The notes beneath the pieces were generated by a model. The model was not told the DNA's origin. It did no database searches and saw nothing but the letters and a program-made list of their open reading frames with translations. Position numbers and translations under genes: made by a program. Of a stretch of DNA of 64,000 nt, positions 1 through 64,000 are shown in pieces (position 1 is the first letter of the stretch; each line of letters begins with the position of its first letter). Origin of the DNA: Buxus sempervirens (taxonomy: Eukaryota; Streptophyta; Magnoliopsida; Buxales; Buxaceae); contig OX387190.1 of the NCBI GenBank assembly GCA_947561395.2, positions 37,436,392 through 37,500,391 of the forward strand, written 5' to 3'.

Positions 1-1127
1 TGTCAAATCCATGCACGTGATTGTCTTCCCTCACTGGTGGTGGTGGGTAACTTTGCGTTGAAATTACAGCGCCGACGTGGGAAAACTAATAGTGAACGAA
101 AAAGGTGAGACAGACAGCCAGCTTGACCTCTTTGCATGCAAGCGTGCATGGATGGTCATCGTCATTTCATGTAATTATTATGCGAAAGCATCCGAATTGA
201 CTAAAACACCCCCACTTAAAATCCTATTAGTAGAGAGCTGAGAGCTCTACAAAAAAGATGAGATATAATCTGATAACCACAATCCCACATCGGAACTGCG
301 TTGTACCTTGCAGAGAGGTCTCTGGCTATTTAAAAAAAGGCCCACCTTCTTCTGCACGCAATGGCTTAACAACACACTGCAGGTGCAGGACAGTCAGTCC
401 TCGCCCTTCTACTTCTCTTTTGTCCCCTCTCATCTTATCTGCACTTTTCCCCCACCAAAATCGTGGGTCCCACGACAACCCTACCAAATGCGAAACCAAA
501 ACGACCCGCCATCCGAAGATACTTTCGCTTGCCGCCGACGCTCCTCCCGTCCAAGGAAAGCCATCCACGTACGCAAACGCCCCCTTTCTTTGGTTTTTTT
601 TACCACTATTTACCAAAATACGCGTTATTCCAAGCGTGTCATTTTCTTTTCAACGGAAACCTGGGGCATTAAATGCACTTTTAATTAAGACTGGGTAAAG
701 ATAATAAATAAATAAAAGGGCGGGTGAGTTGAGAGTTCGAGTAGTACGGTCAGCGGCGGGTGCAAGCCGGTGGCTTCTGGTTTGGGGGAGTTTAGGATTT
801 GTCACTTCGAAATGAATGAGAAAGTCAGCTGGACAAGAGGTCAATCAGATCCGACTGTTCGCATGTGCCCCTGCTGCTGCAGATTGAATGTCTCGTCTGT
901 AAGGACGGAGATGACCGGCAATAGAAGGTCGCATATCCCACCACTAATCCACTCGTAACTCGTGCGCATTTCAAAAGGGCACTCAACTGCTTCCCCTTTC
1001 AGTGAAAGACTAGCTGTCACCTCAGTTTGCGAAAATATTATAGCCACGTGGCAACGCTATTGACCTTTAAACAACGGGTAGTCAGCTTTGCTTGTGTACC
1101 GCGACGGATGGATCCCTTAAAAGTGCG
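1..1127. other. Intergenic, no gene seen
   Basis: No open frame here resembles a known protein, and overlapping short frames on both strands show no splice pattern. A CACGTG core lies near position 15. Nothing else can be supported. Confidence 0.6.
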
Positions 1128-1136
1128 TTTAAAGTT

Positions 1137-1517
1137 GGGCAAATTACACTTATCTCCCTTGAGGTATGACATAATTACACTTACCTGCCTTGGGGTTTCT
1201 GATATAACACTGTCATCCCTTGACGTTTATGTGTGGGTCACATTAACACCCCCTTATTACATTTTTCATATTAAAAAATAAATAACTTTTGAATATATGA
1301 CTAAAAATTAATTTTAAAAAATAAATAACTTGTGAATGTATGACTAAAAATTAGTCATACATTCAAAAGTTATTTATTTTTTAATACGGAAAATGTAGTG
1401 AGGGGTGTTAGTGTGACTCACACATAAACGTCAAGGGGTGACAGTGTTATATTAGAAACCCCAAGGGAGGTAAGTGTAATTATGTCATACCTCAAGGGAG
1501 GTAAGTGTAATTTACCC
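1137..1517. mobile_element. MITE, Mutator-like, with 9-bp target duplication
   Basis: The element is almost entirely an inverted repeat. The left end GGGCAAATTACACTT pairs with the right end AAGTGTAATTTACCC, and the pairing runs nearly to the centre near 1330. It is flanked by TTTAAAGTT at 1128-1136 and again at 1518-1526, an exact 9-bp duplication. That length is the hallmark of Mutator-type transposition. There is no coding capacity, so it is a non-autonomous element of about 381 bp. The high similarity of the two arms suggests a fairly recent insertion. Confidence 0.85.
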
Positions 1518-1526
1518 TTTAAAGTT

Positions 1527-2593
1527 TAAACTCATATCTATATCCATACTATATATAACACGTTTTGGAAAATAAGCAACGTTTCAAAACAGCTCTTCCA
1601 AATTTCTATGAAAATTGATTTAATAAAAGGGTATAATAATCAAAACTGCCTTAATTTTTCTAAAAACAGCTATAAAACAGTTCTTACCTATATAATTTTT
1701 TCGTACGTGCAGTATTGCACATGCACTGCCTAATTAGTTATGAAAATAGGTTTCACATCCTTTATACTTTCCTCCATTACTTATCTTTGACACAGGTAAC
1801 TAAAATTTTTTTTTGGTTGCTAAAAGTATAAAAAAGATTTTTTCGTTTTTGTTAACAAGCTGGAACAGTCATACATTCCCACATGACGTGACACCACCTC
1901 TTTCAAAGTGCACCGATAAGTGCAGGAGAAAAAATAGTACAGATAATGTCAACCCATGAAAATAAGCTTACCTTCTTTTCTTATGCTGTTTAATTAATTT
2001 TTAGTGATCCTATATATTGGGGTTAAAGTTTACAAGCTCAAACGGATCAACACAAATGAAGTTACATATGGGAAACCATAGCCTCAAATCTCAAAGTATT
2101 CATTGGGTCAAACTCAAACCTTCCGGCTAGCATATATCAATAATTAATCTAAGTGAAGTTAACCCTTTTTCTTCCCTTCTTTGATGAGTTGGTTTAGTTT
2201 TTTATTTGACAAATTTAAATGCATTATATTTTAGAGAACCACATTAACATTATTATATCTTTTATTGGGAATTATATATGACTCAGTCAAGGTAAACAAG
2301 CTTGCGCATTGAAATGCCAATAATAAAATCAATTATTTTCTATTAAAAAAGTTTAACTGTTACCTGTAAATTGCGTGCAATAACAAGCATATTATTATTA
2401 TGCACACATTTATTATCATGTGATAGCAAATGATAAACTTTGAAAGATTATCATTTATTTATACGCTAATGCGTCCACATGCAAAGTGACCGGTTTTTAT
2501 TTGGAGAGGAGTATTTTAGTTTATTGTAAGTTGCCTAACCTTAAATATATTATAATAATTTATTTAAAATTTTGAGGTCTTACCATACGGTTT
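1527..2593. other. AT-rich intergenic, no gene seen
   Basis: The stretch is AT-rich, with stops in all frames and no recognisable domain. It holds one copy of a near-palindrome (GTGCAGTATTGCAC, within 1703-1720) that recurs elsewhere in the window. Confidence 0.55.
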
Positions 2594-2770
2594 AGGATCT
2601 TCTGTGGAGTAGGTACCCTCGGTTTATGGGGGTACCTCAGGTAAACAATGGGGTATCTCAGGTACCTCATGAAGATGACCGGGGTACCCCATGTTTGGGT
2701 GAGGTACCCCATTGTGTTGCTTGAGGTACCCCATAAATCGGGGGTACCTTCTTGCTTCACAGAGGATCTT
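2594..2770. mobile_element. Short palindromic MITE-like element rich in GGTACC
   Basis: The two halves are imperfect inverted copies. AGGATCTTCTGTGGAGTA at the left pairs with TTGCTTCACAGAGGATCTT at the right. Between them the strings GGTACCCC, ATGGGGTA and GGTACCTCA recur in mirrored order. No target-site duplication was found, so the superfamily is unknown. It lies about 0.5 kb upstream of the LBD transcription unit. Confidence 0.6.
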
Positions 2771-3340
2771 GGGCATATATATACTAGGGTAGAAAACCAT
2801 CAAGTAAGGGCATTATTGCAATATTATGTCGGTAAGACAGGAACAAAATATTGAATGCGATTCGGGGAAGCAATCGGCTCGGGCTGCGCAGAATTAGAGG
2901 ACCCGTTGCAGCCTCCGTTTGAAAGCGAGATTTTGCAACGCTCTAGGTTACGTAAGCTCCCGACCTGGGCCAACAGACAAGGGATCTGACGGCCCGGAGA
3001 TGGAGATTTTCAATCCGACGGCTCGTATTACTCAAAGCGAATCAGGATGATGATAGAAAGATTTTCACAGGCGGTGAAAAATCAGTGCACCGTGTGATAT
3101 AAGAAGGAATAATGGTGTGACCGTGCTGGAACTTCCTTTCTCTTCTTTTTTTTCCTTAACATTTCTGTTCTTTCCAATTCTTGTTTTTCCTTCTTTTGCT
3201 CTGTGATATTGTAAGCCTAGGTTCTCTCCATCTACATTCCATCTGTTTGAGATCTTGAAACCCGCTCTTGAATGCTGAATCCCCGCCTAAGAGGTGAAGA
3301 TCCGATCGAGGACGCGGCCGCCGCAACGAGAGCGTTCCTG
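2771..3340 (+). promoter_or_regulatory. LBD36-like promoter and 5'-UTR first exon
   Basis: A GATATAAGAAGG stretch near 3096 could be a TATA-like element. It is followed by a long pyrimidine-rich leader. The leader ends at a good donor (CCTG|GTAAGG) at 3340/3341, and the matching acceptor TTTACAG lies two bases before the LBD start codon. This gives a 5'-UTR intron of about 1 kb (3341-4347). The transcription start is inferred, not seen. Confidence 0.5.
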
Positions 3341-4349
3341 GTAAGGAGAAGAGAAGGATCTGGATGAATCATCTTCAAAGAAAAGAAAATCAAATGTTCT
3401 CTTCTTGTTCTTTTTTAAATCCTTGGATCTCAAAGATTACGAATGATGAAGAACGGCGGTTGCTAATTGTTTATCTTAATTTGTTGTTTCTTTCTTTTTC
3501 TTTTTCGTTTTTTTTTTCGTCGCAGATGTTGATGTATATGTTTCTGCTCTAATCCGGAAAGCGTAACCGATTTATGGAAAGAGAGTAGTTTCTTTTTCGG
3601 TCGTATTGTTCAATGTTCTTTGTGTGTTCAAGTTCTGAAATGTTTGACATACGCAAGAGGTTTTGGACCTTTGGTTAATCTAGAGTCGGCGATTGGAGAA
3701 AAATTCGATTGAGAGAAGAGATTGTCTGATTTGATTTCTGAAACAGAAATCGGACCAAGAAAGATCGGCGGTCAAGTTTAGCCTTCTTTTCTTGCCTTGC
3801 AAGATAATCTTCAGAAGAGAACGATACCACAAGGATCTGGACTGGAAGAGAAGATTCATTTGTTCTGGCTTTTTCTGTGTCGCGATTGGCGACCTTTATG
3901 TTCTTTCTTCGAATCTTCCCATACGGCACGTGTTGACTCGGTTCCTGGTTAGTTGGCAAAGCCATTAGATGACATAAAGAGAAGGTTCTCGCTGTCTTTG
4001 TGGTCGAAGTATCTACAGCAGCCTGTTATCGGTAAGCTTAATTTTACCGGTTTAGTTGGTAGAGGAAAAAGAGAAAAATCTATTTCATCGATCTCCATAT
4101 CTTTTGTTATGCATTTACATTCTCAATGCTTTGAGTTGGATTCTATATATATTTGCGGTGCCATCTCGGAGACCTTCATAAATTGCGGAAAGTGATTTGA
4201 TATGATTCTCATTTAGGGATTATTCAACTTCTGGAAAGAAAGGAGAGGAAAACCTTCTATTTGAAAGCTCCCAAAATTTCACACATAAGTCATAAACAGA
4301 AAACTCATTTGTGACATTATGTTCTTTGAACTGATTTTTATTTACAGGA

Positions 4350-5213
4350 ATGTCGACTTCATCGAATTCTCCCTGCGCTGCGTGCAAGTTCTTAAGGCGA
4401 AAATGCACACAAGAGTGTGTATTCGCCCCTTACTTCCCACCGGACCAACCTCAGAAATTCTCTAATGTTCACAAGGTATTCGGTGCAAGCAACGTCGCCA
4501 AGCTCCTAAACGAGATCAACCCCACGCAACGAGAGGATGCTGTGAATTCCCTTGCATACGAGGCTGAGGCGAGGCTTCGCGATCCAGTTTATGGATGCGT
4601 GGGTCTTATATCCGTTCTGCAGCACAAGCTCAAGCAGATTCAATACGATCTCGAGCACGCTAAGAGAGAGCTCTCCACATACATCGGTCCTTCTGCGATG
4701 CTTCCCCTAGCTCACCAATACCATCCTCAGCTCCTGCACCCTCAAAATCCCTCTTCTCATATGGGACCTTTCGGTATACCCTCATCAGCTTTGGGACTCT
4801 CACCTGGACCTTCTCATCAAACTCAACTTCTAATTCGAGAGCAGCAACAACATCAGCAAATGATCGAAGCCCAACGGATGGCTGCCGTCGTCGCTGCTAG
4901 AGAACAACAGGAAATGATGCGAAGCTATGAACAGCAGCAACAGCAGGAGCTGATGAGATACAATATTGGTCTTGATGCATCTGGTGGGGCAAGTACAAGC
5001 GGGTTTAATCCGCTCGGTGCAGCCCTGTCATCGCCGACCTTGGCTTTGGGCCAGTTTGACCACCCATTTCAGGTTCCACAGCAGCAACAGGACCATCAAC
5101 AACAGTCGCAGCCACAACAGCCGCTCCTACAACTTCAACAACATCAACATCAACCGCAACAAAGAGCTGGAACTGATGAAACCAGGAGTGGCCTTCCATC
5201 CTCTGAAGTCTAG
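4350..5213 (+). CDS. LBD36: LOB-domain transcription factor, LBD36/ASL1-like
   Basis: A 287-residue protein in a single coding exon. The LOB domain fills residues 8 to about 108. It has the CX2CX6CX3C block (CAACKFLRRKCTQEC), the GAS block beginning FGASNVAKLLNEI, the invariant DPVYGCVG and a leucine-zipper-like stretch around LISVLQHKLKQIQ. This is class I. The stretch after the domain (AKRELSTYIGPSAMLP) is typical of LBD36 rather than AS2. The C-terminal half is rich in Gln and His, built from CAG/CAA and CAT/CAC runs, and may be an activation or interaction region. Family members bind DNA in the nucleus and pattern lateral organs and boundaries. The ATG follows a 5'-UTR intron acceptor at 4347. 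A broken inverted copy lies at 10225-10640. Confidence 0.93.
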   Translation: MSTSSNSPCAACKFLRRKCTQECVFAPYFPPDQPQKFSNVHKVFGASNVAKLLNEINPTQREDAVNSLAYEAEARLRDPVYGCVGLISVLQHKLKQIQYDLEHAKRELSTYIGPSAMLPLAHQYHPQLLHPQNPSSHMGPFGIPSSALGLSPGPSHQTQLLIREQQQHQQMIEAQRMAAVVAAREQQEMMRSYEQQQQQELMRYNIGLDASGGASTSGFNPLGAALSSPTLALGQFDHPFQVPQQQQDHQQQSQPQQPLLQLQQHQHQPQQRAGTDETRSGLPSSEV

Positions 5214-8200
5214 CCTTACTCTTGCCCTTTCGAAGGATCGATTTTTGGTATGAACGGTTCTTTTCTGCCTCTATTCCTCATTCTTTTTCCCCCTCTCTAC
5301 TCACTTGCATGTTTGCTTCGAATTCTTATAATGGGACGTTGCTGTTGCATATATGAGAGTTTTTTCATAACCGACTGAAGCAATCAATATCTGAATCTAT
5401 GGTTTTGACCCTTGAAGATGATAAGTTACTGAATGATTTCTTTCTCTTCTTATATAGAATGCGAAATAACCCAAAAAAAAAAAAAACTTGTGGGAGTTGG
5501 GGATTTAGTTAATTTATGTTAAGTAATTTTAAAATTATGAAATGAAATATATATTTCGATTACGGGTTTAGGTAGTGTGGACACATTGTCCATTTTTAGC
5601 GCTGAGAGAAGGTCTCTTTTCTAGTTTTCTTCTTTTTTTAGGTATTTTCGTCGTCTTCTTCGCCTTCCAAAACAAAAACCTACCATTTGTCTAGAGAATT
5701 ATCCCCTTTTTTTTTGGGGTCTCCTTCTTCCTTTTCTTCGGTCAAAGTTTCATGTTTTCTTTATTCTGCTATTTTTATGATAACACAGTTTTCGAAACCA
5801 TGAAGTAAGCATCGTTACACTAGTTTCAAACCCGAAAGCTGTTATCCAAACTTATTTTCATTATTAGAAGTTCAAGAGATTCAACAATCTGTGAATTTAT
5901 GGTTTCAGATTAAAATACCCCTCAAGAAGGCAAGAGACAGCTGGGAAAACCACAAGAAGAAACCCCGAAACATGATCTGAGCTGAAAGAGGAGACCTCAT
6001 CTGGGGTCTTTACGAATTTTGAAGGCGAAGAAGAAGACGAAAGATGATTATGACTATAACATCTCGGGAGTTGCACTAACAAATGGAGCTTTTTTTTATT
6101 CTGTATGAGCTCCCTTCCTCTTAACGGCGCCGGCAGGTTCCTTTCTATTATCATTTTTGCTACAAAATTCTCACTTAACGTACAAATTAGGATTTTGGTT
6201 ATCTGGGTAATTTTTTTCTTGCTTGTCATGTATTCCTCCTTTCTATCCTTTCTTATATTCCTGTCATTATAAAGGAGGTGAGAAACTCACCAGATCCTTC
6301 ATTTCAGAGATCTGGTTGTCTTGAAGGAATCTTAAACAGTCAAAGGATAAACAGTTCCCACTGTCCATCTATTGAACCTGCTTCATTTTTAGTTTCGAAC
6401 TTGGAATTCTTTTGAGTTGGAATAAATAATATCTTTGTCATTTATATTCACAGACTGTTTCTACCATAGAAAAAGAACATTTAAAATGAAGAAAGAAAAG
6501 ACACTATTGTTTTTCACAAAACCTTCATTTATGGGGATCATTTTATTTCAAATCAAAGGTGAAGAGAGCAAGGTTGTTATTATTAACATCATTACCACAC
6601 CACAGTGCTACAGTGTGTACGGCAAATTGGACAAAAGCTAGAGTCCTGAACCCGGCCATACTCTCGTGGATTACGAAGTTAATCCGAAGTTCAACTTCAA
6701 ATCAAAGATTTAAATTTTAAGACTGATCTTGTTTTTGTTTTGTTCATTCTTTCTTTCTTTTTAATTTTTTTTTACGGTAGACACTGAGATCCTACCTTGT
6801 AGGAATACTGTAATGATTTCCTCTCTGCTTTGCTTGTTTCGGAAAATTGTAAACAAAAGGAATGACTAGGACATAATTGGAATGTACAAATTGCTTTCCA
6901 GTATATTGTTTGATTAGAAGGGAAATGAAATTACACAGAACTGATATAAAGATGGAAGAAATGGTATTGAAAATGAAGTATAAAAGGACACATTCCAGAA
7001 TATAACTTCGTTTTTGCTTTGCAAGGGCACTGGTTAAGATCAGCAAGAGAAGAAACAAGGAAAAAAAATTATCCTTTGACTCATTTCCTTGTGTTTATAT
7101 AGAAAAAAAAAGGAAAAAAATTTAAAGAGATCATAATGAAAGGACTATTTTATTTTTCTTCTGCACAATCTAAATTCAACTACTCCTGTCCTATCCAATA
7201 CTATAGTCCCTCCCTCAATGAAAGAAAGTGGGAGAAAAAACAAAGAAAGAAAACCATACAAGAAGTCGAGGGAAAGGACGCATGGATGGCTAATTTGATG
7301 TGGGTTTTCCGTCGTTTATCTTCTCGGGATTGTATTTAACATAAGAAAAGAAAAAACCCTTTTTGGGGACTGTATACATCATCAAGAAGGGGGGAAGAGT
7401 AAAAGTTTTTCTTTTTGACATCTGCAAGCTTCCCGTGTCCCTTTTCATTTTCTTTTCCAGTTTGATAGATGCCTTTCTGTACATTGATTTCCACACCTAA
7501 GAAGGCACAAAGTCAAATGATATGTTTGCCACATGCATTCTCCTTGAGCATACGGGCAAGGTTGAAGAAGAATTCATATTGTAAACATCTGTGTGAAATT
7601 AAAGAAATCATAGAATGGATTGCACGTAATAATTTAAACAACGCAGTGTCAGTTTATGATAGAGACAAAAGGGCAGAATTTATGACCCACCTTAAGGCAG
7701 GATTTATAACCCTGATTTTCCCTCTTGGGGCCACTCTAAAGGCTCTGAAGTTGGTGCATATATATATAATGTCAGAAATCAGTATAGACAAAATGGAAGA
7801 ACTTATGACGCTATGACCGTATCAGCTCTCTGTCACCCTCGTCTGGGTTGGCTGCTAAAGTCTTATAAAATTAGTAAGGAAGGTTCTTCTGTGCATTTAT
7901 AATCTAGTGGAGGGCATGTGAAATGACAAAACAAAAGAAAGGGCCTTATTATCTCATAGTAAATTAGGGTGAGGATTTTCCCAAATGCGAAATTCATTTT
8001 TTTTTTTGGGTTGGTAAGGACAGGTCAAAATAGTCTATCTTTTCTGTCGAACCATCCTTCTCTAGATTATATAGTATTCAATAAATCCATTTGGGCCACC
8101 TAAACTTGCTTTACAATGTGGAGAAAAGATGTCAGTCCAAACCGTCAATTCACAGGAAACCTTTTAGATATGATAGACCACATAAAGTATAATCCACATA

Positions 8201-10224
8201 TTCCCATTTAAGATTTGTCATGAATAATACTAATATAAATAAAGTTTTTATTTTTAAATATCTTATGGATTTTGAGAAGTGGTTGCTAGAATCTCTCCCA
8301 TTTAATGGATTTGGATGTGGGGATTTTATCTATATCCATTCCCTCAAAATCCGCATTAATTTCAAATTTATGGATCTAAAACTACAAGTGAACAAGAACA
8401 ATTGGGATTTTCCTAATAACCAACCAACTGCACCTTATCTTTCACAGTTCACTGCTTATCTTTCACAGTTCACTGCTTGTAACAAGGAGGATTATGATAA
8501 GAGCCAGATGGTTATATCTTATATGGTACCTCAGGATTAACAGAAGATCCTTATGGAATATCTTATTAATTTTTCTTCTCTCCTTTGAGTGAGATTTCAG
8601 CAAAAAAGATACAATGTTTGACGTGCACCTAAGCTCTTAATCGACTTTGACTTTTAACTTTTGTCCCCAGTTCTCAGTATTTTTGAGTGATTTAGACATT
8701 GCAGCATAAATTTTAGAACTCAATGACTGAATTATGCTTGGATATTTTTTTGTTCAGGGTGGGTAGATTTCCATCACATTAACTTGTTGTCTTATATGTA
8801 CTTTTGAGATGCTGATACGCAAATGATTGAGAAATTCCTTTATATTTCAAGTCATAATTCATATTAGTCAAGATATGAATAGGTTTTAAGTGTTGGATAA
8901 TCAAATACGGTATGGCAATGAGGAATAAATTAAATGATCATTTGAGATTGAGGACAAGAAACCCATGTTTTCTTTTTATATCAAACTCATGATTCAGTGA
9001 CAAAAGGACAAGAAATCGAACTAAAAGTCATCCAGGGAAGTTCTTTGATGTGAAATTTGCTAGATAAGTGATATCAAAATTGATAGCCAGTTTTGTAGGC
9101 TATAACAACTAGTTGTTGCAAACTTGTTTTCTTTCTTTTACTTGTTATTGTTATTAATTTCTACGCCCTGTAGTACGTGTAGTATTGCACACAGAAATTT
9201 GAAAAAATGGAGTGATTGGGCAAGGTTTAAGAATCTTGATTTTGCAATGTAATCTTTCTTTCAAAGATCTTCTTGATAGATAAATTTAGCTTTCAGACAT
9301 TGATGTAACATCACAATCATAATTCCTTTTTTTTTTCCTTCTTCTTTATGGCTCATCTTACCTAATTGTGTATATTGACCTAAAAATCATTAGATAAAGA
9401 TGCCAATTTGCTGGGCTGGGCTGGGCCAAACGTGTACTGGGCTGAATAATATGATAAATCTTAACCACGCCCAAGACCAACCTGGCCCTCATTTTTTAGC
9501 CTAAGAATTAAGCCGACGTCTCCAGAAATAAATAAATAGCAAGGCCTGGCTCTACCTTATTTGGACTGCCGTTCGCAATTTATTTATTTATATTTCATTA
9601 GTGAAAAATAATTCAATCTTCTTATTCTTTCAAATTTGGAGATTTTGGTATCTATTTTTTAATATTCTAATTGGAGAAAAAAAATTGATTAAAAATATGA
9701 CAAAATAGTCATTGATATGCATTAAAACATTCAGTTGAAAGAACCAGGCTTTAATGTCCGTATACGTCAATTCCTAAGTCTTAATTATGTAAGGCTTCAC
9801 AGAACCAAGCTGGGCCAACCCAATGGGGGCCTAAAAATCAGGCCCATGCCTACATACCCACTTTTACTAATTCTTTGTCACTGCAATCCGTGGAATGCGG
9901 GTGTTTATGTTTCTATTAAATTCTTTGTAACTTTCTTAGGGCATTTTTCTGATAGGCATTACTACACCTCATTTAACGACTCCTGTTTTTAAAACTATTA
10001 AAAATGAAATTAAAAGTCTGCATTAGGAGACCAGTTTCTCTGTTTCTGGAAGAAAATTATCATCATATACTATTTGCTTCAGTTGGTTTTGGAAAAACTC
10101 TCACACATGCAACCGCAACTTCCTGGCATCAGAATCTGAAGCAAACACGCAAGTGACTAGAGAGGGAGGGAAAGAAAGAAAGGGCTAAGCAGTAAGCTTG
10201 AGAATAAAAGCGAAAGGGCCAAGC
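5214..10224. other. Long intergenic stretch, no gene supported
   Basis: The start is the 3' UTR of the LBD gene. Beyond it the sequence is AT-rich with poly-T and poly-A runs. The longest frames (for example 7469-7816 on +, 115 codons; 5897-6229 on -) resemble no known family and have low-complexity codon use. A perfect 21-bp tandem pair (TATCTTTCACAGTTCACTGCT, twice) lies at 8436-8477. A GGGCTGGGCTGGGCC block at about 9413 and a related GGCCC-rich block at about 9808 might be ends of a decayed element. Confidence 0.5.
8436..8477. repeat. 21-bp perfect tandem duplication
   Basis: TATCTTTCACAGTTCACTGCT occurs twice head to tail with no mismatch. It is an isolated event in non-coding sequence. 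Confidence 0.85.
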
Positions 10225-10640
10225 CACTGATGTTGATGCGGCTGCTGCTGCTGCTGTGGCACGTTAAGTTGGTTGCGTCAAAGCTACCAAAAAGCCAAGG
10301 TCGGCGATTACGGGGGTGCATCAAGATCGATCAATATTGTATCTCATCATCTGCTGCTGTTGCTGCTGTTCTCTAAAAGCCAGCATTTGTTTATGCTGTT
10401 GCTGCTCTCAAATTAGAAGTTGAGTTTGATGAGAAGGTCCAGGTGAGAGTCCCAAAGAAGTTGGTGCTGGGGAAGCTAGGTTAAGCATCCAAAGAAGGGG
10501 CCGATGTATGTGGAGCGCTCTATCTTGGGGTGATCGAGATCCGCAATGTGCAAGTGTGTGTTGAGAACCACATCAAACAGTCTTCCTTCAATATTGTTAC
10601 CAAAGGGGCAGTACTGATCAGCAGAGGAATACCACCTCAC
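10225..10640 (-). pseudogene. Inverted, decayed partial copy of the LBD36-like gene
   Basis: Read on the minus strand, several blocks match the LBD gene at 4350-5213 in the same order. GAGCGCTCCACATACATCGG (about 10500-10520) matches the ELSTYIG codons. GGGACTCTCACCTGGACC and ATCAAACTCAACTTCTAATT (about 10405-10460) match the GPSHQTQLLI region. GATGAGATACAATATTG (about 10335) matches MRYNI. TCGCCGACCTTGGCTTT (about 10300) matches SPTLAL, and CAG/CAT-rich sequence matches the Gln/His tail. Many indels and substitutions destroy the frame. The LOB zinc-finger end is barely recognisable (a CCCCTT block near 10605), and no intact reading frame remains. It is a non-functional duplicate about 5 kb downstream and in opposite orientation. 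Confidence 0.85.
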
Positions 10641-11455
10641 CTCACCTCACTACCAGCACAACAGATCGGTTCTGCGGCCTACTTCTAAATTGTTCGACAG
10701 ACACACAAACAACTTCGAATCGTAATGGTCCCAATTGCAACAACATGTGAATTGCAAATTAAATTCAGGTGAGCCACCGTTACTTACATGTGGGAAAAGA
10801 GGTTGTGGAGCCTGTGGTCTTCTTTTCTTTACAGAAGTCTACAGAGCTCTGCGCTCTACTGCCTGATTTTATTCCAGCCTCATCCTCATCGCGCGCTTTT
10901 GCTCTTCAACTACTCCACATTAGAATAAAAACCGAGAAAATAACTTACCAAGTTTGCCGAGCAACTGTTATCTCCCAACTGAAGTAAGAAAAGATAACAT
11001 ATACTGATTCTATAATTCCTGTAAAGAACCAACTTATTTTTTTTTCACGAAAAAAATGACAGAATCCGTAGAGGGCAGTTTCAGATTAGGAACCATATAA
11101 TCCTGAAGCCAATGTCTCAACAAATGATATTGAAAATCGACCAACATTAAGGAGAAAAAATAACAACAAAACATGGAGCAACCAGAAATTTCAAAACTCA
11201 GATTCAGTAATACACATATATCAGATAACTCTTAAGGGATATTTTGTTTCTGTTTTTTTTACCATTCACATTTGGATCAATTCAAGAAGGGTAGATGATA
11301 GGGAAAAAAATGAGAAAAAACTAAATATTTCACTAAAACTTCAAAATTTCAAAACCACTCTGAGGATCCTTCTCTCTGTGTACTGTATTATTATTGATGT
11401 TTGTTTTGTAGTCCCTCATGTATACTTGTGTCCCCAAAATCCATGGTCAATTCAT
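10641..11455. other. Spacer and 3' region of the GARP gene
   Basis: No independent gene was recognised. The part nearest 11455 should hold the 3' UTR of the minus-strand GARP gene. Confidence 0.5.
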
Positions 11456-13402
11456 CTATACGTCATCTTCATTTTCCTTCCAGTTGTAGCTCTCTGATTT
11501 CCCATCTTCTTCATCCTCCATGCTGTCGCCACCAGTAGTCGAGTTTCCGCCAGCATTCCCCGCCAATTGGAAGGGGCCTTGTGGAGAACCAGACTGGGAA
11601 ACTTTTTCCTTTGAGGATTCCTCATGCTGATCATCATGGGGCATCCATAGAACATTTTTTGCATGAGAGGGAGTAATGCTAGCATTAGCTGGAAGTCTTC
11701 GGGTGTGAATTCTGTATTTCTGATGAACAAAACACAAGTCTTCTATCATCTTCATCATCCCATAAAAATAAGATCAAAATTGAAATCTAGAACATAGAAA
11801 TGCAATTCAATACCCACTTGCAGATGGCTTTTCACTTCATCATTGGTTAGGCCATCAACCTCCATGAGTTCTCTAATTTGTTTAGGAGTAGCCACTGCAA
11901 GAAGATACCAGCCACCAAATCATATAAACCAAAAAGATGATTTAAGGAGGAAAGAACCATCTCAGATATGCATACAGAGAAAACACAATTCATTTTGATT
12001 TAGGCAAATCCATCCCCTGTTACATTTCATTTCATCTTCCCTTCTTTACTATTTAGTTAATAACCTATCTCCTTACATGAAAACCCCAAATTTAAATAAA
12101 ATTAAAGGAAAAGTTTTCTAAAAGTTCGATATTTTCCTTTTACCATATAGGAATTAGAAAGAGCATAATAATGCAGCTTTAACAAACACAACTTTCCCTT
12201 TTTTGCAACTTCAACCACCTGCAACTCCCACTTAAAATAAAAAAAATATTTTCTTCTCGAAAGATGAGGCAAATAAATCTACCCGAAAGATGAGGGAAAG
12301 AAATCTACTTTTACTTTCCGTGCTGGATTTCTAACCTCGAGAACCACCAAGTTGTTGCAGGGCAGTGACAAAACGCCGATGTAATTCCGGTGACCAGCAT
12401 CGTCTTTGTTTCCTCGAAGTCTGCTGATTCTGTACATTAACTTCAATATTTGCCGAGGAAAGAGGAGCAGTTCTGTCATTACTGCTCTTCGGATTCAAAC
12501 CACTGGAAACCGGTTCAGAACTTCGTGTATTAGTTCCAGGAGTCATAAGAGAAAGGCCAGGAACTGATATAACCTCATTGTCTCCCTTCCCCGTTTCTGT
12601 AAAGTCCGAAACTTTAAATGGCGTAAACGCTCCTTTTCCAGTCTTGTTGTGTTTAGATGAGCGAAATAGGCTGTTAGCTGCAGAGCTAGCATCTTCTTGA
12701 GTACTCTGGCATCAGAAATCAAAGAAGAAAAAATTTTAATAAAATTCAAAGAAGATAAAAAGAAAAATATCTCTCTTCTTTCTTTTTCTTGTTCCTTTTT
12801 CCCATCGGATTCTATCAGTACCTCTTTCATTTCTTCTGCTGATTTGTGTTTCTTATCGTAGTTGATACCATTACTGGAATAACCATCACAGCTCCAGAGC
12901 TGAGCAGAGCTCATCCAGTTCTTCTTATCCCTACAATCCACCTCCAATTTTACCCCTTCATCATCATGACAATCTCTCCTTAATGGAATGAATTCCTCCA
13001 TCGCCAGTCCAACATCTGAAGTCGAACACTGCACTGCTCTCTCCTTCAAAGCAACAATAGCTGCAATCAAATTTATTATAAAAAAAAAAAAGCCCATTAA
13101 TCGAAACCGTAACAAATCAAAAACCCATAAACAGAACCGTCAAGAATAGCGAAAACAATTTTAGAAGGAAGATAAAAAAGTAGCTAACCGTCGTTTATAA
13201 GAAACATGCAAAGAGGAAGCTCCCGTTTAAAAACGACGATCTTCCTTAATTCTTCTTCTAATCGTCTAATATACTCATCGAGATTGTAAGACATCTCAGA
13301 AGCGTTTCCGATGGACGAAAGCTCTCTCAAAAACCCCGAAACGGTATAGGGAATACAAGCCTGTTTGATATCGGAGCTCAGATCCGGTGGATTGGAATCC
13401 AT
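11456..13402 (-). CDS. GARP/MYB-like transcription factor, HHO (NIGT1/HRS1) family
   Basis: Five coding exons: 13189-13402, 12822-13060, 12336-12705, 11818-11894 and 11456-11719. All have GT-AG borders in frame and give 387 residues. The N-terminal part has the HHO-specific region: [10 protein letters not shown], then [19 protein letters not shown] with a coiled-coil character (residues about 20-70). The GARP MYB-like DNA-binding domain (residues about 250-308) runs from [14 protein letters not shown] through [15 protein letters not shown] and [13 protein letters not shown] to KYRIHTRR. It is split by introns after LGGSR and after SHLQ. HHO proteins are nuclear repressors in nitrate and phosphate responses, and the N-terminus looks closest to the HHO5/HHO6 branch. 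An in-frame ATG at 13450 would add 16 residues. I prefer 13402 because family members usually begin just before the conserved block. The acidic tail ends in ENEDDV. Confidence 0.93.
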
Positions 13403-14181
13403 TTTGGTCTCTAATCTTTCTTTGGAATAGTAATCTTCTCTCAGAAGCAAGAAGACATAGAGATGGTGGTGGGGTTTAAATATACAATATTGAGAGGAAA
13501 AAGGGGAAAACCCGGAATCCAGGAATCTATGGAACAGTGTGTAAGAAAACGGAAAGACATTAAATTACGAAGATTCCATTTTGCATCGGCGATTTTTTAC
13601 AGTCTCGAACACGTCGGTTCGTCGCGTATCCAATCAGCTAAGTTAACACGGTAACGGTTGTGAGGATTTCGAAAAAATCGTTCGGACTCGGCATCATCCC
13701 CGGAGTAGGACCTTTCCAGCAATACAGAATATTATTATTTTTAATTCTTATTTTTCAGACGTTTGCTTTCAAGATTCATCGTTGCAGTTAGACTGAGGAA
13801 TTCTTTTTCCTCCTCTGTCTTTTCAAGAAAAGGTAAGATTATTTTTTTATTTGAGGGTGTATTCCCCTGTAATCACAGGTTTAAAACTTCTTAGGAGTTA
13901 TCAATTCTTTATAATTATTCGGTTTGTGAGGGATCGAGGATTGCACAAGTCTTTGGGGATTAATCGTGGTGCGCGCAAGCTGACCCCGATACTCCAAGTT
14001 AAAAAAAACAAAAACAATATATCGAGTGACTCGGATTCCGAAGCGTTATAACTCTTTTGCAGTCTTTTTCGTGCAACTAATTTAAAAGGGTATGTCTTAA
14101 CCAAAAAATAAATAAATTAAAAGGGTGTGGTTACTTAACTTACTTGTGGAGTTCATAGATCATGAATTGGACCACCGACGC
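13403..14181. other. GARP-gene promoter and 5' leader
   Basis: This is the region upstream of the minus-strand HHO-type gene. No clear TATA box could be fixed and no other gene was seen. Confidence 0.4.
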
Positions 14182-14556
14182 CAGTGGCGGAACCACGTTG
14201 TGGTTAGGGGGGGGGGGGCAATTTTTTTAAATTTTTTTTAATAAAAAAATGTATGTATTATATATATTTTTAATTAAAATTTATCTTTTGCCCCAACCCC
14301 ACCCCCCCCCCCCCCCCCTAAAATTTCTGGTTTGCCCCCTCCAACCCATTGAAAATTTTTATATTTCATGAGAATCCATTCTAAAATGTCTGGTTTCCCT
14401 CCCCTAACTCATTGAAATTTTTTATATTTCATGAGAACCCCCTCTAAAATTTCTGGTTTGCCCATCCCCAACTCATTAAAATTTCTATATTTTATGAGAA
14501 GTGTTAATTGAAATTTTTTTTGTCCCCCCAGATTTGAAGTCCTGGTTCCGCCATTG
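14182..14556. mobile_element. hAT-like MITE with 8-bp target duplication
   Basis: The ends are CAGTGGCGGAACCA at the left and TGGTTCCGCCATTG at the right, near-perfect inverted repeats. The flank ACCGACGC stands at 14174-14181 and again at 14557-14564, an exact 8-bp duplication as left by hAT transposases. The interior has a G run (about 14207-14218), a C run (about 14303-14319) and three diverged tandem units of roughly 70 bp (14317-14510), each containing AAAATKTCTGGTTT and TATATTTCATGAGAA. It encodes nothing and is about 375 bp long. Confidence 0.88.
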
Positions 14557-14836
14557 ACCGACGCATGTCGTAATCATGGAATATAGGTAAGGACGATAGT
14601 GGGACCCATTCTTGGATATGAGTCGAGATTTTGTAAAGACGGAAAGGGAAGAAGATGCTCTTTGCTTACAAAAACGACAAGCTTTTAGAACTCCCAGATT
14701 CTAAACTTCCCAACTATCTCTCTCAATTTTCTTGTTTCAGCCAATTCTAGACCGTGTAGCTTTTCTCGTACTCTTCTTCTGGCGAATCTCTCCTTGTTTG
14801 CTTCCCCATATCGGTAAAAATGCCCTCGTCTCTATA

Positions 14837-15441
14837 GGCTGTGTTTAGAATCCTGGATTTTGAGAGAAAAAGAAAAGAAAATGCAAAAATTTTTTTTCTT
14901 ATTTGGTTTGGATGAAAGAAAATGAGATATTCTCTCATCTTTCTCTCTAATATAAAAAATTTTCTCTCCAAAAAAATAGAAATTTTGAAAAAAAAAGAAA
15001 ATTCACCATCACTTATCACTATTCACACTACTCACCTACCCCATCACCACAACCCACCACCACCACCACCATCCACCATTGCCAACCACCACCACCACTA
15101 GCCGCCACCACCACCCACCACCACCATCTCCTACTACCATCACTAGCCGCCACCACCATTGCTCGCCAACACCACCACCCATTGTCGCCCGCCACCACCG
15201 CCCACCACTACCACCACTAGTCGCCGCCACCATCGCTTGCCAACACCACCACCCACTGTCACCCACTACCACCAGCCGCCACCACCACCCACCGCCCCAA
15301 CCCATCATCTTATTAAAATATATATTTTTTTTCTTTTCATTTCTCCTTTCATCCAAATATCAGAAAAGGGAAGAAAATAAGTATTTTTCTTTTTTAACTT
15401 TATTTTCTTTTCTCCTTAAATCCAAGGCTCTAAACAAGACC
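14837..15441. mobile_element. Inverted-repeat element carrying a CCACCA-rich core
   Basis: The left end GGCTGTGTTTAGAATCCTGG pairs with the right end, which reads GGTCTTGTTTAGAGCCTTGG on the minus strand. The subterminal AGAAAAGAAAAT and TTTGGATGAAAG stretches also have mirrored partners (TTTCATCCAAAT). The core (about 15045-15300) is a degenerate (CCACCA)n array, giving spurious His/Pro or Trp/Gly frames. Plant MITEs with similar GGYCTTGTTTAG ends are known, but no clear target duplication was found, so I do not assign a superfamily. Confidence 0.65.
15045..15300. repeat. Degenerate CCACCA microsatellite block
   Basis: CCACCACC units are interrupted by CATTGC, CTAGCCG and CACTGTC variants that themselves recur at about 80-bp spacing (ATTGCTCGCCAACACC and ATCGCTTGCCAACACC). 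This suggests a higher-order duplication within the block. The complementary strand is strongly G-rich. Confidence 0.8.
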
Positions 15442-18400
15442 GCAGTGAACCGCAACTCTAATAAGTGGGTTAGGATTAACAAGTTTATATGCCATGGGTG
15501 GGACCCACTGTTTGTGCAAGTGCATTCCCATCCGATACTCATTTGCATAGCGAATGGCTGATGGCATTTTGGTCATATAATGGACTAATTTAATTTTGTA
15601 AGCATTTTTTGACGGTTTCCGAAGGGTAGTGATCGAGGACGAATGAGATTATCGTCAAGCGTTCTTCGTGATGAGGTAAGGACACAACTGTCATTTAATA
15701 GAAAAATCTTTGGTCAATAAGAGAAAGCCACCTGACGAAATGCGTTCTCTTTTATGGTCCATTGAAAACTTTGGTAAGAATGGACTGTCACACAAGAGGC
15801 CTAAAAGCACAGGATTCATGAGCGACGAGGAGAGTTGGCGTGAGGGGCCCGGCCAACAACCACCTTATCAACGTTTTTAATCAGGATAAAGGCAGGCATC
15901 TCCATGATTCTGGATTCCAAAGAGTGAGCCACAATTACCCATGGACTCACCGACTTAAATTTCACTGAGTCAATTGGGCGATTCAACTCAGTTCAATTAT
16001 CAGTTGTGTCTTGCCACCATGAAGCATCCTCTACAGGAAATCTATGGAAACCGACCCAAAACGTTAATAGTGGGCGGAAAGGTAAGAAAAATTCAAGCTC
16101 GAAAAGCGCGTATCTCGGACAATCTGAGAAGGCCGCAATCAGATTTTTTTTGTTTTTGTTACAGCCTACGCTTAGTAAATAGTAAATAAAATTAACAAAG
16201 CTGCTTTAATTTTGAAACATAAATTTATCAAAAACTTACCTTCCCAGTCCAATGTCACAAAATTTTGAGGGGGAAAACATGTATGACACAATTAGTCATT
16301 CCCTGCCATTTGATTAATAACCATGCTCTAGCTAAGATAATACCTTGAATGGTTTTTATTGTAAAGATTTGAGTTTTACAGTCAAATAGATGTTCTCAGA
16401 GCTACTCAACTACTCAAAAACAGAGGGATTGCTTCTACTTCAGTAATGGAGGCAGCAGTAGTATGAACTCAAGTTTTTCTTGAACAAGTTTTAGTTGCAG
16501 CCCTGTTTGATCCTATGCATTGACCATGATATATTGTCAAAAGCTGTTAAATTTATTACTTATATATAGTTATTAATCATTTAATATCATATTACACCTC
16601 TAAAATTCGTTTGATTAATACCTTTTATGAATGTTAGTAATTTTCTATCCTTGGTTCCTAATTTGGGTAAAACTCATCATTTGCCGCTTTTAAAACTCAA
16701 ATTTACTCTCTATTATATAAATTTGTTCTAAATTCACGATTACAAATTGTAAGAATATGAACAAAAAATAAAAATAAAAATGTGCTTGTGAATTCACCAA
16801 GATTTTGTGATATGCTGCCGAACTTATTCTAATTCCATCAACTCGGACTCGGATTGTGGGGATAGCTAGAAAACTTGGTATCTCAACAGATACTCGATAT
16901 ATCAATCAAAATTTAAGAGAATATTAGCAGCTCGACCCATATAGTTGTCACTCAAAACAAGATAAAAAAAGCTGAGGAAGCTTGTTTAACTAAAGGCAAG
17001 AATGATCTTCCAATGCAAAGTGTGCTAAACTATCAGCCACTTCTTTTGCTTCTCTACATATACATACGTGTTTGATTTTAACCTTTTCAAAACTTGTGAT
17101 CAGTTTCCTTGTTTTTGTTTGTTTGGCTTGGAGAGGAGTAGAGGACTATCGTGCAGACAAGGTGGGAACAGTTGGAATCGACTCGCCGCATATGAGCTGT
17201 AAGTAGTGCGTTTTCCTTTTTGGGGCCGATAATGGCGGATCCCACACCTGTGCTATTTTTGAGACTTTTGGAAGGGACTAAATCTGATCTTATATTTGAC
17301 TCTGACCTTTCTTAGTTGTATACCAACTTCGATGTTAAAACTAAGCTTCATGGTTCAGAAAACGCCTTTTTACAACAAAAAGAAAATGAAAATTAAAAAA
17401 AAAAGATGTAATTTACTTTAGCAACTTCTTCTAGTAGGAAGTCTATGCCCTCCGTACCAACATACCAATCTTATAATTGCTGAATATATTTAATTAAGAA
17501 CCAGACAGACGGGAGTAATAATGTTATGTTGAACATAATATGTCCAATAATTATTTTCATTAGTTATAAGAATACTAGTAAAAAAATTTATTAATATTGT
17601 CCCCAGGCTTTTCCTAGAGGAGAAAAAAACTTACTACATCCACCGTCGTCGTCAGTAAATCCTTACTACTTTAAGCGCCTGCGCCAAGTTGTAATAATCT
17701 CGCTATCACAACGTTTGAAAAGCGCCACGTCATCATTTCAGTCTACACCACCACCGCACCACGCATGACAGATGAAATCCATCCTCACGCCGATAATAAC
17801 AACTCGCATTTTTTGTTTTTTGTTTTTATTTATTGAACCGTTACATGATGACTCGTTTGAGCAAATAATAAAATCTATTAAATGAAATTTAAAAGTCTTC
17901 TCTGTTTTACCAAGGCGTATATGCATTGAATAAGGCCAAATAAACTTTTTTTATTTTCCAGTTTAATCTTTTTGACTCACTTAAAACAAAAAGTCAAGTA
18001 CCATGGTGAAGTTGAAAATTAGTAAAAGACTAAATCTTGTTTTTTTTTTAATGTCAGTTATAATGGAAGAGGAAGTGGGTCAAAATAGTTGATATCTTTC
18101 CACCGACAAAAACTTGATATCTTTCCTGTTCATGGTAAATTCCTTGTTGTTCAAGACCACAAACCAAAAGCTGCATTTCTTTTCCAAGTCAAAAAATCGT
18201 AAAGCATCTACTTTCCCATTTCTTTTCTTGGAGCTCAATCATAGGACATTTTTATCATCTCCCACAACACTTCTGTTGCGTATAAGAAAAATCAGAGCTG
18301 GATCTTCTCGTTTTGATGCTTTTAGTTAAATCCTAATAACTTTGAGGCTGTAGTAGATTGGGATGGGACCCAGATGATCGTCATCTAAGATAAGGCCAAC

Positions 18401-18542
18401 TCCTAACAGGACTCCAAAGAATGCATAAACCCAAAACCCTAGTGGCACACTAGTGAGTGCCCATCCCCCACCTGGTCAGCCTCACACCCCACAGTGAAGG
18501 TGGGTTCTTGTGGTTGACCTCATGGTATAAACCCATCACAGC
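15442..18542. other. Intergenic, no gene supported
   Basis: AT-rich sequence in which all frames are short. A frame at 15974-16189 (+) has ordinary-looking composition but no recognised domain and no partner exons. I see no RNA gene. Confidence 0.5.
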
Positions 18543-18873
18543 TATGGCCAGCAAAATGTGCCCTGACCCGATCCAATTTAAACGGGTTTGGGTTGACCAG
18601 TATATTAATTGGGTTGGAAAACCTCAACTCACCAGTAATCGGGTCAACCCGATTTAAAAAAGCGGCAAAAGTGTTTTACCTCAACCTGATTAACCCCTAA
18701 CCCGACCCAAACCTGGCACAACCCGACCTAATTAACCCCCCAACCCTATTCTAATCATATTTTTTGAAAAATAAAAAACGGGTTGACGGGTTGAACCCGT
18801 TTATTGGCGGGTTGGGTTTTCCCCAACCTGCCATAATCGAGCCCGACCCAAACCCGACCCTTTGCCAGCTCTA
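18543..18873. mobile_element. hAT-like MITE rich in GGGTTGACCCG/CGGGTTGG motifs
   Basis: The left end TATGGCCAGCAAAATG and the right end, read inverted as TAGAGCTGGCAAAGGG, are imperfect terminal repeats. The flanks ATCACAGC (18535-18542) and ATCACCGC (18874-18881) differ at one base, fitting an 8-bp hAT duplication. The inside is full of GGGTTGGGT/ACCCGACCC strings in both directions, so the element can fold on itself. It has no coding potential and is about 331 bp long. Confidence 0.7.
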
Positions 18874-21658
18874 ATCACCGCCCCATTTATACTGTTATAA
18901 CAACAGAACATCAAAGATTCTATACTCAAAATACCCTTTACTTTTACTCTCTATTTACTTTTTATCTCCCGATTAGTTGAATATTCAAACATTTTCAATC
19001 ATTAAAGCCAAAGGCATTTATCTCTATTTAGCCTGACTCAAAGAGGCCTCATGAAATGTGTAATAGCCATGGACAAGGTGAAGACATAACAAGCCCACTG
19101 CTACCTCAATTATTCAGCACAAGAAATCAAAGTTTTATTGTGTTCTGCGACAATAAGTAACGATAAGAAAGTATATTGTCTTTAAAGAAGACAGAGTAAA
19201 ACCAAGGACTACAGGAAAAATGTCATAACATAATTTTTAATAATCAAACCATGATTAGATTTTCATAATCTGCTTTTCCACCAGGTTTTTGCTGTAGGAT
19301 CTAGAGATAATGGGTTTTTTTTTCCATTGCAGGAAATGAAGTTAGTTGCACATTTTTTCCCTTTCTATTTATGGCGAAGGAAGAAGAATGGCTTTTCTTT
19401 ACAATAGAATAATGGAATCATGTCATGCACTGCGTGATATTTGATTAGGTTGGTGGGTCCATAACTATAATCACCACACAGTCATCATTCACCATGATTT
19501 CACGTTAACAATATCAATTCTCTAGACAGTCAAATGCATTGTGTTTGGCAAAGAACATTCCTTAAATCACTGGCAATTGAAGCAAATGATACTGTTAATG
19601 TTGGATCATTTTCCATTAAAGAGGTTCTCCAAGTTTATTAAAAATCAAAGTTCATTTACAGTAAATTTTTCTCTTACAATAAATCTTGACTGATTTATAT
19701 AAAGATTTCAGCAACATAAGAATGGAAACTAAAAACAACTTAATCTAATCATAATCCAAATTTATAAATTAGTCCCAATAAGATGCTATATATCACTACT
19801 GCATCATATGGTGCAACACATGTACACCACCTTCAAATTCATTACTCACTGTCAAACTTGTAAGATTAAAATATTCATCAAACTGACAAAATATTTTTGC
19901 TTATTAAAAGGAATTGTGGTTGCTTAAATGCTGGATTTATCACTTGATCATGAAGGAATAATAAAGAAGAATACACCAGGCAACCACAACTAAGAGAGGG
20001 AACTGACAACCAGAAGGAAATGGAGCCTCTCCAACTTAGACCAGGGCCTCAAAAGCCTCCATCTGTAGCTTCATGTGTTTTTAGGACACTTAGGCCCATG
20101 GGAAGAGAGGCGATGAGGCAGGTTCGGGGCAAGCTCCCAGAAACTCTAACCCATAAAAAATTCATTATAGGTGGGCTGGGTTACCCATTTAGTCCACACC
20201 ATTCCCATCCTACACATTGCTGTTTAGACTGGCAGGTCCACAGAACTCAAGACTTGATCATAAAGCCACACAACTAAATTGGGACTATTAGCCTACAACC
20301 ATACTCTTCTTGCTCTTCCAACTGAAAACTAAGTTTCTTGAAAGCCTTGCAGTAAAAAAAAAAAAAACCATCAGACTGCAATTGCAATGAAAGGTTTGGA
20401 AAACAGATGTCAATATATTTATGTTACAGAAAATGTTGTACGGCACAATATCAATTAGAATACAATTTTTGAAACATATATTAGACTTTAGCTTACCACC
20501 TAGCAATATCAGAAAAGTATCCTAGCAGATCTCAACTCACTGGTAAAAAATCTGAGAAAAAAAGTGCAAACAGCTCCCAATACCTTCTTCCTTTACTCTT
20601 CTTTGGAAGGGAGATCTAAGATATTTGTTCAGAGATTGGGCTCCACAAAAAGGACTTGGAACTTGTGCTCCATTTTCTTCATGACAATAACTCCACAGTT
20701 GAAGCACCGATCCAGTTTTACACCAGACCTAGGAAAGATATTCTTCGCCAACAACAAATATAGAGTGGATAAACGTAACAAAACTTGAAAACAAATGCTA
20801 TTAAAATCGAATAAAACAATATGAGATAAGTGAGAAAAAATGGTATTTAGCATGGGACAAGAGAAACAATCAGCGCAGGATCGGAGTGTATGTAAAGACA
20901 CAACAAGATAAGGGTGCAAACCAGAAACAATCTATGAAATCTTTAAACAGGAATTCAATTATGTTTTTTTTTTTAAAATAACAGAACTAGATTCCAAGAA
21001 CAGAGGAATGGCCACCACTAAATTGGACAATGGAATTCCTAACTACCAGCCTCAACTAAATTTATCATCACGTTAGAACACTTGGAATCTTTCCACCTAA
21101 ACCAACAGTTGGAATGCTCGAACTTAAAGCATTCACTATGAGATAAGAGAGGTTATAATTTATTTAGCAAAAAGTGAATTGAATCAAAAGAATTTGTGTA
21201 GCAAACAGCAGGATGCTAAAATTATGAGACACAACTATGATTAACTTCATCAAAGCTTCTGAAAGTGAGCGGAGCCAAGAAAAACTGAAAGTCACCCCTT
21301 AGTCTGTTCGCTTTTGTCTTGTTTTGTTTTGTTTTGGCTCGTGGGGCCTGAAATAGGAAGAAAGAGTAAAGAGCCGGTAAGATGTCACTGTCATATCTGA
21401 TCGGACTGGTTGTCATCTTCTTTCTTCTGGCTTCCACCGCCCTTCTTTTTGGGTTAACTTGACTGAAAGAGGCAAAATCATGGGAAACACGTGTAAGAAA
21501 AGTCTGAATAAATATATGAGCTTTATCCCCCGAAAAGAGGGCCAGAGTTTCTTGACAGCATATGCCAAGATTCCGAGAAGAAAGAAGCTATGGTTTACAG
21601 AAAAATCCATCTCTCAATGAAGGCCACACAATTTGGTAAATCCACTATCTCTCAAGTC
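18874..21658. other. Intergenic, possible orphan exon only
   Basis: No complete gene was seen. The minus-strand stretch 20629-20729 follows a possible acceptor (TTTCCTAG) and reads SGVKLDRCFNCGVIVMKK before a stop a few codons later. It looks exon-like but I cannot assign it to a family. The rest is AT-rich with no structure I could support. Confidence 0.4.
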
Positions 21659-22080
21659 TCAAGCAAATCTACGCAACTTAGTAAGATGATTGAACCAATT
21701 AAGGTAGGAATCCTGTGGGCCATAAGACGGGGTGGCGCCACCAAAGGTCGTAATCCACACAGCACGAGAGAACGGGCAGTGTAGCAGCAGATGCTCTGTA
21801 GTCTCTACTCCGTCATTGCATAAGGGACACGCGGGGTCATTCAACCCAATTCTTTGCTTTAGAAAATCTGCAGTAGCAACTCCATTAGAAAAGCATTTCC
21901 AAATAAAGAGTTTTGTTCTGTTGGGACAATTTAAGTGCCACAATTTAAGCCAGAGAGGGTGAGTTGGGTGGCCATCGGTGGGTCTTAGCAGACGATAGGC
22001 AGAAGAGACCGAGAATTTTCCAGACACAGTTTTCTCCCAGAACCGTTGATCATGCTGGGAACTTAAGTCGACATGAGTAG
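21659..22080 (-). mobile_element. LINE 3' fragment with zf-RVT (reverse-transcriptase zinc-binding) domain
   Basis: The minus strand encodes HDQRFWEKTVSGKFSVSSAY, then RLL, WLKLWHLNCPNRTKLFIWK, ACPLCNDGVETTEHLLLHCP and FSRAVW. This is the typical C-terminal zf-RVT domain of plant L1-type LINE ORF2, with the C-x2-C...H-x4-C zinc-binding pattern. The endonuclease and reverse-transcriptase domains are absent upstream (22080-22700 has none), and a stop lies just 5' of the preserved block. It is therefore a truncated relic of roughly 420 bp on the minus strand. Confidence 0.85.
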
Positions 22081-25000
22081 AGGATCATTCCACTCACCGG
22101 AATCTTAACAAATGAGTTGACTTACAGTCGAGAGATTGAAATGTCCATGGTTTTTCTGGATCTGAAGCTGCGAGGTCAAAGAGTGCACCCATTTGTCCTA
22201 GCCTCCTAGGATGTTAATGTTCCGCCCAGGACGTTAACGGTCTCATGATCGCGTTCTCTTCCCAGGGCCTTAACTTTATTTTAAATCCTGTCTTTAAATT
22301 ACAATTACCTCCCTAATTTTTAGTAAAACGACAGATACCTCCTTATATTTTTCAAAGTAGCGTATATCCACCATAGATTTGGGCGGTCGACTCGGTCATA
22401 AAAGTTTCCATCCCTCTCTCAAGTGGTAGCTAAAATATATTTTTCAAAATAGTGACGTTGTCATGACGTTAATCGTTTCAATTAATATTATTTTTCTTAA
22501 TTTGGTAAATATTCCTATCTAGTTCTAAAAAGGAAAAAAGGTCTAAAGGAGAAAAAGTAATTCAACTTGTAGAATGATAAAGTTAAATTTGAGAAATTTT
22601 GGATAAGGATAAGCTCTCACTTGCCTAAAATATGCACTTCACAAGGGTAGGATGATTTAAAATGAATTAAACTGCTTTAGTTGTTTCTTGATAAAGAGAT
22701 ATGTTACATTTCCATTTTTTTTTTATCATAATCTGTACAAATTTTCTCCCAAGAGGCATTAAAAAAAAAAGAAAAAAAAAGAGAGAGGAGGAAACTAGAC
22801 TTTCCTTCAAATTCTACCTCATTAAATACAACTATTTGCTCATTTATTTGCAATGGAGTATGAACTCTTTCATTTCCTTTAATATTGTAAGTACATCTTA
22901 TGCATTGCTTTGCCTAAACAATACTAGCGATAACCTAATTAATGCTTATAAGTGACAACTGCGTGTCAAAATATTAAATCTTCCCACGTATATACATACA
23001 CACACATATTAAAAATTTTGAATAATAAATCTTCAACGCACTTCGTCGTTATCGATAAATAAATGTAAATGTGTCAAAGTGCAATAAAAGTTAATTTAAT
23101 TTTTTTGTAAATTGTTATCGTCGTCTTCTACATTTGGCTATGCGAATCTCTATTCAGTTACATGATTTTTTTCTCTTTTTTGTCACTTTCTCCTCATATG
23201 CATGCAATGCCATTTCTAATCCACTTTCCTCACTGTTGTTATTCAAGTCCCTAGGCTTAATTTGTTCGCCATTTTTGCATCTTTGCCTACACTGTAAAGC
23301 TTATTTTGCAGAGTTGCTCGTGGATAGAAGAATACAAAGGAAAATCAAAAGTAGGCTTAAGGTAATGTGTGTTTTTTCCAAGAGCAATATTTCTGCAACT
23401 AGTTCTTTCATTTTTAGCCATATATTTCCTTTACCCAATAATGTTTTTTTTCCTTCCTTGAGAATATTTTTTTTTCATTTTTTACTTCCTAATTATTTTA
23501 TTCACTTCTCATGAAAAATTTGTATTGCAGTGTCACATATCTACTTCCACTAACAAATACCTTCGATGAAATGAATATTTAAGTAAATTTTAAAAAAAAA
23601 ATTTGATAGCTAGAACCTCACTTATTTGATTAGATCTATGTTTAAGAGATAATAGAAACCCTCATTTCCTGCAATCATGTCATCATTCTCGCTCTTTCGG
23701 TTTCGATATATCTTATTCTTTTATGCATGCAAATTTACACACATGCAAAGCTAGATCTGCATACCTTATAAATAACTATAGCTTTTTGTCTTTCAATTTG
23801 ATGCCAATCTCAAAATGAATATAAGAACAGAGGTAACATATGCTTAATTAAGGGAATAAGTAGATTTATTTTGTATCGATTTCTTTGTCTAACTTTAAAG
23901 GCTCTAGCAAAGGGAAATAAATTTTCACACACAATCACCCACAATCTCTTTCTTTTCTTGATTCATAATTTCCATTAATTTCCATTGTTATTCCAATGTC
24001 CAATCATAACTTCTTTCTCACTTTTGATATTAAGATTATTACTACTTAACGATATTTTCAAAATCTAAGTTTTAATTTGTAATTCTAAAAGTAAAATGCG
24101 AGCTTTTTAGCTTTTAGATCGCCTTTTTACATTTATCTTTTTCCTTTTAGCCCTAAACATGGTAATTTGTGACTTAGTAGGTTGTAAAAGCTTCTTCCAA
24201 AAGTAGAAAAAGTTCCTCTCAGACGAATTATTTCGAAAACGCATGTGACATGGTTCAATGTCATGTATATTTTGACCTAGATTGTAGACTACGCATTCAA
24301 TTTATTAGCCGTCAATGAGTTTTTCCCTTTTATTTTCTTTTCCTTTTTTTCATCAAATCATCCATCTTCCGCCTTCGGGGATTCATATTTTCCCCAGCTG
24401 GAAACATCCATATACAGATAAGATCCAAAATAAAGGGGTTGATAAATTATGATATCTGTTAAATAGACCATCAGGGCGTCCAGCCACTTGCTTTCACGTT
24501 AAAATCCCCACCCACAAACGCACCTATTATGGGTTTCTGTGTTTTGACCTTGGACTTATAGATGTCTGTTCAGACTCGGATCGTTACATTCTATTGTGTT
24601 TTCTTCTTAATTATTATATTTTATCCAGCTGGCAAAGTTTAGATTAAGCAAAACCCCAACAAAGAAGCAAAAGAAGCCCAAGGCAAGAAGAAGCAAGAAG
24701 CAGATTGAACTAGTTAAGCTTTCTCTTCGTTAAGGTACAAGTTTGGTTACGGTTGATTAAAATATTTCAGGCTTGGGCTCGGCTCGCTTATGATTTTTGG
24801 GCTCAGGCTCCAATAATAGAGTCTTGACTTGGTATACTCTATACTGATATATGAAGAGAACTGTCCAGATTCTAGTCTAGTAATCTATATTTAAAATGCC
24901 CCAACTAAACATGTGTAATTACTTTAATTCAGATGTTGATAAGAACTACTACCTGAAACACGAGTCAATCTGTAACAACACAAATTCAAACGTAAAAAAC

Positions 25001-25560
25001 TATCTGCTCAATTAGGAAAACATGTGATCTATTTTAAATTGAGCTATCTATCTAAGTGGGCCCCACAAATTTGTTACGCGTGCATAGTACGTGTAGTCCC
25101 CTAGTAATGTTATTATTAGGCGACCTACACAATGCCCATTAACTATAAAAGTTTAATAAATTTTATTAATTGGTCAAGACATAATTTAAAAGAAAAAAAA
25201 AAGAGATTAAAGGCTATACATGTATTGAATATATATTTTATTTTCAGAAATTGAATAATAATATTTTACTGCTCTAACAAAGTGCTCGGCTCACGAGCCC
25301 AATTATGAGTTCAAAGTCGGCTTATTCGAGCTGAGTCCCAGGTCCGTGAAATGGGCAGAAGATTGATTGACGTGTTATTTTCAAATATTTTGATGCCTCT
25401 CCATTTTTGGAGTCAACGGTAGGATTGTGCAATACACAAACAAGTTGCTTTTTCCGTGCACATCCGATCACGAAGGCACCGTCCAAGTTTGTCCATTAAA
25501 ACTGCAAAAATGAAGGGTATTCTGGTCATAAAGATTTAATTTTATCCAAACATACGGGGT
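22081..25560. other. Intergenic, no gene supported
   Basis: Strongly AT-rich. The longest frame (23134-23514, +) is Phe/Ser-rich low complexity and is not convincing. No repeat structure stood out. Confidence 0.5.
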
Positions 25561-25994
25561 ATTTTAGTAATTTTATTCTATTTTAGTTTCGGTTTTGGCA
25601 TCTTCGCTAGTTCGCATTGCAGATATAAGTCGTTCTTTCTTTGATCGGCCGACCAGAAAAATATCTACTTTCTCTCTCTCTGCATTAGTTCCTTTCTCTC
25701 TTTTGGATGAAGATAAAGAAGTAAAGCAGTTCACGAGCTTCCACCGTCTCTCTCTGCAACTCATCTGCGTTCCACTTCGATCCATAAGAGTGAAGAATCT
25801 GTTGAGGGTAAGTAAGCTTCACGTGCTTGAGCTCCTCGGCAGTCTCTTTCTTCTTCAACTGGCAGGTTCTCGATCGATCTACCAGCATCGGATGATCGAT
25901 CCCGCGCCACGTCGTGGATCATGATTAGGTTTCCGCTCCGTTTTAGTCCGATAATGTGAGTGGGATCCCGTCGTAGGAGATTGGAAGAATTGCA
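25561..25994 (+). promoter_or_regulatory. SnRK2 5' leader
   Basis: A CT-rich leader precedes the kinase ATG. It has CTCTCTCTC near 25674 and a CACGTG G-box at about 25821. A GTAAGTAAG donor-like site at 25808 suggests a 5'-UTR intron, but I could not fix its acceptor. Confidence 0.4.
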
Positions 25995-28900
25995 ATGGAT
26001 CGATCCGCCATCACCGTTGGTCCTGGTATGGACATGCCGATAATGCACGATAGCGATCGATACGAGCTTGTCCGAGATATCGGTTCGGGGAATTTCGGTG
26101 TGGCGAGGTTGATGAGGGATAAGCAGACTAAAGAACTCGTTGCTGTTAAGTATATTGAGAGAGGCGAGAAGGTTAGTAACAGTTCTTCGAGACTACAGTT
26201 TCTACGTTTATTCCTTTCTTCTCTGTTTTTTGTTTATGGAAGTTACTTGGTTAATTTTTGGTTGAGGGCACCAAATGATAATGCAAGTTGTGTCGATTGT
26301 CGCGGCATCTGTTGAGAAACGGTTGGAAAAAGAATAAATACACATTTTGGTATTGTTTTGGTCTTTAATTTGAGAACTAGTAAGCCTTTCTGTGGCCTTT
26401 TGGTATTGTTTTGGTCTTTAATTTGAGAACTAGTAAGCCTTTCTGTGGCCTTTTGTTTTAACACATATCTGTCATTTTTTGGATGGGGAATTTTTGCGAG
26501 TTCGGAAATGGTTGAAAAATCAAATTGAGTTTTAGATTTTTGGGGTTATTCTTTTCCTTCGAAAAATATGATGACTTTCTATAATTCACTTTCCTTTGAT
26601 ATTCTCTGCTCTAGTTATGACAGGTGACTGGATGAGATAAAAAATGTTGTTTTAATTTTTCGTTCTTATTGAATTCATAATGCGCCTGGTATCCTTTTTG
26701 TCTCATATGTTAATGTGTCATGGATTTGTCGAAGAAAGAAAGCAGCAACTAGATGTTGGATAGTTTCCATTTTAACACAAACAGTGAATAGTTTCAAAAA
26801 GATTTGGCTGAAAAAGGTCTGCCAACTCAGGAGTGCTAGTATCATATGAAACCTTTTGACTCTGAACTTGTTTGCAAGTATCAATACCATTCATGTTAAA
26901 CCATGGTAACAATTGAATTCCACAGATTAGCGTTAAGATAGGAGTTGAAATTATTTATGATACTGGGAAATTTTGGCTCTCATTTAGATGGTGTGTGTAA
27001 CAGATTGATGAAAATGTACAAAGAGAAATCATAAACCACAGATCGCTGAGGCACCCCAACATTGTAAGGTTCAAAGAGGTCTGTTCAGTTTTAATCCTTC
27101 AATTTTATCTTTGTTGAAGGGAATGATGGACTGAATTTTAGTAATTTTCCTGCTGTAATCCTACTTCAGGTCATCCTAACCCCAACTCACCTGGCTATAG
27201 TGATGGAGTACGCATCGGGAGGAGAGCTTTTTGAGCGAATTTGTAATGCTGGCCGCTTCAGCGAGGATGAGGTTCTTAATCCTGTTTATTTTTTTTTCTT
27301 TTTTCATTGTATCCTATAGCCCTGTATATCGGATTATGATGTCTCTATTCTTGTGTCTGTTTCAGGCTCGCTTTTTCTTTCAACAGCTTATATCTGGAGT
27401 CAGCTACTGTCACTCAATGGTATTTAAACTACATTTCTGTTTTCAAATTTCTTTCTTTTGTTTTCTGGTACTGATTAGTGGATCATTAATCTTGCTTCTT
27501 TATATCGTAATTCTCATAAAAGCAAGTATGCCACCGTGACCTGAAGCTGGAAAATACTTTGTTGGATGGAAGTCCTGCTCCTCGTTTGAAGATATGTGAT
27601 TTTGGGTACTCCAAGGTCCTATTTATATTTCTTGTTCTTCCTCTTTTTATTTCGTGATTTTGGTGCACATAGGTGATTCTGATCTTCATATCTCTTGATT
27701 TTGTTAGCACAAATGTCTAGATGTATGACAGCAGCATGATAGGTTGTCAAATACTGATATTCATGTTTATCAGGACTTCTGACCATGGCAGATTATTGTT
27801 ATGATTTTTTTTAATTTTTTATTTATGTTCATTTCCTTGGGTTCCAATGAATTTTGCTTTTATACTCCTCATCCCTGAAAACCTTGGTTGTCTAGGGCCT
27901 TTGCGTCAGCATTGATCTGTTTTAATTGACCACTATATTTGTTCAATATTTGTGCTGACTGTTGGAATTCGCGTATTCTTTTCTAACTTCAGCTTGCTCT
28001 CTCAGTCTTCAGTGCTGCATTCACAGCCAAAGTCAACTGTTGGGACCCCTGCGTACATCGCTCCAGAGGTATTGCTTAAGAAAGAATATGATGGCAAGGT
28101 AAACTATTTCTTAGTTAGTATAATTTGATTTATTTAAACTTAAACATTATGGTGATCAGATTCTAATTGTGAACATTTTCTTAGATTCAAAAGATCTGTA
28201 GTTTTATAAATAACAAGTTTTGTTTTAGAACAGCTGACAAAAATTTCATTAGCCTTACAAATAACAAGCTTAACTTTAGAACAGTTAATGTTTTATTTTC
28301 TTGGTTGACCCGCTACGATATGATGTTTAAATTGTTTGGAAAAATAATTTTGTTAGTGCATGAAGCTGAATTACAATGTTAGTTGTTTTTTGAAGATTTC
28401 ACGAGTCTATAATCTTGTGCTTTGGGATTTTTTTTGGTCCGTTCTCTTTTTAAGCATATTGAACATTATGCCGCAATTGTAGATTCATAATATTTTTTAT
28501 TCTTTTGTAAGTTTGTTTTCAGTTTTCAGAAGGCATGAACGTACACATACTAAATATTGTGTTTGTGCAGATTTCATAATCGTGGGCCATACAATGCCTA
28601 AAAAATATTCAGATGAAATAAATGACCAGCAACAATCAAATGTTGAGTTAAATGGTTAACAAAGGAAATAAATGACAACAAAGAAAGTCATCATTCAGAC
28701 AAATCCAAATCCTGTTTTGAGACACATAAATCGAGTAATTTCCTCTTTCCTAAAGCAAGGAATCTCCATTGACCAAACTGTAGTAGAATAACCAAATTGA
28801 ACTACTAATGCAAGAAAGAAGCACACATCTTTTCTAGCAACCATATGGTGATGATACAAATGGTTTGTTGACTCGCAAGGGGCAAAATAAATGATGCAAA

Positions 28901-31644
28901 ACTTAGGAGGTAATAATAGTAATTTCCTTATATTTTGGAGGGTTTCACAGTTAGAAACTTATATTCTCAAAGAAGAGCAGTCGAGAAGAGGGCTTTGATC
29001 CTTTTTTTGTTTTTGGGGTGGTGGGGCGGGTGGGGTGTGGGTGATCCAGGATCCTATTCTAAAGCTTTAAAACTCTGGGATTGATGTCCCTATCATTAGG
29101 AATGATGTGAAAGGATGATCCTGTAGAAAACAGAGTGGTTGTCCAAACTCAAGTGTTTATTGGTTTCAACAACGAAATCATTAAGCAGCTTAAAAAGGAA
29201 AGCTAATTCAACAAGATCGCTTGGCTGGAACCTGTATGTGGAGGAGATCCCAAACCAAATTCTTAGAAGACAAAGAGAAATATCCTTTAGAGTCCTTGTT
29301 GATAGCGAAGCCTAAGGAGACGAGAAGATAATGTAGTATTGTGGAATATAAATTTGACCATAAGCTATTGAGGGACCTAGATCCCTTATTGAAATGGAAG
29401 TAAAAAAATTGTCGTCAAGGAAAATGTTGCCTTCCAAGGGTTAAAACCTGGTGTTCTTGCCATACGGTTAATGTCCTAACAATATTTTAAAGGACAGCAT
29501 AATTGATATTGATGTCTTTTGACTCATAAAATTCATGTCTCAGGGTTAAATGTGCACAAGTATTTGCCCTATAAAGCGGAGTTTCTTGCTAATCTATTCT
29601 ACAAACTGAGGCCTTTTTTGCTCATATTCATACACAATATCTCCTATTTGACTAGATGTCCTCTTTTCTTTATTTTAATTTTTTGTTCAATTCAAGGAAT
29701 CTGGCTTACAAGGAGCAGGGTAGTTATGTGTTGCAGTGTATGGCTAATGTCGATAAGGGCGTTTTACATGTGCCAGATTCCTTTCAAATAAATGATGTAA
29801 TCCCTCATATTAATATGAAAGAGGTGGAAAATTGTGTCGCTTATTGCATGGGACTCAGACTTCCATTCCTACTAGCGTATGAGGGATAAGGTGTTCATTT
29901 GGGGGGTGCCGTGGGTATGCATGAATTATTCTTATTCCCAACTCCTAAATGTATTCTATGCTCCGATGTATGGATCTAAATTCATGACGCTTGACAATAA
30001 GGTGTTTCACTTTTTTTTTTGGTCAAAGAACTTTGAAAAGTTGACATATGATAGCTTCTACTTAAACACTCATGTATCTGATAGTGAAAGGTAGACATGA
30101 GATTGCTCCTACAAAAATGACTCACTGCATCAATCCAAACATTTCAGATTGCTGATGTCTGGTCATGTGGAGTAACTTTATATGTCATGCTGGTGGGTGC
30201 ATACCCTTTTGAGGATCCTGAAGAACCCAAGAACTTCCGGAAGACAATACAGGTAACTCATTTTACTTTGTAAGCATATGGCAGTTTAAATGGACTACTT
30301 GACTCAGATAATTGTTTTGTTTTGTGCAGCGAATTTTGAGTGTGCAATACTCCATTCCAGACTATGTTCACATATCTTCTGAGTGCCGTCACTTGATCTC
30401 AAGGATTTTTGTTGCCAACCCTTCAACGGTAATTGATTGATGTTTCTCAAAAGCCTCAAGCTAGATGCTTTAAAGCATTTTTTTTTTCACAAAAATAGGT
30501 TCATAACTTTGTTTGCTGATACTCTCTTTGAGGCACCATGATTTGGCTGGTTATATTGTTAAAAGATTTCTAGTTCCTGGTCTTCTTGACAGTATGCCAG
30601 TGATTATTGAATCAATCAGTGTGTTGGTCCCTCTGTCTCTCTTTCTAAGCTTAAATGGTTTTCTTCAGACTCAATCAGAGTCTAGTCATGATCAGAGAGA
30701 ACAACTTGACCTTTAAGATGCTTTCAGGGAATAATATGTAGTGTACAAGCGTCTTTTTTTTCCTTGCAAATACAGTTCTTTACAGGGTTTAAATCTTGCC
30801 CAATACCAGCGACAGCCAGTAGTGGTAAGAAATCCAAGATTTAAAACATTGGTTCTTTGGGCCAGGCAGAAGATATTATAGTAATAGTTGTCTTTCTATT
30901 GTAGGTCTATTATGCATGGACATTAGTGATTTTTGACATGAATGTTGATCCTACACCTACATTTTCCCTCTTAGATTTATGGAAGAATACATATACATAA
31001 ATATATATATATATATCCATTCTTTGCTGGATCAGAGTTGTTAAACTAAGAAAGGAACTGGGGATGTTTGTTGTGGCATATGCATTCTCTTGCGTCTGCA
31101 TGATTAGATAAATGTGCTGTATTTTGCAAAATATGTGCTCTCAAGTATTTTCTTTATATTTTCATTTATAGATCCATTTTTTACTTGGAAGTCTTTTACA
31201 TGTATGTGCCTGACTTGAAGTTTTATATCCATCTGGCTGCTTACTGTATAGAGAACTTGTAAATAGCATTTCTCAGAAGACCCTGATGCCATGGATATTT
31301 GGTAGTTTTTACTTGGATATCTATTTCATGCTTTTAAATACCATGTGCAACAGAGAATAACCATTCCTGAGATCAGGAGCCATGCGTGGTTTCTAAAGAA
31401 CCTCCCTGCAGACCTCATGGACGAAAAGTCAATGAGCAACCAGTTCGAAGAACCTGATCAGCCCATGCAGAGCATTGATGAAATCATGCAGATCATTGCT
31501 GAAGCTACAATCCCCGGAGCTGGTGTCCGAGGTCAAAACCAGCTTCTGACAGGCAGCCTGGATCTTGATGATGACATGGATGACTTGGAGAGTGAACCTG
31601 ACCTTGATGTCGACAGCAGTGGAGAGATAGTGTATGCAATGTGA
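25995..31644 (+). CDS. SnRK2.6: Ser/Thr kinase SnRK2.6/OST1-type (subgroup III)
   Basis: Nine coding exons: 25995-26171, 27004-27078, 27170-27271, 27366-27419, 27523-27615, 28006-28098, 30148-30252, 30330-30428 and 31354-31644. All borders are GT-AG and phase 0, and together they give 362 residues, the length of Arabidopsis OST1. The kinase domain has the glycine loop GSGNFG, catalytic K52, HRD (140-142), DFG (162-164) and the activation loop [15 protein letters not shown] with S177 matching OST1 S175. The C-terminus has the SnRK2 box ([13 protein letters not shown]) and the acidic ABA-box tail ending [10 protein letters not shown], which binds clade A PP2C phosphatases. Family role: ABA-activated kinase in stomatal closure and ABRE-driven transcription. 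Intron 6 is unusually long (2,049 bp). [16 protein letters not shown] and NFRKTI favour SnRK2.6 over SnRK2.2/2.3. Confidence 0.96.
26345..26450. repeat. 53-bp exact tandem duplication in SnRK2 intron 1
   Basis: A 53-bp unit beginning TTTTGGTATTGTTTTGG occupies 26345-26397 and is repeated without mismatch at 26398-26450. Perfect identity implies a very recent duplication. Confidence 0.95.
28099..30147 (+). other. Long SnRK2 intron 6
   Basis: This 2-kb intron is several times longer than its neighbours. The middle (about 28580-29470) differs in texture from the T-rich flanks and could be a decayed insertion. I found no terminal repeats, duplication or conserved domain, and the frames within it look non-coding. 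Confidence 0.4.
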
Positions 31645-32199
31645 TTGGTGCATGTGTTTGAGTTTCAGGGTTAACAGCTTCTATGCTTAAAGTTCAGTGT
31701 GAGAAGATCGTGACCGCTGCTATGAGGCTCCTCAATATATCTGGTATTCATACGGAGGAAGTTGAGTCTTTTCTTGCGCAAAACTGCAAATGGTCAATCT
31801 GCCTGGGGTATGATATGTTCGTAGTTTGCAGCTTTCGCCGTGACTGTCTGAAGGGAACTTAATGTTTATCTGTAAAGCAAGGGGGGATTGCGGGATCTGA
31901 GGATGCAACAGTTGCAGTGAGACCTTCTAGCTGTTCTGTTGATTTTTCGTAGTGCACGTTGTGATATAGTTGTTTGTCTTGTTTTATTTGTCACCTCTAG
32001 TGGCAGAGATGTATTCGTTATAACACAAGTATTATATATATCCTCTAGTCTTCCAAATTTCTGCAGCAGTGATAAACCCAAAAGTCTTATTTAAAAAAAA
32101 AAAAAAGAGTGATTTTTGAGCTGCAGCACATTTCTGCTGCTGGGTACGTTTATACAATACATATGCAAGGCGTAGTGTTGCTCTAGAAAATTTTCCTCA

Positions 32200-35100
32200 T
32201 CAATGAAAACGCTGGTTGCGGAGGTCAACCCCAAGCCAATCTAAGTTGATGTTATCGTTGGGAACCATCACGATTAGGTTGGAGAGATGGATTTGGAGCA
32301 TTTCCCATAGACTGGCTGTTTCTTCATCACATATCACATCCTTAAGATGCTCAAGACCCATGGTTGACCTTGGCAATTCACTTACTCTCCAGCACTGTCT
32401 CATGTCAAGTTTCCGTAAACCACACAACTCACCCATTCCTTCAGGCAGTTTCTTCAAGTTCAAACAGTCAGATAAGTCAAGGAGCCTTAGCTTACGGAGT
32501 CTTCCAATTGAATTTGGCAGTTCTAAGAGTCCGGTACACGCGTGCAACCTTAGGACCTCTAAGTTTGTCATATTTCCAATTCCTTGAGGCAGTGCAGAGA
32601 GATTGTGACAATTGGTGATACTAAGCTTCTGCAGGTGGGTGATACCACAGATTTCCGGAGGCAATTCTGCTAGATCGTTGCAGTAGTCAATGTCAACCCC
32701 TTTGAGGTTCGGAAACATTGTGGGGTAACAGTTCCTGAATGCTTGGCCAACCTCACACATTACCAATGATATCTTATGTAAATTCTTCAAGGGGGCTGCA
32801 ATTTCCCCAAGGGAAGGAACCACAATCTTCTCTAACCTGATCCTCTTTAGATAGGAGAAAGAACCAAATGCTAGAAAGTCACTTAATTTGGCATGTTGAG
32901 AATCGTAATTTGAGATCATTAGAACCTTCAGTTTCCACATTGACTGCATGAATGAGGGTAATGTGTAATTCCTGGCGGAAAAATTCAAAATTAGAACCTC
33001 AACTTCAGGTAGTTGCATCTCACACCAGCTTGATGGTAACATTTCACCTGCAAATTACTCATGTAAGAAAGTTTAAAAGGAGGGGGGAGGGAAGAAGGAT
33101 CTCATATATTTCTGTGCGGTAAACCCAGTATAATTAAATGAAATTTACTTGCCTGAGTGGATCGAAACAAGCCTGGCATTTAATGGTTGGAACGCTTGCT
33201 CCCTCCAGATACAAGGAATGCCATCCTCTCTTTTGTCCATGATAAGTCTCTTATTCAAGTTTAAGTCTTGCTGCTGAAGACTCTGATGAATAGCCAAATC
33301 TCGCAGCAGATCATGCTGCACCACAAAGAGCTCATTGAAGTTTCCATCAATCTCCCCTGCATCTTTCCTGATGAATGATAAAAAGGTCAATTTCTAAGGA
33401 AATGTGTAAATGTAAGTGCACCGCGCGTGTGTGTGCGGGTTATAGGAGAACAATGGATATCAGCTTTTATGAATAATTGATAGAGAGCTCTTCCAATTCT
33501 TATTTTCTTTTATATAGTTTCGTTTGTCATTTGCTCTCACTATTAGTGCTATATTCATAACAATTTTGCCCACTGGAAATTAGAATAAAATCAAATTGCA
33601 AATAAAAGCAGACAGTATACCTTGTGCTCTCAACTAGATTAATAAGATTTCGACTTGATAGCTCAAGGAGGTTGACGTAGGCATCATCTTCATCTAGTCC
33701 ATAACATTCAACCCAAATATCAACAAGAGCAGAGGCAGGGATCCTTTCATTTGCAGGAAAGGAACCCAAGTCCAGAAAGCACTGTCGCACCGTGTCATCC
33801 AAGAATTGTAAACTGGTGGCAAGACGATCAAGCAGATCCCTGTCAGAATTGAAAATGGACCCAACTTTTGACAGTTGCCTCTCAGTGTGTTGCCACTTTC
33901 TTCTAGGCTGCTGATGCAGTGAGCGACCAATGACCTTAATTGCCAGTGGGAATCCTTTACAACCTTTTACTATCTGTGTTTCAATGCCATCAAGTACCAT
34001 CATTTAGTACAATTCTGCTTTAAACCTAAGCACTCTGGTCCAAATCAAGAGAGCAGTAAAGGAAAAATCAAAACACAATATATAGCAACATTTATGAATT
34101 TCAGCAGTCTGGAAATATACACCAAGAACAAGGTTATGATCTCTCTTTTTCCTATGACCCTAAAATGACACCTCCAAGAGAATAATTGTTGAAAAACAAA
34201 CAGCAAAAATAAACAGGAAATCATAGCACAGGATGTATGACATCCTAAATTTTAGCTCTTCATAGAATTGAGTTTTTTTATCCATAAAGATGACGAGATA
34301 TTATATGAATTTGTCATTAGAAGCCTTTGCCCGGTTTTATCATCTAATAGAAGCAGAAGAATTTTTTACTTCTTGCTAGAAAACCAATTGCCTAACTGAT
34401 TTTTATCTTCAAGACTTGATTTTTGGGGCCATTGGTGCAAAGTCATATGAATACATATGCATTCAGGCACAACAATGGAATATTGATGAGAAGAGAGCAA
34501 ATGATATCTGCATATTGTTAATAGTTATGTTTTAAATAATATGTTCATATGCAAGCACACACATTAATATGGAAGACAAATAAGGCACTCTTTATATGTT
34601 CATGAACATAGCAAAAATGCATGCATATAATGGTTAATAGACAAGGCACCTTGTTCACAAGATCGTCACGTGTTCTCTCATAGTTAGCCTCATTTGGGAA
34701 TGCTGAGTGGCGAAAAAGGGTCATAGCGTCAGTGTCGCTTAACATTTTCAAAGAATATGTAGCATCAAATGTTTGAAATACTGTTCTTGATGTAACCAAT
34801 ATCTTGTATCCAAATATTCTGGACATAAACTTCTCAAGGACAGACTCTGACCAAACATCATCCAATACCAACAATAATGGTTCAGGTTCTCTCTGCTTTA
34901 GCACGAATCCTAGAGCGTTAACTGCATCTTCATCATTCTGAAACTCAGGCAAATTAGAATTGTGGACCATATGTTGAAATAATCTCTGAAGGGTGACCTT
35001 CAAGTTGGGTGAGCTTGAAATGGTTAAAAAGAAGATGTTCTCCCTGAATATGCCTGTCCAAGCAAAGTATAAGGAACAATTCTATTAAGAAAGACCCTGT

Positions 35101-36031
35101 ATTGATCAATATTTTATTTTGTCAGCTGAAAGAGAGAATAAAAGTACATAAAACAACATTTAGTGACCAGTATTCTGCTCCCATTCAATCATCAATCACA
35201 TCATTTATCCGAAAAAATTGTGTTTTCTTGATCCATGCAAAAAAAAAAATGATATGAATCTTTACAGTTGCAATTCAATTTCGTTCATAGCAGTTAAAAT
35301 TAAAATGACCAAAAGAAAAAACATAAAAATAAAAATGAGGATCCGTAATGATTCAATTTGATTTGCTCTTTACCTCTAACTTGATCGTCTCGACAAAGCA
35401 TAGCGGCCAACGTTGTCTTCCCGCATCCTCCGGGAGCGCAAAGTCCGAGTACGGACACGTCGTCTCTAAAAAGCTGCAGCTTCAAATGTTTGAGAGGCAC
35501 ATCTAATGCAACAGTAAGAGTTGACTTTTGAGGAACTGCACACCAACCCTCGCACACACCGGGAATTGAACTCGCACCTCTTCGGTCTCCCATTCCGTCC
35601 AACTTCCGACAGGCGTCTTTAACATCAACCAAGATCTGTTTGTTGTCAAGCCACATCTCCGCCTGCAAATCCATCTGAAAGAACCTGAGCAGAGCTGCGT
35701 TCAACTTGATGATCTTCTTGGCATAACGGTAGTTCTTGTAAATATTCCATAAAGGGGTGTTGGAGCACTTGCGAACAAGTTCCTTCCCACTATGCAACTG
35801 AAACAACAAGGCATCGATATCGGATCTCCGACGTTCCGTTAACAATCCGTCCAATTGCTTTACCTCGTTGACGAGGGGAATTACAAATTCAAGCGTGGAC
35901 TTGAGTTGCTGCACGTAGGCTTTGCAACGGAAAGCCTTGTTATTCACATCTAAAATGACTCTCAACAACTCTCCCGCCACAGCCCCCAACACAATCTGTC
36001 CTGTAAATGCTAAGGCCATAAAGTTCTTCAA
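32200..36031 (-). CDS. NRG1: RPW8-type helper NLR, NRG1 class, copy A
   Basis: Five exons on the minus strand: 35374-36031, 34650-35053, 33621-33973, 33153-33367 and 32200-33047. They give 825 residues with no internal stop. Residues about 6-150 form the RPW8-like CC domain. NB-ARC follows, with P-loop GGCGKTT (201-207, K205), kinase-2 LLLVLDDVW (ends 287), RNBS-B KILVTSR and GLPL-type GFPLA (361-365). The MHD position reads QHD (489-491), normal for this class. The C-terminal LRR (555-800) includes ELPPEICGITHLQKLSITNC and LPEGMGELCGLRKL. NRG1 proteins act downstream of TIR-NLRs with EDS1/SAG101 as membrane-pore helpers in immunity. Intron 4 begins with GC (CTCAG|GCAAGTAAA); using the later GT would give a stop. 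An alternative start is Met5 (36019). It converges with the kinase gene, stop codons about 555 bp apart. Confidence 0.95.
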
Positions 36032-36255
36032 GCCTAATCGATCTTCTCTGGTAGATATAAGAAAGAAAGAAAAAAATGGAAATTAGGGCAAATTGACTGT
36101 TGTGGGAAGCAGAGATGTTGAATTACGTAGAAACCATTTTAGTGGAGAGTGGAGGACAAGAAGATATGCAATTCGAATAAAAAATGGAGGGAGACATCAA
36201 CCCGACGCGAATCTGACGCGCAACCTCCTGATCTCCGTTCCCCTACGTAACCGGG

Positions 36256-36424
36256 CGCAAAAGCATTTCCTCTCGAGCCTCTCGAGCCAAAATCCAGTGG
36301 TTGTATTGTATGAAACCACCAACTGAGATGGAATTTGGATGTGTGAACTGTGAAGCCCTTTCTAAGGCATCTATCCGGGTGTTTCACACCGACACCTATG
36401 AGTGGCACCAGGTGAAATGCTTCC
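36256..36424. mobile_element. Small MITE, copy 1 of a three-copy family
   Basis: It begins near AAAGCATTTCCTCTCGAG and ends near GGTGAAATGCTTCC, inverted repeats of each other. The interior GGAATTTGGATGTGTG matches copies near 41140 and 62860. It lies about 220 bp upstream of NRG1-A. Exact ends are uncertain. Confidence 0.6.
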
Positions 36425-36833
36425 ATACTTTAACTGCATAACCAATGACATCTAATCGTGCAAAAGCAACGCAAGTTCCCTTTTCAACTCCCCGCTTGAA
36501 AATCCGATTCTAATGTCAATGAGTCACATCTTAATCCGTTTACCGCCTGTTTTTGATTAAATATTCCCATTAAATTGAATTTTCTACCAATTAAATATCC
36601 ATAGAATCGGATTCGGATCTTGGTGGATCCGATCCAAATCCGATCTATTTACAGCCCCAAACTGAGGTCAAAGAGCAATTTAAGCCTTCCAACTTTCTGC
36701 AGCAGTGATAAACACAAAAGTCTTATATTTAAAAAAAAAAGAGTGATTTTTGAGCTGCAGCACATTTCTACTGCTGGGTACGTTTATACAATACATGTAC
36801 AAGACGCAGTGATGCTCTGGAAAATTTTCCTCA

Positions 36834-39800
36834 TCAATGAAAACGCTGGTTGCGGAGGTCAACCCCAAGCCAATCTAAGTTGATGTTATCGTTGGGAACC
36901 ATCACGATTAGGTTGGAGAGATGGATTTGGAGCGTTTCCCATAGACTGGCTGTTTCTTCATCACATATCACATCCTTAAGATACTCAAGACCCATGGTTG
37001 ACCTTGGCAATTCACTCACTCTCCAGCACTGTCTCATGTCAAGTTTCCGTAAACCACACAACTCACCCATTCCTTCAGGCAGTTTCTTCAAGTTCAAACA
37101 GTCAGATAAATCAAGGAGCCTTAGCTTACGGAGTCTTCCAATTGAATCTGGCAATTCTAAGAGTCTGGTACACACGTGCAACCTTAGGACCTCTAAGTTT
37201 GTCATATTTCCAATTCCTTGAGGCAGTGCAGAAAGACTGTGACAATTGGTGATACTAAGCTTCTGCAGGTGGGTGATACCACAGATTTCCGGAGGCAATT
37301 CTGCTAGATCGTTGCAGTAGTCAATGTCAACCTCTTTGAGGTTCGGAAACATTGTGGGGTAACAGTTCCTGAATGCTTGCCCAACCTCACACATTACCAA
37401 TGATATCTTATGTAAATTCTTCAAGGGGGCTGCAATTTCCCCAAGGGAAGGAACCACAATCTTCTCTAACCTGATCCTCTTTAGATAGGAGAAAGAACCA
37501 AATGCTAGAAAGTCACTTAATTTGGCATGTTGAGAATCGTAATTTGAGATCATTAGAACCTTCAGTTTCCACATTGACTGCATGAATGAGGGTAATGTGT
37601 AATTCCTGGCGGAAAAATTCAAAATTAGAACCTCAACTTCAGGTAGTTGCATCTCACACCAGCTTGATGGTAACATTTCACCTGCGAATTACTCATGAGT
37701 CATGATACATGGAAGAATGTTTAAAAAGAGGAGAGGATGTAGGGGGAAGAAGGATCTCATAAATTTCTGTGCGGTAATCCCAGTATAATTAAATGAAATT
37801 TACTGACCTGTGTGGATCGACACAAGCCTGGCATTCAATTGTTGGAACTTTTGCTCCCTCCAGATACTAGAAATGTCATCTTCTTTTTTGTCCATGATAA
37901 GTCTCTTATTCAAGTTTAAGTCTTGCTGCTGAAGGCTCTGATGAATAGCCAAATCTCTCAGCAGATCATGCTGTACCACAAAGAGCTCATTGAAGTTTCC
38001 ATCTATCTCCCCTGCATCTTTCCTGATGAATGATAAAATGTTCAATTGCTAAGGAAATGTGTAAATGAAAGTGAGTACGTGCGTGCGTGTGTGCGTGTGC
38101 GCATTATAGGAAAACAATGGATATTAGTTACCAGCACCAATTCACATGCCCTTATATACTATTGATAAATGAAGATGATGATCTGACCACAAAAGGAGTC
38201 AGCTCCTACGAATAGTTGAAAGAAAGTTCTTCCAATTCTTATTTTCTTTTCTATAATTTCTTTTGTCATTTGCGCTCAATATTAGTGCTATGTTCATAGA
38301 AAATTTTCCAACAGGAAATAAAATAAAATCATATTGCAAATAAAATTAGACAGTATACCTTGTGCTCTCAACTAGATTAATGAGATTTTGACTTGATAGC
38401 TCAAGGAGGTTGACGTAGGCATCATCTTCATCTAGTCCATAACATTCAACCCAAATATCAACAAGAGCAGAGGCAGGGATCCTTCCATTTGCAGGAAAGG
38501 AACCCAAGTCCAGAAAGCACTGTCGCACCGTGTCATCCAAGAATTGTAAACTGGTGGCAAGACAATCAAGCAGGTCCCTGTCAGAATTGAAAATGGAGCC
38601 AACTTTTGACAGTTGCCTCTCAGTGTGTTGCCACTTTCTTCTAGGCTGCTGATGCAGTGAGCGACCAATGACCTTAATTGCCAGTGGGAATCCCTTACAA
38701 CCTTCTACTATCTGTGTTTCAATGCCATCAAGTATCATCATTTAGTACAATTCTGCTTTAAACCTAAGCACTCTGGTCCAAATCAAGAGAGCAGTAAAGG
38801 AAAAATCAAAACACAATATGTAGCAACATTTATGTATTTCAGCAGTCTGGCAATATACACCAAGAACACGATTATGTCCTCTGTTTTTCCTATGATGCCT
38901 ACAAGAGAATAATTGTTGAAAAACGAACAGCAAATATAAACAGGAAATCATAGCACAGGATGTATGATATCCTCAATTTTAACTCATCATAGAATTGAGT
39001 TCTTTGATCCATAAAGATGACAATGAGTTGAGTTACCCATCTTTCATAACCAACAAGAGATATTATATGAATTTGTCATTAGAAGCCTTTGCCTGGTTTT
39101 ATCATCTAATAGAAGCAGAAGAATTTTTTACTTCTTGCTAGAAAACCAATTGCCTAATTGATTTTTATCTTCAAGACTTTACTTTTTGGGGTCGTCGGTG
39201 CAAAGTCATACGGCTACATATTCATTCAGGCACTACAATGGAATATTGATAAGAAGAGAGCAAATGATATCTGCATATTGTCAACAGTAATGTGTTTTAA
39301 ATAATATGTTCATATGCAAGCACGCAGACTAATATAAAAGACAAATAAGGCACTCTTTGTATGCCCATGAACATAGCAAAAATGCAGGCACATAATGGTT
39401 AATAGACAAGGCACCTTGTTCACAAGATCGTCATCTGTTCTCTCAAAGTTAGCCTCATTTGGGAATGCTGAGTGGCGAAAAAGGGTCATAGCGTCAGGGT
39501 CGCTTAACATTTTCAAAGAATATGTAGCATCAAATGTTTGAAATACTGTTCTTGATGTAACCAATATCTTGTATCCAACTATTCTGAACATAAGCTTGTC
39601 AAGGACAGACACTGACCAAACATCATCCAATACCAACAATAATGGTTCAGGTTCTCTCTGCTTTAGCAGGAATCCTAGAACCTTAACTGCATCTTCATCA
39701 TTCTGAAACTCAGGCAAATTAGACTTGTGGACCATCTGTTCAAATAATCTCTGAAGGGTGACCTTCAAGTTGGGTGAGCTTGAAATGGTTAAAAAGAAGA

Positions 39801-40813
39801 TGTTCTCCCTGAATATGCCTGTCCAAGCAAAGTATAAGGAACAATTCTATTAAGAAAGACCGTGTATTGATCAATATTTTATTTTGTCAGCTGAAAGAGA
39901 GAAAAAAGTACTTTTTTTTTTGGTAAAAGAGAAAAAAGTACATAAAACAACATTTAGTGACCAGTATTCTGTTCCCATTCAATCATCAATCACATGATTT
40001 ATCCGAAAAAATTGTGTTTTCTTGATCCATGAAAAAAAAATGATATGAATCTTTACAGTTGCAATTCAATTTCGTTCATAGCAATTAAAATTAAAATGAC
40101 CAAAAGAAAAAAAAAAATGAGGATCCGTAATGATTCAATTTGATTTGCTCTTTACCTCTAACTTGATCGTCTCGACAAAGCATAGCGGCCAACGTTGTCT
40201 TCCCGCATCCTCCGGGAGCGCAAAGTCCGAGTACGGACACGTCGTCTCTAAAAAGCTGCAGCTTCAAATGTTTGAGAGGCACATCTAATGCAACAGTAAG
40301 AGTTGGCATTTGAGGAACTGCACACCAACCCTCGCACACACCGGGAATTGAACTCGCACCTCTTCGGTCTCCCATTCCGTCCAACTTCCGACAGGCGTCT
40401 TTAACATCAACCAAGATCTGTTTGGTGTCAAGCCACATCTCCGCCTGCAAATCCATCTGAAAGAACCTGAGCAGAGCTGCGTTCAATTTGATGATCTTCT
40501 TGGCATAACGGTAGTTCTTGTAAATATTCCATAAAGGGGTGTTGGAGCACTTGCGAACAAGTTCCTTCCCACTATGCAACTGAAACAACAAGGCATCGAT
40601 ATCGGATCTCCGACGTTCCGTTAACAATCCGTCCAATTGCTTTACCTCGTTGACGAGGGGAATTACGCATTCAAGCGTGGACTTGAGTTGCTGCACGTAG
40701 AATTTGCAACGGAAAGCTTTGTTATTCACATCTAAAATGACTCTCAACAACTCTCCTGCCACAGCCCCCAACACAATTTCTCCTGTAAATGCTAAGGCCA
40801 TAAAGTTCTTCAA
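36834..40813 (-). CDS. NRG1: RPW8-type helper NLR, NRG1 class, copy B
   Basis: Five exons on the minus strand: 40156-40813, 39415-39818, 38359-38711, 37808-38022 and 36834-37681. The exon lengths are identical to copy A and again give an uninterrupted 825 residues. The P-loop GGCGKTT, LLLVLDDVW, KILVTSR, GFPLA and QHD motifs are all kept, so it looks functional. By eye about 38 residues differ from copy A: 6 in exon 1, 14 in exon 2, 4 in exon 3, 7 in exon 4 and 7 in exon 5. Intron 4 here begins with a normal GT (CACAG|GTCAGTAAA), unlike copy A. It is head to tail with A, so the pair arose by tandem duplication. Role as for copy A; whether the two have split tasks cannot be read from sequence. 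Confidence 0.95.
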
Positions 40814-41039
40814 GTCTAATCGATCTTCTCTGATCGATGTAAGTAGGGAAATTAGGGCAAATTGACTGTTGTGGGAAGCAGAGATTTGGAATTACGTAGA
40901 AACCATTTTAGTGGAGAGTGGAGGGCAAGAAGAAACGCAATTCGAATCTAAAAAGGAGGAAGGAAGACATGAACCCGACGCGAATCGGACGCGCGAACTC
41001 CTCTTCATCTACATTCCGCCACGTAACCAGGTGCAAAAT

Positions 41040-41225
41040 GCTTTTATACCTCTCGTCATGCATCTCTATAACGGATATTTTAGAAAACATTTCTTCAAGA
41101 GCCAAAATCCCTAATATCCATGAAACCACCGGCTGGATGGAGTTTGGATGTGTGGAGCCCTTCTGACATGGGCATCCATCCGAATGTGTTTCACATTGGA
41201 ATCAGTGGTGCTCTTGTACTTTACT
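41040..41225. mobile_element. Small MITE, copy 2 of a three-copy family
   Basis: GGAGTTTGGATGTGTGGAG and GACATGGGCATCCATCC match the copy at 62774-62922 (inverted) and, less well, the one at 36256-36424. It sits at the equivalent distance upstream of NRG1-B, so it was carried along by the gene duplication. Its left part has an extra AT-rich insertion and the ends are blurred. Confidence 0.5.
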
Positions 41226-41740
41226 ACATCTATTACTAATATAAAGAGAACTTGAAAGATTCGAACTTGATTTTATTTTTCTATGTCCGAATCGCCTTTT
41301 GGGGAGCATTTTTCTCAAGTTAGTTACGGAGAGCATTTTTCTGGATGGCCTACGTTCATCTCCGCGTAGTGCGTGTGCAGCCCCTAATAAACAGAAAAAA
41401 GGAACCAATGACATCTAATCGAGCAAAAGCAACGCAAGGACCTTTTCAATTTCCCGGCTTGACAAATGAAGCTGATGTCAAAGAGCAATTTAAGCAAGCA
41501 AACTCATGTCATTTGTCAGGGTTGCAACTTGCAAATGAGGAAAGCAAATCCTCTGCAACCCACGACATTACTGCAAGTCTGCAACCTTTACTACGACGAA
41601 GTCCGTTCGATTCGTGGCAGGTCGGGTCCGTTTCAGACCCGGCTAAACTTTCCCCCATTTCACTATTCACCATGGTTTAATAGCTACCTATTCATCTTTC
41701 CGGCGGCTATATAAACTTTTCTGACAGACTTCCCTCGTTG

Positions 41741-41950
41741 AAGCAACGCAAAAACAAACTAAACCAGAAAAATCCAGAGACCTTTCTTGTGATTACGGTG
41801 GAGCAACACAGAAACAAACTAAATCTATAAGAAAATTCCAAAGACCTTTCTTGTGAATAACAAACTAAATCTGTGGAGCAACATAGAAAAATCCAGAGAC
41901 CTTTCTTCTGAATAACAAGTTTTTGGCGATCAAGCCATCACCAAGCGTTC
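41741..41950. repeat. Carrier repeat, copy 1 (about three tandem units)
   Basis: Diverged units share GCAACACAGAAACAAACTAA and ATCCAGAGACCTTTCTTGTG. The array ends in AATAACAAGTTTTTGGCGAT, then CAAGCCATCACCAAGCGTTC (41931-41950). The same units and the same terminal 20-mer occur at 52480-52620. The sequence directly after the 20-mer differs between the two copies. A TATATAAAC box lies just upstream at about 41708. Confidence 0.85.
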
Positions 41951-42283
41951 AATCCAAAAGCCCACGGAAGACCAGCCTTTTCTCTTGTTGAATCTATTTC
42001 CTCTTTTGGCTGCGATTTCTCTCCTTCGGCTCTAAGAGAAGGTAGTATGGAACTCAGGTAGGACCTTACGCGACAGGACTGAAGGAGGAAGAAAAGAAAT
42101 CGCTTGAGTTTGGCATGATTGGGTTCGGAGGGATCAAGATAGGAGAGGATTTGATAGCCGTTGGTGAGGTTCGTAGAAGGCATATAAGTGCCGGTGAAGA
42201 GATATTTCTTCTCTACTTTGAAACATCAAAGAGGACGAGGAAGCTCTTGCTGTCTATTACCTCGTGGCATGTTGTTTGGAAGT
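41951..42283 (-). pseudogene. Allene oxide synthase (CYP74A) gene fragment
   Basis: The minus strand reads DSKSFLVLFDVSK, then after a one-base loss EKKYLFTGTYMPSTNLTNGY, ILSYLDPSEPNHAKLKRFLF and FLLQS. A two-base loss shifts the frame, after which KVLPEFHTTFS follows, then EIAAK. This is the central region of allene oxide synthase, the jasmonate-pathway P450 that dehydrates 13-hydroperoxy fatty acids. Only about 110 of roughly 500 residues are present, with several frameshifts and no heme-binding Cys region, so it cannot be functional. It begins exactly at the end of the carrier repeat and is cut on the other side by a hAT-like element. Confidence 0.9.
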
Positions 42284-43011
42284 AGGGGTGACAATCGGTC
42301 GAATATGGATCAAATATATGTATATTTGTATTTGAATCTGAATTTTAGTAGATCTTAGATTTTAGATTCGTATTCGAACCACGGATCTAAATCCTATATT
42401 CGAATTCTCTAATTTCGATTTCGGATCGAATTCGAATATATATCCCATTCATTACCAGCTACTCAGAGAGGGATTTAAATGAGAAATGGGTTTGAACTTC
42501 AAATTTAAAGCACCACGCAACAGTGGATATTGAGCGACTAACAAAAAAAATCGTACCCCGGAACTTAGAACGACCGGCCTATTCTGGACAATGGAATTTC
42601 AAAGCAAAAAAGGTTTCAAAATAAGAGGTTTTGGAATTTGTTCTTTAAGTGGGTTTATAGGTATCAATCGCCGGAGGGTGGCAGCCACAAAGAGGAGAGA
42701 AAGTTTAAATTTAGAGCAAATCATTCTCTAAAGGTTTTTGGTTTTAGTTATGATGGTTCAACCGTAGTTTATAAATGGTCTACAGTCTAACCAATGTTTG
42801 CTCTGGGTTTATGTACAGGATATATATGATTTCGGTTGAATCCTATTCAGATCGGATATATGTATATTCGCATTTGAATCTAAAATTTTTTGGATCTTAG
42901 ATTTCAGATCCGTATTCGAACCACGAATCTTAGATTTCGGATCGGATTCGCCAATTTCGAATCGGATTCGGATCAAATTTGGATACATATCCAACCCATT
43001 GCCAGCCCTAC
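42284..43011. mobile_element. hAT-like inverted-repeat element
   Basis: The left end TAGGGGTGACAATCGG pairs with the right end, read inverted as TAGGGCTGGCAATGGG. About 170 bp next to each end (around 42290-42460 and 42830-43005) are GATTCGxATTCG-rich and complementary. No convincing 8-bp flank duplication was found, so the family is inferred from end sequence only. The interior has no coding frame. Confidence 0.6.
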
Positions 43012-44139
43012 CTGAAACACCGTTGACTGATATTTTTGCATTTGAGACTTGAAGAACTCCTCTCTACCTTGGTTGTAGAAGTAGACAAGTGGTTAAAAAT
43101 TTAAAAATAAAAATAGAAAAATCAAATGCCATTAAGGCTTTTAACGCTATGTATGGATGAGCTGCTCTTCTCCTTCACCTTCTTTAGGATTGGGGTGGTC
43201 TCAAGCAACTGGTCTTCTATGAACCTCTAATGAACCCTTTCTCCTCCCCACTTCCGCCGGAGCTCTTCGTTGTAGTCGCCGCAAAGCTCTTCAGGTCACC
43301 GGAGCAAAGGCTAGGGTGATAGACGCCACTGATTTCGGTGAGTCTCCCACAGAGTCGTATAACTAAGGTTAACCGAGTTTTGATTCCAGCAAGTCATGGG
43401 TTGGATGAGGTTAACATAACTATGGTTAACACCTAAACGCTTGCCACGCGTCGAATGGACTGCTTAATAGTAAAGGTCGCAATAAAGTGGTGCATCGTAG
43501 AGGATTTACTTTCGCAAAGGAGTCAAAGACAAGTTAAGCTTTGCGTGACTCACGTAAATTTCAAAGAATGTATGCACTCGACCAGGGTTGCTTATCAGTC
43601 CGGGCCTTCAAGGCCCAGAACATTTTGAGCGTGCTCGTATCCGACATAGCCCATCACCTATTTACAGATTCAATAAAGTTAGGAACCTACCCCTTTTTTT
43701 AGTGGATTGGATTAAAATGGAGTTAGGAACTTAGGACAAGCTTATAGATACAATAGGTTTTCATGATTGGTCCGGCGTACGTAACTTGCTGCATAATTAA
43801 TGGGTTGAGTTGGGCCTTAAGGTCACGCATGCAGTTCCTTATCCGGTGGGTCAAAGTCAACCATATTTAGCCTAACACTAACCCATTGTTCTATCCACTT
43901 TTGATTAAATTAATGGAAAGAAAAGGGGGCTATCATAAGGTACAAGCTTATAAACAGTCCCTTTATCCAGAAAGAGAAACCTCAGGACATAAAAATCTAT
44001 CTTCAATGGATGTGGCTGACCAAAGTATGTATCCTAGGTCATGCCAACTGAGAACATGCACCATATATTTGAAGTGTACATCATCACTACCAGTCGGATA
44101 ACTGGTGATTAGGTAATACAATAGCAATGACTTGTTCTG
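43012..44139. other. Spacer and 3' region of the reticulon gene
   Basis: No gene was seen. A GC-richer patch at 43150-43330 (CTTCCGCCGGAGCTCTTCG) might be another gene fragment, but I cannot name it. Confidence 0.4.
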
Positions 44140-45068
44140 CTACTCAACTTTTTCTTCCTTACTGTCATGGACGGCCTTTCTCTCCTTATCGTCATGGACA
44201 ACCTCCTTCTTCTTTCTTTTAAACAGCCTCTCGTTAATGATGTTGTATAATTTTCTACTCTGCAACTTCATGCGCTGCACCCACTCCTTTATCTTGTCCT
44301 CGTACCTCTCATAGATCACAGGCACAGTCATACCCAACAAAATTCCTATTGACAACACAAGCCAGACCAATTCGTGAGCTACAGGAGACACCCAAACAGA
44401 TTTGCGATTTGAGATTCATAGGAGAGAGCTTACCTATATAGGAAAGTGTAAGTAGATCGAACAAGCTTCCCAAAAATGAGAGCATCAGCAATCCAGCTAC
44501 CGCTCCTGCGAACACATACCATTCTCCTTCTGCACCCACTCGAAACATCCATCGTACCCCTTCTTCCATCCATTCTCGAATGGAGTTCCCCAGGGAGATG
44601 GCTGAATCCTCTGCAACGTGCAATCTCGACATGCTCGGTGCTTCTCTGCGTTACAAACACAGTATTAATTCGGAACCTCTCACTTTCCCTTTCCCTATAT
44701 ATGCCTATGATATACATGGATGACGGTGTATATAATCAATAAAAGAGAGTTGCTTGCTTAATTACCTGCCGAAAATCCTATACATGTTTCCCCAAAAAAA
44801 CAATATAATTACAACGGACATGGCCACCCAAGAAAGAAGTGTGATGAAGTTGAACTGATAAACTTCCAGCAGTACCCATAGTACTGTTGAAATGAAAAGA
44901 ACCGATAAACTCAACTTCTTGTTCTTCCATAAAAATACGTCCCTCACAATATCTGCAACAAAGCAACTTTTAACTGGTAATTAAGGAAGCTCATTGGAGA
45001 GGGGGAGCAGGAGTGTTGAGTTATACAGTACCTTTTGTGGGTTGTGGTGATTGAGTTGTAGCAGACAT
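44140..45068 (-). CDS. Reticulon-like protein B (RTNLB)
   Basis: Four exons on the minus strand: 45032-45068, 44766-44952, 44434-44645 and 44140-44345. All are GT-AG and give 213 residues beginning MSATTQSPQPTK. The reticulon homology domain opens with DIVRDVFLWKNKKLS and has two long hydrophobic hairpins, VLFISTVLWVLLEVYQF...SVVIILFFWG and FAGAVAGLLMLSFLGSLFDLLTLSYIGILLG. They are separated by a loop with EWMEEGVRWMFRVGAEGEWY, and TVPVIYERYEDKIKEWVQ follows. The overall order is like small RTNLBs such as Arabidopsis RTNLB13. These proteins wedge into and curve tubular ER membranes. The C-terminus is a charged Lys/Glu tail (KEEKVE). Every splice junction restores the frame and the length is normal. 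Confidence 0.93.
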
Positions 45069-48000
45069 TCTGAACGCAAAGGCGATGAAGATGAGAGAGT
45101 TGAAGGACAAGGGACGTTTATGTGTTGCTTGGGCTCCTGGGATTGAGAGGCGGTGGCTTGATCATTCTTGGTCTTGGCGTGACGACTGACAAGGCAACTT
45201 GGTTTACTCTGCGCCTTGCACCTGTCCGAAACGTGGAAGTCTTGAACCTCCGTGTAGGGCTCCCCCACCTTGCGATGGGCTGCTCCATAAGTTTTTATAT
45301 TAATGTGGGAAAAAGGTTTGATGCGTGAGCTGGGTATTTTCTTAAATAGCCAGCATCAATACAAAACAAGACATGTTGATTTTCTGGGCGCGGGTCCAAA
45401 AACTTACAAATGGGAGCTTGACACGTTCTTATGAACAGTTTTGACTATGCGTATGTTGATGATCATCACCATTGATTAAAAAAAATAACTGAGGCAGCAG
45501 CTAGCGCAGAAAAAGTCTTTACAATTGCTACATATCGAAGGGGAAGAAAGAAATAAAAAAAAAAAGAAGGGGAAGAAAGAAAAACAGGGTTTTTAATCTC
45601 AATAAAGATTCAGAAGTGGCAATGAATGGATTGGGCTATTAATGAAGTAAAGTTATCCGAAGGAGACTTGGGCAAGAATAGGATGGGCCCAACATGACCC
45701 ACTTCACATTCGACTTGAAGCTCGTTTCCAGAATCCAGAATCTCCACCAAACTTGTACTTGTGGATTTAACTTCTGCCCAAAAGAAAAATAAGAAGGGGA
45801 ATTATTATCCGATTGCTTGTGTACCCTTTTAATTAAGAGTCGGATCGTGTGATTTCTTAAACCCCATCACTCCCCTTCTTCTTCTTCTTCTTCTTCTTCT
45901 TCTTCTTCTTCTTCTTTTTTCTCTCAATTTTTTTTTATAAAAAATAAAGATATTAGGGAAAGAAAAATGGGGCGAACTTGCATTAAGTTGTTTATTCTAA
46001 AATTATAATGTTTGATAAATACAAGTAGTTAAGTACTTTAGCAAGACAAAATCATATGAATTACGTTGAGGTTCAAATTATAAATATCTTTTTTCAACTT
46101 TTACTAATTTATTCGGTGATAAAAGTTTTATTGATTTTTAGAATACAACTTCTCTCATGAGCTACAAGGTGAAGTTGATATCAATTACTTCAATTTATCA
46201 GTTGCCTTCCTCTTCTAATTGTGGTCAATTTAATATCACCGAAAAAGAAAATAATCTTTCAATTAAATAATGCAAAATTTAAAGTAGGTAACCGAAAATT
46301 ACTTTAAATATTGTTAGATTTAAAATAAATTTAAAGAGTCACAAGAACCAGACATCACTGAACACAAAAATTAAAAATTTGTGAACTGTGCCGTACCCCA
46401 AAATTAATTCATATGAAATAGAAATGTCCAATCTCATTTTATAATTAATGAAGGTGTCGCTTGTCACAGCAGTAAAGTCTCAGTGATGTTGTTCTTGAGA
46501 ACTTGGTATAAATTAATTTATGCTGTATATTATATATAGTAGTGGATAAATGTGAGTTGGATCGTTTTGCTTGTACCTGGATTTCAAAGCCTCGTTCGTC
46601 TTTATCTTGTTTTTTGATGAATGATTGGACGGGTGTAAGTTTCACAAGATTATAAATATACTATGAGACTTTTACTTTAAAAAAGAAAAAAGTGCGTTTA
46701 ATTGGTCTTCCCCGGAGAATATGTCGATAATTCAATAAAATACTGAAAAAATCTGTAAATAGACAAATAAAATTAAAATAAAAGGAAGAAGCCCGCCCAC
46801 ATAGAATCAATCAACGGTCAAATTCCGGCTTATTCTCTCAATTCTCAATCAAGCAGTCCAAACGGTGCATTATATCATCATATTGACCAAAATAAATAAA
46901 TGTGGCACATAGCATTTGAGGGCCCCACATTGATTTATAGTCTACCGTGTTTCTGTTGTTGTTGTTAGAGCCATTATTTAAATATTTCAAATTGCACTGA
47001 AAGACAGACACTAAAGCTCCATGTTCTCCGAACACCTTGACATCATGACAAGGCCCTTTAACAAACCTAAACCCGATCTATTTTATACTTTCGCCCCTTT
47101 TTTTCCAACTCGTAAGTTGTGCCTTGTTTGGCGTTTATTTTTTATCAAAACCTTTCTTCTTCTTTTTCTTTTTTTTTTTTTTTGTTGAACTCAGGATATC
47201 CAGACCCATCCAATCGAAAAACCTTTTTTTATCAAAACATTATTCATGCATAAAACCTTTTCTTTGAATTTTATTTATTTATTAATTTGAAAGGCTTTTA
47301 TGTGTGTTCAGTTACCATATAGCAAAAGAATTTTATGTAAATAAAATGAGTTGTAGACAAGCTTAGCATATTTCCAAGTTTACCACTACAAGGCCAAAAA
47401 GGTGAATTTGATGGTGATTCTGTGAGAACGATCTTTGAATTATTCTCGTTGTCGCACGGTCGGAGAATTTATTCTCTTACATCTCACCAAACGCTTACTT
47501 GTGGACTATATAAATCATTGGTAAAACTCATTCTAAACTACAAAATAAGTGCCAAACAAGGTCTTGCTTTCATTGAAATTGTGCCCCACTGATGTACATA
47601 TAATTAAATATGCCCTTTCAACTTGATGCGGATCATTGCAATGCTCGACGTGCAGACCTTTAACTTTGGCAGTTCCTTCCTGTCTTTCTTCACCGCGATC
47701 GATCAGATACAAAAATAAAATACCAGTGAAGTTCGATGCCTTCAAAAACGTTTCCATCCTCGCTTTTCTGCTATTTTGTCATTTGATGTACTAGTGGGTG
47801 TATGTTCATACTACACATACATAGAAATTAGTTGTGATTAAAAATACTCAAGGGGTGTAATAGTCCTTTAAATCTTTTATACGCATTATATAGATATTGG
47901 CATAAACTTAGTGTATAGTTAGCAGAAATTAAAGTCTTAATTAAAATTTCAAAAATTTTAGTCAAACTCTATCTGTGATATAAGAATCAAAAAAAGCACT

Positions 48001-48952
48001 TAACCCAGTGAGGTGCCTTTTGGGGACAAAACCGTTCGAAGTTGTTACATTACCAACTCAATCGCTTGTCTACACTTTCAGATTCCACTATCAGAAACAG
48101 AACAATAATGAAGGCTTCTGAAGATCCTCAGATCCATTAATAATTTCATAAGCTATCTTCAGTTGCTCTCAGTAAATACTCAGGTTTGGGAACATAGGAG
48201 TCCCAACTAGGCAATGACGCATCCCGAACTTCAGTTCGCCGGCACGATACATAGAACTATGGACTGCTAAGCTAAAGAGGGGAGATGTTCGATGTTCAGG
48301 CCTTCCCAGCCAATGAATGAAGGTTTCTAAAGCATCATCTCTTCCGTCATCTTCGTCTCTGAAATGATATCTTGAGGTTTGATGCTACTACTTCCAGGTG
48401 CTAGTTTATTAGGAAGCCAAATCATAAATTGATTTCTTAACTAAACGACACAAGCACTCAAAACTTATTAAATCGACTAATTACTCTTCTGCGGTGTGAT
48501 TGTCTTTTAAAGTTGAAATGGCTAATTTTTTCATTTGTTCGGGATTTAATTTAAGATGTACGTCTCTCTCCAGCAAATTGGCGTCTGGAAGTAGCGTAGC
48601 CCATTACCACATTTCTTTCATTTTTTTTTCCAGGTAAGACATTATGATCACATGTATGTATAGGGACATATCTTAATAAAATAACATTTTGTCAACCTAA
48701 AAAAAGTCAATCAGAGAGGAGAGAGTCTACATATTCATAAAAGACAAGATGACTGGTACCCTTTTAGGACGTAACATGCCTTTTTTTGATTCCCTTTGGT
48801 TTTTGTTTCCTTACAATTAATAATCTTCTGTCAGTTGATCTACTAAGGAATAAAATTGTCTATATATTTCCAACTCATGCGATTTGAACTGTGAAGCCTT
48901 GTGAGCAACCACCGAGGAGCAAACATTGCAAAGAGATCATTGCTATCACAGA
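45069..48952. other. Intergenic, no gene supported
   Basis: AT-rich sequence with one (CTT)n run. No frame resembles a protein family. The stretch 48030-48400 is less AT-rich but has stops in all frames. Confidence 0.5.
45875..45916. repeat. (CTT)n microsatellite
   Basis: About fourteen uninterrupted CTT units followed by a T run. Confidence 0.95.
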
Positions 48953-51691
48953 ATGGTACTAAGCTCTATACCTTGGACCTTGATCTGTATCTCTCTTTGA
49001 ATTTTTTGTTTGATAACCCAATTGTATTGTGTGTAACCAGGGAATCTGCAAGGATGTTAAAACCGACCATGCGCCACGAAGAAGGCTGGGAGGTGTTAGA
49101 GCTACTCTCTTTGTTTATGGTAATGTCTTCTCATTCAAATCTCTTACAGGAGGAGTACTTGGTGATTGTTAGCCATTTGGATTATTTTTAGTCTAGGCTG
49201 TAGTATTATTCTTAACTCTGTTTGATGCCGTATATGCAGTTATGGAGGGGCTTGAGAACATGGCATTCGTCTCGAATGCCGTCAGTCTGGTCACTTACTT
49301 CTCTGGATATATGAACTTCAGCATAACTAAATCTGCTACCACGCTCACCAACTTCCTGGGGACCTCATTTATACTGGCCCTCTTCGGAGGATTCATTTCA
49401 GATACCTATTTGTCAAGATTCAAGACCTGTATCCTCTTTGGATGCATCGAATTGGTGGTAAGCTGCCTCTGAAACTTTCACTCTTCACCATCAAACTCTA
49501 TTTATTTAATTATTTTAGAAGAAAGAATTCCATTTCTTTTTTCACTATATCGATCAGCACTATATTTCCACTTTGAATTAACTACATTTGTTTCATAAGC
49601 ACTGTCGTTTAACAATACCAACGATCACCAACACCACGGAGGGATGCTACAAATTAAGCAGCGTTCACAAAAAGGAAAAATAAGAAGTTTTATTTTACAG
49701 GTTGAAAATGCAGTGGGTTGCATTAAATTTCAGCATTCTACGAATAAATATTGAAGTTGAATATTGAAGCCAACAACCATATCATTATCGTGATAGTTGG
49801 TGGTATTATCATAAAATTTTTGTTCCCCAATAGTCAATTCCATCATATATATATTTGATGATTCAATCCATGACATATTTGTCTGCTGGGAGTAGGAAGG
49901 TGAGTTGGCTTTGAAACATGATTTCACCATTACAAGACACCACCTTCTACTGTCAGCCACAGATGCCTTTTCCTCTTTTTTTTTTAAAATTTTTTAGGGA
50001 TAGGTTTGATTAGTTAATTTAGTCAATTTAATAGGGACAAGCATATGTGTGGATCAATGGATTCATGACTTTTCCAGCTATCACAGACCTGCAATATCAT
50101 ATTCACCATTAACTCTAAAATGTTCACTGTAGGGATATGCCCTCCTCACGGTGCAAGCTCACTTGCAAGTACTAAGACCCTTACCATGCAAAGATGTGGC
50201 ACGAAGCGACGGGAATCAATGCCAGGCCGCTAACAATGGCCAACTTGCAGTCTTTTTCGCCGGTCTTTATCTGGTCGCATTCGGCACCAGCGGTGTCAAA
50301 GCGGCATTGCCGTCACTGGGAGCTGACCAATTCGACAAAAATAACCCCAAGGAGGCACGTCTTCTTTCCAGTTTCTTCAACTGGTTCCTGTTCAGCCTTA
50401 CCATCGGATCCATAATCGGCACCTCATTTTTGGTATGGATCAGTACCAACGAAGGCTGGGAATGGTCGTTTGGAGTGTGTACCATAGCCCTCTTCTTTGC
50501 GGTGTTGTTCCTTTGGATGGGTAGATCTGTCTATCGCCACAATGTTCCCAGTGGAAGCCCCCTCCTTCGAATTCTCCAGGTGTTCGTCGCTGCGCTTCGG
50601 AATCGAAATCTTCCGATGCCGGAGCTCACAAGCGATTTACATGATATTCATGACAAGGAAGCAGGGATAGAAACTGAAACTCTTCAGAGAACTGATCAAT
50701 TCAGGTAACCTTCAAGGATCTGGGTTTTTCTTAGGAGCGTAGTAGTAGTATTTTAATCGAAGTGCAATTTTTTGTTTGAATCTCTATGAACCTTTACAGA
50801 TGCTTGGATCGAGCGGCGATCCTGACAACAAGCTCCGGCCCCACGTCGGCATCAAGCGTACCAGGACCCTGGCGGATTTGTACGGTGACGCAAGTAGAGG
50901 AGACCAAGATCCTCATCCGAATGCTCCCCATCATCGTCAGCACTGTTTTCATGAATACATGTTTGGCCCAACTCCAAACCTTCTCAATTCAACAAAGTGT
51001 CACCATGGACACGCGGCTCCTGGGCTTCCGGGTTCCCGGACCTTCACTGCCGATCATCCCCTTGATATTCATGATGATCCTCATCCCCATCTACGACCGT
51101 ATCTTCGTCCCAATTGCAAGAAGGTTCACGGGGATCCCCACCGGTATTCGGCACCTCCAACGAATTGGGATTGGGCTTGTTCTATCAGCAGTGTCGATGG
51201 CTGTTGCCGGAATCATCGAAAAACACCGGAAATCAGTGGCTGTTGAACATAACATGGTGGACTCGATAGAGCCACTGCCGATCAGTGTGTTTTGGCTGGG
51301 GTTTCAGTATGCCATATTTGGTGCGGCTGATATGTTTACACTGGTGGGATTGCTAGAATTCTTCTATGCAGAAAGCTCAGTGGGTATGAGGTCCATAAGT
51401 ACAGCCATTTCATGGTGCTCATTAGCTTTTGGGTACTTTTTGAGCTCAGTGGTGGTGGGGGTGGTGAATAAAGCCAGTGGTGGGTGGCTGGCCAGTAACA
51501 ACTTGAATAGAGATAAGTTGGATTACTTCTATTGGCTACTGGCAGGGATCAGTGTCCTGAATTTTGGATTTTATTTGCTCTGTGCCTCCTGGTATAGGTA
51601 TAAGCAGGTGGAGGTGAAGCAAACCAACAAAGATGGAGGTAAAAATGGCGAGAGTAAAGCTGTATCTGTAAGGGCTAGAAGTGAAGGATGA
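48953..51691 (+). CDS. NRT1/PTR family (NPF) transporter
   Basis: Clear exons are 49041-49119, 49240-49457, 50133-50704 and 50800-51691, in frame with GT-AG borders (586 residues). The start is uncertain. An ATG at 48953-48955 immediately followed by GTACT could be a one-codon first exon, giving MGICKDVKTD. Order seen: LGGVRATLFVY, VMEGLENMAFVSNAVSLVTY (helix 1), TLTNFLGTSFILALFGGFIS, LYLVAFGTSGVKAALPSLGA, DQFDKNNPKE, SSFFNWFLFSLTIG, a central loop, QVEETKILIRMLPII, CLAQLQTFSIQQ and FTLVGLLEFFYAESSVGMRS. This is a 12-helix MFS peptide/nitrate-type carrier. Helix 1 reads ExxEN where proton-coupled members have ExxER/K, as in the NPF4 group that includes ABA and gibberellin carriers. Substrate and subgroup are not assigned. 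The usual N-terminal DWRG motif is not recognisable. Confidence 0.88.
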
Positions 51692-52191
51692 GCACTGTTT
51701 CGTTCATGTTTTCAACTAGGGATATATTAGTTTTGCAGTTTGCACCATTTATTCTCTTGCTCCGAGGCAGGACATGAGAAGAGTATACTGTGCTTGTAGT
51801 CGCACGTGCAATACTGCACGTATACGAACCGCAAACGGTTTATTGGGTGCTGTGTGGGCCGGGTAAGGCGTTGGTTGTTGCTAATGATGGTAAAATTAAA
51901 CTTTGGAAGAGGCATTATGAGGAAAATAAATGTCCAACCAAAATGGTTTGGCTTGTTTTATAATAGTAATAGATATATAAATAAGGGATTTAGAGTGTGT
52001 TATATAGAATATATTGTTAAGGGCTTTGTATAAACCCCCTCACATGTTTTCTTATCTTTATGAAGATCCGGTCTAGTCTCCTCACTATACTGTAGAAATG
52101 AAATTAATGCTTTCAATGTCATTTTCTCTTCCAATTAATCCCGTTATACGAAGAAGATAGATAATTGCTGTTGGTGTCAAAATTTCCTCGC
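51692..52191. other. NPF 3' UTR and spacer
   Basis: This holds the 3' end of the transporter transcript. A near-palindrome, GTGCAATACTGCAC (51806-51819), is the inverse complement of the motif at 1707-1720 and resembles one at 9177-9190. Confidence 0.5.
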
Positions 52192-53144
52192 TTTCTCACT
52201 CTTTCTCAGTCATGGTGCTAGCGAACATTTCTGCGAATTCTGAAGAAGATTCAAATCATCGTACTTCGCTGGAGAAACCTTGTTCATTGCTTGCAGAAAG
52301 GATCTAGGCCTCGCCTGGACCTCCGGATGTTTTGCTAGAGACAGAGGAATCAGCAATTTTCTTCGCTAAAGAACCATTGTGCTTGGACGAACAGGAAAAA
52401 CAATTAGATCCTCCCTTAGAATCGACAATGGCCAAGGAATGTTTCAATTTGCTGATGAAAGAAGAGTTGCAATAGTCCTAATTAGAAAAATCTAGAGACC
52501 TTTCTTGTGATAATAGAAGCAACACAGAAACAAACTAAACCTGTAAGAATGCAAAACTCTGGAAACATTTCAAAAGGTCTGAATAACAAGTTTTTGCGCT
52601 CAAGCCATCACCAAGCGTTCGTGTGAGTCTTGATAACTATGATCCCTTGTCTTCTCCTGCAAATAGAATGAACGGAGCTCGTATGAACTTGGAGAATAAT
52701 TCAATGACTAATGAAGCATGGGAAGATTTGAAAAAGTCAACCGTGAATTACAAAGGAAAGCTAGTTTTGTTTTTGGAGTTTTGCATTCTTACAGATTTAG
52801 TTTTTTTCTATATTGCTCCACCATTATCACAAGAAAGGTCTATGGATTTTTCTGATTTGGAGTGTTGCAACTCTTCTTCATCAGCGAATTGGAACATTCC
52901 TCAGCTGTCGTTGATTCTGAGGGAGGATTTGACAATTTTTCCTACCCATCCAAGCACAATGGTTCTTCAGCGAAGAAACCTGTGGATTCCTCCATCTCCA
53001 GCAAAACATCCGAAGGTTCAAACAAGGCCTGAATCCTTTCTCCAGGCAATGAACAAGGTTTCTTCAGCGAAGTATAGCGATTTGAATCTTCTTTGGAATT
53101 CGCAGAAATGCTCGCCGACACCATGACTGAGAAAGAGTGAGAAA
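52192..53144. mobile_element. Long inverted-repeat element with captured fragment
   Basis: The left arm (52192-52563) and right arm (52772-53144) are inverted copies roughly 370 bp long. TTTCTCACTCTTTCTCAGTC pairs with GACTGAGAAAGAGTGAGAAA at the outer ends, and CTGTAAGAATGCAAAACTC pairs with GAGTTTTGCATTCTTACAG at the inner ends. By eye most positions pair. The spacer has the carrier tail (about 52580-52620) followed by a gene-like fragment. Each arm also holds a diverged frame (left arm NISANSEEDSN, right arm on minus SISANSKEDSN) not matched to any family. A transcript across it would fold into a long hairpin. No terminal duplication was identified, so the class is unknown; Pack-type or foldback origin is inferred. 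Confidence 0.8.
52621..52771 (+). pseudogene. Captured host-gene fragment, possibly alkaline/neutral invertase
   Basis: Directly after the carrier 20-mer the plus strand reads SLDNYDPLSSPANRMNGARM, NLENNSMTNEAWEDLKKSTV and NYKGKLV. The pattern N-LE-NS-NEAWE-L--S-V-Y-G--V resembles the start of the catalytic region of plant alkaline/neutral invertases (family pattern DEAWELLRxSxVYYxGxPVGT). Only about 48 codons are present and the GT(I)AA continuation is lost where the right arm begins. The assignment rests on a short pattern match, so I hold it loosely. Confidence 0.45.
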
Positions 53145-53293
53145 TGGAGAGAGATACTTTCAGGAGAGAGCGATATTTCAACAAGGGAAGTCTGCAGGAA
53201 AAGTTCATATGGCCGCTGTGCGCGCGTCGATCCACAGGCCGCACGTCGCTGACTAGGATCTCCTTGGGAGGAATGGAGAATGAGAGTCGCCAC

Positions 53294-54250
53294 TGCCTGA
53301 TGGGGTGCAGGCAGACACCTGGGTGTCTAATGCTTGTCTATTGGGTGGTCTGCGGCTTGAGATTCTGTTTAAGTGCCTGATTACGGTTCAAGGAAGTCCG
53401 TAGACACCCCGGTCTACCCCGTCAAGTGACAGGTCCCTTGGGTTATCCTTTAATTTTGATTTAGTCAACTCACTTATCAATATGTATGTTTGATTGAGTC
53501 TTGGTGGGACCACATGTGTGGTGTAGATCCCTTTAATTAATTTTATCTCTTGTAGCTCAAGTGATCTAGGTCTGGAGTGTGGGCCCCGTTGGAAGGCTAG
53601 CAAGATGCCAAGTTAGACTGGGAGATGGTATAAATCCCAATTAGGGTTGCTATATAGGGCAGCACCCTTTCTGGTTCAAGGTTTGTTGGTTGGAATGGGT
53701 GGGCCCCGTTGGAAGGCTCATAGATACTCAATTTGGGCCCACTGGGCCCAAGGCCCATGTTGGGTTAGGGAATGACCCAAAACCCTATTGGACTTACTTG
53801 AAAGGATTAGAATAAACAAGGGATTAAGGAATCTGTATTTTTAGGGTTTTCTGGGTATAACAAAAATTAAATTTCGGTTACACCATTTCTAGATTTCTAG
53901 GCATGACCGAAATTATATTTCAGTCATACCATTTATTGTTATAGCCGAAATATAATTTCAACTATGAAGAAAAATCAGTTTGCCCGACCTATGTTTTCGA
54001 GCAAACTGAAAAAAAAAGTCAATTTTTGTATTTTTCAAGGGGGTTGGGTTCTCTGGTCCATTAGGGAGACCAGGGACTATGCGGGCCCCTCTGTGGGCCC
54101 ACACAGTGGTCTGTGCAAAGGGCTTTGAGCTTGATGAAGCCAATTTGATAAGTTTCAAACCATGAGGTGGAAAGATGAAGCTTGGTGCCTTCCCTCCCAC
54201 CTTGAACTAGAGTTCTAGAGATAGAACAGGGACCTTAGATGTCCCTGTTC
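53294..54250 (-). mobile_element. LTR fossil, minus-strand orientation
   Basis: The minus strand ends in GGCA, then one base, then TGGCGACTC (53284-53292), the layout of an LTR end next to a primer-binding site. The last 170 bp, including GTCTGCCTGCAC and GGACTTCC, match the end of the plus-strand LTR at 57400. The far end is not resolved; it lies between about 54250 and 55031. No gag or pol sequence is attached. It is old and broken. Confidence 0.6.
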
Positions 54251-55031
54251 TTGTGCTAAAATACAGCCCTCCTTCCTCCGTGAGGAAGGGAAGGAAGATG
54301 GCCCGAATGGCCTGTGTCTTGGACTTTCGGCCACACCATGGGACATGCTCAATCAATCATTCAAATACTCACAAAAAAATATACAATAAGGGAGCCTCAA
54401 GACATGCTGAAATTGGTGGACTAGTGTGTGTGCTACACATGCTAGTGTTCATGTTAATGAAGTGAAGCTAAGAGAGAAAAAAATGCTAAGCATGCATTCT
54501 AGGGGAGCACCATGCATGTGCAACATACCCCTATGGGTGTGCGCTGCTTGCAAAATACATCAAAAAAAGATGGAAGGATGCCATTGATGTGGTGTGTGAA
54601 ACATGCACTTGTGTACTCATATAAAGCCACTCATTCAAAATATTCAACATCATGGAACATCGCAAATAGAGACATGTTAAATTTGTCTAAAGCATCGTAT
54701 AAAGAAGGGATAGAAGGGGATTTTAAGGGGTACATTGGATTTGGAGTAAGAAGAAGAAGGGAGAACATGCTCTCCCATAAACGAAAAGAAACATAAAAGT
54801 GGGCTAAGATGAGACTTTAAGTGATTTTTATCCTCTCATCCCCTCCCATTTTGGCTTGATCTTCCTCCCCTCGCCATGGGAGTTCTCTCTTGAAGGAGAG
54901 AATAAATAAAGAAAAGTGGAGCAAAATAGAAAGAAAAGCTTGCTAAAATGAAAGACTAGCACATGAGCCAAAACATGCTTGTATTTATCTAAAACTCATA
55001 TATGCCATAAAAAATTGGTAGGAAAGCTTAC

Positions 55032-57400
55032 TGTTGACACATGATTTTTGCACCCACAAAAGAAAGAAAATAAAAAGTCAAACTAAAAATTCAAACCCTA
55101 AGGGGGTCAAAAATTGACTTTTTGATTCAAAGAGAGTTGGCCATCAAACCTCATCTCATTAAAAAGAGCACTTCGACACGGTTCTAATGCAACTGAGTTT
55201 GTTGGAATCTGAGTCCGAATGAGGAAGGTATGAGTTGGTCAAACTTTTGGGGAGCGAAAAGTTGACTTTTTGCTCGACCCCAATTCAGCTGCCCAAATTG
55301 ATCCTAATAAAAAGGTGGTTCCGAGCTGATTCCAACGACACTAAGTTTGCGGAAATCGGACATCGGACGAAGAAGTTATGGGCAATTGAAGATTCAAGAA
55401 AACTGCCTGTGTGACAAAACAACAGCAAAAAGCAGAATAAACCAATAAAATAAATAAAATAATCATTTAATAAAAATATCTTAAATATTTTAATAATATA
55501 ATAATAAAGAATCTCAGATTTTTTAATAAAATAATCAAAAATCGGAATCAAATCTTAAATAAAACCAAATTGGATAATGGGTTGAAATCCACACATTTAA
55601 AAAACGTGCTCGACCGCATTTTAAGTGCGATCAAGGCACGACCGCACTTAAAATGTGGTCAAAGCTTCTAGAAGCGGGACATGTGTCCCGTATGGGCAAA
55701 CAACTGGCAAATTCGATGCGATTTCGCACACATGGGCGGCCGACCGCATTTCAAATGCGGTCATGCCCTGATCGCATTTGAAATGCGGTCACGATTTTTT
55801 TGCCTATAAAAAGGGGGGCCAGCCCCCCCCCCCCCCCCCCCCCCCCCCATTTCTACAAGCTGGTCCCCTACAGCCCCTCTACTCTCCCTTTTGGCCTTTT
55901 CCACGTCCAAACCCTGCCCAGACTCTGTCACTTTCAAAACCAAATCCCAAAATACCCAAAACACCCCTAGATTATACCCTTTCCACCCACTTGCAGCCCT
56001 TTTTAACCCAAAAGTAAGGAACCTCTTCTCAAGTTCATTTTGGGAAATCCATTGGAGTGCGGAAGCGCTGCAAAAATCACACGGAGAACCATCACACATT
56101 AGAAACAAGAAGGTAACAGCAAAAGTGTACTTCCGGTAACATTGTGTTTAATATATATTAAATTTGACTTTTTCTGCTTTAGTTTTATTTACTATTTGTT
56201 TTACCACCTGCTCCTCACCCTTATCTGCTTTGTCTTGTATGGACTTGGTCTCTCCGTGGTGAGAGAGAGACCTCCACTTGAGAGAAGTAGAATGGCTTTG
56301 TGAAAGTCTAAAAAAAGCAACTTAGACTAACAGAGTTTTCATGGAAAATCAACTAATTTGTTTTTTCCATTTACCCAAGAGAATTTTTGTCCTTCTAATA
56401 AATCTCTTGTATCCCACATTCCCTCTCTCTTACCCTTCTTGACAGCAAGCATGGGTGATCCAAAGAGAACCTTGAAGAATGCGAAAAGGAGGAAAAGAAG
56501 ACCTCTTGGACCATGTGAAGACAATACATCACCATGCAGATGCCGTAAATCCCCAATAGTGACTGGCAAATGAAGAAGAGAACAAAGGATTCAATTCCTA
56601 AGCAAACTGTCGCAAAAATTGAAAATTGGACGGAAAACCGCACTTGCAGTGCGGTTCGGTGTTAACCGCACTTAATATGCGGTCTGGCTTGAACTGCATT
56701 GCATCTGCGGTTTAGACCAAACTGCACTGTAAATGCAGTCAGATTAAAAAGTAACTAAAAAATCAATTTTTTTCAGCCCAGTTGGACTTGATCTGACCCA
56801 AACTGGCTTGACTCGACCCAATGAGATGTTTGGGTTGTTCTAAGCCCACTTGTGGACCGTGGGCCTAAATGGGCCCACCAAGGCCTCCTTGACCCACCTA
56901 TGGGGCCCACATTTTGACCGGCCCAAACCAGACCCGTTTCCAACAAACAGGCCCAAGGCCACTTACATATTGGCTATGGGGCCAAACACAAGCCCACTAA
57001 GCCTTTAAAATAATTAACTAATTCAATAAATAGCTTAAACCAAAAAGGGTTACCCAATAACCCTACAGGGCCCAAGCCCAATCTTGGCATCCAACAGGCC
57101 TTCCAACGAGGTCTGTATCCGACCCACCTCACTTAAATAGAAAGATTAAAAAAAATGAAATAAAAGGGGCTCACATCTTCAAAGGACCCCACCAGACCCA
57201 AAAAGAGACATACTGGTCTAGAAAAAGGTGAATTTGACTCAAAAACCAGGGAGACCCGTCAGACCGACGGGGCAGGCCGGGCGGGGGTGTCTTCGGACTT
57301 CCCCGGACGTAACCAAGGACTTAGCCAGATCTCTAATAAGCCGTAGACCAGACTTAGACCCGGATAACCACTTCCCGTGTCTGCCTGCACTTCTTAGGCA
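55032..57400 (+). mobile_element. LTR fossil, plus-strand orientation
   Basis: It starts TGTTGACACATG and ends GGCA. After one further base comes TGGCGACTC (57402-57410), a likely primer-binding site. A TATAAAAA box lies at 55805-55812, followed by a run of about 30 C. The length of about 2.4 kb is large for an LTR; the end structure recalls some Ty3/Gypsy families, which is inference. Eight 21-bp near-palindromes lie inside it (see findings). No coding part follows, so it looks like a solitary or truncated remnant. Confidence 0.65.
55819..55849. repeat. Poly-C tract
   Basis: A run of about 30 C just downstream of the LTR TATA box. The exact length may be affected by sequencing. Confidence 0.85.
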
Positions 57401-60400
57401 ATGGCGACTCCGAATGTCCCGAGGCACGCACGAACCCACGTACGCCCTGTGTGCGATCTAAAAACTTGGTTGAGTTTATCCAGACGATTTACCTAAAAAA
57501 CTCATCTGAGTTTTTTGGAAAATCATCCGAGTAACAAGCTTGTAATACTTGCCTAATGGACAGTTGATTTAAAAAAGACTCTTTCTAAACAAATCATAAA
57601 TTATAGATACTCTTTTGGATGTTAATATAAAATTTTCTATATATATTTTTATTTCCTATAATAATGAAACCGTTTATTTAAAAGTTATGGGAGCTTTCTT
57701 CTTCAATGTTATCTTCAAATCTAAAAACTATTGTTGGATAATAAGAATAAAACCAGCGTATAGAACAAAAGATATCTTGGTTTTTAGAGATTATGGAGAC
57801 TAAGAACTTCTCAAATCTAAATATCTTACAATAAATTGTCAAATCTAAATCTGAAATTATAATATATAAATTTTTAGTTTTATATTTTTATTTCTTTTTT
57901 AGGTTTATAAACTATATCTTTTGCTCGTAAATTAATATAAAAAACAATTAAACACTGGAACGGAACCAATTAAACCCGATCGCAAAGTGGACTTAATTAC
58001 CTGTACCATCACTTCGCTTTTCTTCTTCTACTCTCAATTACCTGTACACTTTCTCGTCACTTTCGACGAGTGTATCCCTTTGTTTCTTTTTGGCAGGTTC
58101 TGTAGATTGGAATTTGTAGGAAGAAACATCAAAGTTTGTAGTCGTTAATGTGAAAAGGAAAGTAACAAGAAGTTACACCTACACCAACACTTCCCAGAGT
58201 AAACCTGGCTGTTTAATGGGCTAAAATTCTAATCCTTGACCAGCCAGCAGCACAAGCTTATCTAAAACCATCCAATCAGTCGCGACACCGAGTCGTGACG
58301 AAGCAAAGCAGAAGCAAGTGATCCATAAGAGTAGTCTTTCTATTAGCTAGAACTCCCAACTGTAAGCACAATAATTGGGAGTAACTCGAACCTTCCTTGG
58401 GACATCGTTGGCCCAAGTTCTAAGTGGTTTAAAATCAACCGCATTCAAGGTTTAAAAATCAATTGGTGAACGTAGAAGTTCTTAAGAACAACAGCAAGAC
58501 ACCAAACGAGATCTCCAACATTGTAGCAGAAACTATATGAAGCAGTTTCCGTATATAAACTTCTTATTTAAAAATATTAGTCTTGGGATTTTCTTACCCA
58601 ATTCGGATCGATCTAGTAAAATAAGGCTCAGTAAAGGAAAAGAAACTCAAAACTGCACGAAATACATGCAAACAGGTGCAGCAGCGCCATACATACCATT
58701 TGTGCTACTTCAATTCATACGATCAATAAAAAGATGAGGACCATAAATTCATGGGAGATTATCAGAAGCAATCACACTTTCACTTCGTCTAGAACCAGTT
58801 TTGATTCCTGCCATGCATCCTATGTCAATTTGAATTGTTGTCCCCCGTTAAGTACTAATAAGAATGCTTTTAAACTGCATCAATTGCCAAATTGCTTCCT
58901 ACAAAAATTTTAATGGGCCTTTCTTCTGCTTCATACGAGTGGGTGGCACGTGCATAATGCAGGTAAGTGTGCATGAGTTATACTACTTGGTTATGCATTT
59001 ATATGCAAGTTATACTACTTGATTCTCCAGCAGGTGTGTTAATTAGAAACAAAAGTCAATACAAACAAAAAGGAAGGGCTCTTTGGCAGCAGGAATCTAT
59101 GAGGCTTGCTTCATTGAATAATACAGATATGGACGCATTTGAATCGTGGATTGTTAGAACCAAAATAAATAACCTGCAATAAAATACGCTCAAAGAAACG
59201 AACCCAACACACCCAAGAAAGAAGAAGAGAAGAATCCTTCTATTACTTCATAAAAGACAGTACCACGTTCCTCTAATACTTCATAAAAGAATCCTAATGA
59301 CACTAAAATTTAAACACAAAAAGATAAGACACTAAACTTAAAACACTAAAAACGTAACCTCTACTAAACCAAGGAACTTTGATTTAATTATTTCTAACAT
59401 GGATGACCAAAAGGACACGGAGAAGTTTTGAAAATGTATCAACCGTGGTTAAAAGACTTTTGAGAATCAAGCTTAATTCCCCCCAGTTTCTGAGCCAAAT
59501 AAACTGGTCGCATAGTTATGATTAATTTGTTAGTCATCAAAACTGGAATTAGCTCATACGTTCTTCATTTCGACTTCACTAAAATCAGTTGTTCAATTCT
59601 CCTAAAAATCAACATACATGCGCTTCAAGTCATCATAGATTTGTTGAAGGTTGCAATCTTATCGCTAATGACACCTTATGGGTGCAACCATGAGAATTAA
59701 ACTCTTTACTTGCAAAAGAAATTAAACAAAATCCTTCTCGTGTAACAGGCTGAGTTACTTATATATATGTCTGTGCTGGCTAGAGAGAGGGAGAGAGAGA
59801 GATCCACTTTGTTTCTCGAGCTTGCGATGAGAATATTTCTCGATATTAAAACCAAATATTTACATGTGTCTGCGTATGTGTGTGTGTGTGTGTTTCAGTA
59901 CTGAAAGGATATGTCTGCGGATTTCTGGGAAGCAGAAAAGAGCAGACAACCCTTTAACACAAGGCTGCAGGTGAAACACTTACAACTGCGAGAATCGAAT
60001 CAATTGCTGTTTCCGGCAACCCGTCAAAGGCTGCTTTAACGCTTTGTTCACAACCTTTTTTCCAAATAATAACAGGGACGGAATCTCCATGGGACAGCTC
60101 ACCAGGCCACCACCTTCACGGCAACTCCTTAATCTAGGAAGAAGAGAGGAAAGAGGAAGGCAAAATCCTAGATGCTTGAGAACTCAGCAGATAAGCACCG
60201 CTCTATGCTTGGGTTTGTTCTTCCTAAACGACCTAAACAATTGGAAAGTTCATGAAAGGAAATGAAGAAAAGTGAGGATGCTATTAGTTAAAAATCTTAT
60301 ATTCTTCAGTTCTACGATGAACTCTTGCTTGCACTGTAGAGTAAGGAAAACAACAGCCATTTTCTGTAGACCTTTAGATGGAGAAAAGAATATATTTTGG

Positions 60401-60663
60401 TGAGTTGGACGCAGTGTTTGAACTGGGTTCTTCTCATAAAAATCAACAACATTTGGAGGTACCTACCAATGATCATTTTCCTTATACCATTTCCTTCTTC
60501 TTAGTCCTTACAACATTCTCACAAGTTAACAAACCCTAAAGCACACAAGCAAAAAAGCAAAAGAACCTACTGAGTCTACAAACACATTCATATACCACGC
60601 CAGAAAAACCACAAAAGCAAAGAACATAAACATATGAAAGAGAAAAAGAAAAGCACAATAGTC
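57401..60663. other. Intergenic, no gene supported
   Basis: AT-rich sequence with short frames only. A (GT)n run lies at 59877-59893, and AGAGAGGGAGAGAGAGAG lies near 59783. The 3' UTR of the Dof gene presumably lies at the right end. Confidence 0.5.
59877..59893. repeat. (GT)n microsatellite
   Basis: Uninterrupted GT dinucleotides, about eight units. Confidence 0.9.
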
Positions 60664-61650
60664 TCAAGGATATGCACCATGGGTCGAGGGCAAATCAGAC
60701 CATGATAACGTCGGGTTCCAATATCCCAATTCCCCTCCGGAAACAGGAGCTGGTTCCATGATGGGAGAAGAGGAAGAAGTCACATTACTTCGTACTGTTT
60801 GTGAATGATCATTGAAGTAATTCGCGGACGATCTGAGCCTTTGATAAAGTTCTTGAATCCCCGTGTTCTGGGCTTCACCTAGTAAGAAGGTGTGTTGCTG
60901 TTGGATGTTGTGGGTTTGATGGTGCTGTAAGGGTTGATGTTGATTGTTTCTCCAGAATGAGTTGCACAGACCAAGAGGGACATGGCTGATGGGATCAAGG
61001 ACCAAGGTTCGTCCATTTAATGCACCTGTTGCCACTGCTGACTCCGAGGCCATATGGGATCCAATCATACCAGTACCCTCTTCCTTGATGGAACCGGAAG
61101 ATATGAGATTAGTACTAGGGTTAGGGTTTTGAGTGGCTCTTAGGAAGGCTAATAGTTGAGAATTCTGCGGTGAAGGCCATAGAATCTGGTTGGATGGAAG
61201 CTCGTGATCGAATCCACTTCCAAGGTTAGATTTGGAGGTGTCGGATGACGTTGCCCTGACTTTACCAGTGCTTGCTTTTCCAGCAGGGCTGGAAACGGTA
61301 GTGTTCTTGTTTTTCCGGCAGCCGCCTCCGATGGGAACATTGCGGAGAGCACCTCCTTTGGTCCAGTACCTCCGGCAGGTCTTACAGAAGTGACGAGGCT
61401 GAGTGAGATTATAGTTGTTGTAGTAACAGAACTTGGTATTGGATGAATCGCATCTTGGGCACCTAAGATTCTGATGATCCGAAGATGTAGTTGCAGTATT
61501 AGTCGTACTAGTTGCTGATGTAGTAGATGAAGAGGAAGGAGAAAGTGAAGGAGAAGAAGAAGGTGAGCCTTCTAAAACTATTCCACCAATAGAGATTTTC
61601 CTCTCTCCTCCTACTAGTCCTGCAGCTCCTCCTAACAGCTCTTGAATCAT
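60664..61650 (-). CDS. Dof zinc-finger transcription factor
   Basis: A single-exon frame of 328 residues starting [18 protein letters not shown]. The Dof domain occupies residues 62-116: [17 protein letters not shown], then [16 protein letters not shown] and [17 protein letters not shown]. The zinc-binding cysteines C64, C67, C89 and C92 have the CX2CX21CX2C spacing. Dof proteins bind AAAG cores in plant promoters. Before the domain is a Ser/Thr-rich run, and after it a long Asn/Gln/Ser-rich region with [17 protein letters not shown]. The C-terminus is [14 protein letters not shown]. The start is the first ATG in the frame, preceded by a TC-rich leader. Which Dof subgroup it belongs to is not decided. 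Confidence 0.95.
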
Positions 61651-62773
61651 CTTTTCTTCTTTGTAAATCTACAAAAATCCAAAACACGAAAAGCAAAGAT
61701 GGTGAGTCTTTTTTTGAGTGGTGGAAAAAGCTAAAGAAAGTAGGTTTTGTTGTGTTTTCTCTACGTGAGAGAGAAGGGAGGTGGAAACAGGACTTGCCTT
61801 TGGGAATTCAGTAAGATGGTTTTGTTAGACAGCTTTGTGTGGATGTAAAAAGAACCGGAGGGTTGGTGGTGGCGAAGCTTTAATATAGATGTTAGAAGAA
61901 AGAAACCAGAAACCAGAGTGGTATATCTAAAACAAAAGGTAGTGGTATTGGCTTTGGATCGAGAGCTGCGGATGTAAGTGGTTTTGGCCCAAGGCTATGG
62001 ATATTTTCTCTATTTCCCAATATACCCTTCTGATCACACTTTTTAGATTATTTTTTGAGTTTGGCCGGTACACTTTTTAGATTATGGAAAACCAAATTTG
62101 ATAAGAAACATTATTATCCTCATCATTCAAATGACAGTAGCAGGAAATGTTTAACGAATTAATGATTAAAACAATCTTTTTTCTGTTCCTCACCTAGGCA
62201 TTACCAAAACAGACTATTATGGGTGCTCATGTCATTTATTAGATGAGTTTTTCCTATTATTATTTATTTATAAGTGAGCACGTACTTTTCTATTTAGATA
62301 GATAATTTTTTTGATGAAATTTTTAGATAGATAATTAGAATGTTATCCTAGTGCTGTTGCATTGAATCCACCAACGATTTGCTTAGCTCCACATTAAAAA
62401 AGGAAAAAAAAACTATAAAGGAAATTTTGTGGGTGATGCAAGTGGAGAGGAGATTTGAAGGCTTATAATAATAGCAATTAAGTGATTTCAAAGAAAAATA
62501 AATCTTATATAAATGGTCCCGTGTCTTCCTCTTGAAGATGCTCGTTCAAAGACAATGATTACGAGTTCAATGAGGGGGGCTTATCACGTGGAAGTACGTG
62601 TAAAGTGGATAACCCAATTACGAAGGCTCTTCCCGAAACTTATGGCTTGAATCAAGTCAAGCCATCCCACGTACAAGCAAGATCCTTCCCACGTGCGGAT
62701 TTGAGGCCCTTTTTAAGTTTTAACTAATTATACACAAGTTTGATCATGGTGGGTCAATAGGAGCTGTTCATGG
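61651..62773. promoter_or_regulatory. Dof promoter region and spacer
   Basis: CT-rich leader sequence of the minus-strand Dof gene up to about 61900, with TTTAATATAGATG near 61880 as a possible TATA region on the minus strand. Beyond that it is AT-rich with no gene. Confidence 0.4.
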
Positions 62774-62922
62774 AGAGCGTTTCACTTAGTGTACCATCCG
62801 ATGGTGCCAATGTGAAACGCACCATGGATGCCCATGTCACGAGGGGACCCACACATCCAAGCTCCATCCTAATCGATGGTCTCACAGAACCACCTGATTT
62901 TGACTCTAGAGGAAATGCTTTC
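62774..62922. mobile_element. hAT-like MITE, copy 3, with 8-bp target duplication
   Basis: The ends AGAGCGTTTCAC and GGAAATGCTTTC form imperfect inverted repeats. GTTCATGG flanks both sides (62766-62773 and 62923-62930), an exact 8-bp duplication. In inverse orientation the inside matches the copies upstream of the two NLR genes (GGAGCTTGGATGTGTGGG, GACATGGGCATCCATGG). It is about 149 bp, has no function of its own, and defines the true ends of the family. Confidence 0.8.
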
Positions 62923-64000
62923 GTTCATGGGACATGCATAAGAGATCTAAATATTAATGCAGTGGATGTATATATTTAATTTACCCGTGTGTGAAATCAA
63001 ATAAAGTGATTGATGTGGTCTCTTATTCCTCACAGATGTGGAATTAAGATAGAAATTAGCCCACTCTTAGCCACATAATTTCACTAAACTAGTTTAATTA
63101 AGCCTTGCAAGGTTTAAAATAATGTGTCATATCATAGGAAATTTTGAATAACTTGCCCACTTGACTCTTAAATCTTTTTCACACTTTGATCTTACAGCAA
63201 TCTTCCAGTAAACTTGGTCGTTTTGTGTCGGCAAGTCATTCAATATTAGGTGGGATGATAATTCAAATTCATCTACATCTATGAATGTAAGTTGCATGCA
63301 GGCACGTGCGCATACGCACACACACGCACACGCACAAGCACACACGTACTGTAATTGAAAGTAAGCTGCACATATGGATGGTGTCACTGTGGTATGACAA
63401 ACAAGAGATCTGGGCCATGGATATTAAACTGAGAAGCATCAGCCATCTAAGAGCAGGTTTAAATTAAAAATATGGTCTTACCCACTCAAGTACAAGCAAG
63501 GTTTTGAAGCATATCCTAAGAGGATGTGCTAGTGCTATATCGATTATCGACAATGATTTGTGGGTGGTTAGTGTCCGTGCTTGATTTACATGTGAACAAC
63601 GAAGGGTTCTTTGAATTTGTCGTTCCAATAAAAAGATTTAACCATGAAAGAGAGAAAAAAGAAGTGGGGTAGATGAGAAAGGAGGCTGAGGGACGGGAAC
63701 AAGAGGGGGTCTACATGTCCCAATTAAATTCATGGATCTACTCATCAATCACCGTAACGAAATTGACTGAAGATTATCAGTTATCTTAATTATCGGGAAA
63801 GATACAGTCTTTATGCGGTATTACTTCAGCTACAAGATAATCTCTAGATTTCAAAGACGATATATTAAACAAAAGTGGTAATCTCCATCATATATAGTAC
63901 ATTCTTCTCACTTTTAAATGTCTTTTTTCTCTACAGATTTCTATCGTTCTCAGTGGAGCAGTACTCGAATAAAGGAACATAGATTAGGAATTAACCTGCG
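62923..64000. other. Intergenic to window end, no gene seen
   Basis: Apart from an imperfect (CA)n run at 63311-63345 it holds nothing I can support. Any gene beyond 64000 is out of view. Confidence 0.5.
63311..63345. repeat. Imperfect (CA)n microsatellite
   Basis: CACACACACGCACACGCACA-type repeats with G interruptions. Confidence 0.9.

Follow-up and report, generated by a model that had tools for sequence, protein, structure and literature searches.

A degenerate Pack-MULE with captured invertase and allene oxide synthase fragments, and an apparent foldback relic of the same invertase exon, in Buxus sempervirens

Pack-MULEs are non-autonomous Mutator-like elements that carry genes or gene fragments (PMC3310237, PMC8903248), and, as far as these descriptions extend, Pack-TYPE elements that combine sequence from two or more loci are known among rice Pack-MULEs, Arabidopsis Pack-CACTA elements and in maize (PMC8903248). 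The same account gives the target site duplications (TSDs) as 8 nt for hAT and 5 nt for CACTA elements. Break repair with template switching has been proposed for Pack-TIR elements in animals, in the sections of that work drawn on here (PMC8277862). Gene capture by a Mutator-type element is a known kind of event and the literature supports no claim of novelty for the present case, which is ordinary but well documented, with likely parents found for two captured pieces. Our literature search found no report that joins Mutator-like elements with neutral invertase, and a single paper in which Pack-MULEs and allene oxide synthase are each mentioned once.

The window is the whole stretch of DNA analysed, 64,000 nucleotides of Buxus sempervirens contig OX387190.1 (positions 37,436,392 to 37,500,391); coordinates without a contig name refer to it, and other contigs of the assembly are given as C1, C3 and so on. 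With high confidence we identify positions 41540–43513 as a degenerate non-autonomous Mutator-like element, a Pack-MULE, which carries pieces of an invertase gene, of an allene oxide synthase (AOS) gene and a third piece that we call segment X. The features of the element are as follows.

41531–41539, left TSD, GCAAATGAG, an 8/9 match to GCAAAGGAG at 43514–43522
41540–41619, plus strand, left terminal inverted repeat (TIR) of the Mutator-like element, pairing with 43442–43513
41620–41740, plus strand, the element's own left interior, common to the C8, C9, C10, C14, C19:3.97 Mb and C12:10.3 Mb elements
41741–41950, plus strand, captured invertase exon-1 piece with an internal tandem duplication, ending at a 20-mer discussed below
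41951–42036, plus strand, segment X, the true junction partner of the 20-mer, common to the C8, C9, C10 and C14 elements
42037–42282, minus strand, AOS fragment part 1 (CYP74A), frameshifted, 89% identical to the AOS gene at C12:37.796 Mb
42283–43005, nested insertion with ends TAGGGGTGACAAT../..ATTGCCAGCCCTA, beyond which AOS sequence resumes
43006–43084, minus strand, AOS fragment part 2, 91% identical to the AOS gene over 69 bp (43016–43084)
43085–43441, plus strand, the element's right interior, common to the C8, C9 and C10 relatives
43442–43513, minus strand, right TIR, pairing with 41540–41619
43514–43522, right TSD, GCAAAGGAG, an 8/9 match to GCAAATGAG

The 1974 bp of the element are largely made up of TIRs, captured pieces and the 723-bp nested insertion, and the ORF list of the window holds no frame of at least 130 codons inside it. 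Within the left interior we take TATATAAA at 41708–41715 to resemble a TATA box. A preliminary description of this DNA had reported the interval 41741–42283; the TIRs of the element fall outside it. The idea of a Pack-type element, non-autonomous and able to capture genes, is borne out for this copy, whose outer ends recur in its relatives. Like Pack-MULEs as described in the accounts cited, the family has TIRs, a 9-bp TSD, gene fragments between the TIRs and several copies; the pieces in the window element come from more than one locus, and its C8 and C9 relatives are about 1.2 kb long. Unlike them, the window element has rather diverged TIRs of about 80 bp, an autonomous partner was not found and one of its pieces has an unplaced source; none of these is a difference in kind. 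With Pack-CACTA and Pack-hAT elements, as far as the same accounts describe them, it shares being a non-autonomous TIR element with captured coding DNA, but its duplication is 9 bp, rather than the 8 nt of hAT or the 5 nt of CACTA elements.

A 17-mer from the TIR end occurs at 119 genomic sites with at most 1 mismatch, compared with 1 site for a reversed-pattern control, and can be used by annotators of the Buxus sempervirens genome. The window element can be aligned with three relatives, at C8:1.69, C9:43.68 and C10:39.90 Mb, over 424–433 bp on the left and 433–447 bp on the right, the right part, including the right TIR, being 78–82% identical. To score TSDs we took the best match between 9-base flanks with 25 shifts allowed. 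The flanks agree at 8/9 or better in 11 of 22 TIR pairs, and at 9/9 in 7, whereas mismatched pairings of left and right flanks reach 8/9 in none of 462 cases (the best, 7, being reached 14 times). Perfect 9-bp duplications are found at C9 (CTGAAATAG) and C14:6.64 Mb (CTTATCATG); the other 11 TIR pairs lack a good duplication, including those at C6 (7/9) and C19:3.975 Mb (6/9). Where a locus offers several TIR pairings one was chosen, and this is also the pair with the better duplication in L047, L069, L072, L077, L088 and the window; in L046 the chosen pair is without the better duplication. Two further TIR pairs were left out, one of 199 bp in L065 (10/10 match) and one of 325 bp in the C10 locus (no duplication). 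Because the TIRs are common to copies at different places and are accompanied by a 9-bp TSD, within the 9–11 bp of Mutator-like elements, we place the element among these; as in Pack-MULEs, host gene fragments lie between the TIRs and related genes are present elsewhere in the genome.

No MULE transposase was found between TIRs of this family among the 150 scored of 1051 PF10551 candidates, and comparison by eye of 100 of the 119 TIR sites with the 150 scored transposase matches found no autonomous partner. In a TIR pair of 6.4 kb on C9, the central 2 kb are free of frames longer than 119 codons. A locus at C1:58.84 Mb was considered as a partner and rejected, the transposase match there, the one scored match within 6 kb of a listed TIR site, not being inside an element. 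An 840-codon MULE-transposase frame at this locus (L094:3448–5967), which we take to be FAR1-like, lies at a distance of about 3 kb from an inverted pair of 224 bp that has the family TIR end.

The sequence previously regarded as a carrier of no known family is a captured invertase exon 1 within the Mutator-like element. Its best match, tandem units and 20-mer included, is exon 1 of a gene for an alkaline/neutral invertase, located at C19:1.768 Mb, where the stretch with the 20-mer forms one open frame from a possible methionine start through KPSPSV. The 20-mer, which had been viewed as part of a transposon, lies in the coding sequence of this gene and reads KPSPSV in frame both here and in the second copy of the window, at 52 kb. 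The C19 exon matches the alkaline/neutral invertase family of Pfam with 28.6 bits (cut-off 23.6), and PF12899 positions 1–36, 33–177, 178–363 and 364–435 follow in order at C19:1768178–1772902, the last three at C19:1770300–1772902, all within 5 kb. One in-frame stop is reported in the 33–177 stretch and may be read-through at an exon edge. Since the C19 locus holds the 20-mer in an open frame together with the rest of the profile, the supposed carrier is exon-1 sequence, and we take the C19 copy to be the invertase gene, the original state. Against this gene 41741–41950 aligns in four blocks of 28–72 bp with 89–96% identity.

Invertase exon 1 is present in 12 of the 23 element sequences compared (the 22 TIR pairs and the C10 element, a C21 copy without recognised TIRs being left out of the count), a proportion that is not a genome rate as the loci were chosen with invertase, AOS and TIR probes. 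In positions of the gene stretch, five of these pieces cover about 492–636, one covers 158–408 and 599–771, one covers 163–266 and five cover about 245–311. The invertase-like copy at C21:3.900 Mb was rejected as parent gene, being stop-ridden, and the C19 gene is the better candidate. The C21 copy (L043, C21:3.8986–3.9018 Mb), an old copy of exon 1 with 67–71% identity over about 470 bp, has its end close to that of the captured pieces; no inverted TIR pair was recognised at it.

The second copy, at 52.2–53.2 kb and some 10 kb away from the element, has the organization of a foldback relic in which exon 1 would have been duplicated head to head.

52182–52756, plus strand, 5'UTR plus exon 1 of invertase, following the C19 gene without a break across the 20-mer, 87% identical to it over 581 bp
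52768–53178, minus strand, inverted exon-1 arm, 82–83% identical to the left arm and 86% to the C19 gene
53179–53216, minus strand, piece of the Mutator-like left interior, attached on the upstream side of the inverted exon

The foldback arms (52182–52567 and 52768–53155) are about 385 bp each and enclose a 200-bp loop. The short piece at 53179–53216 is 85–89% identical over 38–40 bp to 41703–41742 and to the C8, C9 and C10 relatives. Family TIRs were not found at the ends of 52182–53216, and the 22-base TIR end, with up to 7 mismatches, occurs in the window at 41540, 42137 and 43492 only, so that the link of this copy to the family is drawn from those 38–40 bp and from a shared boundary described below. 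The near-palindrome resembles foldback elements and gene-derived inverted repeats; compared with these, its arms are host exon sequence and no transposon ends were found outside them. A protein product is unlikely from either copy, given the frameshift in the AOS piece and the stops in each of the exon arms at 52 kb.

We propose that the 5'UTR and exon 1 of an alkaline/neutral invertase gene entered an ancestor of the TIR family, probably in a single capture, and that this capture may have proceeded by break repair with template switching followed by internal deletion and joining. Internal deletion, a local tandem duplication and the joining of invertase to segment X would then have produced the lineage of the C8, C9, C10, C14 and window elements, and with this join the breakpoint noted after the 20-mer would be the end of that lineage's invertase piece. 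The middle of the window copy would have given way to AOS coding sequence of about 350 bp, perhaps donated by a second member of the TIR family with AOS already inside it, and a further element would later have inserted into the AOS piece. The 52-kb copy would derive from an invertase-bearing stage with colinear exon 1, followed by the head-to-head duplication.

A different history, in which exon 1 was captured twice, once in the lineage of the 41.7-kb element and once in that of the 52-kb copy, accords with the unequal extents of the invertase pieces and with the loss of the comparable 5' boundary from the 41.7-kb lineage. We regard it as unlikely, since the boundary between the element's left interior and the exon 5'UTR in the right arm at 53 kb agrees to within a few bases with that in the C19:3.97 and C12:10.3 Mb elements, and these three copies have a common 5'UTR indel pattern unlike the gene (both by eye). 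A single invertase capture is probable because of this common boundary.

It is also conceivable that the 52.2–53.2-kb foldback is a regulatory hairpin locus producing small RNAs against the invertase gene, to which its arms are 86–87% identical. The predicted RNA fold is very strong (−553.8 kcal/mol, z = −30; 20 shuffles gave a mean of −249.85 with sd 10.08), but such folding is expected of any long inverted repeat, and the arms are just 82–83% alike, as they would be under neutral decay, so that we consider a regulatory role improbable and favour the relic described above.

Segment X is the 86 bp between the 20-mer and the AOS piece. In four other elements 83–95 of the 96–100 aligned bases after the 20-mer are identical to the C9 element. 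The sole relative found outside the element family, at C9:6.2806 Mb (L093:1256–1348), is 86% identical over 93 bp, and the 3 kb of sequence read there contain no TIR end, even with as many as 4 mismatches allowed. No parent gene of segment X was identified. A short frame, DHNYSFESSLVESVSSFDCDYSPSALKK, spans the C9:6.2806 Mb relative, and the 35-residue reading of segment X's best relative matched itself and two family members.

The minus-strand similarity of the first copy to AOS (CYP74A) is real, as had been reported, but it does not directly follow the 20-mer as then believed: segment X, common to four other elements, intervenes at 41951–42036 and AOS sequence starts from about 42037. The AOS gene at C12:37.796 Mb, on the same contig as the window element and 318 kb from it, has a continuous frame across 200 codons, the length read, and comparison with solved structures assigns it to CYP74A (2rch, E = 7e-95). 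Positions 42037–42256 are 89–91% identical to C12:37.796 and C3:53.534 Mb, and 93% identical over 148 bp to C6:39.318 Mb; as 43016–43084 matches the AOS gene further on, the captured piece spans about 350 bp of gene. At C6:39.318 Mb AOS sequence lies between both family TIRs (803 bp, flank match 7/9), and at C3:53.53 Mb it lies beside a right TIR only. The window, C6 and C3 pieces show the same difference from the C12 gene at 12 of 323 ungapped columns and, by eye, have a 1-bp deletion in common. These shared differences point to one origin, or to descent of all three from an AOS parent distinct from the C12 gene, which may not be the direct parent.

The AOS end falls at the same position within a few bases in the window (42032–42037) and at C3:53.53 Mb (L086:1466–2194), and the element sequence beside it differs, being C8-like in the window and of another kind at C3, where the 31 bp beside the AOS end are 90–94% identical to the C4:24.1 and C9:38.3 Mb elements. 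The same AOS end beside differing element sequence would mean that captured pieces are exchanged between sub-families. We put forward only tentatively, and with more doubt than belief, that pieces pass between element sub-families in this way by exchange at or near an old capture boundary.

Segmental duplication or retroposition of host genes followed by fragmentation, with no role for a transposon, might be entertained since the AOS gene is on the same contig and since the AOS stretch seen keeps to a single frame, so that splicing offers no test of RNA against DNA. However, in several elements the pieces are enclosed by TIRs and 9-bp duplications, and the same flanking element sequence is found on several contigs. 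Such an origin is contradicted for the 41.7-kb element and partly open for the 52-kb foldback; as an account of the whole it is highly improbable, and we retain capture by a Mutator-like element.

As stated in the preliminary description, the 20-mer is present in both window copies, at 41931–41950 and 52601–52620, and the window has no other site even when 3 mismatches are allowed (100 shuffles gave a mean of 0). Across the genome, of 676.5 Mb in 247 contigs, the same limit yields 26 sites, compared with 7 for a reversed-pattern control; 6 are exact, 2 have one mismatch, 1 has two and 17 have three. All 8 sites with 0–1 mismatch have flanks related among them. We compared the 100 bases 3' of the 20-mer in these 8 copies and in the two-mismatch copy. 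The latter, at C3:54.139 Mb (L017), was discarded, its downstream sequence being unrelated. Relative to C19:1.768 Mb, the 52.6-kb copy is identical at 89/100 and C19:3.975 Mb at 93/100 positions; relative to the C9 copy, the 41.7-kb copy is identical at 83/96, C8 at 95/100, C10 at 91/96 and C14 at 90/99. No comparison across the two sets scores as high as the best of 200 shuffled sequences. Thus three of the eight sites, the C19:1.768 Mb gene, the 52.6-kb copy and the C19:3.975 Mb element, run on as invertase, and the other five (41.7-kb, C8, C9, C10 and C14 elements) have one identical break. As only gene-like or C9-like sequence follows the 20-mer at these eight sites, there are two downstream states, not many, and the sequences are most simply read as a single junction, at 41950/41951, that formed once.

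These comparisons bear on several of the earlier claims. That different sequences follow the 20-mer is true of the two window copies, and the invertase-like frame after 52621 is real, but there is no junction at 52621, because invertase similarity is unbroken from about 52182 through the 20-mer to about 52756. Likewise the GAAACAAACTAAA/GAGACCTTTCTTGTG units said to be shared are tandem in the first copy, but in the second one is forward and one inverted. The proposed genome-wide tabulation shows just two downstream states; relatives with the same outer ends do lie on other contigs. A carrier that repeatedly fuses different host genes at a fixed internal point, as suggested by the two sequences that follow the 20-mer in the window, is scarcely tenable, given that the 20-mer is itself gene sequence and that the 8 sites, with either unbroken invertase or the break common to five elements, include no further unrelated joins exactly after it. 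Two decayed copies of one captured exon can mimic a carrier with a fixed fusion point.

The nested insertion at 42283–43005 (723 bp) has inverted ends, TAGGG..CCCTA, at which direct repeats are likewise present, 85% alike over 81 bp and 76% alike over 157 bp. The ends given in the feature list look hAT-like in our judgement; by eye the flanks TTTGGAAG and CCTGAAAC agree at 4/8 positions, where a hAT duplication would be 8 bp. On the minus strand beside the Mutator-like element, the window contains similar leucine-rich-repeat frames at 32203–33042 and 36837–37676, and a minus-strand frame at 40094–40813 has an RPW8 match and a weak NB-ARC match below cut-off. From these matches, 32203–40813 looks like a tandem cluster of disease-resistance genes adjoining the element.
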